Positions 1 to 64,000 of a DNA stretch of 64,000 nt are shown here, one piece after another. A program made the translations under genes and the position numbers. Position 1 is the stretch's first letter. Every line of letters starts with the position of its first letter. The notes under the pieces were generated by a model. That model did not search any database and was not told the origin of the DNA. It worked only from the letters and a program-made list of their open reading frames with translations. Source of the DNA: Kocuria sp. TGY1127_2 (GTDB taxonomy: Bacteria > Actinomycetota > Actinomycetes > Actinomycetales > Micrococcaceae); contig NZ_AP022834.1 in the NCBI RefSeq assembly GCF_013394385.1, positions 620,001 to 684,000 on the forward strand, written 5' to 3'.

Positions 1-4
1 GTCA

Positions 5-643
5 TTGTGGGAGATCCAGAAACAAAAGAATCCGGGGCATTCCCGGTGGTACATAGAGCGATTTGAGACCATGCGGGCCAACGGTGCGGACTTGGACGGC
101 GAGGCGCGAACCATCGACGCGATGACGCATCGCAGCTCCGCGATCCTCGACGCAGGGTGTGGTCCGGGGCGAGTGGGTGGGGAATTGGCCCGGCGCGGGC
201 ATCAGGTGGTCGGGGTCGATGTGGATCCCGAACTCGTGGAACAAGCGAATCGTGATCATCCTTCGGCGACTTGGCTGACGGGTGACCTCGCGGAACTGGG
301 CTCGGTCCTTCCAGCAGAGTCTTTGGGCACGTTCGACGTGATTGTCTGTGCCGGAAACGTCATGACTTTCCTGGCGCCGTCAACACGTCGTGCAGTCCTT
401 GAAGGATTTCGGACCGTGCTGACTCCCGGGGGACGGGCCGCGATCGGCTTCGGAGGCGGCCGCGGATACGCATTCGAAGACTATTTTTCCGATGCGGAAG
501 CGGCCGGACTCGAGCCCAGTTTGACTCTGGGAACCTGGGATTTGGAGCCCTTCGACCAGGAATCGAATTTCCTGGTGTCGATTCTCCGCAAACCCGTGAA
601 TCCGGCCAACGACCAGGGCCAACGAACAAGCCTGCTGAGCTAG
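5..643 (+). CDS. Class I SAM-dependent methyltransferase, probably 5'-truncated
   Basis: The protein carries the SAM-binding motif I, DAGCGPG, at residues 49-55, followed by a Val-Asp-Val-Asp acidic strand end near residue 72 that fits binding of the SAM ribose. The product is a small cytoplasmic class I methyltransferase whose substrate cannot be read from sequence. The only start inside the window is a TTG at position 5, and the frame is open to the window edge. From memory of the family, relatives begin a few residues earlier, so the true start probably lies upstream. A strong stem-loop follows the stop codon at 682-713. The fold is confident; substrate and start are not. Confidence 0.8.
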   Translation: MWEIQKQKNPGHSRWYIERFETMRANGADLDGEARTIDAMTHRSSAILDAGCGPGRVGGELARRGHQVVGVDVDPELVEQANRDHPSATWLTGDLAELGSVLPAESLGTFDVIVCAGNVMTFLAPSTRRAVLEGFRTVLTPGGRAAIGFGGGRGYAFEDYFSDAEAAGLEPSLTLGTWDLEPFDQESNFLVSILRKPVNPANDQGQRTSLLS

Positions 644-681
644 GCCCACACATTCGCCGACCGGTCTCGGGCAATACGAAG

Positions 682-713
682 AATGGGCCGCGGAAGAAAA
701 TCCGCGGCCCATT
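682..713 (+). terminator. Stem-loop terminator after the methyltransferase
   Basis: A perfect 13-bp inverted repeat (AATGGGCCGCGGA and its complement) encloses a 6-nt A-rich loop, about 40 nt after the methyltransferase stop. There is no long T-run, so termination efficiency is uncertain. It also lies just downstream of the 3' end of the minus-strand tRNA and may act in both directions. Confidence 0.65.
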
Positions 714-724
714 GCCATGTGTTA

Positions 725-798
725 TGGAGCGGCTGACGGGAATCGAACCCGCGTATCAGGCTTGGGAAGCGTGCGCTCTACCATTGAGCTACAGCCGC
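725..798 (-). tRNA. tRNA-Gly (anticodon CCC)
   Basis: The minus strand folds as a full cloverleaf: acceptor GCGGCTG paired with CAGCCGC, D-arm GCTC/GAGC, 7-nt anticodon loop TTCCCAA (anticodon CCC, reading GGG), 4-nt variable loop, T-loop TTCGATT, discriminator U and an encoded CCA. The anticodon stem has a C-C mismatch at positions 29:41; the other four pairs are intact. Identity as glycine tRNA follows from the CCC anticodon. Confidence 0.95.
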
Positions 799-893
799 AA
801 AGTCCATCAAGGACCAGCAGCCATCCTAGCGCATCGTCTGAATCGGTGCGAACCGGTATAAGGAGATTGCCGAGGATGTCTTATTCTTAAAGC

Positions 894-1478
894 GTGCTGA
901 TCTCAGACCACGACATTCGCCAGGACATTGAGCGCGGACGCATACAGCTGGATCCTTACGATCCTTCGATGATGCAGCCGGCAAGCATCGACGTTCGCTT
1001 GGACAGGTACTTCAGGCTCTTCGACAACCACAAGTATCCATACATCGACCCTCGGGAGGACCAACCCGAGCTGACTCGTTTGATCGAGACCAAACCCGGG
1101 GAACCGTTCATCCTGCACCCCGGAGAATTCGTTCTCGGCTCTACCTACGAGCAGGTCACTTTGCCCGACGACATCGCAGCCCGCTTGGAAGGAAAATCCT
1201 CGTTGGGGCGTCTCGGGTTGCTGACCCACTCGACCGCTGGATTCATCGACCCCGGCTTTTCGGGGCATGTGACCCTCGAGCTGTCCAACATGGCCACATT
1301 GCCGATCCTGTTGTGGCCTGGGTCCAAGGTTGGTCAGCTGTGCTTCTTCCGATTGAGCTCGCCGACGGACCACCCGTACGGTTCCGGGGCCTATGGGAAT
1401 CGCTACCAAGGCCAACGGGGGCCGACAGCCTCACGGAGCTATCAGAATTTCCACACCACCGACGTATTCGGGAGTTAG
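894..1478 (+). CDS. dcd: dCTP deaminase
   Basis: The 194-residue protein has the family hallmarks KSSLGR (101-106) and [13 protein letters not shown] (112-124), with the catalytic glutamate in TLEL at E129. It deaminates dCTP in the cytoplasm to supply dUMP/dUTP for thymidylate synthesis. Several actinobacterial homologues are bifunctional and release dUMP directly; that cannot be settled here. The GTG start at 894 has no good ribosome-binding site, but a TATTCT hexamer at 882-887 sits where a -10 box would make the message leaderless. A small gap separates it from the next gene at 1488. Length is normal for the family. Confidence 0.95.
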
Positions 1479-1487
1479 AAACAGACA

Positions 1488-2759
1488 ATGACCGAGACCC
1501 TTGTGTTTACCATGAGGGCTATGGGGGCGGTCGTCGACGTTTTCGCTCAATCCGATGTGTCCAGTCGATTCATCGAATCCTTGGTCGCATCCTGGGCGGA
1601 TTGCAAGCCGCAACGCGCCTCTTCGCCCACGTCCGACCCCATTCCGGGTCATGTGACCATCGCTCTGGTCACGGAGGACCGTCCTTTCCATCAGCTGGCT
1701 GAAACGGCTGGGCAGCCTATTTCGGCGGTCGTGGTCAGTGACGCTGATATTGCCACCGCGGCCCAGGAATTCACCTCATCGGTGACTCTCGCTCTGATTC
1801 GGCATCACGTCGTGGAGTTACATCTTTTTCATTCCGCGTCGTTGATGAATCCGGAAACCGGCGAAGTCGTCGCACTCGTAGGGCCCTCTGGACGGGGCAA
1901 GACTACGGCAGCTCGGGCTCTTGCCCGGAACGGCTGGGTTTATCTGAGCGATGAGACCTGCGCGATCGACCCGAATACCCTACGAGTCTTTCCGTATTCC
2001 AAGCCGCTTTCAATCATTCGGCAGCCAGGCGAGCCCAAAGCGCAGATCGCCGCTTCGGAGCTGGGCCTGCGCACCGTGGCGAAAGCGAGGGAACCCGAGC
2101 CCAGGCTCGCGCACATCGTCATTCTGCGGCGCGAAAGCGAGCTGTCCGCGGCAAGCAGCAACCTCGAGTTGGGCAGTAGCGGCGAACGAACGGAATCCGG
2201 CCAAGGCGTCAGCAATATGCCGTTGCTGAACGGGCTGCAGGCTCTGGCGGAACAGTCCTCCGGACTGGCCCGTACGCCCGATGGTCTCCGAGGCCTTGCG
2301 CTTCTGGCCGACCGAGTGGGTGGGATCAGGGCCGTGGATTATCGGGAGGCGGCCGACCTCCCCGCACTGCTGTCCGAGCTCGCCGGTCAGCCTCCTTCCG
2401 CCGAGGAGTGGAGATACTTTCCTCCGGCGGAACCGTATTGGGACGTGCCGGATCCGCAACTTCCCGAGACCAGACCAGAGTCCAGCGGGCCGGTCGAAAA
2501 TTCGGGTACTTTTGCCCGGAACAGTCATGTTTGCGGAATCGGCACTGAGGACGGAGTCCTGCTGATGCACGTGAACCGAACGGTCATTTACACGAGGCTC
2601 GGTGCAGATCTCTGGATCGAGGCGGAGCGTGGAAGAACGCGACAAGAACTCGAGAACAAACTGAGCGAGACGTACGGCCCTCCTCCGGAAGGTGTCTTCA
2701 ACCGGATACTTTCGGACATCGTCAACGATAAGACCGTTATTCGAGTCGACGCGCGATAG
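1488..2759 (+). CDS. HPr-kinase-like P-loop protein fused to a PqqD-like domain
   Basis: The 423-residue protein has a central P-loop, GPSGRGKTT at 132-140, followed by YLSDETCAID and a Pro-Tyr-Ser-Lys-Pro-Leu segment, the pattern of HprK-related kinases that act on peptides or proteins rather than classical HPr kinase. About residues 335-420 read as a PqqD-like domain (GVLLMHVNRTVIYTRLGADLW, helix, TRQELENKL), the fold that binds precursor peptides in several RiPP pathways. Residues 1-110 are not recognised. The ATG lies 9 nt after dcd, and the MauE-thioredoxin gene follows 35 nt later. No radical-SAM enzyme, cyclase or precursor gene is visible nearby. The domain calls are inference from motifs; the function is unknown. 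Confidence 0.6.
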   Translation: MTETLVFTMRAMGAVVDVFAQSDVSSRFIESLVASWADCKPQRASSPTSDPIPGHVTIALVTEDRPFHQLAETAGQPISAVVVSDADIATAAQEFTSSVTLALIRHHVVELHLFHSASLMNPETGEVVALVGPSGRGKTTAARALARNGWVYLSDETCAIDPNTLRVFPYSKPLSIIRQPGEPKAQIAASELGLRTVAKAREPEPRLAHIVILRRESELSAASSNLELGSSGERTESGQGVSNMPLLNGLQALAEQSSGLARTPDGLRGLALLADRVGGIRAVDYREAADLPALLSELAGQPPSAEEWRYFPPAEPYWDVPDPQLPETRPESSGPVENSGTFARNSHVCGIGTEDGVLLMHVNRTVIYTRLGADLWIEAERGRTRQELENKLSETYGPPPEGVFNRILSDIVNDKTVIRVDAR

Positions 2760-2794
2760 CGTACGGCTCCGCACATCGAATCGGAGAAATCAGC

Positions 2795-3877
2795 ATGACC
2801 GCACTTGTCTTTCCGGCCCTGATTCTTGCCGTCGTCCTGTGGGTTTCAGGGCTCGCCAAGCTCCGTGACCCTAATGGCGTTGCCGCGGCGTTCAAAGACC
2901 TCAAGGTGCCATCGGCCCTGGACCGACCGTGGCTACGATCCGCATTCCCCTGGGGCGAGATCGCTCTCGGTGTTCTTCTTCTCGTGACGCCTGGCTGGTT
3001 GGCCCCGGTCGTGGCCTTGATTGCCTTCGCTCTGTTCGCAGCGTATTGGGCCTTGATATATCAGGCCCTGGGCTTCGATCAGCCCGTCGCGTGCAATTGT
3101 TTCGGAAAGGCCAATTCGGATCCTGTGACCCACTGGACGCTGTGGCGCAATACAGGGCTTGTTCTTCTTTCTGCTTTCTGGCTCGTCGCGTCATTCTTCA
3201 CATCATCGCCCGGGCTGTTTGCCCAAGCCTCGGGCAACGATCTCCTGTGGATCGTGGGACTTGCTTGTGGTGCGGGGATCCTCTTTCTCGCGATCTCCCC
3301 GGCATCCCGCCGCGCCGCGGAAGCCAAACGAGCCTCCGCCCGGCAGCACCATCCGGTTGAGGGCCCGGACGCCGCAGTGTCGCCCACCCAACCGGTTTCC
3401 GCTGAGGACGACGACGCCGAGGAATACGTGCGGCATCCGATTCCCGGGGTCGTCGTCAAGAACTCCGAGGGGGAACTCGTCGCACTCACGCGTTTGGCCT
3501 CGGCTCAAGCGCGCCTGCTCCTTTACATCTCGCCCGGTTGCGGTTCATGTGCGGAGATCATCGCCTCCGCACCGGAATGGGCCAAGGCCCTGGGCCCATC
3601 GGTTGGGGTCCACCTGGTCACCGGGTCGCGCAAGGAGATCCTGGAGACGGTCGCCGACGCCTCGCTCTGGGACTCGGCCCTATACGACGTCGGCGACTTC
3701 ATGGGGGGCTTGTTGGGCTTGACGGGAACCCCGAGCGCCGTCCTCCTGGGGGCCGACGGCCTGCTCGCCGGTGGCCCGGTCAATGGTGCACCGGACATCA
3801 CCATTTTTGTCCAGGACATCCAGGATGAGCTGGAAGCCGCGCGGCAAGAACCAAGCCCCCGGCAAGAACCAGCATGA
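2795..3877 (+). CDS. MauE/DoxX-type membrane protein fused to a thioredoxin-like domain
   Basis: The N-terminal half (about 1-170) has four or more membrane segments and a CNCFGK motif with cysteines C100 and C102, typical of MauE-type redox membrane proteins that pass reducing equivalents across the membrane. A charged linker of about 50 residues follows, then a thioredoxin-like segment with YISPGCGSC (C249, C252) and a conserved proline in GTPSA near 311. The likely role is disulfide exchange at the membrane. It follows the kinase/PqqD gene by 35 nt with the same orientation, so the two are probably co-transcribed. The last 80 nt overlap the convergent transporter gene. Confidence 0.75.
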   Translation: MTALVFPALILAVVLWVSGLAKLRDPNGVAAAFKDLKVPSALDRPWLRSAFPWGEIALGVLLLVTPGWLAPVVALIAFALFAAYWALIYQALGFDQPVACNCFGKANSDPVTHWTLWRNTGLVLLSAFWLVASFFTSSPGLFAQASGNDLLWIVGLACGAGILFLAISPASRRAAEAKRASARQHHPVEGPDAAVSPTQPVSAEDDDAEEYVRHPIPGVVVKNSEGELVALTRLASAQARLLLYISPGCGSCAEIIASAPEWAKALGPSVGVHLVTGSRKEILETVADASLWDSALYDVGDFMGGLLGLTGTPSAVLLGADGLLAGGPVNGAPDITIFVQDIQDELEAARQEPSPRQEPA

Positions 3878-5135
3878 TCCCTAGGATCCCCCAAACCTGG
3901 GCCCCGAGGAGGCCGACGAACAGTGCGAAAAGCGCGGGGGCGAGGAAACTCATGGCCCGGCCTGTCGTGGAGTACAAGCCGAAGTATTCCCCTTCGTCGC
4001 CGGGTTTCGTGAGACGGGAGAGGTAAGTACGGGAGGCAGACTGCGCTGGCCCGACGAAAGCACAGAGCGCCAGACCGCAGACCCAGAACAAGCCGGGGGC
4101 CTGGAAGAACAGAAGGGGAGCCGCCGCGATGAGCAAACCAATGAGCGACGCCAGGATCACGCGTTTCGGTCCGAGGGAATCGTCGAGACGGCCACCCAGT
4201 ACTGCGCCGAGACCAGCAACGATGTTGCCAGCGATGGCGAAGACGATCACTTGACTCGTCGAGAAGCCAAAGGTCCCCGCGGCAAGTACACCCCCGTAAG
4301 TGAACACCCCGGCCAGGCCATCCCGGAAGACGGCCGAGGCGATGAGGAATTTGAGGGTTACGGGTTCTTCTCGGTACATACGGCGCAGAGTGCGCCCGAG
4401 GCGGCGGTATGAAACGACCCAAGAATCTCGGACTCCGGTGAAATTCTCGCCCGTGGCCGAGCCGAATCCGCTTTCGGGGGCCGTGACTCCAGGGAAACGA
4501 ATCAGGATCGGCAGGGACAGAGCGGCGAGCCAGATCGCGGAGAAAAGGGCCACGGCTCGCAAATTCAATGAATCTTCATGAGGAAGACCCGGAAAGCCCG
4601 GTGATACGAATCCGAAGAGAACGATCACCAAGGCGATGATTCCGCCGAAGTATCCGAAGGACCATCCTGTTCCGGAGACTCGACCGACGGTTTCCGGCGT
4701 CGATACCGAGGGAAGAAGGGCGTTGTAGTGCACGGTGGCGATTTCGCTGAAGACATTGGCCAGCGCGATCAGCCCTACTCCCAACCAGAGATAGGACGGA
4801 TCGGGGCGAACGAAGAAGCACGCAGCGACGCATAAAGCGACACCTGCCGTGGTCACGGCGAGGGACCGCCGACGTGATCCGTTGCGATCGGCTCTCTGTC
4901 CTGTGACAGGGGCTGTCAGCGCGATGACCAGACCCGCGATCGCAAGGCCTGCGGAGAGAACCTGCGTCGTGTGCGTTTTCGTGCCGAAGAGCTCGCTCGT
5001 CAGATAGACGTTGAAGACGAAGGTCGTCATGACGGCGTGAAAGCTCGAGGCCCCCGCGTCCCAGAGTGCCCAGGGGAGCACGGGCTTTCGTTTCCTGGTC
5101 TGGGCAGGGACCTCCGCGGAGGTGTCATAGCTCAT
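3798..5135 (-). CDS. MFS transporter, UMF1 (Atg22-like) family
   Basis: The 445-residue protein starts with a WALWDAGASSFHAVMTTFVF segment, the signature of UMF1 transporters, and has about 12 hydrophobic segments with the MFS loop motif GQRADRNGSRRR. It is an inner-membrane carrier of unknown substrate. The ATG has no clear ribosome-binding site; a TACCCT hexamer ends 7 nt upstream, so a leaderless transcript is possible. The 3' end overlaps the convergent MauE-thioredoxin gene by 80 nt. It is divergent from mrpA. Confidence 0.85.
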   Translation of the reverse strand: MSYDTSAEVPAQTRKRKPVLPWALWDAGASSFHAVMTTFVFNVYLTSELFGTKTHTTQVLSAGLAIAGLVIALTAPVTGQRADRNGSRRRSLAVTTAGVALCVAACFFVRPDPSYLWLGVGLIALANVFSEIATVHYNALLPSVSTPETVGRVSGTGWSFGYFGGIIALVIVLFGFVSPGFPGLPHEDSLNLRAVALFSAIWLAALSLPILIRFPGVTAPESGFGSATGENFTGVRDSWVVSYRRLGRTLRRMYREEPVTLKFLIASAVFRDGLAGVFTYGGVLAAGTFGFSTSQVIVFAIAGNIVAGLGAVLGGRLDDSLGPKRVILASLIGLLIAAAPLLFFQAPGLFWVCGLALCAFVGPAQSASRTYLSRLTKPGDEGEYFGLYSTTGRAMSFLAPALFALFVGLLGAQVWGILGIMLVLAGGLVLAARLPAHPGCPGQKW

Positions 5136-5290
5136 AGTGCTCAGGGTACAAGCGAGTCGGAGGTTCGCGCGCCTCCACGAACTCCTAAAGTCTCGGATCG
5201 TGGAGAGGAATGCTCAGGTGCTCGCACATTTGCATTGCATAACGTAATAGTCAGCTCTCAGCTTGCCCGGCAAACGACACATAACTGCGC

Positions 5291-5299
5291 TGGTATTCT
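5291..5299 (+). promoter_or_regulatory. Candidate extended -10 promoter of the mrp operon
   Basis: TGGTATTCT matches an extended -10 element (TG, one base, TATAAT-like). Transcription would start near 5306 and give a leader of about 36 nt before the mrpA GTG, with AGGAGG at about 5330. No -35 at standard spacing is convincing. This is inference from motif and position. Confidence 0.4.
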
Positions 5300-5341
5300 T
5301 AGTGGGGACCAGACCCCGAGGCCCTAAGAGGAGGATCCTGC

Positions 5342-8300
5342 GTGAGCTTCGTGATCCTGGTCCATGGCCTAGCGGCCCTCATCTCCCCGGCATGTTTCCG
5401 ACGATGGGGCCGCACCAGTTTTTATGGCCTTGCGGTTGTCCCCGCAGTCTCCTTCATATGGCTCTGCACGACCGCCCCTGGTGTTTTCGGCGGGCACGAC
5501 GTCACTGAGAGCTTTCCATGGATCCCGCAATTGGGGATCAGTCTTACTTTCCGGTTGGATCCATTGTCCTGGATTCTTTCCGCGATGATTCTCGGTATCG
5601 GTGCGCCGATCCTTTTCTACTGCGCGTCGTACTTCAAACACACCAACCAATATTCCGGGGCTTTCGGAGCCCAGCTGGTGTTATTCGCCGGCGTCATGTT
5701 CGGCCTGGTCACGGCGGACGACATGATCGTGATGTTCGTGTTCTGGGAAGTCACGAGCATCCTGTCGTATCTGTTGATCGGATTCGCTCACGTGCGGTTC
5801 TTCGCTCGCCGGGCGGCCCTCCAAGCCTTGATCGTCACAACGGCCGGTGGTCTGGCGATGTTCATCGGCGTCATCATGTTGGGCATCGCCAGCGATTCCT
5901 ACCTCCTGTCCGACGTCGTCGCACGAGCTCCTCAGACCATCAACGCCCCGGGTGGCGGGGTCGCGGTTGGCGCAGCCCTCGTTTTGATCCTGGTCGGAGC
6001 GCTGTCGAAGTCGGCTTTGTTCCCCCTGCATTTCTGGCTGCCGGGTGCCATGGCCGCCCCAACGCCGGTCTCGGCTTTCCTCCACGCGGCCGCCATGGTC
6101 AAGGCCGGTATCTACCTCGTTGCCAGACTTGCGCCCGGGTTCGCCGATGTCGCTCCCTGGACCGGTCTGGTGGTTGTGGTCGGCCTGTTCACCATGCTGT
6201 TCGGCGGTTACCAAGCGCTGAAGCAATTCGATCTCAAACTGATCCTCGCGTACGGGACCGTGAGCCAGCTTGGCTTCATCATGACGGTCGTCGCCATCGG
6301 GAGTCCGGGCGCGATATATACCGGTTTGGCTATGATGGTCGCGCACTCGCTCTTCAAATCGGTTTTGTTCCTGGCCACGGGAATTATCGACCACCAGGCC
6401 GGTACCCGTGAGATCACCCGCCTTTCCGGTATCTGGAGGAAGGCTCCAGGGCTGTTCGTCATGGCCATCCTGTCCGCAGCGTCCATGGCGGGTCTGCCCC
6501 CACTGGCCGGCTTCGTGACGAAGGAAGGCATCCTCGAATTGGGCGTCGAGGGACTGAGCCACGGTCTGGGGACGCTGAATACCACGGAATCCGCGGTGGT
6601 CCTGGTCTGCATAGCGCTCGGCTCAGTGCTGACGCTGGCGTACAGTGCTCGGTTCATTTGGGGTGCATTCGCAACCAAAAAGGCCGGAGACGCCCATCCG
6701 GATCTGATCCAGGGAGGCTCGGTTCACGCGACCGACTTCCATGTGATCCCCTTCAACTTCGCACTGGCCCCCGGACTCATCACGGTTCTGACGGTCGCCT
6801 TCGGTCTCTTTCCGGAACCTCTGCACGCGATGGTCTACGACTACGCGAGATCGGGCGGCCATCTGGAACAGCACTTGGCGCTGTGGCACGGAATCACCCC
6901 GGCGCTCGGACTCTCCCTCGTCATTATTGCGTTGGGTTTTGGGCTCTTCGCCCTTCGCGTGCCCATCCAACGATTCCAACTCGCTTTGCCGAGCCTCCCG
7001 ACCGCGGACACCGTGTACCGCGCTGTCATTGGGGCAATCGACTACCTGGCCGTCCGAATTACGGGGTACACGCAGCGGGGTTCTTTGAGCTTCTATCTTG
7101 CGGTCATCCTCGTGACGGCGGTCGTCGTGCCGACTATCGGTCTTTTCATCGTCGAGACTCCGCCGCTGAATTCCTTCGTTTGGTCGGACTCACCCGCGCA
7201 GTGGGCCATTGCGACTGTCATGGTGGGTGCATCGTTGGTCGCGGTTCGGGCCAACAAACGGTTCCTGGCCATCCTCATGGTCTCGGTCACCGGCTACGGC
7301 CTTGCCCTGATTTTCGCGCTTCGTGGAGCGCCTGACCTGGCGTTGACCCAGCTCCTGGTCGAAACCATTTCGCTGATCGCCTTTGTCCTGGCCTTGCGGA
7401 TGCTGCCATCCGGTATGGGCCAGAGAAAGACGACCAGGAAGCCCATCCGCATCGCGATTGCGGCAGGTTTCGGCCTGTTCATGATGGCCTTGGCGGCTTT
7501 CTCGATTTCTTCGCGCACCGAGGCGCCGATTTCAGTGGATATGCCGCAACTGGCTTACGAAATCGGGCACGGCAAGAACGTCGTGAACGTGACGCTCGTC
7601 GACATGCGTGCTTGGGATACTTACGGAGAGATTTCGGTCCTCGCCCTTGCGGCCACGGGCGTGGCCAGTTTGATATTCATCGCCGGCCGCCAGGACGGCG
7701 GCGGCAACAATCCTGACCTCGACACGGGACGCATCAAAGCTGTGACCAAGCGGTACGCGGGGCGAACCGGGCTGAGCCCCGGGGTCCGTGTCGCCGGGCG
7801 CTTCATGAATGTGAAACGAGATCCCTTCCTCGTCGCGGGCCGGACCCTCGCGCCAGAAAACCGTTCGTTGATGCTCGAAGTCATCACCCGGTTGTTGTTC
7901 CACACGATCATGCTCACGTCCGTCTACCTGTTGCTTGCCGGTCACAATCTGCCCGGTGGGGGCTTCTCGGGCGGCCTGCTTGCCGGACTCGCACTGGGCC
8001 TTCGGTACCTCGCCGGCGGGCGCTATGAACTCGAAGAAGCGACGCCTCTCAACGCCGGTGTTCTGCTGGGCTCGGGAATGATCATCGCGGCCCTCTACGC
8101 GCTTCTTCCCCTGGCATGGGGCGGGACAGTTTTCACCTCGTACAACGTCAACCTCGACCTGTGGCTCTTCGGGGAGGTCCACTTCGTGACCTCCACGATC
8201 TTCGACGTCGGAGTGTACCTCGTCGTGATCGGTCTGGTGCTGGACGTGCTCCGGAGCCTCGGAGGCAGAATCGACTCCGTCCTCGAGGAAGAGCGCGAGA

Positions 8301-8503
8301 AAGAACGGGAAAAAGCCAGGATCACTGGCCGGAAGCGTCGCCGCATCAAGGTCCGGCGCTCGGGTGGACCGCAGACCTCCGTCATTCCTTCGGGACCGGT
8401 CACCGCCACAAGCGAAGAGGAGCCGGTGCACGAGTCTTCCTCACGAGGCAAGGCTCAAACGGCGTCCGAATCGTCGACTAATTCAGGGGAGGGAGCGCAA
8501 TGA
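5342..8503 (+). CDS. mrpA: Na+/H+ antiporter subunit MrpA with fused MrpB domain
   Basis: This 1053-residue membrane protein has a NuoL-like antiporter core (about 1-500, with HFWLPGAMAAPTPVSAFLHA in the proton-conducting helix region), then the MrpA C-terminal extension. An MrpB-like unit follows near 840-960, with HTIMLTSVYLLLAGHNLPGG. It is the largest subunit of the multisubunit Na+/H+ antiporter used for pH and sodium homeostasis. The fusion explains why no separate mrpB is present. The GTG start has a strong AGGAGG just upstream. The C-terminus (about 970-1053) is a charged cytoplasmic tail rich in Glu/Lys/Arg. mrpC overlaps its stop by 4 nt. Confidence 0.95.
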   Translation: MSFVILVHGLAALISPACFRRWGRTSFYGLAVVPAVSFIWLCTTAPGVFGGHDVTESFPWIPQLGISLTFRLDPLSWILSAMILGIGAPILFYCASYFKHTNQYSGAFGAQLVLFAGVMFGLVTADDMIVMFVFWEVTSILSYLLIGFAHVRFFARRAALQALIVTTAGGLAMFIGVIMLGIASDSYLLSDVVARAPQTINAPGGGVAVGAALVLILVGALSKSALFPLHFWLPGAMAAPTPVSAFLHAAAMVKAGIYLVARLAPGFADVAPWTGLVVVVGLFTMLFGGYQALKQFDLKLILAYGTVSQLGFIMTVVAIGSPGAIYTGLAMMVAHSLFKSVLFLATGIIDHQAGTREITRLSGIWRKAPGLFVMAILSAASMAGLPPLAGFVTKEGILELGVEGLSHGLGTLNTTESAVVLVCIALGSVLTLAYSARFIWGAFATKKAGDAHPDLIQGGSVHATDFHVIPFNFALAPGLITVLTVAFGLFPEPLHAMVYDYARSGGHLEQHLALWHGITPALGLSLVIIALGFGLFALRVPIQRFQLALPSLPTADTVYRAVIGAIDYLAVRITGYTQRGSLSFYLAVILVTAVVVPTIGLFIVETPPLNSFVWSDSPAQWAIATVMVGASLVAVRANKRFLAILMVSVTGYGLALIFALRGAPDLALTQLLVETISLIAFVLALRMLPSGMGQRKTTRKPIRIAIAAGFGLFMMALAAFSISSRTEAPISVDMPQLAYEIGHGKNVVNVTLVDMRAWDTYGEISVLALAATGVASLIFIAGRQDGGGNNPDLDTGRIKAVTKRYAGRTGLSPGVRVAGRFMNVKRDPFLVAGRTLAPENRSLMLEVITRLLFHTIMLTSVYLLLAGHNLPGGGFSGGLLAGLALGLRYLAGGRYELEEATPLNAGVLLGSGMIIAALYALLPLAWGGTVFTSYNVNLDLWLFGEVHFVTSTIFDVGVYLVVIGLVLDVLRSLGGRIDSVLEEEREKEREKARITGRKRRRIKVRRSGGPQTSVIPSGPVTATSEEEPVHESSSRGKAQTASESSTNSGEGAQ

Positions 8504-9075
8504 TCGATGCTGCACTGCTCTTGGTCATGGGCGTCCTCTACGCGGTGGGCGTTTACCTGATCCTCGAGAAATCGTTGACCAAGGTCCTCTTGGGTTTGAT
8601 GCTCATTACCAACGCAACCAATATCCTGATCCTGCACACCGGTGGGTTGTCTGGGCTGCCAGCTTTCTTCGACCCGGCGGTCGACGGAGACGAATACTTC
8701 GATCCGTTGCCTCAGGCTTTGGTCCTGACAGCCATCGTGATTTCATTCTCGGTCACCGCGCTGATGCTTGGCATGATCTACCGCAGCTGGGTTCTCTCCC
8801 GCCGGGACGACATCCAGGACGACGCCGAGGACCGTCGCGTCGCCGCCCAGCCTGATTACGATCCGGAAGACGACGACGCCGCTCCCATCGAACCGTCTGA
8901 GTTCGAGGGCTCCGAGGAACAACGAGAGGAAGCCTATCGCCAGCGCAAACATGCCGAGCGAACCAAACGAGAGGGTGCCCGTTCGTCCTCGGACGACGAG
9001 TCGCCCGGCTTTGCCGGGGAGCATCACCCTCACCTCGGGCGTGGCGACCGTGACCAAGGGGAGTGGCACGCGTGA
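8500..9075 (+). CDS. mrpC: Na+/H+ antiporter subunit MrpC, with long acidic tail
   Basis: Residues 1-98 form three transmembrane helices like NuoK/MrpC, including the conserved TNATNILIL segment and PLPQALVLTAIVI. It is a small membrane subunit of the Mrp antiporter. The ATG overlaps the mrpA stop by 4 nt, which implies translational coupling. The protein is 191 residues, well above the usual 110-120, because residues 101-191 form a hydrophilic, strongly acidic tail (many Asp/Glu, for example DPEDDD) that should lie in the cytoplasm. Confidence 0.93.
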   Translation: MIDAALLLVMGVLYAVGVYLILEKSLTKVLLGLMLITNATNILILHTGGLSGLPAFFDPAVDGDEYFDPLPQALVLTAIVISFSVTALMLGMIYRSWVLSRRDDIQDDAEDRRVAAQPDYDPEDDDAAPIEPSEFEGSEEQREEAYRQRKHAERTKREGARSSSDDESPGFAGEHHPHLGRGDRDQGEWHA

Positions 9076-10697
9076 ACGCTGTTGACTTTGCCCCCGCCGC
9101 CGTTGTCTTTCCGCTCATGGCGGCCGGGGCCAACTTCACGCTGTACCGACACCCCAATGCGCAGCGTCTCTTGTCGATCATCGCAATGCTCGCGACGTTG
9201 AGCCTCGAATCGGTCTTGTTGGTTTCCACATGGGGAACGAGCCCACAATCCGTGACTCTGGGAGCCTGGGCCGCTCCATTCGGCATCGTGATGGTCGTGG
9301 ACCAACTGTCCTCGCTGATGCTCGTGGTTTCCACGTTGGTTTCGTTCGCAGTGATGATTTACGCGACCGGTCAGGGCCTGGCGGACGGAGATTCCGACGC
9401 CCCGATCTCGGTTTTCTACCCGACCTACCTGGTCTTGCTGGCGGGCGTGTCGAATGCCTTCCTCGCAGGCGATCTTTTCAATCTGTACGTCGGGTTCGAA
9501 ATCCTCCTGACCGCGAGTTACGTGCTGCTGACAATGTCCGGTTCGGCCCCCAGAATCAGGGCCGGCATCACGTACACGGTCGTTTCCGTGATCTCGTCGA
9601 TGTTGTTCCTGATATCGATCGGAATGATCTACGCCGCACTCGGGACCGTGAACATGGCCGATATCGCGGCCAAGGCGCCTGACTTACCGGTCGGGACGCA
9701 GCTTCAACTTCACCTCATGCTCCTGGTTGCTTTCGGGATCAAGGCAGCGGTCTTCCCACTGTCCCTGTGGCTTCCGGACTCGTATCCGACCGCGCCCGCT
9801 CCGGTGACCGCGGTGTTCGCCGGGTTGCTGACCAAAGTTGGCGTCTACGCGATCATTCGCACCGAGACCCTGCTGTTCCCGGGAAGCCGGGTGGACAATT
9901 TGCTGGCCTTGGTCGCGGCGGCCACTCTCATCGTCGGAATCCTCGGTGCCCTGACGCAGAGTGACATCAAGAGAACTCTTTCCTTCATCCTGATCAGCCA
10001 CATCGGCTACATGATTTGGGGCATCTCCTTGGCCACACCGGAAGGCATGATGGCCGTGGTCTTCTACATCGCGCACCACATTGTGATCCAAACCAGTCTT
10101 TTCATGGTGGTCGGCTTGATCGAACGTCGTGGTGGTTCCGCGAATACCGACCGTTTGGCCGGGTTGGCCAAGATTGCCCCGGTTCTAGGTATTCTGTATT
10201 TCATCCCGGCCATGAATCTCGGTGGTATTCCGCCGTTCTCGGGATTCCTCGGCAAGGTCGGACTGATTGACGCGAGCGTACATGCCGGTACATGGCAGGG
10301 CTATGCCTTGGCAGGAGTCGGCGTCTTCGTATCGCTGCTGACCTTGCTGACGTTGGCCCGAATCTGGAATCGCGTGTTCTGGCGGAAACCCGAGGACGCG
10401 GAGTTCCCGGATCCCATTCTGCTCGCCAAGGACCAGGACGGTAACTACGGGGTGAGGACCTCTGGTGAGCTCGACGTCGAGTCCCGTCGCTACCGCGGCA
10501 AGGACGTGACATTGCTGCCCCGTCCGATGATGGCCTCGACCATTGGCCTCGTGGCGGTCGGCGTCGCGATCACCGTTTTGGCCGGGCCGCTCTTCGACCT
10601 TTCTCATCAAGCCGCGGGAAACCTGAGCGACCCGCAGGTCTACATCGATGCGGTCTTGGGGCAGGACCACGGAACCTCTGCGGAAGGGGGCCACTGA
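9072..10697 (+). CDS. mrpD: Na+/H+ antiporter subunit MrpD
   Basis: This is a NuoM/N-like antiporter subunit of about 541 residues with about 14 helices and the motif PLSLWLPDSYPTAPAPVTAVFAG split across a helix and loop near the proton channel. Together with MrpA it is thought to carry ion translocation. I chose the GTG at 9072 because it overlaps the mrpC stop by 4 nt (GTGA) and has AAGGGGAG at 9056-9063; a GTG at 9063 would lie inside that ribosome-binding site. Residues near 450-490 form a hydrophilic insert. mrpE follows after 1 nt. Confidence 0.93.
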   Translation: MNAVDFAPAAVVFPLMAAGANFTLYRHPNAQRLLSIIAMLATLSLESVLLVSTWGTSPQSVTLGAWAAPFGIVMVVDQLSSLMLVVSTLVSFAVMIYATGQGLADGDSDAPISVFYPTYLVLLAGVSNAFLAGDLFNLYVGFEILLTASYVLLTMSGSAPRIRAGITYTVVSVISSMLFLISIGMIYAALGTVNMADIAAKAPDLPVGTQLQLHLMLLVAFGIKAAVFPLSLWLPDSYPTAPAPVTAVFAGLLTKVGVYAIIRTETLLFPGSRVDNLLALVAAATLIVGILGALTQSDIKRTLSFILISHIGYMIWGISLATPEGMMAVVFYIAHHIVIQTSLFMVVGLIERRGGSANTDRLAGLAKIAPVLGILYFIPAMNLGGIPPFSGFLGKVGLIDASVHAGTWQGYALAGVGVFVSLLTLLTLARIWNRVFWRKPEDAEFPDPILLAKDQDGNYGVRTSGELDVESRRYRGKDVTLLPRPMMASTIGLVAVGVAITVLAGPLFDLSHQAAGNLSDPQVYIDAVLGQDHGTSAEGGH

Positions 10698-10698
10698 G

Positions 10699-11283
10699 AT
10701 GAGTCCATCCGCTCACCGCGCGCCTCGCGTGCGTCCCAAGAACACACTGCGTACCGAGTTGCCCCTGATCTTCTGGTTGGTTTTGGTCTGGGGTGCTCTG
10801 TGGCAGGACTTCTCGATAGGAAACCTGGCTTTCGGGCTGATCATGGCTCTGGTGATCGTCCGGGTCTTTTACCTCCCTCCGGTCCAGCTATCGGGAAGAT
10901 TCAACGTTTTCTGGGGCGCGGTCCTGGGCACAAAATTCGTGTGGTGGATCGCCAAGGCGAGTTTCGAGATCCTGTGGTTCACGGTGAGACCACGCGGCGC
11001 GCCGAAATCGGCGGTGGTATCCGTCCGGTTGCGTATCAACAGTGATCTTCTCATTACCGTCGTCGGACATATCGTTTCCCTCATTCCGGGGTCCCTGGTG
11101 GTTGAGGTCGATCGCCGGAGTGCCACGATCTACTTCCACGTGATCGATATCAACACGGAAGACGAAGTGCGCGCGTTCCAAGAGAGCGTGAGATCCATCG
11201 AGAACTTGGTCATCCGGGTGATGGGCACCAAGGAAAGTCACGAGGCCCTGAAATCCGGAAGCCTTGAGGAGGTGTCGCAATGA
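10699..11283 (+). CDS. mrpE: Na+/H+ antiporter subunit MrpE
   Basis: The 194-residue protein has two N-terminal membrane segments and then a soluble MrpE domain, with DLLITVVGHIVSLIPGSLV and a VHxxD-like strand that are conserved in the family. MrpE is required for assembly and full activity of the antiporter. The ATG at 10699 is 1 nt after the mrpD stop and has GAAGGGGG 8 nt upstream; the longer in-frame reading from 10648 would overlap mrpD and lacks such a site. mrpF overlaps its stop by 4 nt. Confidence 0.92.
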   Translation: MSPSAHRAPRVRPKNTLRTELPLIFWLVLVWGALWQDFSIGNLAFGLIMALVIVRVFYLPPVQLSGRFNVFWGAVLGTKFVWWIAKASFEILWFTVRPRGAPKSAVVSVRLRINSDLLITVVGHIVSLIPGSLVVEVDRRSATIYFHVIDINTEDEVRAFQESVRSIENLVIRVMGTKESHEALKSGSLEEVSQ

Positions 11284-11663
11284 CCGTCGTCATTGTCATC
11301 TGCGGCGTCATTCTGGTGCTCGCTGCGATCGGGACCATAGTTCGCCTGGCCAAGGGGCCTTCACTGTTGGATCGCGTGATCGCCTCCGACGTGCTGCTGG
11401 CTATCGTCGGTGCGGGGCTCTCAGTGGACATGGTCTACCGGGACAGTTACGAGAACATCACCATGCTCGTCGTGATATCCCTGGTCGGTTTCTTGGGGTC
11501 CGTGACTGTTGCTCGCTTCGCAAACAACAAACGCGAACGCAAGGATGAACGCGAATCTCGGGCAGGTTCGGCAGAGAGCACTTCGCCCGCGAAGCCTGCT
11601 GGTTCTCGCAAGCCTTCCAAACTTTCCCCCAGCACAACCAAGAAACAGCGAGGTGATCGTTAG
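11280..11663 (+). CDS. mrpF: Na+/H+ antiporter subunit MrpF, with basic tail
   Basis: Residues 1-80 hold three membrane helices with the family motif GPSLLDRVIASD. The subunit is part of the Mrp complex and in some bacteria has been linked to bile-salt or sodium efflux. The ATG overlaps the mrpE stop by 4 nt and has GAGGAGG just upstream. Residues 81-127 form a strongly basic tail rich in Lys and Arg that is not part of the normal family core (about 90 residues). mrpG begins directly after the stop. Confidence 0.92.
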   Translation: MTVVIVICGVILVLAAIGTIVRLAKGPSLLDRVIASDVLLAIVGAGLSVDMVYRDSYENITMLVVISLVGFLGSVTVARFANNKRERKDERESRAGSAESTSPAKPAGSRKPSKLSPSTTKKQRGDR

Positions 11664-12137
11664 ATGGACCTCGTATTCGACATCCTGACCGGGATCTGCC
11701 TGATCCTCGGTTGCCTCATGTCTCTCGGGGCCGCGCTCGGCATCGTCCGTTTTCCGGACGTTCTTTCAAGACTTCACCCAGGGGCCAAACCGCAGGTTTT
11801 CGGTTTGTTCTTGCTTTTGGCCGGGATCGGATTCGCGGCGCGTTCATGGGCTCTGGTTCCAGCGCTCGTATTGGCGTGGACCCTCCAAATCCTGGCGGTA
11901 CCCGTCTCCTCGCACATGGTAGGACGTTCCGGGTTCCGCAATCGTCACTTCACGGCATCGGCTCTCACGGTCAACGAGCTTGCCGACCTCGTGGAGCAGA
12001 TGAACCGTGAAGAGGAAGAAGAAGAGGCTCCTGCTGAAGCAACCGACGAGCCGCGCGACGTCGACGCCGACGCCGCCGGTCTCGGGAACGATGCGCAGGC
12101 CAAACCCGAAAGTGACCTGGAGGCAGAGCGGGACTGA
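11664..12137 (+). CDS. mrpG: Na+/H+ antiporter subunit MrpG, with acidic tail
   Basis: Three membrane helices carry the MrpG signature FPDVLSRLHPGAKPQVFG (30-47). It completes the subunit set of the antiporter. The ATG directly follows the mrpF TAG, with AGGTGA as a weak ribosome-binding site. Residues 111-157 form a hydrophilic acidic tail with a run of Glu residues from 116 to 121. A perfect stem-loop follows at 12148-12190 and ends the operon. Confidence 0.92.
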   Translation: MDLVFDILTGICLILGCLMSLGAALGIVRFPDVLSRLHPGAKPQVFGLFLLLAGIGFAARSWALVPALVLAWTLQILAVPVSSHMVGRSGFRNRHFTASALTVNELADLVEQMNREEEEEEAPAEATDEPRDVDADAAGLGNDAQAKPESDLEAERD

Positions 12138-12147
12138 GCGACGTGAG

Positions 12148-12190
12148 AACAATGGCGGGCGCGTGAAGGATTCACGCGCCCGCCATTGTT
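12148..12190. terminator. Bidirectional terminator between mrpG and the DUF4235 gene
   Basis: A perfect 20-bp stem with a 3-nt GGA loop lies between the convergent mrpG and DUF4235 genes. The outer pairs are AACAA/TTGTT, so each strand reads a GC stem followed by a short T-containing tail. It fits both directions. Confidence 0.85.
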
Positions 12191-12209
12191 CGTATCGAGG
12201 GGAGGGCTA

Positions 12210-12482
12210 TCAGACCTCGGCCTGGCCGCCGGTCTCGACTTCTTCCTTGTGCTCCATCTTGTTGGCCAGCCGCGTGACGCTCAATTTGATGAGGGTCGCG
12301 ACGACACCGCTGATCGCGGTCCAAATGACGATGTCGCGGATGCTTTCCTCGGCGTCCGGATTGCTCGACGGCGGTTCATTGCCGGTAACCTTCTTCCAGC
12401 CCAGCGTCATGACCTTATTGGCCGCGAATACTCCGGCCAAGGACGCAACCGTGGAACCGATCTTGATAACGGGATTGCTCAT
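12210..12482 (-). CDS. DUF4235 small membrane protein
   Basis: The 90-residue protein matches the actinobacterial DUF4235 pattern, with GSTVASLAGVFAANKVMTLGWKKVTG split over the first helix and loop and a second hydrophobic segment near 50-65. Function is unknown. The chosen ATG at 12482 has AGGAGAG just upstream on the minus strand; a longer frame up to 12524 lacks this. It converges with mrpG across the 12148-12190 stem-loop and is divergent from the TPP riboswitch and ykoE. Confidence 0.8.
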   Translation of the reverse strand: MSNPVIKIGSTVASLAGVFAANKVMTLGWKKVTGNEPPSSNPDAEESIRDIVIWTAISGVVATLIKLSVTRLANKMEHKEEVETGGQAEV

Positions 12483-12632
12483 CCATCTCTCCTCTTCATT
12501 CGCACCGGCGGTGCGGCCGGTCACGTTCAGCTCTCTCTAGCCTAATCGTACGAGTTTGCCTTTGTCCCAATCTGCTGGGCGATTCACCGGAAGTGAAATG
12601 AGTCAGATAGACTGGGGGACGTTCAAGAACGA

Positions 12633-12712
12633 CAGGGGAGCCTCGGATGAGGCTGAGAGTGCGAAAGCAGACCCTCGACCTGATGCGGTTAGCACCGACG
12701 TAGGGAGTCGAG
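12633..12712 (+). promoter_or_regulatory. TPP riboswitch (THI element)
   Basis: The region holds the conserved THI-box blocks in order: GGGGAGCC, GGCTGAGAG, GACCTGATGCGGTTAGCACC and GACGTAGGGA. These are the pyrimidine-sensor and pyrophosphate-sensor helices of the thiamine pyrophosphate riboswitch. It lies about 70 nt upstream of ykoE, so it should reduce expression of the transporter when TPP is plentiful. The 297-nt stretch between the DUF4235 start and ykoE is otherwise filled by the promoter and expression platform. Confidence 0.95.
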
Positions 12713-12751
12713 ATCTCGGGCGTATCCAAGAACAGTACGGGTACGGCCTCC

Positions 12752-12772
12752 CCTCCTGAAAATTGCAGGAGG
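12752..12772 (+). promoter_or_regulatory. Hairpin that masks the ykoE ribosome-binding site
   Basis: CCTCCTG at 12752-12758 is fully complementary to CAGGAGG at 12766-12772 across a 7-nt loop. The right arm contains the AGGAGG ribosome-binding site 7 nt before the ykoE ATG. This fits the expression platform of a translation-controlling TPP riboswitch. No T-run follows, so premature termination is less likely. The mechanism is inference from pairing. Confidence 0.7.
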
Positions 12773-12779
12773 AAGACCC

Positions 12780-13451
12780 ATGAACACCACATCCCATCAC
12801 GAGTCCGGTCAAACGGTCCAGTCGTTGAGCGAGACCGGGAGCGGAAAACATCCGAAGCGCCGGAAAGTTTCGTGGCGCGTGATCGACATCGTGATCGCCT
12901 CGGTTCTTGCCGTTGTCTGCGGCGTGATCTTCTGGATCTGGTCTAATGCCGTTTCGCCGGCAACGCAGACCGCGACGGTTGGTTTCCCACCGTTGTCGGG
13001 CCTGATCGGTGGAGGCTGGCTCATCGCGGGAGTCGTCGGCGGCTTAGTAATTCGGAAACCCGGTGCCGCGATCTACTGTGAGATTCTCGCGGCCGTTATC
13101 GAAGCCCTACTGGGCACCCATTACAGCGCCGGCGTTTTGCTGTCAGGGTTGATTCAGGGCATCGGTGCCGAGATCGTCTTCGCTCTATTCCTGTACCGCA
13201 GGTTCGGGCTTGCAGTGGCCATGTTTTCCGGCTGCGTCTCCGGCGTATTCATGGGCGTCAGCGAGGTCATGATGTATTACGGCTTCTGGGAAGCAAAGTA
13301 TCAGGTCGTCTACATCGTGTGCGGCACGATTTCCGGCGTCGTCATCGCGGGACTTCTGGGTTGGGCCTTGATGAGGGCATTGATCTCGACGGGCGTTCTC
13401 GGTTCCGTTGCCGCAGGTCGTGATGCTCGGCGCAGCAGGGTTCGCCCGTGA
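12780..13451 (+). CDS. ykoE: Thiamine-precursor ECF transporter substrate-binding component YkoE
   Basis: The 223-residue protein has a charged N-terminus and then about five helices with WRVIDIVIASVLAVVCGVIF split over helix 1, a YkoE signature. In the family this membrane component binds hydroxymethylpyrimidine or thiamine and docks on the YkoC/YkoD energising module. The TPP riboswitch directly upstream supports this substrate. ykoD starts with a GTG that overlaps its stop by 4 nt. The B. subtilis partner YkoF, a soluble binding protein, is not present in this locus. Confidence 0.92.
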   Translation: MNTTSHHESGQTVQSLSETGSGKHPKRRKVSWRVIDIVIASVLAVVCGVIFWIWSNAVSPATQTATVGFPPLSGLIGGGWLIAGVVGGLVIRKPGAAIYCEILAAVIEALLGTHYSAGVLLSGLIQGIGAEIVFALFLYRRFGLAVAMFSGCVSGVFMGVSEVMMYYGFWEAKYQVVYIVCGTISGVVIAGLLGWALMRALISTGVLGSVAAGRDARRSRVRP

Positions 13452-15109
13452 CGGTTCACGGGGCCCGGGTCCTGGCCCAGAACTTCGGTTGGCACCACGC
13501 TGGTCGAGAGGCACCCGCTTTCCACGGTGTAAATCTGGATATTCGGGCCGGTGAAAGGGTTTTGCTACTAGGCCCTTCAGGGGCAGGAAAATCGACATTG
13601 CTCCACGCGTTGGCGGGTGTGCTCGTGGACGATGACGGCGACGCCGTTCTGGGGCGGGCAACGATCAATGGCCTCGGGCCCGAACAATCGAGGGGCGCGG
13701 TCGGTCTGATGCAACAAGACCCAGAATCGTCGATCGTCCTGTCACGCGTAGGAGACGACCTCGCATTCGGCCCGGAGAATCTGGGAGCCGACCCCGCGGT
13801 TATCGTTCCGCGGTGCGAACGAGCTCTGCGTTCGGTCGGTTTGGATCTCTCGTGGGAGCGTCCCACGTCGGCGCTGTCCGGCGGCCAAAAACAACGGCTT
13901 GGATTGGCAGGGGTTCTGGCCATGGAACCCCAGCTGATCTTGTTGGACGAACCGACGGCCAACCTCGACCCAGATGGCGTCATCGAAGTTCGCGACGCCG
14001 TGTTGAACGCTGCGGAGGAATACGGTTCGACCCTGGTCGTAGTCGAGCACCGAGTCTCGGTCTGGTCCGAATTCGTCGATCGAGTGATCGTGCTCAGTCC
14101 GCACGGGGGAATCAGCCACGACGGACCTCCACGGCAGGTTCTGGATGAGGCGAGAAAGGAATTGCTCCAAGCAGGAGTATGGGTCCCGGATTACGTTCCC
14201 CGGCTTCCGAGCAAGGGGTCGGGGGCGGTTCAGGGACGGGGGAACGGCGAAGCGCTTCTCGAGGCGCACGACCTCGCGGTGTCTCGTCAAGCACCCGCGC
14301 GCAAGTGGCTCAGGCAAAGACGCCGCGCGACCGCTCGCTCGGCGGAAGGACCCGTCCCGGCACACCGGGAAGTGACCGTCGCGGCTTCGGATATTTGCGT
14401 CCGTATACGTCGAGGGGAGCATCTGGCGGTCACGGGACCAAATGGTTGCGGCAAATCCACCTTGGCTCTGACCCTGGCCGGCCTGCTCGCACCGGCCGCG
14501 GGTTATGTTGCGGCGTCCGATGCACTCCGATACGCAGGGGCGAGGCGAGAGCTTGACCGATCCGGCGGCCCCTCGTGGGATCCCCTGCTGTGGAGCTCGA
14601 GCCAGCTGATTGCGCGGATAGGAACTGTGTTTCAGGAACCGGAACACCAATTCGTCAAAGCATCGGTCGCCGAGGAGCTTGCCCTCGGCGCACGATTGGC
14701 CCGCGATGCGGCACCGCGCGGCGTCTTCTCCGGAAGCGACGGGGAATACCCCGAGGATCGGGCGGCTGAGCTGCTCGAACGTCTCGGCCTGAGCCACGTT
14801 GCGGAAGCGAACCCGTTTACTCTCTCCGGCGGGGAGAAAAGGCGACTCTCAGTCGGTACTGCGCTCGCGGCTCGTCCTCATGTTCTCATCCTGGACGAGC
14901 CGACTTTCGGGCAGGATGCGGTCACCTGGGCCAGCCTGGTCGATCTGCTGCGCGAGGTCCTGGACGCGGGTACGGCGGTCGTCTCGGTGACTCACGATCA
15001 TGCCTTCATCGAAGCTCTCGGAGGCAGCGAGTACAGGTTGAACGGCCTCAACGTTGCCGGGACGCGGCAGCACGCGGTTCGAACAGGAGACCGGGCATGG
15101 ACCTCTTGA
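13448..15109 (+). CDS. ykoD: ECF transporter ATPase with two nucleotide-binding domains (YkoD)
   Basis: Two ABC domains lie in tandem. The first has Walker A GPSGAGKST at 42-50 and signature LSGGQKQRL; the second has GPNGCGKST from 330 and signature LSGGEKRRL. Each has an LDEP Walker B. A basic linker (about 255-310) joins them. It energises uptake of thiamine or its pyrimidine precursor together with YkoC and YkoE. It starts with GTG overlapping the ykoE stop, and its 3' end overlaps ykoC by 13 nt, so the three genes form one operon under the TPP riboswitch. Confidence 0.92.
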   Translation: MTVHGARVLAQNFGWHHAGREAPAFHGVNLDIRAGERVLLLGPSGAGKSTLLHALAGVLVDDDGDAVLGRATINGLGPEQSRGAVGLMQQDPESSIVLSRVGDDLAFGPENLGADPAVIVPRCERALRSVGLDLSWERPTSALSGGQKQRLGLAGVLAMEPQLILLDEPTANLDPDGVIEVRDAVLNAAEEYGSTLVVVEHRVSVWSEFVDRVIVLSPHGGISHDGPPRQVLDEARKELLQAGVWVPDYVPRLPSKGSGAVQGRGNGEALLEAHDLAVSRQAPARKWLRQRRRATARSAEGPVPAHREVTVAASDICVRIRRGEHLAVTGPNGCGKSTLALTLAGLLAPAAGYVAASDALRYAGARRELDRSGGPSWDPLLWSSSQLIARIGTVFQEPEHQFVKASVAEELALGARLARDAAPRGVFSGSDGEYPEDRAAELLERLGLSHVAEANPFTLSGGEKRRLSVGTALAARPHVLILDEPTFGQDAVTWASLVDLLREVLDAGTAVVSVTHDHAFIEALGGSEYRLNGLNVAGTRQHAVRTGDRAWTS

Positions 15110-15888
15110 ACAATGCCAGCGCCGCCGAGTCGGGGTTGGGGAGAGTCAACGCGGCCGTCAAGATCGTCCTGCTCTTTGTTCTGACCATAGCTTTCTTGGC
15201 GAGCGCGGACTGGGTCACGTCGAGCGTCGGCCTGATCGCACTGGTACTCGTCATGGCGGGCTGCCGCATCAATCCCTGGAATATCCTCATTCGGCTATGG
15301 CCTGTTTTCACGGCGGCGCTATTCAGCGGGTGGGCAACGGCCCTTCTGTCCGCCAAGACCGGCAGGACCGTGCTCGACTTCGGCCCGCTGTTGCTCACCA
15401 CCGACTCGGTGGATGCAGGGATCGCGATCGCTTTGCGTGGTGGCGCTCTCGCGATGGTCTCGGTGCTGCTCCTGTTGACCACGGATGCCAGAGAGATCGG
15501 CGATTCGCTGGCCCAGACTTTCAGACTGCCGGCGCGCTTCGTGCTCTCGGCCGTGGCGGCATTCCGGCTGGTAGGAATCATGATCACGGAGTGGGAAACT
15601 CTCGCTGCCGCGCGACGCGCCCGGGGTATGGGCGCAGACCGCGGCGTCATCGGGAGCATTACTGGGTTCACGGCGCAAGCTTTCGCGCTCATCGTTCAGG
15701 CTTTGCGTCGAGCGAGCCGACTGGCCGTGACCATGGAGGCACGCGGTTTCGGTGCTGGACCGAGAACCTGGGTGCATCGCCCGGAGTACTCGTGGCGGGA
15801 TGCCGTCGCCTTGGTCATTGGACTTGGGATTCCCGCTGCGGCCATCGGTCTTTCGCTGGCCTTGGGCACGTATCGCTTCTTCTACTAG
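15097..15888 (+). CDS. ykoC: ECF transporter transmembrane component YkoC
   Basis: The 263-residue protein has about five to six helices and the EcfT coupling motif AARRARGMG near 170-178, plus a second arginine motif RASRLAVTMEARGFG near 208-222. These helices contact the ATPase grooves. It is the scaffold of the thiamine-precursor importer with YkoD and YkoE. Translation starts inside ykoD. No gene follows on this strand for about 140 nt, and no terminator is evident there. Confidence 0.9.
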   Translation: MDLLNNASAAESGLGRVNAAVKIVLLFVLTIAFLASADWVTSSVGLIALVLVMAGCRINPWNILIRLWPVFTAALFSGWATALLSAKTGRTVLDFGPLLLTTDSVDAGIAIALRGGALAMVSVLLLLTTDAREIGDSLAQTFRLPARFVLSAVAAFRLVGIMITEWETLAAARRARGMGADRGVIGSITGFTAQAFALIVQALRRASRLAVTMEARGFGAGPRTWVHRPEYSWRDAVALVIGLGIPAAAIGLSLALGTYRFFY

Positions 15889-16026
15889 GGCCGTGTCTAG
15901 GGTGCGCTCCACCTGGACAGACTAGACCCAGCTCTACCTCCAAATACTGCTCGCTCCACTGTCCGCGGACGCCATCAGCGGAAAAGTAAGAGATGCACCA
16001 GCCATCAAGCATCTTTGGAGCGAAAA

Positions 16027-16818
16027 ATGTCACCCCAGACTCGTGAAGCCCAGGCACCCGGTGGAGCGCCCCGGGCCGTCATGCCCATCGCTCGGGCCGA
16101 GAACGTCAGCAAATCATATGGACAAGGCAGCAACGTCGTTTCGGCTGTCCGCAATGTCGACCTCGACGTCGCTCCAGGCGAATTCGTCGCGGTGATGGGA
16201 CCGTCCGGATCGGGAAAATCCACGTTGATGCATCTCATGGCCGGACTCGAGTCCCCGAGCGGCGGACGGATGTGGATCGGAGAGCAGGAAATCACGCATC
16301 TCGACGACGCCGCACTGACCGAGATTCGGCGTCGTCGTGTCGGGTTCGTATTCCAGGCCTTCAACCTGATGCCGACCATGGACGTTCGAGAGAATATCCT
16401 GCTGCCCTTTCACCTGGACGGGCGTTCGCCGGACCGTCAAGAGCGTGCGTGGATCGAGGACCTTCTTCACCGGTTGGGACTCTCCGAGCGCGTCAACCAC
16501 CGTCCTGCAGAGCTGTCGGGAGGCCAGCAACAACGAGTTGCAATTGCGCGCGCGCTGGCTACCCGACCGGCATTGATCCTGGCTGACGAGCCGACGGGCA
16601 ACCTGGATTCGCGCTCGGCGCTGGAAGTCCTCCAGCTGCTGAGAATGGCCGCCCAAGAGCTCGGGCAGTCAATCGTCATGGTCACACACGATCCCAAAGC
16701 CGCGGCTCACGCCCATCGGGTGGTGTACCTGGCGGACGGCGAGATTGTTCACCAGAGCAACAGCTCCGCTCGGGCTGAGGACATCGCCCAGATGATGCTT
16801 TCCTTGGAGGTGAACTGA
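16027..16818 (+). CDS. ABC transporter ATPase, LolD/MacB-like
   Basis: The 263-residue ATPase has Walker [10 protein letters not shown] at 58-66, the family-typical [19 protein letters not shown]-loop region, signature [15 protein letters not shown] and Walker [14 protein letters not shown]. This set marks the MacB/LolD/FtsE group that works with FtsX-like permeases in mechanotransmission or peptide export, not classical uptake. I chose the ATG at 16027, with GGAG 6 nt upstream, over a TTG four codons earlier. The permease gene follows after 1 nt. The substrate is unknown. Confidence 0.9.
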
Positions 16819-16819
16819 C

Positions 16820-18238
16820 GTGAAAAATGCCGTGCGTGAACTGACTCACCATCCTCGACAGCACCTATCGACCCTCCTCGTTGTGGTCATCGGTTCGATG
16901 TTCGGCTCCGGCCTTATCGGGGCCGTGGGGCTGCTGCACAAAATTCTCGATCCCGGAGGCGAGGCCGAAGGAACGCTGTTGGTCATGCTCCTGTTGACTT
17001 CGATGACGTTCTTCGCGATCGCCCTGTTCGTCGCGGCGATGGTGGTGGTCAATACATTTTCCATCGTTGTCGCGGGCCGAACACAGCAGCTGGCGCTTCT
17101 TCGTTTGATCGGTGCGAAAGCCTCGACGCTGCGGCGTGCGGTAGCTTGCGAGGGGCTTCTGATCGGACTGATCGGTTCCGTCGTCGGACTCGGCCTGGGC
17201 GCCGTGACGACATGGGTTATCGCCTTGACCGCGGAGGCGAACGGCGCCGGTAGTGGTTTGCAAGTCACAGCAACCAACCCGTGGATGATTACTGCCGCCG
17301 TGCTGGTGGCCCTCACGAGTTGGATTGCCGCGTGGAACGGAGCGCGTCCGGTTCTGTCAGTCTCTCCTCTCGAAGGCTCGCGCCGAAGCGCCGAACCGGC
17401 CCTGAAGACTCTGCGCAAGCGAGTTTGGACACTCGGGCTCTCGATAGCGCTGGTCGTGTTGGGAGCATTGTTCCTCGGCGGTGGACTCATGATGGGGCTG
17501 ACGGGCCCCGCGGGGGTCCTTCCCGCGGTCTTCGGAGGGTTCCTGAGCTTTGGCGGTATCGGCCTGGGATCCGCGTGGATTATGCCGCCCTTTTTCGCCC
17601 TTTCGGGAAAAGTGGTCGGTCACGGGACCTCGGGGCGGATGGCCGTCGCCAATTCGCGGCGATACCCTCTGCGCTCGGCGCGGACCTCCATGGGGCTGGT
17701 CATTGGAATCACGCTCGTGGTGATGTTCGGCACTCTCGGCTCGACCTTGAAATCGGTGGTCCAGCGTATGGCCGGTAGTGGCGAGTACCGCCCCGAGGAC
17801 GTGGCAGTCGTCAACCAGATGGTCGACAACTCACTGCTCTTCGTCTACGGAATGGTCGCGTTCTCGGTGGTCATCGCCGCGATCGGGGTGGCAAACAATA
17901 TGAAGTCCGCAATCCTGCAACGTCGTCGCGAGTTGGGGATGCTCCGGACCGTGGGACTGTCCACGAGTCAAATGTGGCGCATGATCTTCGGGGAAACTGC
18001 CCAACTGACGCTTTCTGCGGCATGCCTGGGCATACCTTTGGGTCTCTTCTACGGTTGGGCCGGAACCTTCTGCATGTTCGCCGCGGTCGATGGTGTCGGA
18101 GTTTTCGGACCGACACCGCCGTGGACCGTGCTCGTCTGCGTGGTCGTCGGATGCCTGGCCATTACCGGCCTCGCCACCGCACTCCCCGCGCGCCAGACAG
18201 CCAAGGAATCGCCCGTCCGGGCCCTCGCGCTGACCTAA
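16820..18238 (+). CDS. ABC transporter permease, FtsX/MacB-like
   Basis: The 472-residue protein has two FtsX-type units. Each has long helices around a GMLRTVGLSTSQM-like coupling helix; the first copy reads LALLRLIGAKASTLRRAVACE with an arginine-rich turn. It pairs with the ATPase directly upstream; the GTG lies 1 nt after that gene's stop and has GGAGG at 16806-16810. Such pairs in actinobacteria often export lipids or antimicrobial peptides, but no regulator or substrate gene is adjacent. A stem-loop at 18249-18285 ends the unit. Confidence 0.88.
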   Translation: MKNAVRELTHHPRQHLSTLLVVVIGSMFGSGLIGAVGLLHKILDPGGEAEGTLLVMLLLTSMTFFAIALFVAAMVVVNTFSIVVAGRTQQLALLRLIGAKASTLRRAVACEGLLIGLIGSVVGLGLGAVTTWVIALTAEANGAGSGLQVTATNPWMITAAVLVALTSWIAAWNGARPVLSVSPLEGSRRSAEPALKTLRKRVWTLGLSIALVVLGALFLGGGLMMGLTGPAGVLPAVFGGFLSFGGIGLGSAWIMPPFFALSGKVVGHGTSGRMAVANSRRYPLRSARTSMGLVIGITLVVMFGTLGSTLKSVVQRMAGSGEYRPEDVAVVNQMVDNSLLFVYGMVAFSVVIAAIGVANNMKSAILQRRRELGMLRTVGLSTSQMWRMIFGETAQLTLSAACLGIPLGLFYGWAGTFCMFAAVDGVGVFGPTPPWTVLVCVVVGCLAITGLATALPARQTAKESPVRALALT

Positions 18239-18248
18239 CGACGATGTG

Positions 18249-18285
18249 ACGGGCGCCCCTCGGATCGAATTGGGGGGGCGCCCGT
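18249..18285. terminator. Terminator between the ABC permease and fmdA
   Basis: An 11-bp GC-rich inverted repeat (ACGGGCGCCCC with its complement) encloses a 15-nt loop, 10 nt after the permease stop and 26 nt before the convergent fmdA stop. It lacks a clear T-run. Confidence 0.65.
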
Positions 18286-18310
18286 AGTGCGGGTTGCGGC
18301 CGAAACAGTC

Positions 18311-19567
18311 CTAAGCTGGATTCGCCGAACGGGGCGCACCCATTCCAGGATCGATCTGCACCGGCCCCGAGGACTGAGGACTGACATCGAAATCGAAGAT
18401 TTCCGTGGGCAGATAAACGGTTGCGCAGGAATTCGGGACATCGACGACGCCTGAGAACCGGCCTTCGATCGGGGCGGCGCCCAGCAACAGGAATGCTTGT
18501 TCTGGGGAGTATCCGAACTTGGTCAGATAGTCGATCGCATGCAGGATTGCGCGCTGATAAGCCAGCTGGGAGTCCAAATAGCGTTGTTCGCCGTCGAGTG
18601 TTACGGAGGTTCCCGAGAAGGCAAGCCACTCCGAGTACTGGGGTGCAGTGCGGCCAGGCATGAAGATGGCATTTTCGCTCACGCCATAGGTCTCCATGCC
18701 GCCCTTCAGAACATCGACACGCAGATCGATGTACCCTCCCATCTCGATCGCGCCGCAGAAGGTGATCTCTCCGTCGCCTTGTGAGAAGTGCAGATCGCCG
18801 ACCGACAAGTTGCCGCCCTTGACGAACACGGGATAGAAGACGCGCGAGCCTTTAGTGAAGTTCTTGATGTCCTGGTTGCCGCCGTTCTCCCGGGGAGGGG
18901 CGGTCCGAGCCGCTTCGGATGCCACACGATCATATTCCGCGCCTTCGAGCTGCCCAAGGATTGCGCTCTTGGGCTCAGGGGGAAGTGCCAGGGGCGGCAA
19001 ACGGTTGGGGTCGGTTGCGATCAGATCGCCCTCCCGTTTGTTCCACTTGGCCAGAAGATCGGTGGACGGCGCGGTTCCCATCAACCCGGGATGGGTGATG
19101 CCCGTGAAACTGACTCCGGGGATATGTCTCGATGTGGCGACGTCGCCGGTGAAGTCCCAAACGGCCTTGTAGGCATCCGGAAATTGGTCGACGAGAAAGC
19201 TCCCACCGTTGTTCTTGGGGAAAATCCCTGTGTATCCCCAGCCTTGGCCTGCTAGCGGGCCGGTTTCCTGGGGAATGGGACCCAGATCCAGGATGTCCAC
19301 GATCAGTAGGTCGCCGGGCTCGGCACCTTCCACGGCAAAAGGTCCTGAAAGAGCGTGGACGACGTCGATGGGTGCATCCCGGATGTCGTCGGCGGAGTCG
19401 TCGTTCTTAATCGCGCCGTCGAACCACTCGCGGCAATCCACCCGGAAGGGCTCGCCCGGCTTCAGGGTCTCGAGGGGAGGAATGTCCGGGTGCCACCGGT
19501 TGTGACCGATTTTCTCCTGTTCGGAGAATGGCTTGGCGGAGTCCAGCGGAAATAGAACCTCGGGCAT
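18311..19567 (-). CDS. fmdA: Formamidase
   Basis: The 418-residue protein belongs to the acetamidase/formamidase family: HNRWHPDIPP near 22-31, a GDLLIVDILDLGP strand, and HFSQGDGEITFCGAIEM with metal- or substrate-binding His, Asp and Glu. Its length equals characterised FmdA proteins. It hydrolyses formamide, and perhaps other short amides, to ammonia and the acid in the cytoplasm. The ATG has GAGAGGAA upstream. fmdB lies 41 nt upstream on the same strand, the usual fmdAB pairing. Confidence 0.93.
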   Translation of the reverse strand: MPEVLFPLDSAKPFSEQEKIGHNRWHPDIPPLETLKPGEPFRVDCREWFDGAIKNDDSADDIRDAPIDVVHALSGPFAVEGAEPGDLLIVDILDLGPIPQETGPLAGQGWGYTGIFPKNNGGSFLVDQFPDAYKAVWDFTGDVATSRHIPGVSFTGITHPGLMGTAPSTDLLAKWNKREGDLIATDPNRLPPLALPPEPKSAILGQLEGAEYDRVASEAARTAPPRENGGNQDIKNFTKGSRVFYPVFVKGGNLSVGDLHFSQGDGEITFCGAIEMGGYIDLRVDVLKGGMETYGVSENAIFMPGRTAPQYSEWLAFSGTSVTLDGEQRYLDSQLAYQRAILHAIDYLTKFGYSPEQAFLLLGAAPIEGRFSGVVDVPNSCATVYLPTEIFDFDVSPQSSGPVQIDPGMGAPRSANPA

Positions 19568-19608
19568 GGTGTTCCTCTCGATCGAACGATGAACAGGGGC
19601 TTGAGACC

Positions 19609-19899
19609 TCAGGGACGAGGAAGCTTGAGGTGTCGCGGATCGTGGGAGGTATGTGGTGGGGCCTTGGGGACAGGCGGACCGGGGAGGCGGGTTACGACGT
19701 CGGGCTCATGGGCCGAGCGTTCGGCCTCACTCATTGCCGTCGCCCGGGCCGTGCCGAGTTTCGAAAGGCCGACTGGGGAGAAGATGCGCGTTGCGGTCTC
19801 GACACAGGTGCGGCACTGCCGCTCGGCGGGGACAGCGGACATAGAATGCTGGGCTTCGAAGACCCCGCAACGCGGACACCGGAACTCGTACAGCGGCAT
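19609..19899 (-). CDS. fmdB: FmdB family zinc-ribbon protein
   Basis: The 96-residue protein opens with MPLYEFRCPRCG, the FmdB zinc-ribbon signature, with cysteine pairs C8/C11 and C29/C32. The rest is low-complexity and proline-rich. FmdB was first described as a regulator of amidase genes, but the family is broad and its role is unproven. The ATG at 19899 begins exactly at the conserved start, so the longer frame to 19971 is not used. fmdA follows after 41 nt. Confidence 0.88.
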   Translation of the reverse strand: MPLYEFRCPRCGVFEAQHSMSAVPAERQCRTCVETATRIFSPVGLSKLGTARATAMSEAERSAHEPDVVTRLPGPPVPKAPPHTSHDPRHLKLPRP

Positions 19900-19990
19900 G
19901 CACACCCCAAATGATGCTGTGATCCAAAACACTAACGCCTTGAGGCTACGCCCGCCGTGATGACCGGTCAAAGGAAAAACCGCATATTAC

Positions 19991-20872
19991 CTAGCGGGAA
20001 CGAAGAAAATTCATCAATTCACCCGTGAGGCCGGGGTTGAGAACGAGCTCTTGGTTATTGAGATGGGTCACCGGTGCCAACAGGCGGACGGATGAGGTGA
20101 GCCAGACACCATCGGACTCCATCAGGTCCGTCGGGTAGAGCGGTCCGAAGCCGACCTCCCAACCTGCCTCCCGCGCTCCTTGGAAAATTGCGCCCTGAGT
20201 GGTTCCCGGAAGAATCCCCCGGTTGGGTTCCGGGGTGAAGAGTCGCAGTCGGTCGCCTTCCTGACGAGCCATGATCACGGAACTGGTCGCAGCTTCGAGA
20301 ATTCGTCGATCCGAAGCCGTGAAAATGGCTTCCTGTGCGCCGAGGGACCTGACGTGTCGCAGGACGGCCATGTTGACCGCGTAGGAAAGGGTTTTGGCGC
20401 CGGCCAGAAGCCATGGGTAGGCCGTGTCTTCAGCGGGATCGTGTCCGCGTGGAAGCAGGAGCGCCTTGACGCCTTCCTCGCGTTGAGCGATGGTCGAGTC
20501 CGGTACGGAACTCACGACGACGAGCCCGTACGGACCGTCTTCCGGCGTTCCGCGACTAATGAGGAGTTTCACCGTGTGCTCGGCTCCCAGAGAAGATGGT
20601 GTGCCGTTTCCTGCGGATTTGAGAGCCAGGGCCGATGCCGATCGCCACGAGTCCTCGCTGGGATTCGGGAGGTGAAGGAGGCGGGCTGAGTTCCCGAGCC
20701 TCGTGAGATGGAGATCGAATTTGCGAATCGAACCGTCTACGGCCAGCATCGTTTCGAACACTCCGTCTCCACGCGTATAGCCTTCGTCGTCGATTCGAAT
20801 CAGGGGAGTCGAGGCGTCGAGGACCGTTCCGGTCGGAGAATTCTGATCTATGCGAACAACCGTGGGTGTCAT
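19991..20872 (-). CDS. pabC: Aminodeoxychorismate lyase (class IV PLP aminotransferase fold)
   Basis: The 293-residue protein has the class IV pattern: RGDGVFETM near 34-42, the PLP-binding lysine in LAGAKTLSYA at K160, and the NRGILPGTTQGAI substrate-side segment. It most likely releases pyruvate from 4-amino-4-deoxychorismate to form p-aminobenzoate for folate. A D-amino-acid transaminase role cannot be excluded by sequence alone. I chose the ATG at 20872, preceded by GAGGTGT, rather than the longer frame to 20980. It is followed by fmdBA on the same strand. Confidence 0.85.
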   Translation of the reverse strand: MTPTVVRIDQNSPTGTVLDASTPLIRIDDEGYTRGDGVFETMLAVDGSIRKFDLHLTRLGNSARLLHLPNPSEDSWRSASALALKSAGNGTPSSLGAEHTVKLLISRGTPEDGPYGLVVVSSVPDSTIAQREEGVKALLLPRGHDPAEDTAYPWLLAGAKTLSYAVNMAVLRHVRSLGAQEAIFTASDRRILEAATSSVIMARQEGDRLRLFTPEPNRGILPGTTQGAIFQGAREAGWEVGFGPLYPTDLMESDGVWLTSSVRLLAPVTHLNNQELVLNPGLTGELMNFLRSR

Positions 20873-20927
20873 ACACCTCATTAAACGCCATACCGCAAGA
20901 GCGTTGTTCGAGGACCCGCGCGGATCT

Positions 20928-22163
20928 TCAGATTCGCGGTTCGAAAATTCGGGACGCGAGCAGGAAAAGAACCAAGGCAATCAGACTGCAACCGACCATC
21001 ATTGCCGCCATGGGGATCACCGCATTCGCGCCAGCGGCACTGACGAGCGGGGAAACGATCCCGCCCATTGTGCACTGAAGTCCGCCAACCAATGCCGAAC
21101 TCGCCCCTGCGTAATCTCGACCGTGCCCGAGCGCCAACGATGTCGCATTTCCGAAGACCAGTCCTTGGGCCGCGGCGGTGACGAAGAGACACACGAGCGT
21201 TGGAACGAGGGAGAGCCCGCACAGTGCGAGGACCAGAAAAGACAGTGTCGCCACATTTGAGATGACAATGCCGCCTAACCCAATTCCTTGAGGACGGAAT
21301 CTTTTCAGCAAGAGATTCGAAACCCAGGAGAAAGCTAGGATCCCGAAGGAATTGGCCGCGAAAACCAGAGCATAATGGGTGGCCGTGAGCCCGAGGTTGT
21401 TCTGCAGCACATAGGTGGAACCGGAAATGTAGGAGAACAAGGTTCCGAAGGAAAAGACGAACGCGAGCATATATGCCATATACGCAGGGCGGCGAACGAC
21501 GCAGGCTATGCCGCGGCCGGAAGCCGCGAGCCCTCCTCCGTGCCGGCGGACCTTCGGCAACGATTCGGGAAACAGGAAGAACACTCCGATGGCCATCACG
21601 AGGGTCATCACCGTGAGGACCCAGAACACGGCGCGCCAGGGCGCGAATCCCAGGATGATGCCACCCAGAGTCGGGGCCAGGACCGGTGAGATCCCGTTGA
21701 TCATCATCATGAAATTCATGTATCGGGCAGTCTGATGTCCTTCCGTGAGGTCGGTGATCGCTGAACGAGCCAGAACGAGTCCCGCCGCACCGGTGAATCC
21801 CATCAAGAACCGCAAGCCGATCAGGAGGTGGACAGTCGGTGCCAGCGCGCACCCCATGGTGGCCAGCACGCAAATGAATGAGCAGATCACCAAGGGACGC
21901 CGCCGGCCCCACTGATCTGATAGCGGACCGATGATAATCTGGCCCATCGCCAGGCCAGCCATGAATGCTGAGAGCGTCAGCTGGACCAGCGAGGCCGCCG
22001 TTCCGAGGTCCTGCGTCATTTGGGGGAAAGCCGCCAGATACATGTCTGTACCCAAAGGCGCTATGCCGGTGAGCGTCCCCAGCAGGATGAGGAGAGGCAC
22101 CGGGATGCGCGATGCGGTGGGGTTCAATCTGACCTCACGTTTCTCAGGTTGATGGCGCCTCAC
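20928..22163 (-). CDS. Bcr/CflA family drug-efflux MFS transporter
   Basis: The 411-residue membrane protein has 12 predicted helices, the DMYLAAFPQM segment typical of Bcr/CflA pumps, the motif GPLSDQWGRRRPL in the first loop and RFLMGFTGAAGLVLARSAI in helix 5. It probably exports drugs or small metabolites by proton antiport. The start is a GTG at 22163 with an AGGG upstream. It runs in the same direction as pabC and fmdBA and may be co-transcribed with them. Confidence 0.9.
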   Translation of the reverse strand: MRRHQPEKREVRLNPTASRIPVPLLILLGTLTGIAPLGTDMYLAAFPQMTQDLGTAASLVQLTLSAFMAGLAMGQIIIGPLSDQWGRRRPLVICSFICVLATMGCALAPTVHLLIGLRFLMGFTGAAGLVLARSAITDLTEGHQTARYMNFMMMINGISPVLAPTLGGIILGFAPWRAVFWVLTVMTLVMAIGVFFLFPESLPKVRRHGGGLAASGRGIACVVRRPAYMAYMLAFVFSFGTLFSYISGSTYVLQNNLGLTATHYALVFAANSFGILAFSWVSNLLLKRFRPQGIGLGGIVISNVATLSFLVLALCGLSLVPTLVCLFVTAAAQGLVFGNATSLALGHGRDYAGASSALVGGLQCTMGGIVSPLVSAAGANAVIPMAAMMVGCSLIALVLFLLASRIFEPRI

Positions 22164-22202
22164 GGGGCACCCTGTTGCCCGTATGCGGAAAGTGCCGCCG
22201 AA

Positions 22203-22805
22203 TTACCGCGCGAACAGCCTATCCTCTTGCGAGGCCCACAACTGCCAATAGGGCCGGTACATGTCGCCATCGCGTTTGAGGGCACGGTACTTGCGGATAT
22301 TCGCCTCGAGATGAAGCCAAACCCCGAAGTGAGGGCGCGTTTCTGGATGTCCCGGCGCGGTCGAACCGACGCCTTCGACGATGATGAGCGATGGGTCTGC
22401 GCTCAGTACTTGCGTTTCCTCCGCATAGTGATTCCGCGTCCAGTCCCAGGCTCGCCAGGTCGCGTCCTCATTGCGCATCAAGCGCTCGAGCAGCTCCGCA
22501 TACATGTCGATGCCGTCTTCGAGGCCTTCCCACCCGGGATAAATGTCTTCCAGGTGGAAGAGTGCGACGGTATCTGATCCGTCTTCGGCGCGCGCACGTT
22601 CCAAGAGACGTCCAGCCAGCTTCGACTTGCCCGCACCGGAGCGCCCGTCAATCGCCACGACAAACGGTTCAGGGCCCGACGCGAGCGAGCGTGCCTGGCC
22701 GATGGCCTTCCATAAGTCCTGCTCGTCCTTCGGCAGAATCGTGTGCGAGGACATGACCCAGATCGGTTGGCGTTCGTATGCGCAATTGCGAGGATCGACC
22801 GTCAT
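22203..22805 (-). CDS. Uridine-kinase-like P-loop NTPase
   Basis: The 200-residue protein has Walker A GRSGAGKSK (54-62, K60), a later LIIVEGVGS strand that matches Walker B of the uridine kinase/phosphoribulokinase group, and a WRAWDW segment. It should phosphorylate a small substrate in the cytoplasm; the true substrate is not known, and C-terminal homology to uridine kinase is weak. The ATG at 22805 overlaps the stop of the tyrosine phosphatase gene by 4 nt, so the two proteins are probably made together. Confidence 0.7.
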   Translation of the reverse strand: MTVDPRNCAYERQPIWVMSSHTILPKDEQDLWKAIGQARSLASGPEPFVVAIDGRSGAGKSKLAGRLLERARAEDGSDTVALFHLEDIYPGWEGLEDGIDMYAELLERLMRNEDATWRAWDWTRNHYAEETQVLSADPSLIIVEGVGSTAPGHPETRPHFGVWLHLEANIRKYRALKRDGDMYRPYWQLWASQEDRLFAR

Positions 22806-23308
22806 GATTCCTCGTTCCGTGCCTCCGGGTGCCGAGATGCCTCGTCGATCACGCCTTGGACGGAATCCTCGATCATTCCGAAAGTCCGATCGAAATCCGA
22901 GGCATCGCCGTACCACGGGTCATAGATGCCGATTTTTTCGACCGGCTCGCCGGCCGCGGAAGGATCGAATTCGCGCATGAGATGGATCTTGGCAGCTTGG
23001 GCCTCGTCTGCGGCCATGCGGCGGAGAGCCCTGAAATGAGGGACGTCCAGAGCCAGGATGAGGTCGTTGTCCTCCAAATCCTGGCGCGTGACCTGGCGGG
23101 CAGAATGGCCGCTGGTGTCGATGCCCAGCCGGTCCATGACTTTCCGAGCCCGAGGATCGATGGGATTTCCTTGTTCTTCGTCGCTCACACCAGCAGATGT
23201 GACGACAACGCCACTCAGCCCGGCGTCCTGCGCCGCGTTGCGTACTAGGTATTCGGCCATGGGGGAGCGGCAGATATTGCCGGTGCAAACGGTAACAATG
23301 CGATACAT
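22802..23308 (-). CDS. Low-molecular-weight protein tyrosine phosphatase
   Basis: The 168-residue protein has the P-loop CTGNICRS with nucleophile C8 and R14 at the extreme N-terminus, and the general-acid loop DPWYG at 130-134. It dephosphorylates phosphotyrosine proteins or small phosphoesters. The ATG at 23308 places the catalytic cysteine at position 8 as in the family; the longer frame to 23341 is not needed. Its stop overlaps the start of the uridine-kinase-like gene. Confidence 0.92.
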   Translation of the reverse strand: MYRIVTVCTGNICRSPMAEYLVRNAAQDAGLSGVVVTSAGVSDEEQGNPIDPRARKVMDRLGIDTSGHSARQVTRQDLEDNDLILALDVPHFRALRRMAADEAQAAKIHLMREFDPSAAGEPVEKIGIYDPWYGDASDFDRTFGMIEDSVQGVIDEASRHPEARNEES

Positions 23309-23347
23309 GGTCACCACGTTACCGGGGCCGGGCGGCGACATGTGAGT

Positions 23348-23935
23348 TCAGCGCCGATCACGCTCCACAAGGATGGACGTGTTCTGCGATGTCCGGACCA
23401 TTGCTACGTAGAACTCGAGGGTCACGCGGAACAGAATAATGTACACGAACGCCACGACGGCCCCGAGGATCAGGAAAATGAGTCCAACCCACGCGTTTTC
23501 CGCGAATCCCACAATAACCGAAAAGAGCCAGCCCAGGCCGATCACGACCAAGCCGATGACGTAGATGACCGAGGCAAACTTGATGGTCACGAAATGACGG
23601 AACGAAAGGTCGAACATGGCCTGGAAGAATCCCGGCTCACCCTGGCCCCGCGGTTGTCCGTAGCCTGGTTGGCCGTAACCCTGTTGCTGCGGCTGCCCCG
23701 GTTGTCCCGGATATCCATTCTGTTGGGGGTAATTCGGCTGACCCTGAGGGTTCTGTCCGTAACCCTGACCGTGTGGAGCCTGTCCGTAGCCGCGAGAGGA
23801 GTTCTGCGGCGGCTGCCACGGTCCGTCGGACTGATGGGGATCCTGATGGGATTTCGAATTGTCCGCCCTCGACCCGTTCCCATTATTCGACGAATTGCCC
23901 TGCTGGTTTGATTCCTCGTGCTCGTGATCAGACAT
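23348..23935 (-). CDS. DUF4282 membrane protein with low-complexity N-terminus
   Basis: Residues from about 100 onward form the DUF4282 unit with two membrane helices (FRHFVTIKFASVIYVIG and LGAVVAFVYIILFRVTLEFY parts). The first 100 residues are rich in Gly, Gln, Tyr, Asn and Pro, with repeated GYGQ-type units. The family has no known function. The ATG at 23935 follows a second in-frame ATG two codons earlier; either may be used. It is divergent from the Asn-Glu-Pro repeat gene across about 220 AT-richer bases. Confidence 0.75.
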   Translation of the reverse strand: MSDHEHEESNQQGNSSNNGNGSRADNSKSHQDPHQSDGPWQPPQNSSRGYGQAPHGQGYGQNPQGQPNYPQQNGYPGQPGQPQQQGYGQPGYGQPRGQGEPGFFQAMFDLSFRHFVTIKFASVIYVIGLVVIGLGWLFSVIVGFAENAWVGLIFLILGAVVAFVYIILFRVTLEFYVAMVRTSQNTSILVERDRR

Positions 23936-24153
23936 GGTCAATACTCCCTGTACTTTTGAATTCTCATAAGTTAAGGCAAGTCACTCGCGTAAAAGTGCCA
24001 TGTGATCAGTCTATTCATTGAACTGTCGCAAATCACCGTCTCGCCGTGAATTTCCTGTCTGCGAGATCGAAACACTGTTAGATGTCTTTTGGATTACATA
24101 CGCTTGGAAAAATGCACAATCGCTCCGAAATAGCGGGCAAGAAAGGTCTGATC

Positions 24154-24897
24154 ATGAGTCATCATCCCGGCAACGAGCCCAACGAGCCCAACGAGCCCAA
24201 CGAGCCCAACGAGCCCAACGAGCCCAACGAGCCCAACGAGCCCAACGAGCCCAATGAGCCCAATTGGGGTCCGTTGCGACCTCCCGGTCCCAACCAGCCC
24301 AACACGTCGCATGAGACGGGTTACCCACCGACGGATTTTCAGCAATTTCCCCCAGGTGCGCACCCCGGACGTCAGGTGTACGGGGAGGGACAGCGAAAAT
24401 CTCGCAAAGGTTTGATCCTTGGTCTGTCTATAGGTGGCGGCGTGATCGTCATAGCCCTGGTCGTCATCCTCGCCCTCGTGTTCGCCGGAGTGCTGGGCGG
24501 GCGCAAGATCAATGATGAGGGCGATTTTCGGGACAAGGTGCAGAATCTTGGATCCGCTCAGGGGGCGGGGCAATGCAGTGATCTGGACAAGACGCTGCTG
24601 AACTCTGTTCTGCCTAAGGAGAACTTCCCTGATGACGCTCAGGTGTATGTCTGCTCGAATATCGATCTGAGCGACTTCCAGGCCCTGTCTGGTGCGAAGG
24701 AGGACAGCAAGCTCATCGTCGGCATCTATTCCGAACACGAGGCCGATGTGAAGTCGTCATTGAGCGATGCACTGAATGCCCCGGTCATGGATGAGGACAA
24801 AGGCGAATGGGGTCTCGAGGGTAACCACTGGGCCGCCATCGGCAATGCCGGAACGGCCGATGATGCCAAGAAGGAGCTCGGCGGGAAGGAGTGGTGA
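24154..24897 (+). CDS. Membrane-anchored protein with Asn-Glu-Pro repeat
   Basis: The 247-residue protein has ten perfect NEP repeats (7-36), a proline-rich linker, one transmembrane helix (about 87-115) after RKSRK, and an outside domain of about 130 residues with two cysteines (in AGQCSDLD and VYVCSN). I do not recognise the outer domain. The basic residues before the helix suggest the repeat stays inside the cell. The start at 24154 has AAAGG upstream; the frame is also open upstream but that region is AT-rich and non-coding in character. The tandem DNA repeat may vary in length between strains. Confidence 0.75.
   Translation: MSHHPGNEPNEPNEPNEPNEPNEPNEPNEPNEPNEPNWGPLRPPGPNQPNTSHETGYPPTDFQQFPPGAHPGRQVYGEGQRKSRKGLILGLSIGGGVIVIALVVILALVFAGVLGGRKINDEGDFRDKVQNLGSAQGAGQCSDLDKTLLNSVLPKENFPDDAQVYVCSNIDLSDFQALSGAKEDSKLIVGIYSEHEADVKSSLSDALNAPVMDEDKGEWGLEGNHWAAIGNAGTADDAKKELGGKEW
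24172..24261 (+). repeat. Ten tandem copies of a 9-nt unit (AACGAGCCC)
   Basis: Nine identical AACGAGCCC units and one AATGAGCCC are joined head to tail without spacers, in frame with the coding sequence, and encode (Asn-Glu-Pro)10. Such arrays gain or lose units by slippage without breaking the frame. Confidence 0.97.
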
Positions 24898-24944
24898 TCG
24901 GTTTCCGGCCACGTCCGTAACCTGGGCGGTCTTCTGTAAATAAA

Positions 24945-24965
24945 GTTGAGTCGACTTCGCTCAAG
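24945..24965 (+). promoter_or_regulatory. HAIR element 1 upstream of dnaK
   Basis: GTTGAGT, seven bases, GCTCAAG resembles the HspR-binding inverted repeat CTTGAGT-N7-ACTCAAG with one change in each arm. It lies just upstream of the TTGACA box at 24970-24975. Confidence 0.75.
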
Positions 24966-24969
24966 TCTC

Positions 24970-25016
24970 TTGACATTCTTCCGAGAAGTGGCAGACTTGA
25001 GTCAGGACAACTCAAG
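24970..25016 (+). promoter_or_regulatory. dnaK promoter overlapped by HAIR element 2
   Basis: TTGACA at 24970-24975 is a perfect -35 box; a weak -10 would fall at about 24993-24998. CTTGAGT at 24996-25002 and ACTCAAG at 25010-25016 form a perfect HAIR operator with the standard 7-nt spacer that covers the likely -10 and transcription start. HspR bound here would repress dnaK until heat shock. Confidence 0.9.
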
Positions 25017-25122
25017 AAGTGAGACCTCCGGGTGCGCAAGATCGATGGCCTCCCCTGCGGAAGCAGCGTCGTGAGTGCCGGAATGTGCCCCGGTTTTCGG
25101 ACTACGTAAGGAGAAAAACCAT

Positions 25123-26982
25123 ATGTCACGTGCAGTAGGCATTGACCTCGGTACCACCAACTCTGTGGTTGCCGTACTCGAGGGCGGCGAGCCCGTCGTC
25201 ATCGCGAACGCCGAGGGCGCTCGCACCACTCCGTCGGTTGTTGCATTCGGCAAGGACGGCGAGACCCTGGTCGGCGACATCGCCAAGCGCCAGGCAGTGA
25301 CCAACGTGGATCGCACCATTTCTTCGGTGAAGCGCCACATGGGCACCGACTGGAACACCGACATCGACGGTAAGAAGTACACCCCGCAGGAAATCTCGGC
25401 ACGTACCCTGCAGAAGCTCAAGGGCGACGCCGAGTCCTTCCTCAATGACACCGTGACCGACGCCGTCATCACCGTTCCCGCCTACTTCAACGACGCCGAA
25501 CGCCAGGCCACCAAGGAAGCCGGCGAGATCGCCGGACTCAACGTCCTGCGTATCGTCAATGAGCCCACTGCGGCTGCTCTGGCCTACGGGCTGGACAAGG
25601 GCAACGAAGATGAGCTCATCCTGGTCTTCGACCTCGGTGGCGGCACCTTCGACGTCTCCTTGCTGGAAGTCGGCAAGGACGAGGACGGGTTCTCGACGAT
25701 TCAGGTTCGCTCGACTTCGGGTGACAACCGCCTTGGCGGTGACGACTGGGACCAGCGCATCGTCGACTGGCTTCTCGAGCAGGTCAAGTCCAAGACAGGC
25801 GCGGATCTGTCCAAGGACAAGATTGCTTTGCAGCGTCTCCGCGAGGCAGCCGAGCAGGCCAAGAAGGAACTGTCCTCGGCCTCGTCGACCAACATTTCGT
25901 TGCAATACCTCTCGGTGACCTCCGACGGCCCGGTTCACCTGGACGAGAAGCTTTCCCGCGCGAAGTTCCAGGACCTGACTCAGGACCTTCTGGACCGCGT
26001 GAAGAAGCCTTTCAACGACGTCATCAAGGAAGCCGGTATCAAGGTTGCTGATATTGCGCACATCGTGCTCGTCGGTGGTTCGACCCGTATGCCGGCGGTC
26101 GTCGAAGAGGTCAAGAAGCTGGCCGGCGGACAGGAACCCAATAAGGGCGTGAACCCGGATGAGGTCGTGGCCATGGGCGCTGCCCTGCAGGCCGGTGTGC
26201 TCAAGGGCGACCGCAAGGACGTCCTGTTGATCGACGTGACCCCGCTGTCGCTGGGCATCGAGACCAAGGGCGGTGTGATGACCAAGCTCATCGAGCGCAA
26301 CACGGCCATCCCGACGCGTCGTTCCGAGACCTTCACAACCGCAGAGGACAACCAGCCCTCCGTGTCGATCCAGGTTTTCCAGGGTGAGCGTGAGTTCACC
26401 CGTGACAACAAGTCGCTCGGCACCTTCGAGCTGACCGGTATCGCTCCGGCCCCTCGTGGTGTCCCGCAGGTTGAGGTGACCTTCGACATCGACGCCAACG
26501 GCATCGTGAACGTCTCCGCGAAGGACAAGGGCACCGGCACCGAGCAGTCGATGACCATCACCGGCGGTACCTCGTTGTCCAAGGAAGACATCGACCGCAT
26601 GGTCAAGGACGCAGAGGCCAACGCCGAGTCGGACAAGGCCCGTCGTGAGGCCGCAGATCTGCGCAACAACGCGGAGTCCAGCGCTTACCAGATCGAGAAG
26701 CTCCTCAAGGACAACGAGGACAAGGTCTCCGAGGACATCAAGACCGAGGTTCAGGGAGACGTCGACGAGGTCAAGAAGGCCCTTGAGGGCGACGACGACG
26801 ACGCGGTCAAGTCCGCATTCGAGAAGCTTCAGGCTTCTCAGACCAAGCTCGGCGAAGCGATCTACTCGCAGGCGCAGGCTGGAGCCGAGACGGAGGACAC
26901 CTCCGAGGCGAACGCCGATGCCAATGACGAGGATGTCGTCGACGCCGAGGTCATTGACGATGAGGATGAAAAGAAGAACTAA
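25123..26982 (+). CDS. dnaK: Chaperone DnaK (Hsp70)
   Basis: The 619-residue protein has the Hsp70 ATPase motifs [11 protein letters not shown] (start), [10 protein letters not shown] and [11 protein letters not shown], then a substrate-binding domain and an acidic C-terminus. It folds and disaggregates proteins with GrpE and DnaJ. The ATG at 25123 has AAGGAG upstream and places the motif at the conserved N-terminus. It is the first gene of a dnaK-grpE-dnaJ-hspR operon under two HAIR operators. The grpE ATG overlaps the TAA stop by one base. Confidence 0.98.
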
Positions 26983-27605
26983 TGACTGAGCCGAACAACA
27001 CCAATAACCCTGAGGGAAACGACCCGCTGGAGGACGCCTTCAACGCTCCCGACGCGGAAGGGGCTCCCGAGGCGGAGACCGCCGAGGGTGTAGGTGCTGA
27101 GGCTGACGGTCAGGACGGGTCCGCGGCGGAGGCCGCCGCGGACCCCTCCGAGGCGGAGCCCATACAGGACCCTGCAACGGAGGCTGAGAGGACCGCGAAC
27201 GAGCGCCTCGAGGATCTGCGCCGTCTGCAAGCCGAATTCGTGAACTTCAAGAACCGGTCCCAGAAAGAACGGGACCAGCTTCGACAGTTCGTGGTCGCCG
27301 ACGTGGTGAGTTCCTTGCTCCCCGTCATCGACGATATCGATGCGGCTCGCAAGGCGGGCGATCTGGAGGACGGGCCGTTCGCGTCGATCGCCAACAAGTT
27401 CGAGGACGCGCTGACGAAGCACGGCTTGGAGCGTTATGGCGATACCGGCGAAGAGTTCGATCCCAAGGTCCACGAAGCCGTGATGCAGCAGCCCACGAGC
27501 GAGGTCCAACCCGACCACGTGTCCATGGTTTTCCGCAGCGGATACCGGGTCCAGGACCGCGTTCTGCGTCCTGCCCAGGTTGCTGTGGCGGTAGCCGAGG
27601 GCTGA
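26982..27605 (+). CDS. grpE: Nucleotide exchange factor GrpE
   Basis: The 207-residue protein has an acidic disordered N-terminus (1-65), a long helix with RRLQAEFVNFKNRSQKERDQ, and the C-terminal beta domain where HEAVMQQPT is conserved. It releases ADP from DnaK. Its start overlaps the dnaK stop by one base. The next gene, dnaJ, follows after a 177-nt gap with no visible gene; a terminator is not evident there. Confidence 0.97.
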   Translation: MTEPNNTNNPEGNDPLEDAFNAPDAEGAPEAETAEGVGAEADGQDGSAAEAAADPSEAEPIQDPATEAERTANERLEDLRRLQAEFVNFKNRSQKERDQLRQFVVADVVSSLLPVIDDIDAARKAGDLEDGPFASIANKFEDALTKHGLERYGDTGEEFDPKVHEAVMQQPTSEVQPDHVSMVFRSGYRVQDRVLRPAQVAVAVAEG

Positions 27606-27782
27606 CCAGAGGCCCGACCGGCGGTCTCGGCCCAGCCGCACCGCCTCCAGCGAATCGACGCCGGGGCACCGAACCTCTGCCTCTGTGGCGGGGGAGGGCC
27701 TCGGCGTCGTTCGTTTCCACTATTTTGAGATATACAAGAGCGGAAGAGAACACACCACGCAACGCTTTGAAAGGAGGCGTCA

Positions 27783-28823
27783 ATGGCTAGCGAAAATTGG
27801 CTAGAAAAAGACTTCTACAAGGTTCTGGGCGTCTCCAAGGATGCCAGCGAAGCCGACATCAAGAAGGCTTACCGCAAACTCGCGCGCAAGTATCACCCGG
27901 ATCAGAACCCCGGGGACGAGGCCGCAGAGAAAAAATTCAAAGAGGTCTCCGAGGCCAATACGGTCCTTTCTGACCCCGAACAGCGCAAACAGTACGATGC
28001 CATCCGTGCCATGGGCTCGGGAGCTCGATTCAGCGCTGGTTCTGGCGGGCAAGGCGGCCCGGGGGGACCTGCCGGTGCCGGTGGGTTCGAGGACCTCTTC
28101 GGGGATATGTTCGGTGGCGGCCGAACGCGGACCACGTACGGCGGCAGCCCGTTCGGCGGCGCGGGCGGGCCTCGCGTGCAGTACGGCTCCTCCGGTGGGG
28201 ATCCTTTTGCGGACCTGTTCGGAGGAGGCGGCAACTTCGGTGGCCAGAACCCGTTCGGCGCCCAACAACAGGCGCCCCGTAACCCCGACGTCGAGGCCAG
28301 CGTGACCATTGACTTCGGTCAGTCCCTGGAGGGCGCCAAAGTCAAGGTCAACCGTCCCGATCAACGCAGCACGACTATTCGTCTGCCCGAGGGCGTGCGT
28401 GATGGCCAGAAAGTCCGCCTTCGCGGCAAAGGAAGCATCGGTCCGGGCGGCAAGTCTGATCTGATCGTCACGGTGCACGTCCGCCCGCACGAGTTGTACG
28501 AACGGGATGGAGACAACCTCACGGTCCGTGTTCCCGTTTCCTACGAGGAAGCGGCACTTGGCACGGTCCTGTCCGTGCCGACCACCGACGGATCAACAGT
28601 TCGCCTGCGTCTCAAGGCCGGCCAGGAGCCCGGCACCAGAATGCGTGTCAAAGGCCGAGGCGTGAAGACGAAGAAGCACACCGGCGACCTCTACGTGATT
28701 CCGGAGATTCAGGTGCCCCAGGACCTGTCCCCGGAGGCCGAAGAGGCGCTCAAGAAATTCACAGAGCTGGCCTCCCAAGGCGATCCGAGGGCCGGCCTGG
28801 CGGAGAAGGCAAAGGTCGTGTAA
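27783..28823 (+). CDS. dnaJ: DnaJ-family co-chaperone without zinc finger
   Basis: The J domain at the N-terminus has YHPDQNPGD with the HPD triad that stimulates DnaK. A Gly/Phe-rich region (about 80-165) and two C-terminal beta domains follow. The four CxxCxGxG zinc motifs of classical DnaJ are absent, so this is a type II (DnaJB/CbpA-like) protein of 346 residues. It delivers clients to DnaK. AAAGGAGG precedes the ATG. hspR follows after 3 nt. Confidence 0.95.
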
Positions 28824-28826
28824 CCC

Positions 28827-29267
28827 ATGCAATTCGGCGACGTGAACCAACCACTCTTCGTGATCTCGGTTGCGGCCGAGCTCGCGGAGATGCACCCGCA
28901 AACGCTTCGGCAGTATGACCGGCTCGGTTTGGTGACACCGTCGCGGCTACCGGGGCGCGCGCGACGCTATTCGCAGAAGGACGTCGTCCGGCTCCGGCAG
29001 ATCCAGCAACTGTCCCACGAAGGGGTCTCCCTCGAGGGAATCAAGCGGGTTCTCCAATTGGAGAACCAAGTCGACGCGTTGCAAGCCCGAGTCAGAGAGC
29101 TCACGCAGGAGTTGCAGGACGCCCAGGACCGACTGGAAGAATCCTCCCGGGTATTTGCCGCGACGATCGGCGGCGACGTCGTGAAGCTGGGCCGTGGTCA
29201 ACGTCCCAGCGCCAAAACACCCAGTAAGGCGCTGGCTATCGCTAGGCCCCAGCTTCCGTATCGGTAA
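28827..29267 (+). CDS. hspR: Heat-shock repressor HspR (MerR family)
   Basis: The 146-residue protein has a MerR-type helix-turn-helix with MHPQTLRQYDRLGLVTPSR, a GRARRYSQKDVVRLRQI wing region, and a coiled coil (about 72-110). HspR binds HAIR sites and uses DnaK as co-repressor in actinobacteria. Matching HAIR sites occur upstream of dnaK and clpB in this window. It is the last gene of the dnaK operon, so it is probably self-controlled. Confidence 0.96.
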   Translation: MQFGDVNQPLFVISVAAELAEMHPQTLRQYDRLGLVTPSRLPGRARRYSQKDVVRLRQIQQLSHEGVSLEGIKRVLQLENQVDALQARVRELTQELQDAQDRLEESSRVFAATIGGDVVKLGRGQRPSAKTPSKALAIARPQLPYR

Positions 29268-29305
29268 GGCTTCAGCGTCGGGAATCGACAGGCGGTGCCG
29301 CCTCA

Positions 29306-30148
29306 TCAACGACGACGATAGGCGAGGTCGTGCGCTCTGCGTCCGGCCTCGCCTGCTTTGCGCTCGAAACTTGTGAGGACGCGCCCTTCCCAGCGTGGAG
29401 CCCATCCGCCGTGGGGATCCTCTTCGGTTGCGCCTTCGCCTGCATACAAATTGTCGAAGTCCGGTGCGGCTTCCATGACTTCGCGCATCACCCAGGCGTA
29501 CTCTTCCCAATCGGTGGCCAGACGCCAGATACCGCCCGGTTTGAGAACGCGCGCGACTTTTTCGGTGAATCCGGGCGAGACCAGGCGGCGCTTGTGGTGG
29601 CGCGACTTGTGCCAGGGGTCCGGAAAGAAGACCCAGATTTCGTCCACTGAATCCGGCTCAAGCAGATTCTCGAGCACCTCGGGAGCGTTCGCCTGGACGC
29701 AGCGGACGTTGGTGATCTCGGCCTGTCCCATCTTGAGGAGCAAGTCTGCGATTCCGGGTTTGTAGACCTCGACGGCAAGATAGTCATTCTCCGGATGCTC
29801 GCTCGCAGCGTGAACGATGGCCTCGCCCAGTCCGGAACCGATTTCCACGACGAGAGGCGCTTTTCTCCCGTAGATCGCTTCATGGTTGAATTCGGCGGAC
29901 TCGGCCACCGATGTATCCGTTATCTCACGAGGAACATCCAGGACGTGTGTCGGAGCGTAGGTGTCCCATGCCTTCTGGCGGCGAGCAGTGAGTCGGTCGC
30001 CTCGTCGGACGAAAGAGTAAGGCTGGCGATGGAATTTCTGGGGGACGTCGCTCAAGGATGCTCCGGTGATCTGATGGGGCGGCAGGGTTGCGGTGGCCCG
30101 ATGAGCTCCCGCGCGCTGACGTATGTCGCGGAAGGATCCGTGGATCAA
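29306..30148 (-). CDS. trmB: tRNA (guanine-N7-)-methyltransferase
   Basis: The 280-residue protein has SAM motif VEIGSGLGEA (101-110) and the TrmB signature FFPDPWHKSRHHKRRL in the second half. It methylates G46 of tRNA. The start is uncertain: the reading uses a TTG at 30148 with no clear ribosome-binding site, and the first 40 residues are poorly conserved in style. It ends 38 nt from hspR on the opposite strand, and the alanine symporter gene lies upstream with 32 nt between. Confidence 0.92.
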   Translation of the reverse strand: MIHGSFRDIRQRAGAHRATATLPPHQITGASLSDVPQKFHRQPYSFVRRGDRLTARRQKAWDTYAPTHVLDVPREITDTSVAESAEFNHEAIYGRKAPLVVEIGSGLGEAIVHAASEHPENDYLAVEVYKPGIADLLLKMGQAEITNVRCVQANAPEVLENLLEPDSVDEIWVFFPDPWHKSRHHKRRLVSPGFTEKVARVLKPGGIWRLATDWEEYAWVMREVMEAAPDFDNLYAGEGATEEDPHGGWAPRWEGRVLTSFERKAGEAGRRAHDLAYRRR

Positions 30149-30180
30149 CCGGGCCGCCGCATCAGCTTATCGCACGCCCT

Positions 30181-31701
30181 TCAGCCGCCCCCGACGCCTG
30201 CGGGTTCTTCGCTCGCATCCTCCGGGGCTTCCGGGTGGGACAGGGTCGAGTGCTTCTGTGACAAATCGACCTGATGGTCGATCTGCGCGTCCAGGGCACC
30301 GAGGTCGGAGCCCATGAACTCGTCAATCTCTGCGGTACTGGCCTCGAAATCCGGGTCGTGCCGCAGATAATGGCGGGTCTCCCGAACCACGAGGCCGGAC
30401 AGAATAATGAGTCCGATGAGGTTCGGGATCGCCATAATGCCGTTCATGACGTCCGAGAATTTCCAGACCAGAGTCAAGGGGGCCAATGCTCCGAAACCGC
30501 AGGCAATAGCGAAAATGACCCTGTAAGTCGTGATCCCGAAGGTGCCCCCGCCGAGGCGCTCGATGCACCGTTCTCCGTAGTAGGCCCAACCCAGAACGGT
30601 CGAGTACCCCAGAAGCACCAGACAGACAGTCACCACCGCTCCGCCCCAGTTGCCTGGCAAACCCGTCGCGAAAGCATGAGAGGTCATGACGTCAGGATCG
30701 TCCTTCTCCCACACGCCGGTGGTGATGATCACGAATCCAGTGATCGAGATAACAACAAGTGTGTCCACGAAAGTCTGCGTCATCGAGACGAGGCCCTGGC
30801 GGACGGGATGGGAAGTTTGCGCGATCGACGAGGGGATCGATGCCGTGCCCATGCCTGACTCGTTGGAGAACAAGGAGCGGGCGACCCCGATCTGGATCGT
30901 CATCAGCAGAGAACCGACGATCCCTCCTCCGACGCCGTGGGGAGTCAGAGCATTTCCGAAGATCAGGGCGATGGCCTGCGGGATCCCTTCGTAGTTGACG
31001 CCAATGATGTAGAGGCCCCCGAAGACGTAGAGCGCAATCATGAGAGGCACGCAGAACACCGTGATCTTGGATATGGACTTGATGCCTCCGAGCAGGGCGA
31101 TCAGCGTCATGATCCCGATGACCACGGCGGTGACCCATGGCGCCACGGAGAAAGTATTGTCCAGGTTTGCCGCAATGGCATTGGACTGCGTCATGTTGCC
31201 GACGCCGAAAGTCGCAACGACGGCACATGCAGCGAATGTGACGGAGAGAAGCCACCCGAATCTGTTGGGTATGCCTCGGACGAGGTAAACCTGCGGCCCT
31301 CCCGTCAGCTCTCCCTTCTTGTCCCGGGTGCGGAAGCGTACTCCGAGGAAACATTCGCTGTATTTGGACGCCATCCCGACCAGCGCGGTCACCCACATCC
31401 AGAACAGTGCGCCCGGACCGCCCATGTGGATCGAGAGTGCTACACCTACTATGTTGCCCGTGCCCACCGTAGCGCCCAAGGCCGTTGCCATGGCTTGGTA
31501 GGAGGAGATTTCGCCCTTTTCCCCGCTTTGCCGGCTACGTCGTCCGAAGGCCAGCGACATCGCCTTTCCGAAATAGCGGAGTTGGATACCCGAAAGTCTG
31601 AAAGTCAGGAACACTCCGGTACCGAGGAGAAGCGGCAAGAGTAACCATGGGCCCCAGACGAAGTTGTCGACCGCGTTGATGATGGAACTGATGTGTTCCA
31701 C
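30181..31701 (-). CDS. Sodium/alanine symporter, AGCS family
   Basis: The 506-residue protein has about 11 helices and the AGCS signatures GATVGTGNIVGVALSIHMGGPGA (split over helix and loop) and NESGMGTASI. It imports alanine or glycine with sodium, which suits a cell that also runs an Mrp sodium pump. The GTG start has GAGGAA upstream. The C-terminal 60 residues are acidic and cytoplasmic. It may be co-transcribed with trmB. Confidence 0.92.
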   Translation of the reverse strand: MEHISSIINAVDNFVWGPWLLLPLLLGTGVFLTFRLSGIQLRYFGKAMSLAFGRRSRQSGEKGEISSYQAMATALGATVGTGNIVGVALSIHMGGPGALFWMWVTALVGMASKYSECFLGVRFRTRDKKGELTGGPQVYLVRGIPNRFGWLLSVTFAACAVVATFGVGNMTQSNAIAANLDNTFSVAPWVTAVVIGIMTLIALLGGIKSISKITVFCVPLMIALYVFGGLYIIGVNYEGIPQAIALIFGNALTPHGVGGGIVGSLLMTIQIGVARSLFSNESGMGTASIPSSIAQTSHPVRQGLVSMTQTFVDTLVVISITGFVIITTGVWEKDDPDVMTSHAFATGLPGNWGGAVVTVCLVLLGYSTVLGWAYYGERCIERLGGGTFGITTYRVIFAIACGFGALAPLTLVWKFSDVMNGIMAIPNLIGLIILSGLVVRETRHYLRHDPDFEASTAEIDEFMGSDLGALDAQIDHQVDLSQKHSTLSHPEAPEDASEEPAGVGGG

Positions 31702-31851
31702 TAGAATTCCTCGTTCCAGGCAAGATACTCGATATAGTCGCTAGTCAGCGACACTTTCCGACGCTTTTCGCAGGCTGATATGAGGGTAGCAATACTTGCT
31801 GGCCCGGCCCATATTGTGCGGTCGTTCGGGTGTCTGGGCCTGTCGCGCACA

Positions 31852-31906
31852 CAAAACGCCGCCCATACGTTCCCGAACTGCTGTCCGAAAAACGCGTGGG
31901 CGGCGT
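31852..31906 (-). terminator. Rho-independent terminator of the DoxX gene
   Basis: On the minus strand a 10-bp stem (ACGCCGCCCA with its complement) is followed by TTTT, just after the stop of the DoxX-like gene. The loop is about 31 nt long. Confidence 0.7.
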
Positions 31907-31928
31907 CCTGGGTCGTCGACGTCTAAGG

Positions 31929-32357
31929 CTACTTCTTCTTGGCCTTCTTCTTGCCCTTGCCCTGGAGAATCAGCGCGAGGGCGATCGCGGCGATCCACGA
32001 ATCCTTGGCAACGGCGGTACCAGCCTGGGATGGGCGGATGCCGTCGTCCTCGGTCATCTCCTCGGTCTTGAAATACATGGCCAACAGGCCACCGGCGAAT
32101 GCGCCCAGAGCCAGGCCGGCAAGGCGGCTGGGGATCACGGGGGTGACCAGTGCGCCGCCGACAGCGAGTTCGGAGTACGCGATGGCCTTGCCGAACGTGG
32201 CCGCGTCAAGATCCTTGACGGCGGGAAATGCGTTGGCGGCCATGGACTGCAACTGGCCGGCGGTCTGCTCGTCGAGGTTCAGCTTGCCGTATCCGGAGTT
32301 GAGGATGAATGCACCGGGAACAGCGCGGAGAACCGCGTTGGGGAGGGAAAAGGCCAT
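31929..32357 (-). CDS. DoxX-family-like membrane protein
   Basis: The 142-residue protein has about four hydrophobic segments and a lysine-rich end (GKGKKKAKKK). The pattern GAFILNSGYGKLN followed by GLALGAFAGGLLAMYF resembles DoxX-type redox membrane proteins, but the match is loose. The ATG at 32357 has AAAGGAA at suitable spacing; an ATG two codons earlier is too close to it. A single-gene unit ended by the stem-loop at 31852-31906. Confidence 0.65.
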   Translation of the reverse strand: MAFSLPNAVLRAVPGAFILNSGYGKLNLDEQTAGQLQSMAANAFPAVKDLDAATFGKAIAYSELAVGGALVTPVIPSRLAGLALGAFAGGLLAMYFKTEEMTEDDGIRPSQAGTAVAKDSWIAAIALALILQGKGKKKAKKK

Positions 32358-32482
32358 GATCATTTCCTTTCTTAAGGTTTATAGGTCCGGGCTGATCAGT
32401 GTTTATATTGACGCAACCCACCTGATTCCAACTCTATACCGTGGCCGCACGGTCGCGTTAGGAATCCGTCACACGGTCTGGG

Positions 32483-33148
32483 TCAGGCCGGACGTGGGGC
32501 GAACAGACCGCGGAGTGCTTCGAGGGTCAGGTCCTCGTGGTTCAGGTGAATGCTCCCTTGATCGGGCCCGACCGGTTGCATCCCCGGGACGACGATCGTT
32601 TTCATCCCTGCCGCCATAGCGCTCGCGACACCGGAGGGGGAATCCTCCACGGCGACGCTGTCTTCGGGGTCGACGCCGAGACGCTGCGCGGCCATGAGGT
32701 AGGGCTGCGGATTCGGCTTGGGGTCGGTGACGTCTTCGTTACCGATCACGGTGCGGATCAAACCTTCCGGGGCCCGGCCCGCAGTCATATTCGCGATTTC
32801 CGCGGTGGCATTGGTGACGATCGCCGTCGGAATCCGTGCTTGGGCCAGTTCTTCGAGAAGATCGGAGATGCCGGGAAGGAACGGTACCTCGGTTTGCGAG
32901 ATGATCTCGCGGGCGTCGGTGGTCAATCGTGCCAGTAGCTCCGGCTTGGACAGGGGAATGCCGAGTTCTTGCAGGCGAATGAGCGTGTCCGTCATCGGGC
33001 GGCCCAAGCAAGCGAGGGTGTCTTCTTCCGTCCATGTCTTGCCGAACTGGACGGCCAGGTCAGATTTGGACTGGGCCCACAAAGGCTCGGTGTCCACCAG
33101 AGTGCCGTCGTGGTCGAAGAAAATTGCTGCGGGGAGAGAAGAAGTCAT
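32483..33148 (-). CDS. HAD-superfamily hydrolase, phosphoglucomutase-like
   Basis: The 221-residue protein has HAD motif I as DHDGTLVDTE (D12, D14), motif II in IVTNATAE, a cap domain after motif I, and motifs III/IV in GNEDVTDPKPNPQPYL and VEDSPSGVASAMAAG. This is the beta-phosphoglucomutase/phosphatase subgroup. The substrate is probably a sugar or nucleotide phosphate but cannot be named. It is divergent from the next membrane-protein gene. Confidence 0.88.
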   Translation of the reverse strand: MTSSLPAAIFFDHDGTLVDTEPLWAQSKSDLAVQFGKTWTEEDTLACLGRPMTDTLIRLQELGIPLSKPELLARLTTDAREIISQTEVPFLPGISDLLEELAQARIPTAIVTNATAEIANMTAGRAPEGLIRTVIGNEDVTDPKPNPQPYLMAAQRLGVDPEDSVAVEDSPSGVASAMAAGMKTIVVPGMQPVGPDQGSIHLNHEDLTLEALRGLFAPRPA

Positions 33149-33268
33149 GCCAATAGCCTACTGGTGCCCGTATCACCCACATGGGGTGGGAGGATCCCGC
33201 GATTCGTGGACGTTTGAATACCCGAATCTGCCACTCCGTGCCGGAGCCGCATCTCATACACTGGTCTT

Positions 33269-33856
33269 GTGAGTTCTGCCGAATCCGTTGCCCGTCCCGC
33301 TGAAGCCCTAGCCCCGTCCGGTCAGTTGCCCGGGAGGCGGGATGCAGCATTGCTGCGCATATCGTCCTGGATCGGATTCCCGATGGCGTTGGTCGGGGCC
33401 ATCTGGGTCACGACCGGGCGATCGCTCTTCGGTGCCGGTGGCACGCTCGTCGGGACCTTCCTGGTCAGCGTCGGACCGTTGTATCTGGTAGTCATGCTCC
33501 TGGCGTCATGGCGGATGTATACGGATGCGAATCGGTACGAAGCTCGCTCGACGTCTGGGATGCTCGCCTCGATCCAGGCATTGACCTGGATCTTGGCCGG
33601 GGTTTTCGGATTCCTGATCCCTGACCGCGTGAACGGCGAGACTGTCTCTGCCCTCTCCCAAGTTTTCGGCCATGACCTCGTTGGGCTTTCGGCTGGATTC
33701 GGCAACACCTTCGCGATTCTGACCTTCGTGGGAGCATTTGCGACGCTCATCATCGCGATCAACCATGAGCGATACAGCGCCCGAAAATCCAGCGGTCGGC
33801 CCGCGACAGAGGACGAGGTTCTGGACGCGATGAATTACAACGACGGCGAGTACTGA
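33269..33856 (+). CDS. Small membrane protein of unknown function
   Basis: The 195-residue protein has four predicted helices (about 30-50, 58-80, 98-115 and 143-163) and a hydrophilic acidic C-terminus. I do not recognise the family. The start is a GTG. It lies between a divergent HAD gene and the HAIR-controlled clpB, with about 165 nt to clpB. It could be a conserved actinobacterial membrane protein, since coding character is normal and the frame is intact. Confidence 0.6.
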   Translation: MSSAESVARPAEALAPSGQLPGRRDAALLRISSWIGFPMALVGAIWVTTGRSLFGAGGTLVGTFLVSVGPLYLVVMLLASWRMYTDANRYEARSTSGMLASIQALTWILAGVFGFLIPDRVNGETVSALSQVFGHDLVGLSAGFGNTFAILTFVGAFATLIIAINHERYSARKSSGRPATEDEVLDAMNYNDGEY

Positions 33857-33938
33857 AGAGCGCGGTGTCGGCAGGAGTGAAGACCCGAGAATCCCGCCGA
33901 ATCACTGCAAAACCTGTGGAAAACGTTTTGGGAATCCC

Positions 33939-33971
33939 TGTACAGCCGAACTTGAGCGTAGTAGACTCAAG
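33939..33971 (+). promoter_or_regulatory. clpB promoter region with HAIR operator
   Basis: CTTGAGC at 33951-33957, seven bases, and ACTCAAG at 33965-33971 form a HAIR element with one mismatch. A TAGACT hexamer at 33962-33967 is a good -10 inside it, with TGTACA at 33939-33944 as a weak -35 at 17 nt. HspR binding here would block clpB transcription. Confidence 0.85.
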
Positions 33972-34023
33972 TTAGCTGAACACCTCAGACGCAATCCATT
34001 AGTGACTAGCAAAGGAGCCCATC

Positions 34024-36624
<2,601 letters not shown>

Positions 36625-36687
36625 GATCCCGCCCGCCAGCAGACCGAGGCAGAGCTGGTCTCTTGCCGCCAGTAACATTCGATCGGC

Positions 36688-36725
36688 ACGAAGGCACCGG
36701 TTGTGTCCGCAACCGGTGCCTTCGT
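36688..36725. terminator. Terminator between clpB and lldD
   Basis: A perfect 16-bp stem (centre GGCACCGGTTG and its complement) with a 6-nt loop lies between the convergent clpB and lldD genes. No long T-run follows on either strand, but the position and strength fit a shared terminator. Confidence 0.75.
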
Positions 36726-36761
36726 CACGTTTGTTGTCGATCGACTCTGCTTCGAAGCAGC

Positions 36762-38024
36762 TTAGAGGGTACGCCAGTGCATTCCGACGTGGTCGGGGCC
36801 GACCGAATTGATATCCGGGATGCCCATGAGCTGGAGGGTTCTCTGCATCTCGTTACGGAAAATAGACAGTCCGCGCTCGACGCCTTCCGCACCGCCAGCC
36901 ATGAGGCCGTAGAGGTACGCGCGGCCGATCAGGGCGGCATCGGCACCCAAAGCGACGGCCGCGACAACGTCCGCGCCGGACATGATTCCCGTATCGATCA
37001 GAATGGTTGCGTCTTCGCCCAGGCGCTGGCGCACCTTGGGGAGCATAAGGAGCGGAACAGGGGCGCGATCCAGCTGACGGCCACCGTGGTTCGACAGCAC
37101 AATCCCGTCTGCCCCAGCCTCGACCGCACGCTCGGCGTCCTCCGGGGTCTGGATGCCCTTGACGATCAAATGCCCGTTCCACTGGGAACGAAGCCACCTC
37201 AATTCGCTGATGTCGAGACTTGGATCGAACATGTCCCCAATCGTTGCGAGGCTGTGGCTCGGTGTCCCTCCGAAATTCGTGAAGCCCAGCGGGGCAGTGG
37301 TCAGGAAATTGATCCACCACTCCGGTCGGTAGGAAGCATTGAGGAATGTCTTGGGTGTGAGCCTGGGCGGAAAGGACATGCCATTGCGCGCGTCGCGGTG
37401 GCGTGCACCGGCGACCGGTGTATCCACCGTTACGAGCAAGGTGTCGAAGCCTGCTTGTGCAGCTCTGTCCACGAGTGAGAAGGAGGTATCCCGATCTTCC
37501 TTCCAGAGGTAGAGCTGGAACCATGTGCGCCCGTCTTGGCCCGCTTCGGCGACGCGTTCGATCGTCTCGGTTCCCATCGTCGACAACGAAAACGGGATCC
37601 CAGCCGCATGGGCTGCACGCACGCCCGCAATTTCGCCTTCGCTGTGCATCATGCGCGTGAAACCAGTCGGTGCGATCGCCAAAGGCATCGAGGCCTCGGA
37701 GCCGCAGACGGTCGTCGCGAGGCTCACATCGGAAACGTCGCGCAGGACCTGCGGGTGGAAGACCAAATCGTCATAGGTCCGCCGGGCCCGACCGAGGGAC
37801 AGCTCGCGCTCTGCCGCGCCATCCACATAATCGAAGGGGCCCTTGGGTGTGCGGCGGCGAGCGATCTCGCGAAGGTCCCATATATCCTGGGCACGTTCGA
37901 GGCGGTGAGCTCGTCTGTCCACGCGCAGGCCTTCGAGCTTAATGAAATCCTTGAGCATCTGACGGTCCGGGAACTGCCTGGTCAGCGGGGCCAGACGGTT
38001 CTTCGTGGCGGATTTCATGGACAT
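36762..38024 (-). CDS. lldD: FMN-dependent L-lactate dehydrogenase
   Basis: The 420-residue alpha-hydroxyacid dehydrogenase has APTGFTRMMHSEGE near the flavin, the catalytic histidine in SNHGGRQLD, and DTGIMSGADVVAA followed by GRAYLYGLMAGG, a form common in actinobacterial LldD. It oxidises L-lactate to pyruvate and feeds electrons to quinone. The ATG has GAGGAAGAGAAGAG upstream. It is not linked to the lldP/lutABC locus 16 kb away, so the cell has two lactate-oxidising systems. A related substrate such as another 2-hydroxyacid is possible. Confidence 0.88.
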   Translation of the reverse strand: MSMKSATKNRLAPLTRQFPDRQMLKDFIKLEGLRVDRRAHRLERAQDIWDLREIARRRTPKGPFDYVDGAAERELSLGRARRTYDDLVFHPQVLRDVSDVSLATTVCGSEASMPLAIAPTGFTRMMHSEGEIAGVRAAHAAGIPFSLSTMGTETIERVAEAGQDGRTWFQLYLWKEDRDTSFSLVDRAAQAGFDTLLVTVDTPVAGARHRDARNGMSFPPRLTPKTFLNASYRPEWWINFLTTAPLGFTNFGGTPSHSLATIGDMFDPSLDISELRWLRSQWNGHLIVKGIQTPEDAERAVEAGADGIVLSNHGGRQLDRAPVPLLMLPKVRQRLGEDATILIDTGIMSGADVVAAVALGADAALIGRAYLYGLMAGGAEGVERGLSIFRNEMQRTLQLMGIPDINSVGPDHVGMHWRTL

Positions 38025-38099
38025 GGCTCTTCTCTTCCTCGAGCGGGTCTGGGCTTACACCCTAGTCTTTGCGCAGCGCCAAACACCTGTGAGGAGCTC

Positions 38100-39068
38100 A
38101 TGGACGTCCGATACTGTGGGAGTGTGACTTCTCCAGCCCCCGACGCCGCGGATCGCCTCGGCAACGCGCATCAAGCGGCACTTCGTTCCATCGCCAGGGT
38201 GGTGGATGAAACGGCAACGGCGACACCGGAGAGAGAAGCCCGCGAAGGCATCGCCCACCTTCTCCGGCAGGGGCCGGTGCTGGTCGTCACGGGAGCCGGG
38301 GTTTCGACGGGGTCCGGGATACCGGACTACAGGGGACCGAAGGGTTCCCTCCGACGACATCGCCCCATGACGTACCAGGAATTCCGTCATGACCCGGATG
38401 CGTCGCACCGCTACTGGGCCAGATCATTCGTCGGCTGGCGCCTCATGAATCAAGCCGCACCCAATGTTGTGCACTACACCCTGGCGGAGCTCGAGCAGGA
38501 AGGCCTCGTGGGTGGCGTCGTGACACAGAATGTCGACGGGCTCCATGCGCAGGCCGGCAGCAAGAGCCTCGTGCAGTTGCACGGGGACCTCGGCCGGGTT
38601 GCGTGTCTCGTCTGCGGGCACACGGAAGATCGGCGTGCCCTCGACCTCCGCCTCAAGGATGCGAATCCGGGCTACCTGGAATCCATTACCCTGGATCCGA
38701 GCCTGGTGAACCCGGACGGCGACGTCGAGCTCACGGGGGAATGGGTCGAACGTTTTCACATGGTCGGTTGCATCGTATGCGGCTCGACGCTCCTCAAGCC
38801 CGACGTCGTGTACTTCGGTGAGCCCGTGCCGACCGTTCGGAAGCAGGCCGCTCGTGAGATGCTCGCCGCGTGCACGTCCGTTCTCGTGGCGGGGTCGTCG
38901 CTGGCCGTCATGAGCGGATTGCGCATCGTCCTGGACGGTTTGCGGCAAGGAAAGCCATTGGCCGTCATCAATGGTGGCCCCGGGCGCGCGGATACGAGGG
39001 CCACTTACCTCTGGCGGAGCCCGGTGGAACCGGCCTTTCTCTCGCTGCTCGATGAGCTGGGACTATAG
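38100..39068 (+). CDS. Sir2-family NAD-dependent protein deacylase
   Basis: The 322-residue protein has the NAD-binding motif GAGVSTGSGIPDYR (65-78), TQNVDGLH (142-149), catalytic H161 and zinc cysteines C169/C172 and C224/C227. It removes acyl groups from lysines using NAD. I chose the ATG at 38100 with GAGGAG close upstream; a GTG at 38124, preceded by GATACT at 38110-38115 as a -10, would be a leaderless alternative. The frame is open far upstream, but that part is antisense to lldD. DUF3073 follows on the same strand. Confidence 0.9.
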   Translation: MDVRYCGSVTSPAPDAADRLGNAHQAALRSIARVVDETATATPEREAREGIAHLLRQGPVLVVTGAGVSTGSGIPDYRGPKGSLRRHRPMTYQEFRHDPDASHRYWARSFVGWRLMNQAAPNVVHYTLAELEQEGLVGGVVTQNVDGLHAQAGSKSLVQLHGDLGRVACLVCGHTEDRRALDLRLKDANPGYLESITLDPSLVNPDGDVELTGEWVERFHMVGCIVCGSTLLKPDVVYFGEPVPTVRKQAAREMLAACTSVLVAGSSLAVMSGLRIVLDGLRQGKPLAVINGGPGRADTRATYLWRSPVEPAFLSLLDELGL

Positions 39069-39240
39069 CGCTTTCTTCCAGGGCTGAACCGGATGCCCGT
39101 GTCACGTACGTTCCTCGGTGAGCATACTACTGACAAACCATGTACCCTTAACAGACGGAAGATTGACGGATATTCCGGTGCCGCATTGTGTGCCCATCAC
39201 AGTGCCGCCGCCGGAGCGAGCGATAAGAGGGGGTCACGCC

Positions 39241-39447
39241 ATGGGGCGCGGCCGTCAGAAGGCTAAGGCAACGAGGCAGGCGCGGGAGATCAAATACTTC
39301 AGCCCGCAAACCGATTATTCGGCGCTCGAACGAGAACTTAGCGCGGCGAAGGATCGGCGAGCCGAGCGAGACGATGTCCACTCGAATGAGGACGAGTACT
39401 CGGGTTATGCAGACGAGTACGGTGACGATTCCACAGAGGATCGATAA
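39241..39447 (+). CDS. DUF3073 protein
   Basis: The 68-residue protein starts MGRGRQKAKATRQAREIKYF, the DUF3073 signature, and ends in an acidic stretch. The basic N-terminus suggests a nucleic-acid or ribosome contact, but no function is known. The ATG has GAGGGGG upstream; a longer frame from 39118 is not supported. In actinobacteria this gene often sits next to purM, as here, in convergent orientation across a terminator. Confidence 0.9.
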   Translation: MGRGRQKAKATRQAREIKYFSPQTDYSALERELSAAKDRRAERDDVHSNEDEYSGYADEYGDDSTEDR

Positions 39448-39483
39448 GCTCATTCGGGCGTTGGCGCCTGCCACCCAATCGTC

Positions 39484-39522
39484 AGAAGCGCACCGGTTGA
39501 CCACGTCAACCGGTGCGCTTCT
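39484..39522 (+). terminator. Terminator after the DUF3073 gene
   Basis: A perfect 17-bp stem (AGAAGCGCACCGGTTGA with its complement) with a 5-nt loop is followed by GTTTAAT. It ends the DUF3073 transcript and may stop purM transcription from the other side. Confidence 0.88.
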
Positions 39523-39606
39523 GTTTAATATTCTGTTTGAGCCGAGCCAGCAGACGGCGCCCCCACCACAATGGTGCAAGCGCCGTCCGCGAAGCGGGTC
39601 TGAGGT

Positions 39607-40758
39607 CTAGCTGTAGGAGCCCACCATGCGGACCGCGCCACCGTTGACGCCTTTGGCTCCCTGGACGTAGTCGGGCCCCTTGTCTGCGGGCGGATCCGCT
39701 TGAGCGACGGTTCCCAGCGTCCACGAATTCACCCCGCGATCGTTGAGGTGCCTCACGGCGTCGTCCGCCACGGACGGATCTATGATCGCGATCATGCCCA
39801 CACCGAGGTTCAGCGTACGTTCCAGGTCCGGTTCCGGAACTTTGCCCAACTCGGCGATGACGCGGAAAATCGCGGGGATCTCCCAAGAGGCCCGATCCAC
39901 GCGGGCCTCGAGACCCTGCGGGAGAACGCGGGCCAGATTGGCCGCGAGGCCCCCGCCGGTGACATGAGAGAATCCGCGGACGCCGTGACCGAGCTGGCCG
40001 TCTTCGCCCAATACCGGGAAGGTGCGCGCCAGATCGAGAACGTCTGCGGCGTAGACCCGGGTCGGTTCCAACAGCTCTTCGCCCAAGGTGCGGCCGAATT
40101 CGGAGACCTCCCGGTCCAGGGACCAGCCGGCGAGATTGATGACCTTGCGGACCAGTGAATAGCCGTTCGAGTGGATGCCGGAAGAAGCCATGCCGATTAC
40201 GACGTCGCCCTCGCGCACGCGATCCGGTCCGAGAAGCTCGTCAGCTTCGACGATTCCGGTGGCCGCACCGGCGACGTCGTACTCATGCTCGCCCAGGAGG
40301 CCCGGATGCTCCGCGGTTTCCCCGCCGACCAGGGCGGTTTCTGCCACGGAACATGCAGAAGCGATTCCTCGTACGATATCCGCGATGCGCTCGGGAACCA
40401 CGCGGCCGCAGGCTATGTAATCGGTCATGTACAGGGGCTTGGCACCAACGACGACGATGTCGTCTACTACCATGCCGACCAGGTCGTAACCAATCGTGTC
40501 GTGAATATCCAGAGCCTGGGCGATCGCCACTTTGGTTCCCACGCCGTCCGTCGACGTCGCAAGGTATGGCTTCCGGTATTGCGTCAGGGCCGAGATGTCG
40601 AAGAGTCCCGCAAAGCCGCCGACACCGCCGACGACGCCTTGTTTGTGGGTCTGCTTGACGGCTTCTTTCATGAGCTCGACGGCACGATCGCCGGCCTCGA
40701 CATCGACGCCTGCGCTCGCGTACGTCAGGCCCGCGGTGGTCTGGTGGGGTTGAGCCAT
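39607..40758 (-). CDS. purM: Phosphoribosylformylglycinamidine cyclo-ligase (AIR synthase)
   Basis: The 383-residue protein has the PurM features TYASAGVDVEAGDRAVELMK, STDGVGTKVAIAQ, and MASSGIHSNGYSLVRKV. It closes the imidazole ring in purine synthesis, using ATP. It lies 30 nt downstream of purF on the same strand and is read from the purF side. The ATG has AAAGGA upstream. Length is normal plus a short C-terminal extension. Confidence 0.97.
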   Translation of the reverse strand: MAQPHQTTAGLTYASAGVDVEAGDRAVELMKEAVKQTHKQGVVGGVGGFAGLFDISALTQYRKPYLATSTDGVGTKVAIAQALDIHDTIGYDLVGMVVDDIVVVGAKPLYMTDYIACGRVVPERIADIVRGIASACSVAETALVGGETAEHPGLLGEHEYDVAGAATGIVEADELLGPDRVREGDVVIGMASSGIHSNGYSLVRKVINLAGWSLDREVSEFGRTLGEELLEPTRVYAADVLDLARTFPVLGEDGQLGHGVRGFSHVTGGGLAANLARVLPQGLEARVDRASWEIPAIFRVIAELGKVPEPDLERTLNLGVGMIAIIDPSVADDAVRHLNDRGVNSWTLGTVAQADPPADKGPDYVQGAKGVNGGAVRMVGSYS

Positions 40759-40788
40759 CTATGGTCCTTTGAGATCGGTGGGGTGCTG

Positions 40789-42438
40789 TCAGTTCTTGTG
40801 CGGAGCTCGGTCTTGGGGGAGAACCAGCGATTCCAGGTCCGAGTCCGGGCCGGGTTCGCACGAGGAGTTCTCGGCCATCGCCTGCTCGTCTTCTTGCGTG
40901 TCTCTGGACGCCGAGTTGTCGGACGAGGCCGGACGCTGGGCCCGCGCCGACGCCGTCGGGCCCGTGGACGAGGAACGATGCGCATCGAAGAAGTTCTTAC
41001 CCAGACGATCGGCGTCGGGCAGAGCAATGGGATAATCGCCCGTGAAGCACGCGGTGCACAGCCGATGCCTGGGCTGCTCGGTGGACTGGATCATTCCGTC
41101 TTCCGAGATGTACCCGAGTGAATCCGCGCCGAGGGACTTGCCGATTTCATCGACGGACATACCGTTGGCGATCAGCTCGGCCCGGGAGGCGAAGTCGATC
41201 CCGTAGAAGCAAGGCCACTTGACCGGCGGGGACGAAATACGGACGTGGACCTCGGCTGCACCGGCTTCGCGGAGCATCCGCACCAGAGCCCTCTGAGTAT
41301 TGCCGCGAACGATCGAATCGTCGACGACGACCAGTTTTTTACCCGCAACGACACTGCGCAACGGATTCAGCTTGAGTTTAATCCCCATTTGCCGCATCGT
41401 CTGGGTCGGCTGGATGAAGGTTCGGCCGACGTACGAGTTCTTGACCAGACCGTTTCCGTACGGAATCCCTGATTCTTCTGCGAAACCGATGGCAGCAGGG
41501 ACTCCGGATTCGGGGGTGGGCATGACCAAATCGGCTTCGACGCCATGTTCTCGTGCTAGCTGGCGGCCCATTTCGACGCGAGACTCGTACACCGCGCGGC
41601 CGTTGATCACCGCATCCGGACGCGACAGATACACGTGCTCGAACACGCAACCTGCCGGCGTCGGCTCGGCGAATCGGCGGGAACGCACGCCGTCTTCGTC
41701 GATCGCGATGAATTCACCGGGCTCGACATCGCGGACATAGGTTGCACCTACGATGTCCAAAGCAGCCGACTCCGAGGCCACGACCCACCCGCGATCGAGG
41801 CGGCCGAGAACGAGTGGACGGACGCCGTAAGCATCACGGGCAGCATAAAGCGTGTTCTCGTCGATCAGAGTGAGGCAGAACGCGCCTTGCAAGGTGGGGA
41901 GCAGCTCCATTGCTGCTTCCTCGAGCGAATCGTGTGGGTGCTCTGCGAGGAGCGAGGTGACCAACGCGGTATCGGTGGTATTTCCTTGAGCGACTTCACC
42001 TGCTGATGGGAAACCTGACTTGTCGATGAGCCGATCGTAGAGATCCGCCGAATTGGTGAGATTGCCGTTGTGCGCGAGAGAAACGGTGCCATGCGGCGTT
42101 GATCCGAGGGTCGGCTGGGCATTGGCCCACGTGGTCGCGCCGGTGGTGGCGTAACGGCAATGACCGATTGCCATGTGCCCGCCGAGCGTGCCGAGGATGG
42201 TTTCGTCGAATACTTGCGAAACCAGGCCCATGTCCTTGTACACCGAGATGCGTTCGCCGTTACTCGTCGCGATGCCCGCGGACTCCTGCCCGCGGTGCTG
42301 TAATGCGTAAAGACCGAAATAGGTGAGAGTCGCTACGTCCTCGCCCGGAGCCCAGACACCAAAAACACCGCATTCGTCCTGGGGGCCTTTGTCCTCTGGG
42401 TGGAGGTCGTGTGACAGTTTTCCGTCGGGTCGAACCAC
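40789..42438 (-). CDS. purF: Amidophosphoribosyltransferase
   Basis: The protein has an N-terminal glutaminase with DECGVFGVW, where C23 becomes the nucleophile after removal of a propeptide, and a phosphoribosyltransferase domain with the PRPP motif VVVDDSIVRGNT. It carries out the first committed step of purine synthesis. The start is a GTG. The last 60 residues are a low-complexity tail not present in shorter relatives. The gene pair purF-purM is preceded by a 113-nt gap that probably holds the promoter. Confidence 0.97.
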   Translation of the reverse strand: MVRPDGKLSHDLHPEDKGPQDECGVFGVWAPGEDVATLTYFGLYALQHRGQESAGIATSNGERISVYKDMGLVSQVFDETILGTLGGHMAIGHCRYATTGATTWANAQPTLGSTPHGTVSLAHNGNLTNSADLYDRLIDKSGFPSAGEVAQGNTTDTALVTSLLAEHPHDSLEEAAMELLPTLQGAFCLTLIDENTLYAARDAYGVRPLVLGRLDRGWVVASESAALDIVGATYVRDVEPGEFIAIDEDGVRSRRFAEPTPAGCVFEHVYLSRPDAVINGRAVYESRVEMGRQLAREHGVEADLVMPTPESGVPAAIGFAEESGIPYGNGLVKNSYVGRTFIQPTQTMRQMGIKLKLNPLRSVVAGKKLVVVDDSIVRGNTQRALVRMLREAGAAEVHVRISSPPVKWPCFYGIDFASRAELIANGMSVDEIGKSLGADSLGYISEDGMIQSTEQPRHRLCTACFTGDYPIALPDADRLGKNFFDAHRSSSTGPTASARAQRPASSDNSASRDTQEDEQAMAENSSCEPGPDSDLESLVLPQDRAPHKN

Positions 42439-42551
42439 GAAAGCTTCTTCCTGAATGTGCGGTCAGTGTTCTTCAACGCCGTTGCCGCCGGCGCTGAGCA
42501 GCGGGAACGAGTCCAAGTCTATCCGGAACCAGCCGTCCTGCGAGAGGTGAA

Positions 42552-42908
42552 TCAGTCTTCAGGATCGTCGTCGATGCGTACCGCGCGGAACCTTGTGGCT
42601 TTCTTCCGGGAAATTCTGTCGGCGATCAGCCCGACAACGGCGCCGAGAACTGCGCCCAGGGTTCCGAAGATGACGGCCATCATGCCGAAGATTGCGCCAA
42701 GGGTGTATTTCTGGTCCGCCGGGCCCAAGAAAGTTGAGATCGCGGCGACGATCAGGCCCAGCACCAGGCCGGTGATGAGGAAGGCAATGACCGAGGGCGC
42801 GCGACGGACGAGCACCTCGCGTTCGGAGGGACCACGGTCAGGATTCGGAGACTCCCGGGGGGCCAAGGGCTCGTCGGATTCTGGGTGAGCAGAAGAGGAT
42901 TCGGTCAT
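42552..42908 (-). CDS. Small membrane protein of the purF neighbourhood
   Basis: The 118-residue protein has a hydrophilic N-terminus (1-38) and two to three helices (about 40-62 and 70-95), then a basic end ([11 protein letters not shown]). No family is recognised. Its ATG overlaps the stop of the SCP-like gene by 4 nt, so they are coupled. It lies just upstream of purF on the same strand. Confidence 0.65.
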
Positions 42909-43315
42909 TGCTTCAGGTTACCTTTTTCCGAGGCGCGCTTCATCGCGGTCCGGGTTGAGAAGAGGGGTAGGAGGGATGAGAGGTCGCTACGGTTCCCAGA
43001 CGCATCCACCGTGCCGCCTGCGCGGGCCTCTTCCCAAGTCATGAGGCCGGTAACAAGGCCCAACCACGTATCCGCAGTAGTCTCGACGACGTTCGGGGGA
43101 GTGCCGCGGGTATGCCGCGGGCCTTCGATGGCCTGAGTGACGCCGAATGGCGGGACTCGGACCTCGACCGAATTGCCGGGGGCGCGGTGAGCCAATTCCT
43201 CGAGAGCGTATCGGACGGCAGCGGCTTTGGTCTTACGGTCCGTCGCCGTGGGGTCGGATTCCCACGAACGGAGCGCTGCCAGGCCGACGTCGTCGGTGAT
43301 CTTGCGCCGTGCCAT
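42905..43315 (-). CDS. Sterol-carrier-like (SCP) family protein
   Basis: The 136-residue protein matches the bacterial SCP-type pattern, with [24 protein letters not shown] and [11 protein letters not shown] characteristic of that group. It probably binds a hydrophobic ligand, but no bacterial role is established. It lies 3 nt after the asparaginase stop and overlaps the next gene by 4 nt, so asparaginase, this gene and the small membrane protein form a unit. This gene order next to purF is common in actinobacteria. Confidence 0.8.
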
Positions 43316-43318
43316 GGG

Positions 43319-44323
43319 TCAAGCCTCCTCGAACGCGGATCCGAGCCGCACCTGGCCGACCGGCTTGCCTCCGCCCGTGATGGGCTGGAGCACGCGGGGC
43401 AGGAGCGCTTCGACCGAATCCTGGGCGATGTAGCCCTGCCGAGCCAGGAGAGTCAGGGCTACCAGCGTGACAGCTCTGAAGGATCCGTCCAACGACTTGA
43501 CCGCTACCGCCGCGCCGTCCCGAGTGCCGATGGCCAAGACCCCTTCCGCGCCGAATTTGGCGATGACGTCGAGCTCTTCCATGACGAGGGTGTTGGGTTT
43601 GCCGTGGTTCTGGACCATTTCCGGATAATCGGCCATGGCGGTCGCCAAGGTCGCGGTTCGGGCATCCGCCTTGATGTTGCGTATTCCCTCGCCCAGAGTT
43701 CCGTATGCCCGCGCCAAACCGTTCAAGCTGAATGCCGGAACGGGTGCGCCGCATCCATCCACACCGATGGTCTGGACCGGTTCGCCCGTGAACTCTTCCA
43801 CGATCTCCATAACGAGTCGCTGTAATGGGTGGTCCGGTTCCAAATATGTCCCGGTGTCCCACTCGTTGTGGACACAAGCCGCAAGGAATGCGGCGTGCTT
43901 TCCGGAGCAGTTGAACGCGATACGTTGTTTTCCCATGTCATGCGTGAGCAAGTAGGAGTGCGCGCGTTCGTCCTTGGGGAAGGCCTCGGGGCACTGCAGA
44001 TCGCGCGGCGAGAGCCCCGCATCCTGCAGGATGTCCGCGACCACTTGGATCTGTTCGAATGAGCCCTCGTGCGAACCTGCGGCGATGGCTACCTCCGCGC
44101 CGCGCAAGGGAGCGCCCGCCTTGAGCGAGGCGATGGCCTGAAACGGTTTGAGAGTCGAGCGGGGGAAGATCGGGGCATCGGCGTCGCCGACAGCGTGGAC
44201 GATTTCGCCTTCGGGTGAGACCACCGCGGCCGCGCCAATGTGGCGGGACTCCACGAAGCCGCTCCGCTCGACGACGGCCAGCTCGGCCGCATTTTCCCAG
44301 CTGAAAGTCTGCATAGAAGTCAT
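43319..44323 (-). CDS. Asparaginase (AnsA/PF06089 type)
   Basis: The 334-residue protein has the PF06089 pattern: HIGAAAVVSPEGE, FPRSTLKPFQA, SHEGSFEQ, NCSGKHAAFLAAC and DGCGAPVPAFSL. It probably converts asparagine to aspartate and ammonia in the cytoplasm. The ATG at 44323 is taken as start; an ATG three codons later (44314) is also possible. The reading continues upstream to 44443, but this segment does not look conserved. It heads the asparaginase-SCP-membrane protein unit. Confidence 0.87.
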   Translation of the reverse strand: MTSMQTFSWENAAELAVVERSGFVESRHIGAAAVVSPEGEIVHAVGDADAPIFPRSTLKPFQAIASLKAGAPLRGAEVAIAAGSHEGSFEQIQVVADILQDAGLSPRDLQCPEAFPKDERAHSYLLTHDMGKQRIAFNCSGKHAAFLAACVHNEWDTGTYLEPDHPLQRLVMEIVEEFTGEPVQTIGVDGCGAPVPAFSLNGLARAYGTLGEGIRNIKADARTATLATAMADYPEMVQNHGKPNTLVMEELDVIAKFGAEGVLAIGTRDGAAVAVKSLDGSFRAVTLVALTLLARQGYIAQDSVEALLPRVLQPITGGGKPVGQVRLGSAFEEA

Positions 44324-44442
44324 TGTTCCACGGCCGCCCGTGCAACGGCTGTGCCCACCCGTCCGGTGAACACAAAGGCCGGCGGCATCGTGGTGGAAGT
44401 CTGTCCGCGTCGATGCCGCCCCGATCTCTATCGGACGCCGCA

Positions 44443-45960
44443 CTAGTCGATCCGGAGGTGTGTTTCCCTGATCTTGTGGATGAAGGGGGCCACGATGACC
44501 GCAACAATGCCCAGAACCCCTCCGACGAAGAAGGCCGCGTGAGAGCCGCTGACCTGTGCCTCACCGGCCGAAGAGCCTGCGGCGACGGCGATTCCGGTGC
44601 CCACGGTCAGAGCCGCGGTCAGGATCGCCGTGCCCGTGGCCCCACCGAGTTGTTGCAGGGTGTTCATGATGGCCGAACCGTGGCTATAGAGGCTCTGAGG
44701 CAGAGATCCCAAGGCGACGGTCATCATCGGCGTCATGATCATGGCCATGCCGAGGCTGAAGACAATGTGAACCCCGACGATGAATCCGACGCTGGTATCC
44801 GGGTGAATCAGGAAGAAGAGCCACTGCCCGGCGGTGAGCATGACCGTGCCGGGAATGACCATGGGACGAGGCCCGAATTTGTCGTAAACGCGCCCGATCA
44901 GCGGTGACAACAGACCTTGCACGAGACCGCCGGGCAACATGACCAGCCCGACCGTCATCACATTGATGCCCATACCGGACTGCATCAGGATCGGCAGGAC
45001 CATAACGGATCCCAACATCACGGCCATCGCGATCATGAGCACGGAAACCGCTAGCCGGAAGTTGTGCACTGCAAAGGGGCGCAGATCCAGCAAAGCCGAT
45101 CCGGATGCCTTCTGAAGTTTCCGTTGGCGTGAGGCGAAGAGGACCAGCGCGATGATGCCGACGACCAAACCGATCAGCGGGGTCAAGTGGCCCTTTGCGA
45201 TTGCACTCACGGAGCCCATCGCGTACACGATGCCACCGAAGCCCAGAACTGCCAGTACGACGGAAGCCAGGTCCAAGGGGAGCTTCCGGGTGTGGCCAGT
45301 GGGCTTGAGGAGGAAGAAACCGACGAGCAGGACGATGACGCCCAGCGGGAGCATCATGCGGAAAACCCAGTGCCAGCTCAGCGCGTTGACAATGATTCCG
45401 GAGAGAGTCGGGCCAACGGCAGGGGCCACCGCGATGACAACCGAGTTGAGGCCCATGACGGTTCCTCGGTGTGCCGGGGGGACCATGATCAGTGTGGAGG
45501 TCATGAGGAGAGGCAGAACAATGCCCGTGCCACCCGCCTGAATGACGCGTCCGGCAAGAATCGTCGCGAAATTCGGTGCGAAGGCGGCCATTGCCGTACC
45601 CACAACGAAGAGCGACAGTGCGACCAGGAAGAGACGCTTGATGGTGAATCGCTCGAGCATCCAGCCCGTCGTCGGAATGATGCAGGCCATCGTGAGGAGG
45701 AATCCGGTGGTGAGCCACTGCGCGGTGGCGGCGCTGATATCGAAGTCCGCCATAATGTCCGGCAGGGCGACGGTCAGGACCGTCTCGTTGAGGATCATGA
45801 TGAGGGCGGAGACTACGAGTACAGCCAATACGCCAACGATGTGTTTGGTCGGGAGCGCCTCGGGTTGTTCCTCGGGGGTGGCTCGCGCCTCGGCGGCGAC
45901 GACTTCCGAGAATTGCCCTGTTTGCGGGCTCGCTGGCGAAGGACCAGGGGACATGCACAT
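44443..45960 (-). CDS. Multidrug MFS transporter, DHA2 (EmrB/QacA) family
   Basis: The 505-residue protein has 14 predicted helices, LNETVLTVALPDIM in helix 1, a WLTTGFLLTMACIIPTTGW region and the DHA2 motif RVIQAGGTGIVLPLLM. It is a proton-driven drug exporter. The start is an ATG at 45960 with a second one at 45954; the frame continues upstream into the divergent regulator and is not used. A TetR gene is divergent, with a candidate operator in between. It is not obviously co-transcribed with asparaginase, 119 nt downstream. Confidence 0.9.
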   Translation of the reverse strand: MCMSPGPSPASPQTGQFSEVVAAEARATPEEQPEALPTKHIVGVLAVLVVSALIMILNETVLTVALPDIMADFDISAATAQWLTTGFLLTMACIIPTTGWMLERFTIKRLFLVALSLFVVGTAMAAFAPNFATILAGRVIQAGGTGIVLPLLMTSTLIMVPPAHRGTVMGLNSVVIAVAPAVGPTLSGIIVNALSWHWVFRMMLPLGVIVLLVGFFLLKPTGHTRKLPLDLASVVLAVLGFGGIVYAMGSVSAIAKGHLTPLIGLVVGIIALVLFASRQRKLQKASGSALLDLRPFAVHNFRLAVSVLMIAMAVMLGSVMVLPILMQSGMGINVMTVGLVMLPGGLVQGLLSPLIGRVYDKFGPRPMVIPGTVMLTAGQWLFFLIHPDTSVGFIVGVHIVFSLGMAMIMTPMMTVALGSLPQSLYSHGSAIMNTLQQLGGATGTAILTAALTVGTGIAVAAGSSAGEAQVSGSHAAFFVGGVLGIVAVIVAPFIHKIRETHLRID

Positions 45961-46002
45961 ACCTGATTTCTGTGAGGGGTGAACACCGATAATGTCACGG
46001 AG

Positions 46003-46024
46003 TGCCACTTTGGCGTAAGTGCCA
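46003..46024. promoter_or_regulatory. Candidate TetR operator
   Basis: TGCCACTT and AAGTGCCA flank six bases; the arms form an inverted repeat with one mismatch in eight. The site lies between the divergent efflux and TetR genes. A second shorter repeat, GACAT-N7-ATGTC, lies at 46041-46057. Binding is inference. Confidence 0.55.
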
Positions 46025-46070
46025 TAGGCGTGTGATATTTGACATGGCCGTAATGTCGAAGGAGGTCCCC

Positions 46071-46688
46071 ATGGATCAGACGGTTGACTTGCGAACTCGA
46101 CGCAAGCTGCAGACCGAACGGGAGATACACCGTGCGGCCTTGGAACTCTTCGAACAGCAAGGCGTCCGGGCGACGACAGTTCCGGAGATCGCGGCTCGAG
46201 CAGGTGTTTCTCCACGCACCTTTTTCCGTTACTTCTCGACCAAGGAAGAAGCCGCGTTGCCGATCCAACGCACCATGGTGCGGGCCATCGACCGAGTGGA
46301 ATTCTCGGCCTCCGAGCCGACCGCGGTCCTCGAAACTGTGGAAGCCATGATGGACGCGACCCTGTCCGAACCAACCGCGTCCGAAATCGAGGACCACCGT
46401 CGGATCTCTCGGCTCTTGGCGACCGACCCGGAGTTCAATATGGCGGCCACGGGACAGGAAAAAGAGCTCCTCGAGCGACTCCTCGACCGACTCAGGGAAC
46501 AGCTTCCCGACTACGTAGGGCTTCAAGGGCTCCTGATCTGCGAGACGGCCCTGATGGGGTGGCACGTAGCCTGGCGACAATGGGGCGAATTGGCTATCCA
46601 GGGGACAGCGAAGGAACCAGTAGATGTCTACCGCGAATGCCGCGCGCAGCTGCGGAGGGTCATCGGGACGGGGCTATGGCCTCGATAA
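46071..46688 (+). CDS. TetR-family transcriptional regulator
   Basis: The 205-residue protein has a TetR helix-turn-helix: IHRAALELFEQQGVRATTV, EIAARAGVSPRTFFRYFSTKEE (residues about 19-60). The C-terminal ligand domain is variable. The ATG at 46071 has AAGGAGG at 46059-46065; the longer frame from 46002 is not supported. It is divergent from the multidrug transporter and probably represses it until a ligand binds. Confidence 0.92.
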   Translation: MDQTVDLRTRRKLQTEREIHRAALELFEQQGVRATTVPEIAARAGVSPRTFFRYFSTKEEAALPIQRTMVRAIDRVEFSASEPTAVLETVEAMMDATLSEPTASEIEDHRRISRLLATDPEFNMAATGQEKELLERLLDRLREQLPDYVGLQGLLICETALMGWHVAWRQWGELAIQGTAKEPVDVYRECRAQLRRVIGTGLWPR

Positions 46689-46796
46689 TGTGTTGCCGGA
46701 TGGGAACGGCGAGTCAAGCATCCAGATATGCCCTGATTGCTCCGTGATGATCGGTGCGATCCCGGCCGCCCGATCGGCCCGCTTGACGGTCCGATC

Positions 46797-47666
46797 CTAC
46801 TGATCCGTGCGCCACCGGGAGAAGCGCGATTCCAGCCCAACCAACAGCGAATTCACGATCAGTCCCAGCAGCGCAATGGTCAGGACGCCGGAATACATCT
46901 GCGGGATCAGGAAGCTGTTCTGACTGGAGGTGATGAGGAACCCCAGACCGGACTTCGCCCCGACCATCTCCGCCGCGATGAGCACCAGAATCGCGGCCGA
47001 ACCCGCGATGCGAATCCCTGCGAAGATCGTCGGGACGGCCGCGGGGAGAATGATGTGCCGGAACAGTGCCGCTTGGCTCAGCCCGAGCGTCTTTCCGAAA
47101 CGGATCAAGAGCGGGTCCACCGTTTTGAGACCGGCCGCCGTGTTGAGCAGAACCGGGAAGAACGCCGCGTAGATGACAATGACCACCTTGGACAGCTCTC
47201 CGATCCCCAGAAGCAGAACGAAGACTGGCAGCAGAGCCAGTGCGGCCGTGTTTCGGAAAATCTCCAGAAGCGGGTTCAGCATCTCGTAGGCGGCCCGGTA
47301 CCAGCCGATGACCAGACCGAATGCGATTCCGAGGACCGTGGCGATCGCAAATCCTACCAACGACCGGGCGAGGCTGGCCGAGAAATGCGACCACAGTTCG
47401 CCCGATACCAGAAGATCCCACCACGCGCCGACCACCACATGGAATCGCGGAAGGAAAACCTGGAAGGTTGGGCTTCCGAGAAGCGGAGCGAATTCCCAGA
47501 GCACAGCGAAAAGGACGATGGGAATGGAACCCAGAACAGTTTTCCGGAGCCTCGGCCGCCGTTTAGCCGGCCCACGGGGGCGGCCGCCGGGCGAAGGGGC
47601 ACGGGCCGCGTCCGGTGACGTGGGCGATGCGGAATCAACAGATGCTTGCGCAGTTATGGTGCTCAT
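46797..47666 (-). CDS. ssuC: Aliphatic sulfonate ABC transporter permease
   Basis: The 289-residue protein has six helices and the BPD coupling loop LGLSQAALFRHIILPAAVPTIFAGIRI (EAA-type), as in SsuC/TauC. The N-terminal 40 residues are low complexity and proline-rich. It forms the channel of the organosulfonate importer with the neighbouring ATPase and binding protein. The three genes lie close together on this strand (ssuA, ssuB, ssuC order). Nitrate/taurine-type substrates are alternatives, but the divergent ssuD supports sulfonates. Confidence 0.88.
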   Translation of the reverse strand: MSTITAQASVDSASPTSPDAARAPSPGGRPRGPAKRRPRLRKTVLGSIPIVLFAVLWEFAPLLGSPTFQVFLPRFHVVVGAWWDLLVSGELWSHFSASLARSLVGFAIATVLGIAFGLVIGWYRAAYEMLNPLLEIFRNTAALALLPVFVLLLGIGELSKVVIVIYAAFFPVLLNTAAGLKTVDPLLIRFGKTLGLSQAALFRHIILPAAVPTIFAGIRIAGSAAILVLIAAEMVGAKSGLGFLITSSQNSFLIPQMYSGVLTIALLGLIVNSLLVGLESRFSRWRTDQ

Positions 47667-47673
47667 GGGATTC

Positions 47674-48537
47674 CTAACGCGTACCGGCGGTTGCGGGTTC
47701 TGTCTCGGCCTCCGGGGAGGCCGGATTTTCGGACGCTGAAGTGTGCAGTAGGCTCCACACCTCGTGGCGTGCCCTGACGAAGGTTTCGCTCGAACGTACG
47801 TCCCGTCCGGGTTCGACCGTATGGTTTCCGACCTCGACGACGTCTTTGACCCGACCGGGCCGGGATTCCAGGACGACGACGCGCTGGCCCAGGTATACGG
47901 CCTCTTCGACCGAGTGGGTGATGAACAGGACCGTCGTCCCGGTGTCCTGCCAAATGCGGATCAACTCGCTCTGAAGAGTCTCCCTGGTTTGCGCATCGAG
48001 CGCGCCGAACGGCTCGTCCATCAGGAGAATCTCCGGCTCGTAGGACAGCGCCCGCGCGATTGCGACCCGCTGCTTCATTCCCCCGGACAGTTGATGCGGA
48101 TACCGGTCTTCGTATCCGTCCAGACCTACCAACCGAAGAAAGCGGTCTGCCTTGACACGTAGGTCGTGCGCTTTGAGACGCGAACCTTTGTCCACGGTGT
48201 TCTTGAGAACGAACACCACATTGTCCCGGGCAGACTTCCACGGCAACAACGCGTATTGCTGAAAAACGACGCCGCGATTGCGTCCCGGCCCCCGAAGAGG
48301 CTTTCCATCGATCAAGATCTGCCCCGTAGTCGCCGAGGTCAACCCGGCCAATAGGTCGAGGATCGTCGTTTTACCAGACCCGGAGGGGCCGACCAGAGTG
48401 ACGAATTGACCCTGCTCGATACTGAAATCGATATTGTCCAGAACGGTCGTGATCGTGGGCGTTGACGCAGACTGGCCGGGCGTGGAGAACTCCTTGCCGA
48501 GACCTTTGATTTCTATTTTCGGTACATGCTCGCTCAT
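47674..48537 (-). CDS. ssuB: Aliphatic sulfonate ABC transporter ATPase
   Basis: The 287-residue ATPase has Walker A GPSGSGKTT, a VVFQQYALLPWKSARDNV Q-loop of the SsuB/TauB group, signature LSGGMKQRV and Walker B ILLMDEPFGALD. It powers the importer with SsuC. The ATG at 48537 has TTGAGGAG upstream; the TTG four codons earlier lies inside that site and is not used. It follows ssuA by 8 nt. Confidence 0.9.
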   Translation of the reverse strand: MSEHVPKIEIKGLGKEFSTPGQSASTPTITTVLDNIDFSIEQGQFVTLVGPSGSGKTTILDLLAGLTSATTGQILIDGKPLRGPGRNRGVVFQQYALLPWKSARDNVVFVLKNTVDKGSRLKAHDLRVKADRFLRLVGLDGYEDRYPHQLSGGMKQRVAIARALSYEPEILLMDEPFGALDAQTRETLQSELIRIWQDTGTTVLFITHSVEEAVYLGQRVVVLESRPGRVKDVVEVGNHTVEPGRDVRSSETFVRARHEVWSLLHTSASENPASPEAETEPATAGTR

Positions 48538-48545
48538 GGGACTCC

Positions 48546-49595
48546 TCAAGACTGCCGGATGAGATCATTGGTGTAGTACTTTCCCGGCTCGACCGGCTGG
48601 CTGACGATTTTCCGAGTACGGAGCCACTCTTCCCACCGGGCAAAATCGTTGTCCTGCATGATCCCGCCCTGGGTGAGTCCCGTGGATTTCCAATACTGGA
48701 GGGGAGCGGGATCTTCGCCCCGGCCTCGGTTGCTGACGATCTTGACCATGCGCTCGACGACCGTTTCGCGAGGCTGTTCGGTGGCCCAGCGAACGGCTCG
48801 GTCGGAGCCGTGGGCCACCTCCCGGGCGAGGTCCGAATTCTGGTCGATCCATTCCTGGCGCATGACCATCTGGCCAGCGGGAAATTTGCCGAAAAGGTCG
48901 ACATCGCGGGCCAACTCACGGAGGGTTCCGTGCTCTCGGACGAGATCCTGCGCGATGCCGTCGATCACACCCGCGTCGATGTGACCCCGAAGAATGGAGA
49001 TTTCGATGTCGCTGGGAGGGATGGGGACCAAAGTGACGTTCTTGACCTGCTCGGGGGTGGCGCCGGAATGTTCCAATAACTGAAAAATAAAAGCTTCGGA
49101 GTGTGCGCCCAAAGTATTCATTCCTACGGTTTTTCCGACGAGGTCCAGAGGGTTCTTGATGTCTCCGTCATTCGAAGAGTAGAGCCCGACATAAGTCTCT
49201 TCGTCTGAGCCGTAATAATTGGATGCCGCCCGAATTGGAATTCCTGCCTCGACCAGTTTGATCACGGCTCCGGAAAAGGCGTGCCCGATGTCGGAATCTC
49301 CCGTCGCAACGGTCTGTATGTCCTGTGGTCCGCTCGTCGTATTGCCGATGTACTTCAGCTCCGCCATGGGCAGGTACCCCAGATCCTGGGCGAGCTCGGC
49401 GAACAGCACTGTCTGGGGCCAACCCTGATATCGCACCACCCGGTTGGCCTCTGCGGCTTGGGAGGACTGCCCGCAACCGGCGAGCGACGCCGTGGCAGCG
49501 ATTCCGGCCAACCCGGCCAGGCCCGACAAAGCCCTTCGCCTTCCGATAAGGCGGCGGCCGGGTGGGGAATTCGGGGGAGTAGCTGGGGCGACCAT
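48546..49595 (-). CDS. ssuA: Aliphatic sulfonate ABC transporter binding lipoprotein
   Basis: The 349-residue protein starts with a twin-arginine-like signal (RRLIGRRRALSGLAGLAG) and a lipobox LAGC near 38-41, so it is likely a lipoprotein exported by Tat or Sec. The rest is a SsuA/NMT1 periplasmic-binding fold (PQTVLFAELAQDLGYL near the start). It captures sulfonates for SsuBC. AGGAG precedes the ATG. A 271-nt divergent region separates it from ssuD and carries promoters for both; no known riboswitch is visible there. Confidence 0.88.
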   Translation of the reverse strand: MVAPATPPNSPPGRRLIGRRRALSGLAGLAGIAATASLAGCGQSSQAAEANRVVRYQGWPQTVLFAELAQDLGYLPMAELKYIGNTTSGPQDIQTVATGDSDIGHAFSGAVIKLVEAGIPIRAASNYYGSDEETYVGLYSSNDGDIKNPLDLVGKTVGMNTLGAHSEAFIFQLLEHSGATPEQVKNVTLVPIPPSDIEISILRGHIDAGVIDGIAQDLVREHGTLRELARDVDLFGKFPAGQMVMRQEWIDQNSDLAREVAHGSDRAVRWATEQPRETVVERMVKIVSNRGRGEDPAPLQYWKSTGLTQGGIMQDNDFARWEEWLRTRKIVSQPVEPGKYYTNDLIRQS

Positions 49596-49866
49596 GGGTG
49601 TTCTCCTCCACGGAAATTGGTATCAACTGGTTTTGCAGGGTGCCTGAATACGACTCGGCTCATCTATATTCAGATTCCCGATAATTATTGAAAATAGACA
49701 ATACGAATCCGCTTCTCCCACATCAATAAGCAGGTAAGAAATGGAAAAGACGGAATTGGGCGTAATTTATGACGCCGTTTTTCTCCGCATGTCGTCAGTG
49801 ATTTCGGCCGTGTACGTGGGGGCGTACCGTGTCGAGCAAATCAAGATTACGAACCTAAGGAATTCC

Positions 49867-50961
49867 ATGGGCGCGATAAAACTGCATTGGTTCTTGCCGA
49901 CGAGCTCCGACTCCCGGGGCGTTGTCGGCGGCGGCCACGGTGCGGAAGTCCAGGGTACGGCTGCGATCCGTCCTCCCTCCTTGCGCTACCTGACTCAAGT
50001 GGCTCAAGCCGCCGAGTACAACGGATTCGAGTCCGTCCTGACGCCAACGGGCTTGTGGTGCCAGGATTCATGGCTGACCACGGCCGCAATTTCCCAGCAC
50101 ACCGAGACGCTGAAGTTCTTGGTCGCGTTTCGGCCGGGTGCCATCTCGCCGACCTTGGGCGCTCAGATGGCGGCCACGTATCAGGACATGACCAAGGGCC
50201 GCCTCAATATCAACATCGTGACAGGTGGCGAATCGGCCGAGCAGAAAGCCTTTGGCGACTTCAATGACAAAGAGGGCCGTTATGAACGAACCGGTGAATT
50301 CCTGGATGTCGTCGGCCGGTTGTGGGATCACGAAGAACCCTTCGACTACGCCGGTGAGCATGTCCGCGTCGAACAAGCTCGGTTGGCGTACCCGCCCGAT
50401 CCGCGCCCGGAAATCTACTTCGGCGGTTCGTCTCCGGCGGCAGGGCGCGTTGCCGCGGCGCACTCGGACGTGTACCTCACCTGGGGCGAGCCGCCGCAGC
50501 AAGCGAAGGAGAAGATCGATTGGATCCGGGGCCTGGCCGAGGAACAAAGGCGCACGGTCCGGTTCGGTATAAGATTGCACACGATTTCGAGGGATACCTC
50601 GGCCGAGGCCTGGGCCGTGGCAGAGAAAATGCTGGCCAATATCGACCCCGCACTGATTCGGAAGCAGCAAGAGGCCCTGCGAAAATCCGAGTCGGAGGGC
50701 CAGCGTCGGATGCTTGATCTGCACGGAGGCTCCTCCTCCGACTTGGAGATCCACCCCGGGCTGTGGGCCGGTGTCGGACTGGTCCGCGGCGGAGCCGGGA
50801 CGGCACTGGTGGGATCCCACCGAGAGGTGGCCGACTTGATCAAGGAATACGTATCGGTCGGATTCGACGAATTCGTGCTCTCCGGGTATCCGTGCCTTGA
50901 AGAAGCATTCTGGTTCGGTGAAGGGGTTCGGCCCCTGCTCGAGTCCGACGGACTCATCTAG
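49867..50961 (+). CDS. ssuD: FMNH2-dependent alkanesulfonate monooxygenase
   Basis: The 364-residue protein is a luciferase-like monooxygenase matching SsuD over its length: LHWFLPTS start, TPTGLWCQDSW with the conserved Cys, FLVAFRPGAISPT, YLTWGEPP, RFGIRLH, and LWAGVGLVRGGAGTALVG. It releases sulfite from alkanesulfonates with FMNH2 and O2. The ATG at 49867 has AAGG upstream; the longer frame from 49741 is not supported. It is divergent from ssuA. The flavin reductase partner is not in this window. Confidence 0.93.
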   Translation: MGAIKLHWFLPTSSDSRGVVGGGHGAEVQGTAAIRPPSLRYLTQVAQAAEYNGFESVLTPTGLWCQDSWLTTAAISQHTETLKFLVAFRPGAISPTLGAQMAATYQDMTKGRLNINIVTGGESAEQKAFGDFNDKEGRYERTGEFLDVVGRLWDHEEPFDYAGEHVRVEQARLAYPPDPRPEIYFGGSSPAAGRVAAAHSDVYLTWGEPPQQAKEKIDWIRGLAEEQRRTVRFGIRLHTISRDTSAEAWAVAEKMLANIDPALIRKQQEALRKSESEGQRRMLDLHGGSSSDLEIHPGLWAGVGLVRGGAGTALVGSHREVADLIKEYVSVGFDEFVLSGYPCLEEAFWFGEGVRPLLESDGLI

Positions 50962-51052
50962 TCTTCGCAGGATGTAGCTGTATTAACCGCTCCAGCCGGG
51001 CCCGATAGCACGCGATGCGTACTCGTCGTTACCTATTCGCTATTGTTGCTCT

Positions 51053-52345
51053 ATGAAGGTTTTGGTGCTTGGCCCGGGCGGGCGTGAACACGCAATTATC
51101 GCTGCGCTCCTGCGCGACCCGGCGGTCACGGAAGTACATTCGGCTCCCGGCAACGCGGGAATCGCCGCTGTCGTTCCGACTCATGCCATCGACGCCAACA
51201 GCCCCGAAGAGGCAACGGCCCTGGCGGAAAGGCTGGACGCGGACCTGATCGTCGTAGGACCCGAAGCTCCGTTGGTTGCAGGAGTCGCCGATGCCCTGCG
51301 TGAAGCCGGATTCCCGGTATTCGGTCCGAACGCCGACGCCGCCCAGCTGGAAGGTTCGAAAGCCTTCGCCAAAGAAGTCATGGCCGAGGCCAATGTTCCG
51401 ACTGCCATGGCCCGCGTCGCTCATGACGCCGCGACCGTCAGGGAATGCCTTAACGCTTTTGGTGCGCCGTACGTCGTCAAAGACGACGGCCTTGCTGCCG
51501 GCAAAGGCGTGGTCGTTACGGAGGATCGCGATGAGGCTCTGGCTCACGCCCAATCCTGTTTTGACGCCGGCTCGTCGGTCGTCATCGAGGAATTCTTGGA
51601 CGGTCCAGAAGTTTCACTGTTCGTGATCTGCGATGGGCAACGAACGGTCCCGCTCAGTCCGGCGCAGGATTTCAAACGAATCCACGATGACGACGAGGGC
51701 CCCAATACCGGAGGGATGGGGGCATACACCCCGTTGCCGTGGCTTCCCGAAGACTTCACCGAAGAGGTCGTCCGGCGCGTCGCCCAGCCAACGGTTGACG
51801 TGATGGCGGACCGTGGGACTCCCTTCGTGGGCGTGCTGTACTGCGGATTGGCCCTGACAAGTCGTGGGATCCGAGTCATCGAATTCAATGCTCGCTTTGG
51901 AGACCCGGAGACCCAGGCGGTGCTGGCCCGTCTCAAGACGCCCCTGGGCCAACTGCTTCTTGCCGCAGCCCAAGGCGAACTCGACGGGCGGGAATCCCTC
52001 CGGTGGGACCTTCGCACCGCGGTCGACGTGGTCATGGCCGCCGAGAATTACCCCGATACTCCGCGCAAGGGTGACGAAATCTCCGGACTCGAGGAGGCGG
52101 AAGCCCTGGAGGGCGTTTCGGTCATGCACGCGGGCACCCGGCGCGAGCGGTCGCTGAGCGGGACCACATCCGTGGTGACTTCGGGGGGACGAGTTCTCGC
52201 CGTCGTTGCGTTGGGGGAGGACCTCGAAGACGCCCGAAGCAGGGCCTACAGGGGAGCCGAGAAGATCGCTTGGAAAGGCGCGCAGTACCGGCGAGATATC
52301 GCGCAGAAAGCCGCGGCAGGCCAGATCCAAGTGCCTACCTTATAG
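51053..52345 (+). CDS. purD: Phosphoribosylamine-glycine ligase (GARS)
   Basis: The 430-residue protein has GPGGREH at 7-13, the ATP-grasp core with [23 protein letters not shown] and [12 protein letters not shown]. It joins glycine to phosphoribosylamine in step two of purine synthesis. The ATG lies about 90 nt after ssuD. purC follows on the same strand with a 73-nt gap. Confidence 0.97.
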
Positions 52346-52418
52346 ATTTCACTTCGCATCGGGCCTCGCGCGTGCGGCGTGGGGCTGCACATCAATCACA
52401 CACCCAGGAGCGCAGCGC

Positions 52419-53342
52419 ATGTCCCCAGAGCCCACCACCATTCCGGGCTGGAAGCACATCTATTCTGGCAAAGTCAGGGACCTTTACGTCCCCGAGGAGG
52501 GCAACGACGTCATCGGCTGTTCCTTTGCCGACAACGCCGAGGCTCGCGCTGGGTCCGTCATGGTCGTGGCCACGGACCGGGTCAGCGCATATGATCACAT
52601 CCTGGCTACGCCCATCCCTGACAAGGGAAAAATTCTGACCCAGCTCAGCCTCTGGTGGTTCGAGCAACTCGATCAGGTACCAAACCACGTGCTCTCGACC
52701 AATGTCCCGGACGAAGTGGCGGGCCGAGCAATGATCTGCAAGTCGCTGTCGATGTTCCCGGTCGAGTGCATCGCCCGAGGCTATCTGACGGGCTCGGGCC
52801 TCAAGGAATATCGGCGCACCGGCGCAATATGCGGAATCGAGTTGCCGGACGGCTTGGTCAACGGATCCCGCCTGGAAGAACCCATTTTCACGCCTACGGG
52901 AAAGGCTGAGGTCGGTGAGCACGACGAAGCCATCACATACGAAGAAATGACGGATGCCGTCGGCCGCGCGATGGGCGAGAGAATCCGGGAACTGACGCTC
53001 TATATCTACGGGACCGCAGAAAAAATAGCCCGTGAACGCGGAATCATTCTGGCGGACACCAAGGTTGAGTTCGGGCTGGACTCCTACCGCGGGGAAGTAA
53101 CCTTGGGCGACGAGGTCCTCACCCCGGATTCGTCACGGTTCTGGGACGGCGCACAGTGGGGCCCGGGACGGCCGCAACCCAGCTTCGATAAGCAATTCGT
53201 GCGGGATTGGTTGTCCTCCGAAGCTTCTGGATGGGACGGATCGTCGACGCCGCCCGAGTTGCCTGCGGAAATCGTTGACAAGACCCGCGCACGTTACGTC
53301 GAGGCCTACGAAAAATTGACCGGCCTCGAATTCTCCGCGTAA
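52419..53342 (+). CDS. purC: SAICAR synthase
   Basis: The 307-residue protein has SGKVRDLY (16-23), VVATDRVSAYD and the ligand-binding region CIARGYLTGSGLKEY. It couples CAIR with aspartate in purine synthesis. I chose the ATG at 52419 with AGGAG 9 nt upstream; the frame is open upstream but overlaps purD. It runs 37 nt into the 3' end of the convergent lldR gene. It is separated from purM and purF by about 10 kb. Confidence 0.97.
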   Translation: MSPEPTTIPGWKHIYSGKVRDLYVPEEGNDVIGCSFADNAEARAGSVMVVATDRVSAYDHILATPIPDKGKILTQLSLWWFEQLDQVPNHVLSTNVPDEVAGRAMICKSLSMFPVECIARGYLTGSGLKEYRRTGAICGIELPDGLVNGSRLEEPIFTPTGKAEVGEHDEAITYEEMTDAVGRAMGERIRELTLYIYGTAEKIARERGIILADTKVEFGLDSYRGEVTLGDEVLTPDSSRFWDGAQWGPGRPQPSFDKQFVRDWLSSEASGWDGSSTPPELPAEIVDKTRARYVEAYEKLTGLEFSA

Positions 53343-54037
53343 GCGACCCCATAAAACCACTGGATGTGTTCGCGAACGCGCTCGGCAGCCGTTTCGGGTC
53401 GGCGTTCGCGAACCGCGGCAAGGATGCCTCGATGCTGTTCCTGGAGACGGCGTCGAACCTTGGGCCAATCTCCGAGACGAGGAACTCCTTCTCGAACGTA
53501 ACCGACGGTGGCTTGACGTAGGGAATCCAAGATTGTGGTGATCACGACGTTCCCTCCGAGGCTTGAAATGAGCAAATGGAATTGCGCATCCAACTCGTGG
53601 AAGCGGGCATCCGGCAACAGGGGGTCGTCCATCTCGTCGAGAAAGCGGTTTGCCTTGGTCAGCACCACTTTGTCCTGTGTGTTCGACCAGCGGGTCGCGG
53701 CCTCCGCCGCGGCTTGGGACTCCAATTGCTCGCGGGTCGACACCACGTCTCGCACAGGCAGGAAGTTGGACGCCAAGTGCATGCGAAGGCCCCAGCCAAG
53801 GGCGGCGGAAGGTTCGGAAACGACAACCGCTCCTGCGCTGGGGCCAGAGCCGACGCCTGAACGGACGAGGCCCATCGCGTCCAGGACTCGAATTGCTTCT
53901 CTGACAGAAGCCCGAGAAATGCCGAACTCTTCCGCGAGAGTGCGCTCCGAGGGGAGCCGGTCGCCCACGGAAAGTTCGCCACTGCGCAGCCGGTCCTCGA
54001 TGTTCTTTAGCACGATGCTGTAGGTCTTGTTCTCCAC
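53306..54037 (-). CDS. lldR: GntR/FadR-family regulator, likely lactate-responsive LldR
   Basis: The protein has an N-terminal winged helix with LPSERTLAEEFGISRASVREAIRVL and a C-terminal FadR-type FCD domain. Next to lldP and lutABC it is most likely the lactate-responsive repressor. I chose the GTG at 54037, with AGGG 9 nt upstream, over a TTG at 54046 that directly follows AGGG. It follows lldP by 36 nt and overlaps the purC end by 37 nt. The target is inferred from context. Confidence 0.82.
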   Translation of the reverse strand: MENKTYSIVLKNIEDRLRSGELSVGDRLPSERTLAEEFGISRASVREAIRVLDAMGLVRSGVGSGPSAGAVVVSEPSAALGWGLRMHLASNFLPVRDVVSTREQLESQAAAEAATRWSNTQDKVVLTKANRFLDEMDDPLLPDARFHELDAQFHLLISSLGGNVVITTILDSLRQATVGYVREGVPRLGDWPKVRRRLQEQHRGILAAVRERRPETAAERVREHIQWFYGVAYAENSRPVNFS

Positions 54038-54073
54038 AGAAGACAACCCTAGCTTCGCATCGTCACTAGGTGT

Positions 54074-55738
54074 TTAAGGCAGCATCCAGGACAAGACGTT
54101 GGACTGCAAGAACACGAGGGTGCAGATGATCAGGAGCATGGCGAGGGACCAGGGCACAACCTTCTTGAAGATTTCCGATTCCTTGCCCTCCATTTCAACA
54201 GCGGTAGCCGCAATGGCGAGGGACTGCGGAGAGATCATTTTGCCGACGACACCGCCGCTGGTGTTGGCCGCGAGCATGAGGTTCGGGTCCAGCCCGGCGT
54301 TGGAGGCCGCGGTGTGTTGCAGGTTCGAGAACAGCGCATTGGCCGAGGTGTCTGATCCGGTTACCGCGGTTCCCAGCCAGCCAAGTGTGGGCGCGAGGAA
54401 AGCAAAGATCCCGCCCAACGAGGCCAGATACGTTCCGATGGACACGGTCTGTCCCGAGAAGTTCATGACGTACGCGAGGGCAAGGACCGAAACGATCGTC
54501 AGAGCCGACCACCGCATGCGGTAGAAGCAGTACCAGAGCTGGGCTATAGCGTGGCCGAAGCCCAGTTTGTAACGGCCCTTCTCGTTGAATATGCCGTAGA
54601 GCACCGTCACGATCAAGCCTGCTATGAGCAGCATGGTTCCCGGATTGGACAGCCATTGGAAGTTGAAGGTGGTGCCGGAAATCGGTTTGCCGGCCGCGGT
54701 GACGATGTTTCCGGATGTGACGGGCCACGGGATCTTGATGTCCGTCTTCGCCAGAGCCGCGGGAATGCTGACTCCTGCCTTCCACAATTTGCCGATCGCG
54801 AAGACACCGACGACTACCAGATAGGGCAGCAGCGCCATCCAAACCCGGACAGGCTTGAGCTTCTCTGAGGCCGGAGGGGCCTTGATGCCGAAGCGTTCAC
54901 GGAATGCCTCCGTGCCGCGCGGCTTCCACACCTTGAGGAACAACACGGCGACGCCGAGGGACACGAGGCAAGCCACGATGTCGGTCAACTCATACGAGAA
55001 GTGCGTCGCCGACCACCACTGTGCGATGCCGAAGGAGAGACCGATGACCAGGGCTGCGGGCCAGGCCTCCCGAACTCCTCGGAATCCGTCGAGGAGCCAG
55101 AGGAGGATGAACGGAACGATCGCGGCGACGAATGGGGCCTGATGGCCGACGATGGCGCCGATATGTGCCGGGTTCTCACCGGTAAGGGTTCCGGCGGTGG
55201 TGATCGGAATGGCCAGAGCGCCAAAGGCCACCGGCGCGGTGTTGGCGACCAGGACGGTGACCGCTGCTCGCAGCGGCTTGACGCCCAGGGCAAGAATCAT
55301 GGTCGCGGTGATCGCGACGGGGGCCCCGAAACCGGCGAGGGCCTCGAGAAGCCCGCCGAAGCAGAAGGCGATCAGTATTGCCTGGATGCGAATGTCTCCG
55401 CCGCCGATGCGGTCGAAGGTCAGACGAAGGTCCTCGAAACGTCCGGACTCGACCGTGACCTGGTAGAACCACAGCGCCGTAACGATGATCCAGACGATGG
55501 GGAACGCGCCATAAGCGAGTCCCTGGGTCCCCGACATCAAGGTCAGTCCCAACGGCATGTTGAAGCCGATGACCGCGACGATGATGGATACGAGAAGGGC
55601 CGTGAGTGCAGAGATATGCGCGCTGGCTTTGACTCCGAGCAGCATGATGAAAAAGGCCAGGAGTGGAAGTATCGCGACGAGCGCCGAGAGCCCTATCGAC
55701 CCGCCGACGGCGTTGGTGGTGGCTGTGAATGTGTCCAC
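54074..55738 (-). CDS. lldP: L-lactate permease
   Basis: The protein of about 554 residues has about 12-14 helices and the LctP signatures WFYQVTVESGRFEDLR, FGGLLEALAGFGAPVAI and GSDTSANALFSNLQ. It imports L-lactate with protons. I chose the GTG at 55738 because AAGGAGA lies just upstream; the frame continues to 55831 without such a site. lldR follows on the same strand. The divergent lutABC genes start about 420 nt away. Confidence 0.93.
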   Translation of the reverse strand: MDTFTATTNAVGGSIGLSALVAILPLLAFFIMLLGVKASAHISALTALLVSIIVAVIGFNMPLGLTLMSGTQGLAYGAFPIVWIIVTALWFYQVTVESGRFEDLRLTFDRIGGGDIRIQAILIAFCFGGLLEALAGFGAPVAITATMILALGVKPLRAAVTVLVANTAPVAFGALAIPITTAGTLTGENPAHIGAIVGHQAPFVAAIVPFILLWLLDGFRGVREAWPAALVIGLSFGIAQWWSATHFSYELTDIVACLVSLGVAVLFLKVWKPRGTEAFRERFGIKAPPASEKLKPVRVWMALLPYLVVVGVFAIGKLWKAGVSIPAALAKTDIKIPWPVTSGNIVTAAGKPISGTTFNFQWLSNPGTMLLIAGLIVTVLYGIFNEKGRYKLGFGHAIAQLWYCFYRMRWSALTIVSVLALAYVMNFSGQTVSIGTYLASLGGIFAFLAPTLGWLGTAVTGSDTSANALFSNLQHTAASNAGLDPNLMLAANTSGGVVGKMISPQSLAIAATAVEMEGKESEIFKKVVPWSLAMLLIICTLVFLQSNVLSWMLP

Positions 55739-56159
55739 GCGGTCTCCTTGGAGTGGGTTGACGCACGCGTTTCGACGAGCATCAACGCTGATGCAGTGAG
55801 TGAAGTAAGCCACTAATGCTGAGGAGCTCATAGGGGTGTGTGTCCCGCATTACTCTGTGGTCAGACCGACACCATACCGATGTTCTTGACGAAATCAAAA
55901 CCGGAGTAAGTGTGGATGGAGTGCGACGCGGGCACGGTAGTCGCGCAGTAGGCTTTTAGGTTACAAAAACCTTTTCTAATTCGGTCGTGTTTCCTGAAAT
56001 GACGCGCCAGTTAAGGTTTCCCAGGTGCAATTCGAGTAACTTAGGTGCTCCTTATTGGAGGTCGTTAATAAATTGTCACTAAGGTGGGGAGCGTCTTGCG
56101 GGCATCCTCCTGGTCCCATTCTGAGGAGAATGGCCCGCACTTATTGGAATGGAGACGCC
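55739..56159. promoter_or_regulatory. Divergent lldP/lutA control region
   Basis: This 421-nt stretch holds no gene. GGTCAGACC at 55859-55867 is a short palindrome similar to FadR/LldR-type sites, and AGGTT-ACAAA-AACCT at 55958-55972 is a second inverted repeat. It probably holds promoters for lldP and lutABC and the LldR operator. Promoter boxes are not clear; the long leader of lutA (up to 200 nt) is unexplained. Confidence 0.5.
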
Positions 56160-56963
56160 ATGCGGATCGCACTTTTCTCAACGTGCATCGTCGACGCGAT
56201 GTACCCGCGGGTCGCCCAGGCGACCGTGGACATCCTGGAACGCCTCGGCCACGACGTGATTTTCCCTCCCGGCCAGACGTGTTGTTCCCAAATGCACGTC
56301 AACAGTGGCTATTTCGACGACGCGTACCCCATCGTCAAGAACCACGTCGAGTCGTTCTCGGACTGGGACTACGATGTCGCCGTCGCGCCCTCGGCCTCAT
56401 GCGTGGTTTCCCTGGGACACCAGCAGCCAATGATTGCTCGGCACGCCGGTGACGAGGGAACAGCCATTGCGGCCGAAGAGGTTGCAGGCAAGACCTTCGA
56501 ATTGTCAAAGCTGCTGATCGACGTCTTGGGGATCACGAACGCCGCGGAGCAACTCGGTTCCTACTTCCCGCACAAGGTCACGTTCCATTCGAGTTGCCAT
56601 GGCATGCGGATCATGAAGCTGGGCACGCGCCAATCGGACCTGGTGCGTACCGTGGAGGGTCTGGAATTCGCTGAGCTTCCCGACATCGACCAGTGCTGCG
56701 GTTTCGGCGGTACGTTCTCCTTCAAGAACGCTGATACGTCCGGGGCAATGACCGCGGACAAGGTCAAGAACATCGAATCGACGGGCGCCGAGTTGTGCGC
56801 GGGAGGTGACGTCTCCTGCCTCATGAATATCGATGGGGCCCTCTCGCGCAAGGGATCCGACGTCACGACCCTCCACTTCGCCGAGATCCTTGCCAGCACC
56901 AAAGAAAACCCGCTCGAAGTCTCCGGCCCGGTGGCGATGACCACCACTACAGGAGGAAAGTAG
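56160..56963 (+). CDS. lutA: Lactate utilization protein LutA
   Basis: The 267-residue protein has two CCG (heterodisulfide-reductase-type) domains: GQTCCSQMHVNSG in the first half and HSSCHGMR with DQCCGFGGTFS in the second. These cysteines bind an iron-sulfur cluster. With LutB and LutC it oxidises L-lactate to pyruvate. The ATG at 56160 has GGAGA upstream; the longer frame from 56055 is not used. lutB follows after 2 nt. Confidence 0.95.
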   Translation: MRIALFSTCIVDAMYPRVAQATVDILERLGHDVIFPPGQTCCSQMHVNSGYFDDAYPIVKNHVESFSDWDYDVAVAPSASCVVSLGHQQPMIARHAGDEGTAIAAEEVAGKTFELSKLLIDVLGITNAAEQLGSYFPHKVTFHSSCHGMRIMKLGTRQSDLVRTVEGLEFAELPDIDQCCGFGGTFSFKNADTSGAMTADKVKNIESTGAELCAGGDVSCLMNIDGALSRKGSDVTTLHFAEILASTKENPLEVSGPVAMTTTTGGK

Positions 56964-56965
56964 CC

Positions 56966-58726
56966 ATGACCGTTACACAGTTGGGCATGCCCAAGGTCTT
57001 CCACGGAACCGGCAATATCGTTGCCGAAGAATCCTTCACGTCCTTCGCTGGCCGGGAGCTCAAGAACGAGCAATTGCGCGCCAACCTTGGCTTTGCGACG
57101 CATACGATTCGCGAGAAGCGCGCCAACGTCGTCGGGGAACTTCCCGACTGGGAAGATCTGCGGACCGCCGGATCCGAGATCAAACAAGAAGTCATGGCTC
57201 GTCTTCCCGAGCTCCTCGAGCAGTTCGAGAAGAATTTCACCGAGCGCGGCGGACACGTTCACTGGGCTCGGGACGCCGACGAGGCGAATCAGATCGCTCT
57301 CGATATCATCCGGGAACAAGAAGTCGAAGAAGTCATCAAGATCAAGTCGATGGCAACTCAGGAAACCGGCCTCAACGAGTTCCTCGAAGAACAAGGCATC
57401 TCCGCTGTCGAGACTGACTTGGCCGAGGAAATTGTGCAGATGGGCGAGGACAAGCCATCACACATCCTGGTTCCCGCGATCCACCGCAATCGCTCGGAGA
57501 TCCGTGACATCTTCTTGAAGAAGATGCCGGGCGTCAATCCGGATATTTCGGACAACCCTGCGGAATTGGCCGAGGCCTCCCGCCACCACCTGCGTGAGAA
57601 ATTCTTCCGTAACAAGGTCGCGATTTCGGGCGCCAACTTTGGCGTTGCTGATTCCGGCACGCTGACCATCGTCGAGTCCGAAGGCAATGGGCGTATGTGC
57701 CTGACTCTGCCGGACACACTCATTTCTTTCATGGGCATCGAGAAGCTGGTCCCGACCTTCCAGGATCTGGAGGTCTTCCTGCAGCTTCTGCCCCGTTCCT
57801 CGACGGGCGAGCGCATGAACCCCTATACCTCGATGTGGTCCGGTGTGACTCCGGGGGATGGGCCCCAGAATCTTCACGTGATTCTCATGGACAACGGTCG
57901 CACGGCGGCATTGGCCGATGAGATGGGGCGCCAAGCGCTCCACTGCATCCGGTGCTCGGCCTGCATGAACGTTTGCCCCGTTTACGAGCGGGCCGGCGGA
58001 CATGCCTACGGGTCGGTTTACCCGGGCCCGATCGGGGCTATCCTTTCGCCGTTGCTGACCGGAGTCGAAGCAGAAGAGAACAACTCGCTTCCTTACGCAT
58101 CGTCGTTGTGCGGTGCTTGCTACGAGGCGTGCCCGGTCAAGATCAACATCCCTGACGTGTTGGTTCACCTGCGCGGCAAAGACGTGGATGCCAAACACGG
58201 CAAGGGCGAAGAAGGCACGAAGCGTCAGGCACCCGACCAGATGGACGCGATCATGGCCGGTGCCAAGGCGATGTTCTCCAACTCTAAACTTCTCGGTCTT
58301 GCAGAACGCGGTTTGCCGGCGGGGCGTCTTGCGGCGGGACGCGATCACAAGATCAACTGGCTCCCGGGCCTCGTGGGTGGCTGGACGAAATACCGAGACA
58401 TTCCGGAGCCGCCCAAGCAGGCCTTCCGCCACTGGTGGAAGAAGAACAAGAAGAACGGTTCGAAGCAGCGTGCGGGATCCGAAAAGGTTGATATCGACGC
58501 TCTGATGGCGAAGAACGCCGGACTCGCAGATCAGTTGCACAATCAGCATGCCTCTGAGGCTCAGGATCAACGCGAAGGGGCCGAGAAGCAAGCCCAAGAG
58601 CTCAAGAAGGAGCAGCGGCGCGACCCCGAGATCGCCCGGCGGGAGAATGAGTTGCTCAAGGACACTGAATCGGACTCGGCAGAAAACCAGGGCAAAGCCC
58701 AAGGTTCCCAGGAAGGGCGCGACTGA
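56966..58726 (+). CDS. lutB: Lactate utilization iron-sulfur protein LutB, with C-terminal extension
   Basis: The 586-residue protein has the LutB core with ferredoxin-like motifs CIRCSACMNVCP (C327, C330, C333, C337) and CGACYEACP (C382, C385, C389), plus a GANFGVADSGT segment. It carries electrons in lactate oxidation with LutA and LutC. AGGAGG precedes the ATG. Compared with B. subtilis LutB (about 475 residues) it has an extra tail of about 95 residues (from about 491) that is highly charged, with Lys/Glu/Gln-rich helical character. lutC follows after 2 nt. Confidence 0.94.
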   Translation: MTVTQLGMPKVFHGTGNIVAEESFTSFAGRELKNEQLRANLGFATHTIREKRANVVGELPDWEDLRTAGSEIKQEVMARLPELLEQFEKNFTERGGHVHWARDADEANQIALDIIREQEVEEVIKIKSMATQETGLNEFLEEQGISAVETDLAEEIVQMGEDKPSHILVPAIHRNRSEIRDIFLKKMPGVNPDISDNPAELAEASRHHLREKFFRNKVAISGANFGVADSGTLTIVESEGNGRMCLTLPDTLISFMGIEKLVPTFQDLEVFLQLLPRSSTGERMNPYTSMWSGVTPGDGPQNLHVILMDNGRTAALADEMGRQALHCIRCSACMNVCPVYERAGGHAYGSVYPGPIGAILSPLLTGVEAEENNSLPYASSLCGACYEACPVKINIPDVLVHLRGKDVDAKHGKGEEGTKRQAPDQMDAIMAGAKAMFSNSKLLGLAERGLPAGRLAAGRDHKINWLPGLVGGWTKYRDIPEPPKQAFRHWWKKNKKNGSKQRAGSEKVDIDALMAKNAGLADQLHNQHASEAQDQREGAEKQAQELKKEQRRDPEIARRENELLKDTESDSAENQGKAQGSQEGRD

Positions 58727-58728
58727 CC

Positions 58729-59373
58729 ATGTCGGAAGCAAAGGCAGAGATTCTGAGGCGGGTCCGGGCATCGCTGGTCGATAGCCCGGTGGCGCCCGTT
58801 GCCACGCGGGCATACCGGACCGAATCGGAGAAATCCGCGCAGGAAGTCCGTGAAATGCTGGTCGACCGTTTGGTCGACTACAAGGCGAACGTCTATGAGG
58901 AAACCGTCGAGACGGTGGCCGAACGCATCGAGAAGCTCCTGGGGAAGTCGTCCCGGTATGTGATTCCCAAGGGGCTGGACCTTGCATGGTTGCCCGAGGA
59001 CAGCGCCGCCCGACGCCACCTCGTTGACTCGGGGAATGGTCAGAAGGCCGGGTCGTTGACCGATCGTGAACTGGACGCGGTCGACGCGGTGGTGACCTCG
59101 TCGACCGTCTCCTGCGCGGAGACGGGAACGATTTTTCTCAACGCCTCGGATTCCGAGGGGCGCCGTGCGATTACTCTGGTACCTGACCATCACATTTGTG
59201 TGGTCCCGGCGGACACGATTGTCGAGCTGATCCCGGAATCCTTGCACCGTGTCAACGAGGAGCGCCCGATCACCATGATTTCCGGGCCCTCGGCGACCTC
59301 GGATATTGAGCTTCAGCGCGTGGAGGGGGTCCACGGGCCCAGGACCCTGGACGTGATCATTCTCGATAGATAG
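58729..59373 (+). CDS. lutC: Lactate utilization protein LutC
   Basis: The 214-residue protein has the LUD-domain pattern: TSSTVSCAETGTIFL, ALTLVPDHHICVV-like strand (TLVPDHHICVV), and ISGPSATSDIELQRVEGVHGP with the conserved SATADIE-type signature. It completes the LutABC lactate-oxidising system. It starts 2 nt after lutB. A terminator with a poly-G tract follows. Confidence 0.94.
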   Translation: MSEAKAEILRRVRASLVDSPVAPVATRAYRTESEKSAQEVREMLVDRLVDYKANVYEETVETVAERIEKLLGKSSRYVIPKGLDLAWLPEDSAARRHLVDSGNGQKAGSLTDRELDAVDAVVTSSTVSCAETGTIFLNASDSEGRRAITLVPDHHICVVPADTIVELIPESLHRVNEERPITMISGPSATSDIELQRVEGVHGPRTLDVIILDR

Positions 59374-59408
59374 GTCAGGCGCGGGCACATCTCCCGTGAG
59401 AAGAAGAG

Positions 59409-59472
59409 CACCGCCCCCGGTCACGGCAGTTTGGAAGCCGTAGAGATCGGGGGGGGGGGGGGGCGGTGTTTT
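59409..59472 (+). terminator. Terminator of lutABC containing a 15-base G tract
   Basis: CACCGCCCCC at 59409-59418 pairs with GGGGGCGGTG at 59459-59468, followed by TTTT. The loop of about 40 nt contains most of a run of 15 G residues (59449-59463). The stem and T-run fit a Rho-independent terminator. The homopolymer length is likely to vary or to be misread. Confidence 0.75.
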
Positions 59473-59591
59473 GTCTGAGATGCCTCCACAGACCCTCAGG
59501 AATTGGCGATCGCTGCCCTGCGCACACAGGAGGCGGTCATATCGGCACGATCTGAAGGTCCGATTCCCGGCATCGTGGAATCTTTCTGGCC

Positions 59592-60331
59592 ATGAGGTCG
59601 AAAAATTTGAAGTCTCGCGATCGGGCCGTCCGGGGATCGGTCTGGTCTGTGGTCGTCGCTCTGGCTGTTGTGGTGCTGGTTTGCCTGGGGGTTCTCAATG
59701 GCCGTGAGGGAGAGGGGCTCAGGAAAAGGGTCCACACATGGACCCAGGGCGGGGCGGGAACCGTCGTCCTCTCGGAGGATTCGGCCGGATACTTGGCCGC
59801 CCTATCCGTGGAAAACCATAAGCCCCGTGACGCGTACCACAGAGAATCCTTCGGGCGGGCATGGTCGGATGAGGACCACAACGGCTGCGACACGCGGAAT
59901 GACATTCTGGCCAGGGACCTGGCCAGGGTGACTTTTCGTGATCGGCGGCTATGCGTCGTCGAGAAGGGTACGCTTGAGGACCCCTACACGGGTCAGCCCA
60001 TCGAATTCATCGCAGGGAAGGAATCGCGAAAAGTCCAGATCGATCACGTGGTGGCGTTGTCGAATGCCTGGGCCTCCGGGGCATCGGAGTGGACGAACGA
60101 GAAGCGACGGACTTTCGCCAACGACCCCGATAACCTCCTGGCCGTGGACGGCCGCGCCAACGAGGACAAGGGAGGTAGCGATGCATCTCGTTGGCTTCCG
60201 CCGCGCCGAGAATTTCACTGCCGTATGTGACGCGGCAGCTCAAGATCAAGGCCCGTTACAGCCTGAGCGTAACGCCCGAAGAAAAGCAAGCGATTCTCAA
60301 GGTTTTGGGGGACTGCCCCGAGTACCGGCTC
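59592..60331 (+). pseudogene. Frameshifted secreted HNH (DUF1524-type) nuclease
   Basis: The first frame (59592-60230) encodes an N-terminal membrane or signal segment (about 16-36) and an HNH/DUF1524-like domain with QIDHVVALSNAW (H152) and NEDKG. It stops early after FHC. The +2 frame from 60221 continues the domain as PYVTRQLKIKARYSLSVTPEE and GDCPEYRL. Inserting one C near 60221 joins the halves, so a base is missing. Beyond 60331 this frame runs on antisense to the LysR gene with no stop until 60874, so the original end is unclear. A sequencing error is possible. Confidence 0.75.
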
Positions 60332-61216
60332 TCAGCCTTCGTTGTCACGGAGCATGATCACGCATCGTCTCGCAAAGTCCTGGAGCCAGTCGTCCGCCCT
60401 GCGGTGTACAAGGCTCAGCGTCATCGGAGGCACATCCTTGCTCAGCGGATGCACGGAAAACTCGTCCGGGTCCAGACCGCGGATCATGTCGGCGTCCGTC
60501 GGGACGATGCTGAACCGCGGATGTTTCCGCAGCAACAGCAGCATTCCGCCCAGATCCGTGTATGTGAGGGAGGGATCGAATCGGATGCCGGCGTTGCGGA
60601 GAGGTGCGCGTTCCGCTTCCGTTCTCAGATCCCAGTACGGAGGGCCCTCCACCACGGTGAAATCGGTCAGGTCCGCAGGACGGATGGTTTGGGGTTCGGG
60701 GAAGTGAGCGGCATCGCAGACGATCGACAACCGTTCGGAAAGTATTACTTCTTCCGCGAGATCTGGGTGGGTCGAGCGGACCCTGGAGAGCCCCGCGTCG
60801 ATACTGCGGGTTATCAGCGCCCTGTCGATATCGAGCGAAGCGGTGTGTCGCACTTTGACGTCGAAGTCTCGTGATGTCCTATCCATGAGCTCCCCGAGCC
60901 GTTTCCGCTGGGGCATGCCCAGGAGGTCGGGTATGCCAAGGTTCACGTGCACACGTCGATCCGTGCCCTGTGCGGTTTCGGGAACGCGATCCATATCCGC
61001 GACGATACGTGCGGCCAAGGGTAACAGTCGCTCTCCCTCCGGAGTGAGGCTGGTGTGGCGCGTGTTGCGTTCGAAGAGGGTGCTTCCTAGCTCGGTTTCC
61101 AGTTCACGGATTCGCTGGGACAACGGAGGCACCGAGATGTAGAGAGAACGGGCCGCTCGGGTGAAATTCAGCTCGCGAGCGACAGCCAGGAAATAGCGCA
61201 AATGTTTGACGTCCAC
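60332..61216 (-). CDS. LysR-family transcriptional regulator
   Basis: The protein has an N-terminal LysR helix-turn-helix: VKHLRYFLAVARELNFTRAARSL and SVPPLSQRIRELETELGSTLF. A ligand-binding domain follows. I chose the GTG at 61216: a TATGAT hexamer at 61235-61240 on the minus strand lies inside a longer TTG-initiated reading (to 61252), which would place the promoter within coding sequence. It is divergent from the dehydrogenase/CoA-transferase operon and probably controls it. Confidence 0.88.
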   Translation of the reverse strand: MDVKHLRYFLAVARELNFTRAARSLYISVPPLSQRIRELETELGSTLFERNTRHTSLTPEGERLLPLAARIVADMDRVPETAQGTDRRVHVNLGIPDLLGMPQRKRLGELMDRTSRDFDVKVRHTASLDIDRALITRSIDAGLSRVRSTHPDLAEEVILSERLSIVCDAAHFPEPQTIRPADLTDFTVVEGPPYWDLRTEAERAPLRNAGIRFDPSLTYTDLGGMLLLLRKHPRFSIVPTDADMIRGLDPDEFSVHPLSKDVPPMTLSLVHRRADDWLQDFARRCVIMLRDNEG

Positions 61217-61383
61217 ATCATTGTTATCGCATTGATCATAATCGGACCGCAAACTTGGTCATTCCCTCGAAAACGCCAGCGGCCTAGATTCAGTACCGGA
61301 AGCGAGAGGAAACGCGGCGCCCATCGTAACGGACGGACCCGGTCGAGTGCCTTTGCTCCCGTCGCTGGAAGGAGCACAAAGAA

Positions 61384-62253
61384 TTGTCAATTGTCACGAT
61401 TATCGGGGCCGGGGTCATCGGTCAGTCCTGGGCGCGCTTATTCTCGGATGCCGGCTGGGAAGTGCGCGTATCCGATCCACGACCCGACCTGGAGGAGGCC
61501 CTGACCGGAATCCGCGCGACAGCTGAGCCGGATCTAGCCCGTGCCCTGGAGAGCGCTGACTTCGTTCAGGAGAATGGACCCGAACGGATCGAAGTTAAGA
61601 AGGAGCTCTTCGCGGCAGCCGCCGAGCACGCGGCCCCGAACGCGGTCCTCGCATCGTCCTCTTCTTCTCTCTTGCCCTCGGCCATGGGTGAGGGCAATCC
61701 GGCCGCCGAACGAATCCTTGTCGGCCATCCCTTCAATCCACCGCAGCTCATGCCCTTGGTCGAGGTCGTCCCTTCGGCGAGCACGTCTGAGGAATCGATC
61801 CAACGCGCTATAGAGGTATACCGCGAACTCGGGCGCCAACCCGTGCGTCTCAAAAGAGAAATTCGCGGTTTCGTTGGGAACCGGCTGCAGAAGGCCTTCA
61901 ATGATGAGGCAGCCTATCTGGTCCAGGAAGACATCATCGCCCCCGACGAGCTGGACACCTTGGTCCGGAACTCGCTCGGGTTGCGGTGGTCGACCATCGG
62001 GCCGTTCGAATCCCGCCACCTCGGCGGAGGACCAGGAGGCATTCGACATCTGGACGCCCACGTCGGAGCACAGATGGATTTCCGCACCGGCCATCCGGAC
62101 CCGACTCGCAAAGGCGAACTTCACGAAGCAGTCGAAGATGCCTACGGGGTCGGCGACGCTGCGTACGTTCAATTGATGGAAAGGCGGGACCGCCGGACCA
62201 GAGCGGTGCTCGACGCACTGACCAGGTGCGGTGACGAGGAGGAAACCCGATGA
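61384..62253 (+). CDS. 3-hydroxyacyl-CoA dehydrogenase-family enzyme, carnitine/gulonate dehydrogenase-like
   Basis: The 289-residue protein has the NAD motif IIGAGVIGQSWA (6-17), ASSSSSLLPS, VGHPFNPPQLMPLVEVV with the catalytic His, and GFVGNRLQKAFNDEAAYLV. It resembles the lambda-crystallin / L-gulonate / L-carnitine dehydrogenase branch and oxidises a 3-hydroxy acid or its CoA ester. The start is a TTG with AAGGAG upstream. It is followed by a CoA-transferase gene overlapping its stop by 4 nt. The true substrate is unknown. Confidence 0.82.
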   Translation: MSIVTIIGAGVIGQSWARLFSDAGWEVRVSDPRPDLEEALTGIRATAEPDLARALESADFVQENGPERIEVKKELFAAAAEHAAPNAVLASSSSSLLPSAMGEGNPAAERILVGHPFNPPQLMPLVEVVPSASTSEESIQRAIEVYRELGRQPVRLKREIRGFVGNRLQKAFNDEAAYLVQEDIIAPDELDTLVRNSLGLRWSTIGPFESRHLGGGPGGIRHLDAHVGAQMDFRTGHPDPTRKGELHEAVEDAYGVGDAAYVQLMERRDRRTRAVLDALTRCGDEEETR

Positions 62254-63755
62254 GCCGAGCAGCCCACAACGAATTGACGGCTTGCCTGCGAAGCGCCCCC
62301 GCAACAGAAGATGATTTCGACCCGCATGCCGCTCTGACGGACCTCCTCGGATGTGTGGGGCTTTCCCCGAAGGACTCCGGCGGGACGATCGACTTCGTGG
62401 GAAGCGATCCCGTGCTTCCCGACGTTTTGCGCTTGGCTGGCGGCACTTCGATAGCTCTCGTCGCCAAATCGGTCGCTGTTGCGGCACTATGGCGCATGAG
62501 GGGCGGCCGAGGCCAAGATATTTCGATGGATCTGCGTACCGCGCCTCGCCGACTGTGCCCGTTCTACGAGAAACGGTGGGAACTGCTCAATGGATACCCT
62601 ATGGGCGACCCAGTGGCCGTGAGCGACACATTCTCAACCTCGAGCTTCTACCGGACCGCGGACGGGCGCTGGATGCACCCCATGGGGCCCTATCCGAAAC
62701 TTCGCCACGATACCGCGAAGCTACTGGACGTACCGGAGAGCCGGGATCGCGTAGCAGAAGCGATATCGCAGTGGAAGGCCCTTGATCTCGAGGAGGCCGG
62801 CGAAAAGGCCGGAGTGATCATGCCGATGTGCAGGACCACGGACGAGCTGATTGCGACCCAACAGTACGACCAAGTCCTCTCCAATATGCCTCCCGTCGTG
62901 GTGGAAAAGATCGGGGATAGTGACCCTGAACCCCTCCCCGGTGGCATCGAGAACCCCCTTGAGGGCGTGCGTGCCCTGGGCCGGGCCCACATCATCGCGG
63001 GCGCCGGAGCCGGACGAGCCCTTGCCCTTCACGGAGCAGATGTCCTGAACGTATGGGATCCGAACGAATACGAGCTCCCGCTGCTCTACGGAACGTCGAA
63101 TGTCGGCATGCGCTCGACCACTTTGGACCTCAAACGCGAGGACGATGCGGCAACCATGCAGGATCTTCTTCGCGGTGCGGACATCTTCTTTGCCAACCGC
63201 CGACCAGGGTACTTGGGTCGACACAACTTGGACGCCGAGAACGCGTCAGCTGCGCGGCCCGGAATCATTCACGCGAGTGTCAACCTCAATGGTGAGACCG
63301 GCCCCTGGGCGGGGCGCGTTGGATTCGACCAGACAGCCGGGGCACTTGCCGGTGTCCTGATCGATGAGGGCCAGGACGGGGTGCCATCGCTTCCTCAGGT
63401 GCCCGTGGTCAATGACTACATCACCTCGTGGTTCCTGGAACTCGGAATCCTGCGGGCGCTCATGCTGCGAGCCGAGCACGGAGGCTCTTACAAGGTGTCC
63501 GTCTCCTTGACCCGTACAGCCCTCTGGATGCGCAGCCTCGGGATCTTCGACAAGGATTACGCCCAAGCGACCGCGGGAAAGGCGCCAGGGCACGAATACC
63601 TGCCGCCGAAAACCTTCACCACGGAAACACCTCTCGGGCGCTACCAAGGTGTCGCCGAACAAGTCAGCATGTCTCGAACGCCCGGGGCATACGCCTACCC
63701 GTTGATCCCACGAGGATCTCATAAACCACATTGGATCGGAGGAAACGAAAGATGA
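62250..63755 (+). CDS. Family III CoA-transferase with rearranged halves
   Basis: The 501-residue protein is in the CaiB/BaiF group. From about 231 (PLEGVRALGRAH) it carries the Rossmann core normally found at the N-terminus, with TLDLKREDD, FFANRRPGYL and GFDQTAGALAG containing the expected catalytic Asp. Residues about 60-225 look like the region normally found after that core (ALWRMRGGRGQDISMDL, YRTADGRWMHPMG). It is in an operon with a dehydrogenase (4-nt overlap) and a beta-propeller protein (4-nt overlap). The substrate is unknown. The family is confident; the arrangement is inference. Confidence 0.8.
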   Translation: MSRAAHNELTACLRSAPATEDDFDPHAALTDLLGCVGLSPKDSGGTIDFVGSDPVLPDVLRLAGGTSIALVAKSVAVAALWRMRGGRGQDISMDLRTAPRRLCPFYEKRWELLNGYPMGDPVAVSDTFSTSSFYRTADGRWMHPMGPYPKLRHDTAKLLDVPESRDRVAEAISQWKALDLEEAGEKAGVIMPMCRTTDELIATQQYDQVLSNMPPVVVEKIGDSDPEPLPGGIENPLEGVRALGRAHIIAGAGAGRALALHGADVLNVWDPNEYELPLLYGTSNVGMRSTTLDLKREDDAATMQDLLRGADIFFANRRPGYLGRHNLDAENASAARPGIIHASVNLNGETGPWAGRVGFDQTAGALAGVLIDEGQDGVPSLPQVPVVNDYITSWFLELGILRALMLRAEHGGSYKVSVSLTRTALWMRSLGIFDKDYAQATAGKAPGHEYLPPKTFTTETPLGRYQGVAEQVSMSRTPGAYAYPLIPRGSHKPHWIGGNER

Positions 63756-64000
63756 CGCACTTGTTGGCCCTTCAGCTTGTGCCCTCGAGGATCTTCCGCA
63801 TAGACACCTCGACCGGGCAAACAGAAGTTCTCGTCGAGGACGCCGGACCGTTCCCAGACGGCATCGTCGTATTGGACGGCACGGTGTACTGGACGACTAT
63901 GGGAGAGCCCGCAGGGGACTTCTCCCTCGCCGATGAAACCGGTCTCGACTTCTCACGGAGCAACGGCGGCCTCCACGCCATTGGTCTGGATGGAACCGAA
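63752..64000 (+). CDS. Beta-propeller (SMP-30/gluconolactonase-like) protein, 3' end cut by window
   Basis: The first 83 residues are present: an N-terminal strand-rich part with SRIFRIDTSTGQTEVLVED and PFPDGIVVLDGTVYWT, typical of SMP-30/gluconolactonase-type six-bladed propellers. The ATG overlaps the CoA-transferase stop by 4 nt and has GGAGG upstream. It is the third gene of the LysR-controlled operon. The rest lies outside the window, so function is only a guess. Confidence 0.6.
   Translation, partial: MTHLLALQLVPSRIFRIDTSTGQTEVLVEDAGPFPDGIVVLDGTVYWTTMGEPAGDFSLADETGLDFSRSNGGLHAIGLDGTE

Follow-up and report, generated by a model that had tools for sequence, protein, structure and literature searches.

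Linear polyphosphorylated peptides (LPP), described for the lpp cluster of Paenibacillus alginolyticus (Nat Commun 2026), are made from a precursor with the motif YxxPxVLxHQxIxFETxxS; the proteins that act on it are an HprK-like kinase, an RRE, an NTP transferase and a signal peptidase (PMC13381572). The kinase phosphorylates the core residue Ser3 (PMC13381572), which we take to be the last Ser of the motif. LPP are stated to be restricted to Bacillota, and the motif bound by lasso-type RREs is given as WxxPx[LVIFA], i.e. [Y/W]xxPx[LVIFA] (PMC13381572). HprK homologues also modify Ser in the lasso peptides paeninodin and pseudomycoidin; in the latter, a kinase and a nucleotidyltransferase phosphorylate Ser and add a hexose (PMC8498205, PMC9266682). 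The HPr-rel-A system pairs an HprK-related kinase (TIGR04352) with a PqqD-family protein (TIGR04353). Maturation of methylamine dehydrogenase involves the membrane protein MauE and a thioredoxin-fold partner, MauD, and disulfide formation in this enzyme has been proposed as the task of MauE (cited in PMC7794033).

The window, the whole stretch of 64,000 nucleotides analysed here, is from Kocuria sp. TGY1127_2 and encodes an HprK-type kinase fused to a PqqD-like domain, followed by a MauE-thioredoxin fusion (MauE-Trx) (Table 1). The name Rothia is used as shorthand for the genus; the named relatives are Kocuria sp. 36, Rothia koreensis and Kocuria massiliensis. It is probable that the two proteins belong to an actinobacterial LPP-like maturation system for exported proteins bearing a conserved signal, termed AWSVP; no step has been shown biochemically.

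Table 1. Features of the locus, with positions in the window.
Feature	Position	Strand	Basis or remark
dcd (dCTP deaminase)	894..1478	+	Pfam DCD E 1.3e-46; context only, not proposed as a member of the system
HprK/PEPCK-fold kinase with C-terminal PqqD-like (RRE) domain, 423 aa	1488..2759	+	
Walker A GPSGRGKTT, kinase residues 132-140	1881..1907	+	G135, G137, K138 and T140 invariant (alignments A1, A3)
Acidic catalytic-type motif DET, kinase residues 155-157	1950..1958	+	D155 and E156 invariant (alignment A3)
PYSKPLS motif, kinase residues 169-175, diagnostic of the kinase clade	1992..2012	+	K172, P173, L174 and S175 invariant
PqqD-like/RRE domain (predicted), kinase residues ~341-421	2508..2750	+	Model, hhalign, Pfam in homologues
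MauE-thioredoxin fusion, 360 aa	2795..3877	+	Pfam MauE, thioredoxin structure matches, invariant cysteines
CNCFG redox motif of MauE domain, residues 100-104	3092..3106	+	C100, C102, F103 and G104 invariant (alignment A4)
CGSC active site of thioredoxin domain, residues 249-252	3539..3550	+	C249 and C252 invariant (alignment A4)

The kinase fulfills the criteria for an HprK/PEPCK-fold protein, which are a Walker A motif, a following acidic pair and the fold itself. The HprK-related P-loop reported by the first-pass annotation is present, and Foldseek searches with an AlphaFold2 model of the protein (pLDDT 84, pTM 0.83) returned PEP carboxykinases and the HPr kinases 1ko7 and 1knx as the top PDB matches. 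The HprK-type DET and PYxKPLS motifs after the P-loop are near-invariant among 19 kinase homologues. A Pfam search with the window kinase gave no Hpr kinase family among its results, and the sequence is remote from HPr kinase/phosphorylase. All 19 homologues match the NCBIfam profile HprK_rel_A (TIGR04352) weakly; the window kinase reaches 34.8 bits in a partial match, far below the curated cut-off of 200, and is therefore a member of a separate clade. Unlike the HPr-rel-A system, the PqqD-like domain is fused to the kinase.

Judged by sequence and by its model, the C-terminal domain is a PqqD-like RRE, as had been claimed; that it binds a leader is inferred, without binding data. Its comparison with neighbouring discrete PqqD proteins gave an hhalign E of 3e-7, Pfam PqqD was found in 7/23 kinase homologues (best E 3.4e-7), and the order of three strands and three helices in the AlphaFold2 model corresponds to the wHTH-like PqqD topology. 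The window kinase on its own had no Pfam PqqD match at E 1. One homologue (L053) lacks the fused domain and has a discrete PqqD-like gene next door instead. At other loci (L090-L093, L098) a discrete PqqD gene lies beside a kinase that already bears the fused domain.

MauE-Trx also proved to be the fusion that the first reading described. The observed features are conserved throughout the genus and outside it, which excludes chance. The MauE domain (PF07291) is recognized by Pfam with an E of 7.9e-22 (78.4 bits against a gathering score of 27), and the thioredoxin domain resembles TlpA/ResA/DsbE structures, with the CxxC at the start of helix 1. In contrast to MauE and MauD, the two parts are joined in one chain, no mau cluster was seen at the locus, and the protein is associated with AWSVP proteins.

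The first-pass annotation had suggested a search of homologue neighbourhoods for a recurring small gene. Near kinase homologues of other genera a gene was found repeatedly that encodes an exported protein with the signal RR...AWSVP...AAS. A profile of 12 signals (A2) was seeded with kinase-adjacent genes of 10 genomes and searched genome-wide. The profile favours proteins encoded near kinases because of this seeding; most of the matching genomes, all Rothia included, were not seeds. The signal has the form RR-x7-W-xx-P-x8-P-x4-S at the N-terminus, with essentially fixed spacing. Across 90 signals aligned on the W (position 0), RR lies at -9/-8, a hydrophobic residue at +5, and P+3, P+12 and S+17 are conserved in 90/90, 89/90 and 88/90, respectively; four further profile hits lack the W. 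Three signals of this kind at one locus (L147 in genome G460; positions 2412, 4247 and 6353), all within ~7 kb of the kinase, have L or I in place of W, and co-variation of RRE and leader is possible. The signals meet the Tat criterion, [S/T]RRx[hydrophobic]xK followed by a hydrophobic region and A-x-A; on this motif alone the RR region fits Tat export, which is inferred, not shown. The invariant Ser may in part reflect the peptidase site. No curated NCBIfam or Pfam family was found for this signal class, and nothing was found in the literature on MauE with PqqD, on an HprK-related kinase with PqqD, or on the string GAAWSVP.

The AWSVP proteins are exported proteins of about 100-580 aa. The window genome encodes four convincing ones (contig C1, positions 60256, 860817, 1556580 and 1763177), none closer than 239 kb to the kinase gene. 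A fifth, weak match (L106, C1:262573) lacks the W and was taken as an ordinary signal peptide. The idea that the kinase recognizes a peptide or protein encoded elsewhere thus gains support, since its presence tracks that of exported proteins with an RRE-type motif, which in this genome are encoded far from it; their phosphorylation is inferred. It is hardly credible that the kinase instead tailors a true lasso peptide or another small RiPP whose precursor is hidden nearby. HprK-like kinases and PqqD-like RREs are known in such pathways (PMC8498205), but the recurrent partner is a full-size exported protein, no cyclase or B2 protease was seen at the loci examined, and the candidate Ser lies where the mature protein begins, unlike the C-terminal Ser of the lasso peptides. 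ORF inspection confirmed that the gaps of 9 and 35 nt contain no small gene, and a small precursor in these gaps was rejected. A lasso or radical-SAM pathway was likewise rejected, with no such gene at the loci examined.

Kinase and AWSVP proteins occur in the same genomes. In a sample of 295 Micrococcaceae genomes, AWSVP proteins are encoded by 79 of the 82 with the kinase and by 6 of the 213 without it (p 2e-60). AWSVP proteins are present in 85 of these genomes and neither component in 207, leaving three kinase-only and six AWSVP-only genomes as exceptions, and the two components occupy the same 14 of 32 genera. The order-level sample of 396 genomes gave 80/85 and 6/311 (p 8e-70; AWSVP total 86), with AWSVP in 25 of the 26 kinase genera and in no genus alone. 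These p values come from Fisher's test, which ignores phylogeny, and the genomes are not phylogenetically independent; nor are the family and order values independent of each other, because the samples share genomes. Full scans of the six AWSVP-only genomes of the order-level sample found no kinase. In an exhaustive re-search of AWSVP-only genomes, G114 had kinase fragments in two reading frames, G135 a C-terminal portion only, G130 a partial and unconvincing match, and the remaining ones none. Both G114 (remnant in L129, ~1406-2098) and G135 (remnant in L130, ~1504-1794) retain AWSVP proteins and MauE-Trx. One Rothia genome that is 87% complete (G003) has AWSVP signals, and no kinase was found in it.

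The two components are also linked on the chromosome outside Rothia. Of the 21 non-Rothia kinase genomes, 11 have an AWSVP gene no more than 5 kb from the kinase, where 0.28 would be expected (P 2e-17), and the six genomes with a single AWSVP gene all have it beside the kinase. Arrays of ~7 AWSVP genes surround the kinase in two genomes of family f9 (L149, L150), and six of the genes in L150 are within ~4 kb downstream of the kinase. The arrays span ~1.9-17.8 kb in L149 (G639) and ~9.9-17.7 kb in L150 (G413), with Wzc-like and LMW-PTP-like genes upstream. Rothia genomes have ~1-13 AWSVP matches each, scattered, and none is beside the kinase at the loci examined.

Such linkage could arise without function if kinase and AWSVP genes merely belong to cell-surface or exopolysaccharide islands that are acquired and lost as units, neither acting directly on the other. 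In non-Rothia genera of the family, genes for Wzc-like, NTP_transf_5, LMW-PTP-like, discrete PqqD and signal-peptidase proteins are found near the kinase, and many of these kinase genes have Wzc-like, NTP_transf_5, LMW-PTP and other polysaccharide genes next to them, which favours this explanation. We nevertheless regard it as quite improbable. In Rothia the kinase gene has a fixed place immediately downstream of dcd (in the window and at 18/18 other loci examined) while the AWSVP genes are dispersed, and still three genomes (G004, G018 and G024) lack both. There the kinase site is empty, dcd being followed directly by MauE-Trx (G018, G024) or by an MFS gene (G004); MauE-Trx itself is truncated in G004, and its match in G024 falls in two reading frames. 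Moreover, the same genera have kinase and AWSVP proteins, and the signal bears a published RRE motif. dcd was rejected as a functional partner, as it is absent from the non-Rothia kinase loci examined. An LMW protein-tyrosine-phosphatase-like match (E 5e-39) is present in the window on the minus strand from ~22.8-23.0 kb onward, ~20 kb from the kinase.

Co-occurrence, linkage and the RRE motif are equally compatible with recognition alone. Dedicated signal-binding chaperones exist for Tat substrates, and the protein could be a chaperone or gatekeeper that, once bound to the AWSVP signal, governs the timing or targeting of export at the expense of ATP, leaving no phosphate on the exported protein; any phosphorylation would be of itself or of a regulator. 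That the match to characterized HprK families is remote also suits such a role. This explanation is considered unlikely, given that the Walker A motif, D155-E156 and other core positions are invariant, as expected of an active kinase, and that the invariant Ser lies at a fixed spacing from the RRE motif. The HprK-like relatives that work with an RRE in LPP biosynthesis phosphorylate a Ser at a comparable position (PMC13381572).

The involvement of MauE-Trx rests on separate evidence. MauE-Trx is present in 70 of the 295 Micrococcaceae genomes, and 62 of these 70 also have AWSVP proteins (p 3e-35). In 13 cases, from several genera, its gene is 0.3-0.8 kb from an AWSVP gene, and in family f11 it lies within 300 bp of the kinase (L145, L146). 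Of mature AWSVP proteins from genomes with MauE-Trx, 41/47 have at least two Cys, as opposed to 5/25 from genomes without it (p 2e-8), and the cysteine counts are mostly even. This comparison is confounded by lineage. The proposed tie to a redox relay is borne out to the extent that MauE-Trx tracks AWSVP proteins and their cysteine pairs; the association suits a client-specific thiol/disulfide role, and the redox activity itself is inferred.

The reading of the two genes as one module holds only in part. They are adjacent only in the window's clade and in a small number of other lineages. The pair is not fixed: 21 genomes have the kinase and AWSVP proteins without MauE-Trx, and a fixed operon was rejected. 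Within Rothia, MauE-Trx directly follows the kinase in the window's clade only; elsewhere in Rothia it mostly lies beyond dcd, at a distance of 0.7-6 kb and in some cases divergent. A methyltransferase gene is often beside MauE-Trx in other Rothia. The window has a SAM-dependent methyltransferase gene at 5-643, of a kind that adjoins MauE-Trx in many other Rothia too. This variable placement, together with the 21 genomes above and seven that have MauE-Trx with neither kinase nor AWSVP proteins, leaves room for MauE-Trx to be an unrelated general thiol-redox enzyme brought next to the kinase by rearrangement. That possibility remains open but doubtful when set against its co-occurrence with AWSVP proteins, its proximity to AWSVP genes and, in family f11, to the kinase, and its relation to cysteine content.

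The preferred reading, an LPP-like maturation system, draws on several features shared with LPP: an HprK-like kinase, a PqqD-like RRE, a [Y/W]xxPx[hydrophobic] motif and an invariant Ser by the cleavage site. The distance from Y to S is 18 in LPP and that from W to S is 17 in AWSVP, and the C-termini of the clients are variable in both. Outside Rothia, NTP transferase and signal peptidase I genes are often near the kinase, as in LPP, and location in a polysaccharide locus is frequent. NTP_transf_5 is found above the Pfam cut-off at several non-Rothia loci. No NTP_transf_5, discrete PqqD or signal peptidase gene is beside the kinase in the window.

The system is nevertheless not classed as LPP, because it failed the tests for a discrete RRE, the full precursor motif and an archaeal-type peptidase. 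The RRE of LPP is discrete, whereas that of the window is fused to the kinase, with an extra discrete PqqD at some non-Rothia loci. YxxPxVLxHQxIxFETxxS is absent in its full form from AWSVP signals, and only the WxxPx[LVIFA] core and the Ser are common to both. There is no archaeal-type (SipW-like) signal peptidase beside the window kinase, and the peptidases of other genera show a Ser-Lys box of bacterial type. In several genera an S26 signal peptidase of bacterial type is encoded right next to the kinase (L086, L087, L089, L095, L096, L101, L103, L104 and L142) and could be the dedicated leader peptidase; the S26 peptidases beside kinases of other genera have a K-R-V-I box, as read from their sequences. 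Unlike LPP, the AWSVP leader is itself an RR-type export signal, the clients are full-size proteins, often several per genome and unlinked to the kinase in Rothia, no MsbA-like exporter was seen, and MauE-Trx is associated with the system. RRE-guided HprK-like modification in a new, actinobacterial variant describes it best.

Because they are inherited together with AWSVP proteins across many related bacteria, the kinase and MauE-Trx probably mark and fold these proteins, although they are encoded elsewhere in the genome; this has not been shown biochemically. The PqqD-like domain of the kinase would bind the WxxPx[V/I/L] part of the AWSVP signal in the cytosol, and the HprK-type domain would use ATP to phosphorylate the invariant Ser at +17 from the W, a residue at or close to the N-terminus left by cleavage. 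Export would follow, probably by the Tat route because of the SRRxxxK motif, with cleavage of the signal inferred around A-x-A/S. In lineages whose AWSVP proteins bear cysteines, MauE-Trx may carry out thiol-disulfide exchange on them on the outer side of the membrane. A sugar could be attached to the phosphate by the NTP_transf_5 protein whose gene is often close by outside Rothia, in line with the proposal for pseudomycoidin. In the window genome the four convincing AWSVP proteins would be the likely clients.

The chances are about even for a more specific proposal, in which the export signal doubles as a RiPP-type leader: the fused RRE-kinase would read the WxxP and phosphorylate the N-terminal Ser, in some lineages helping to glyco-phosphorylate it, and MauE-Trx would oxidize the cysteines of whole exported proteins. 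If true, an export signal that is also a RiPP leader would define a general system for marking surface proteins in the Actinomycetales rather than a pathway for peptide natural products. The results name a previously unnamed conserved class of export signal and provide a candidate substrate class and phosphosite for a widespread uncharacterized kinase family. They also suggest that MauE-thioredoxin fusions may have a role beyond methylamine metabolism. The RRE-kinase principle known from small modified peptides would thereby extend to full-size exported proteins and to the Actinomycetes.
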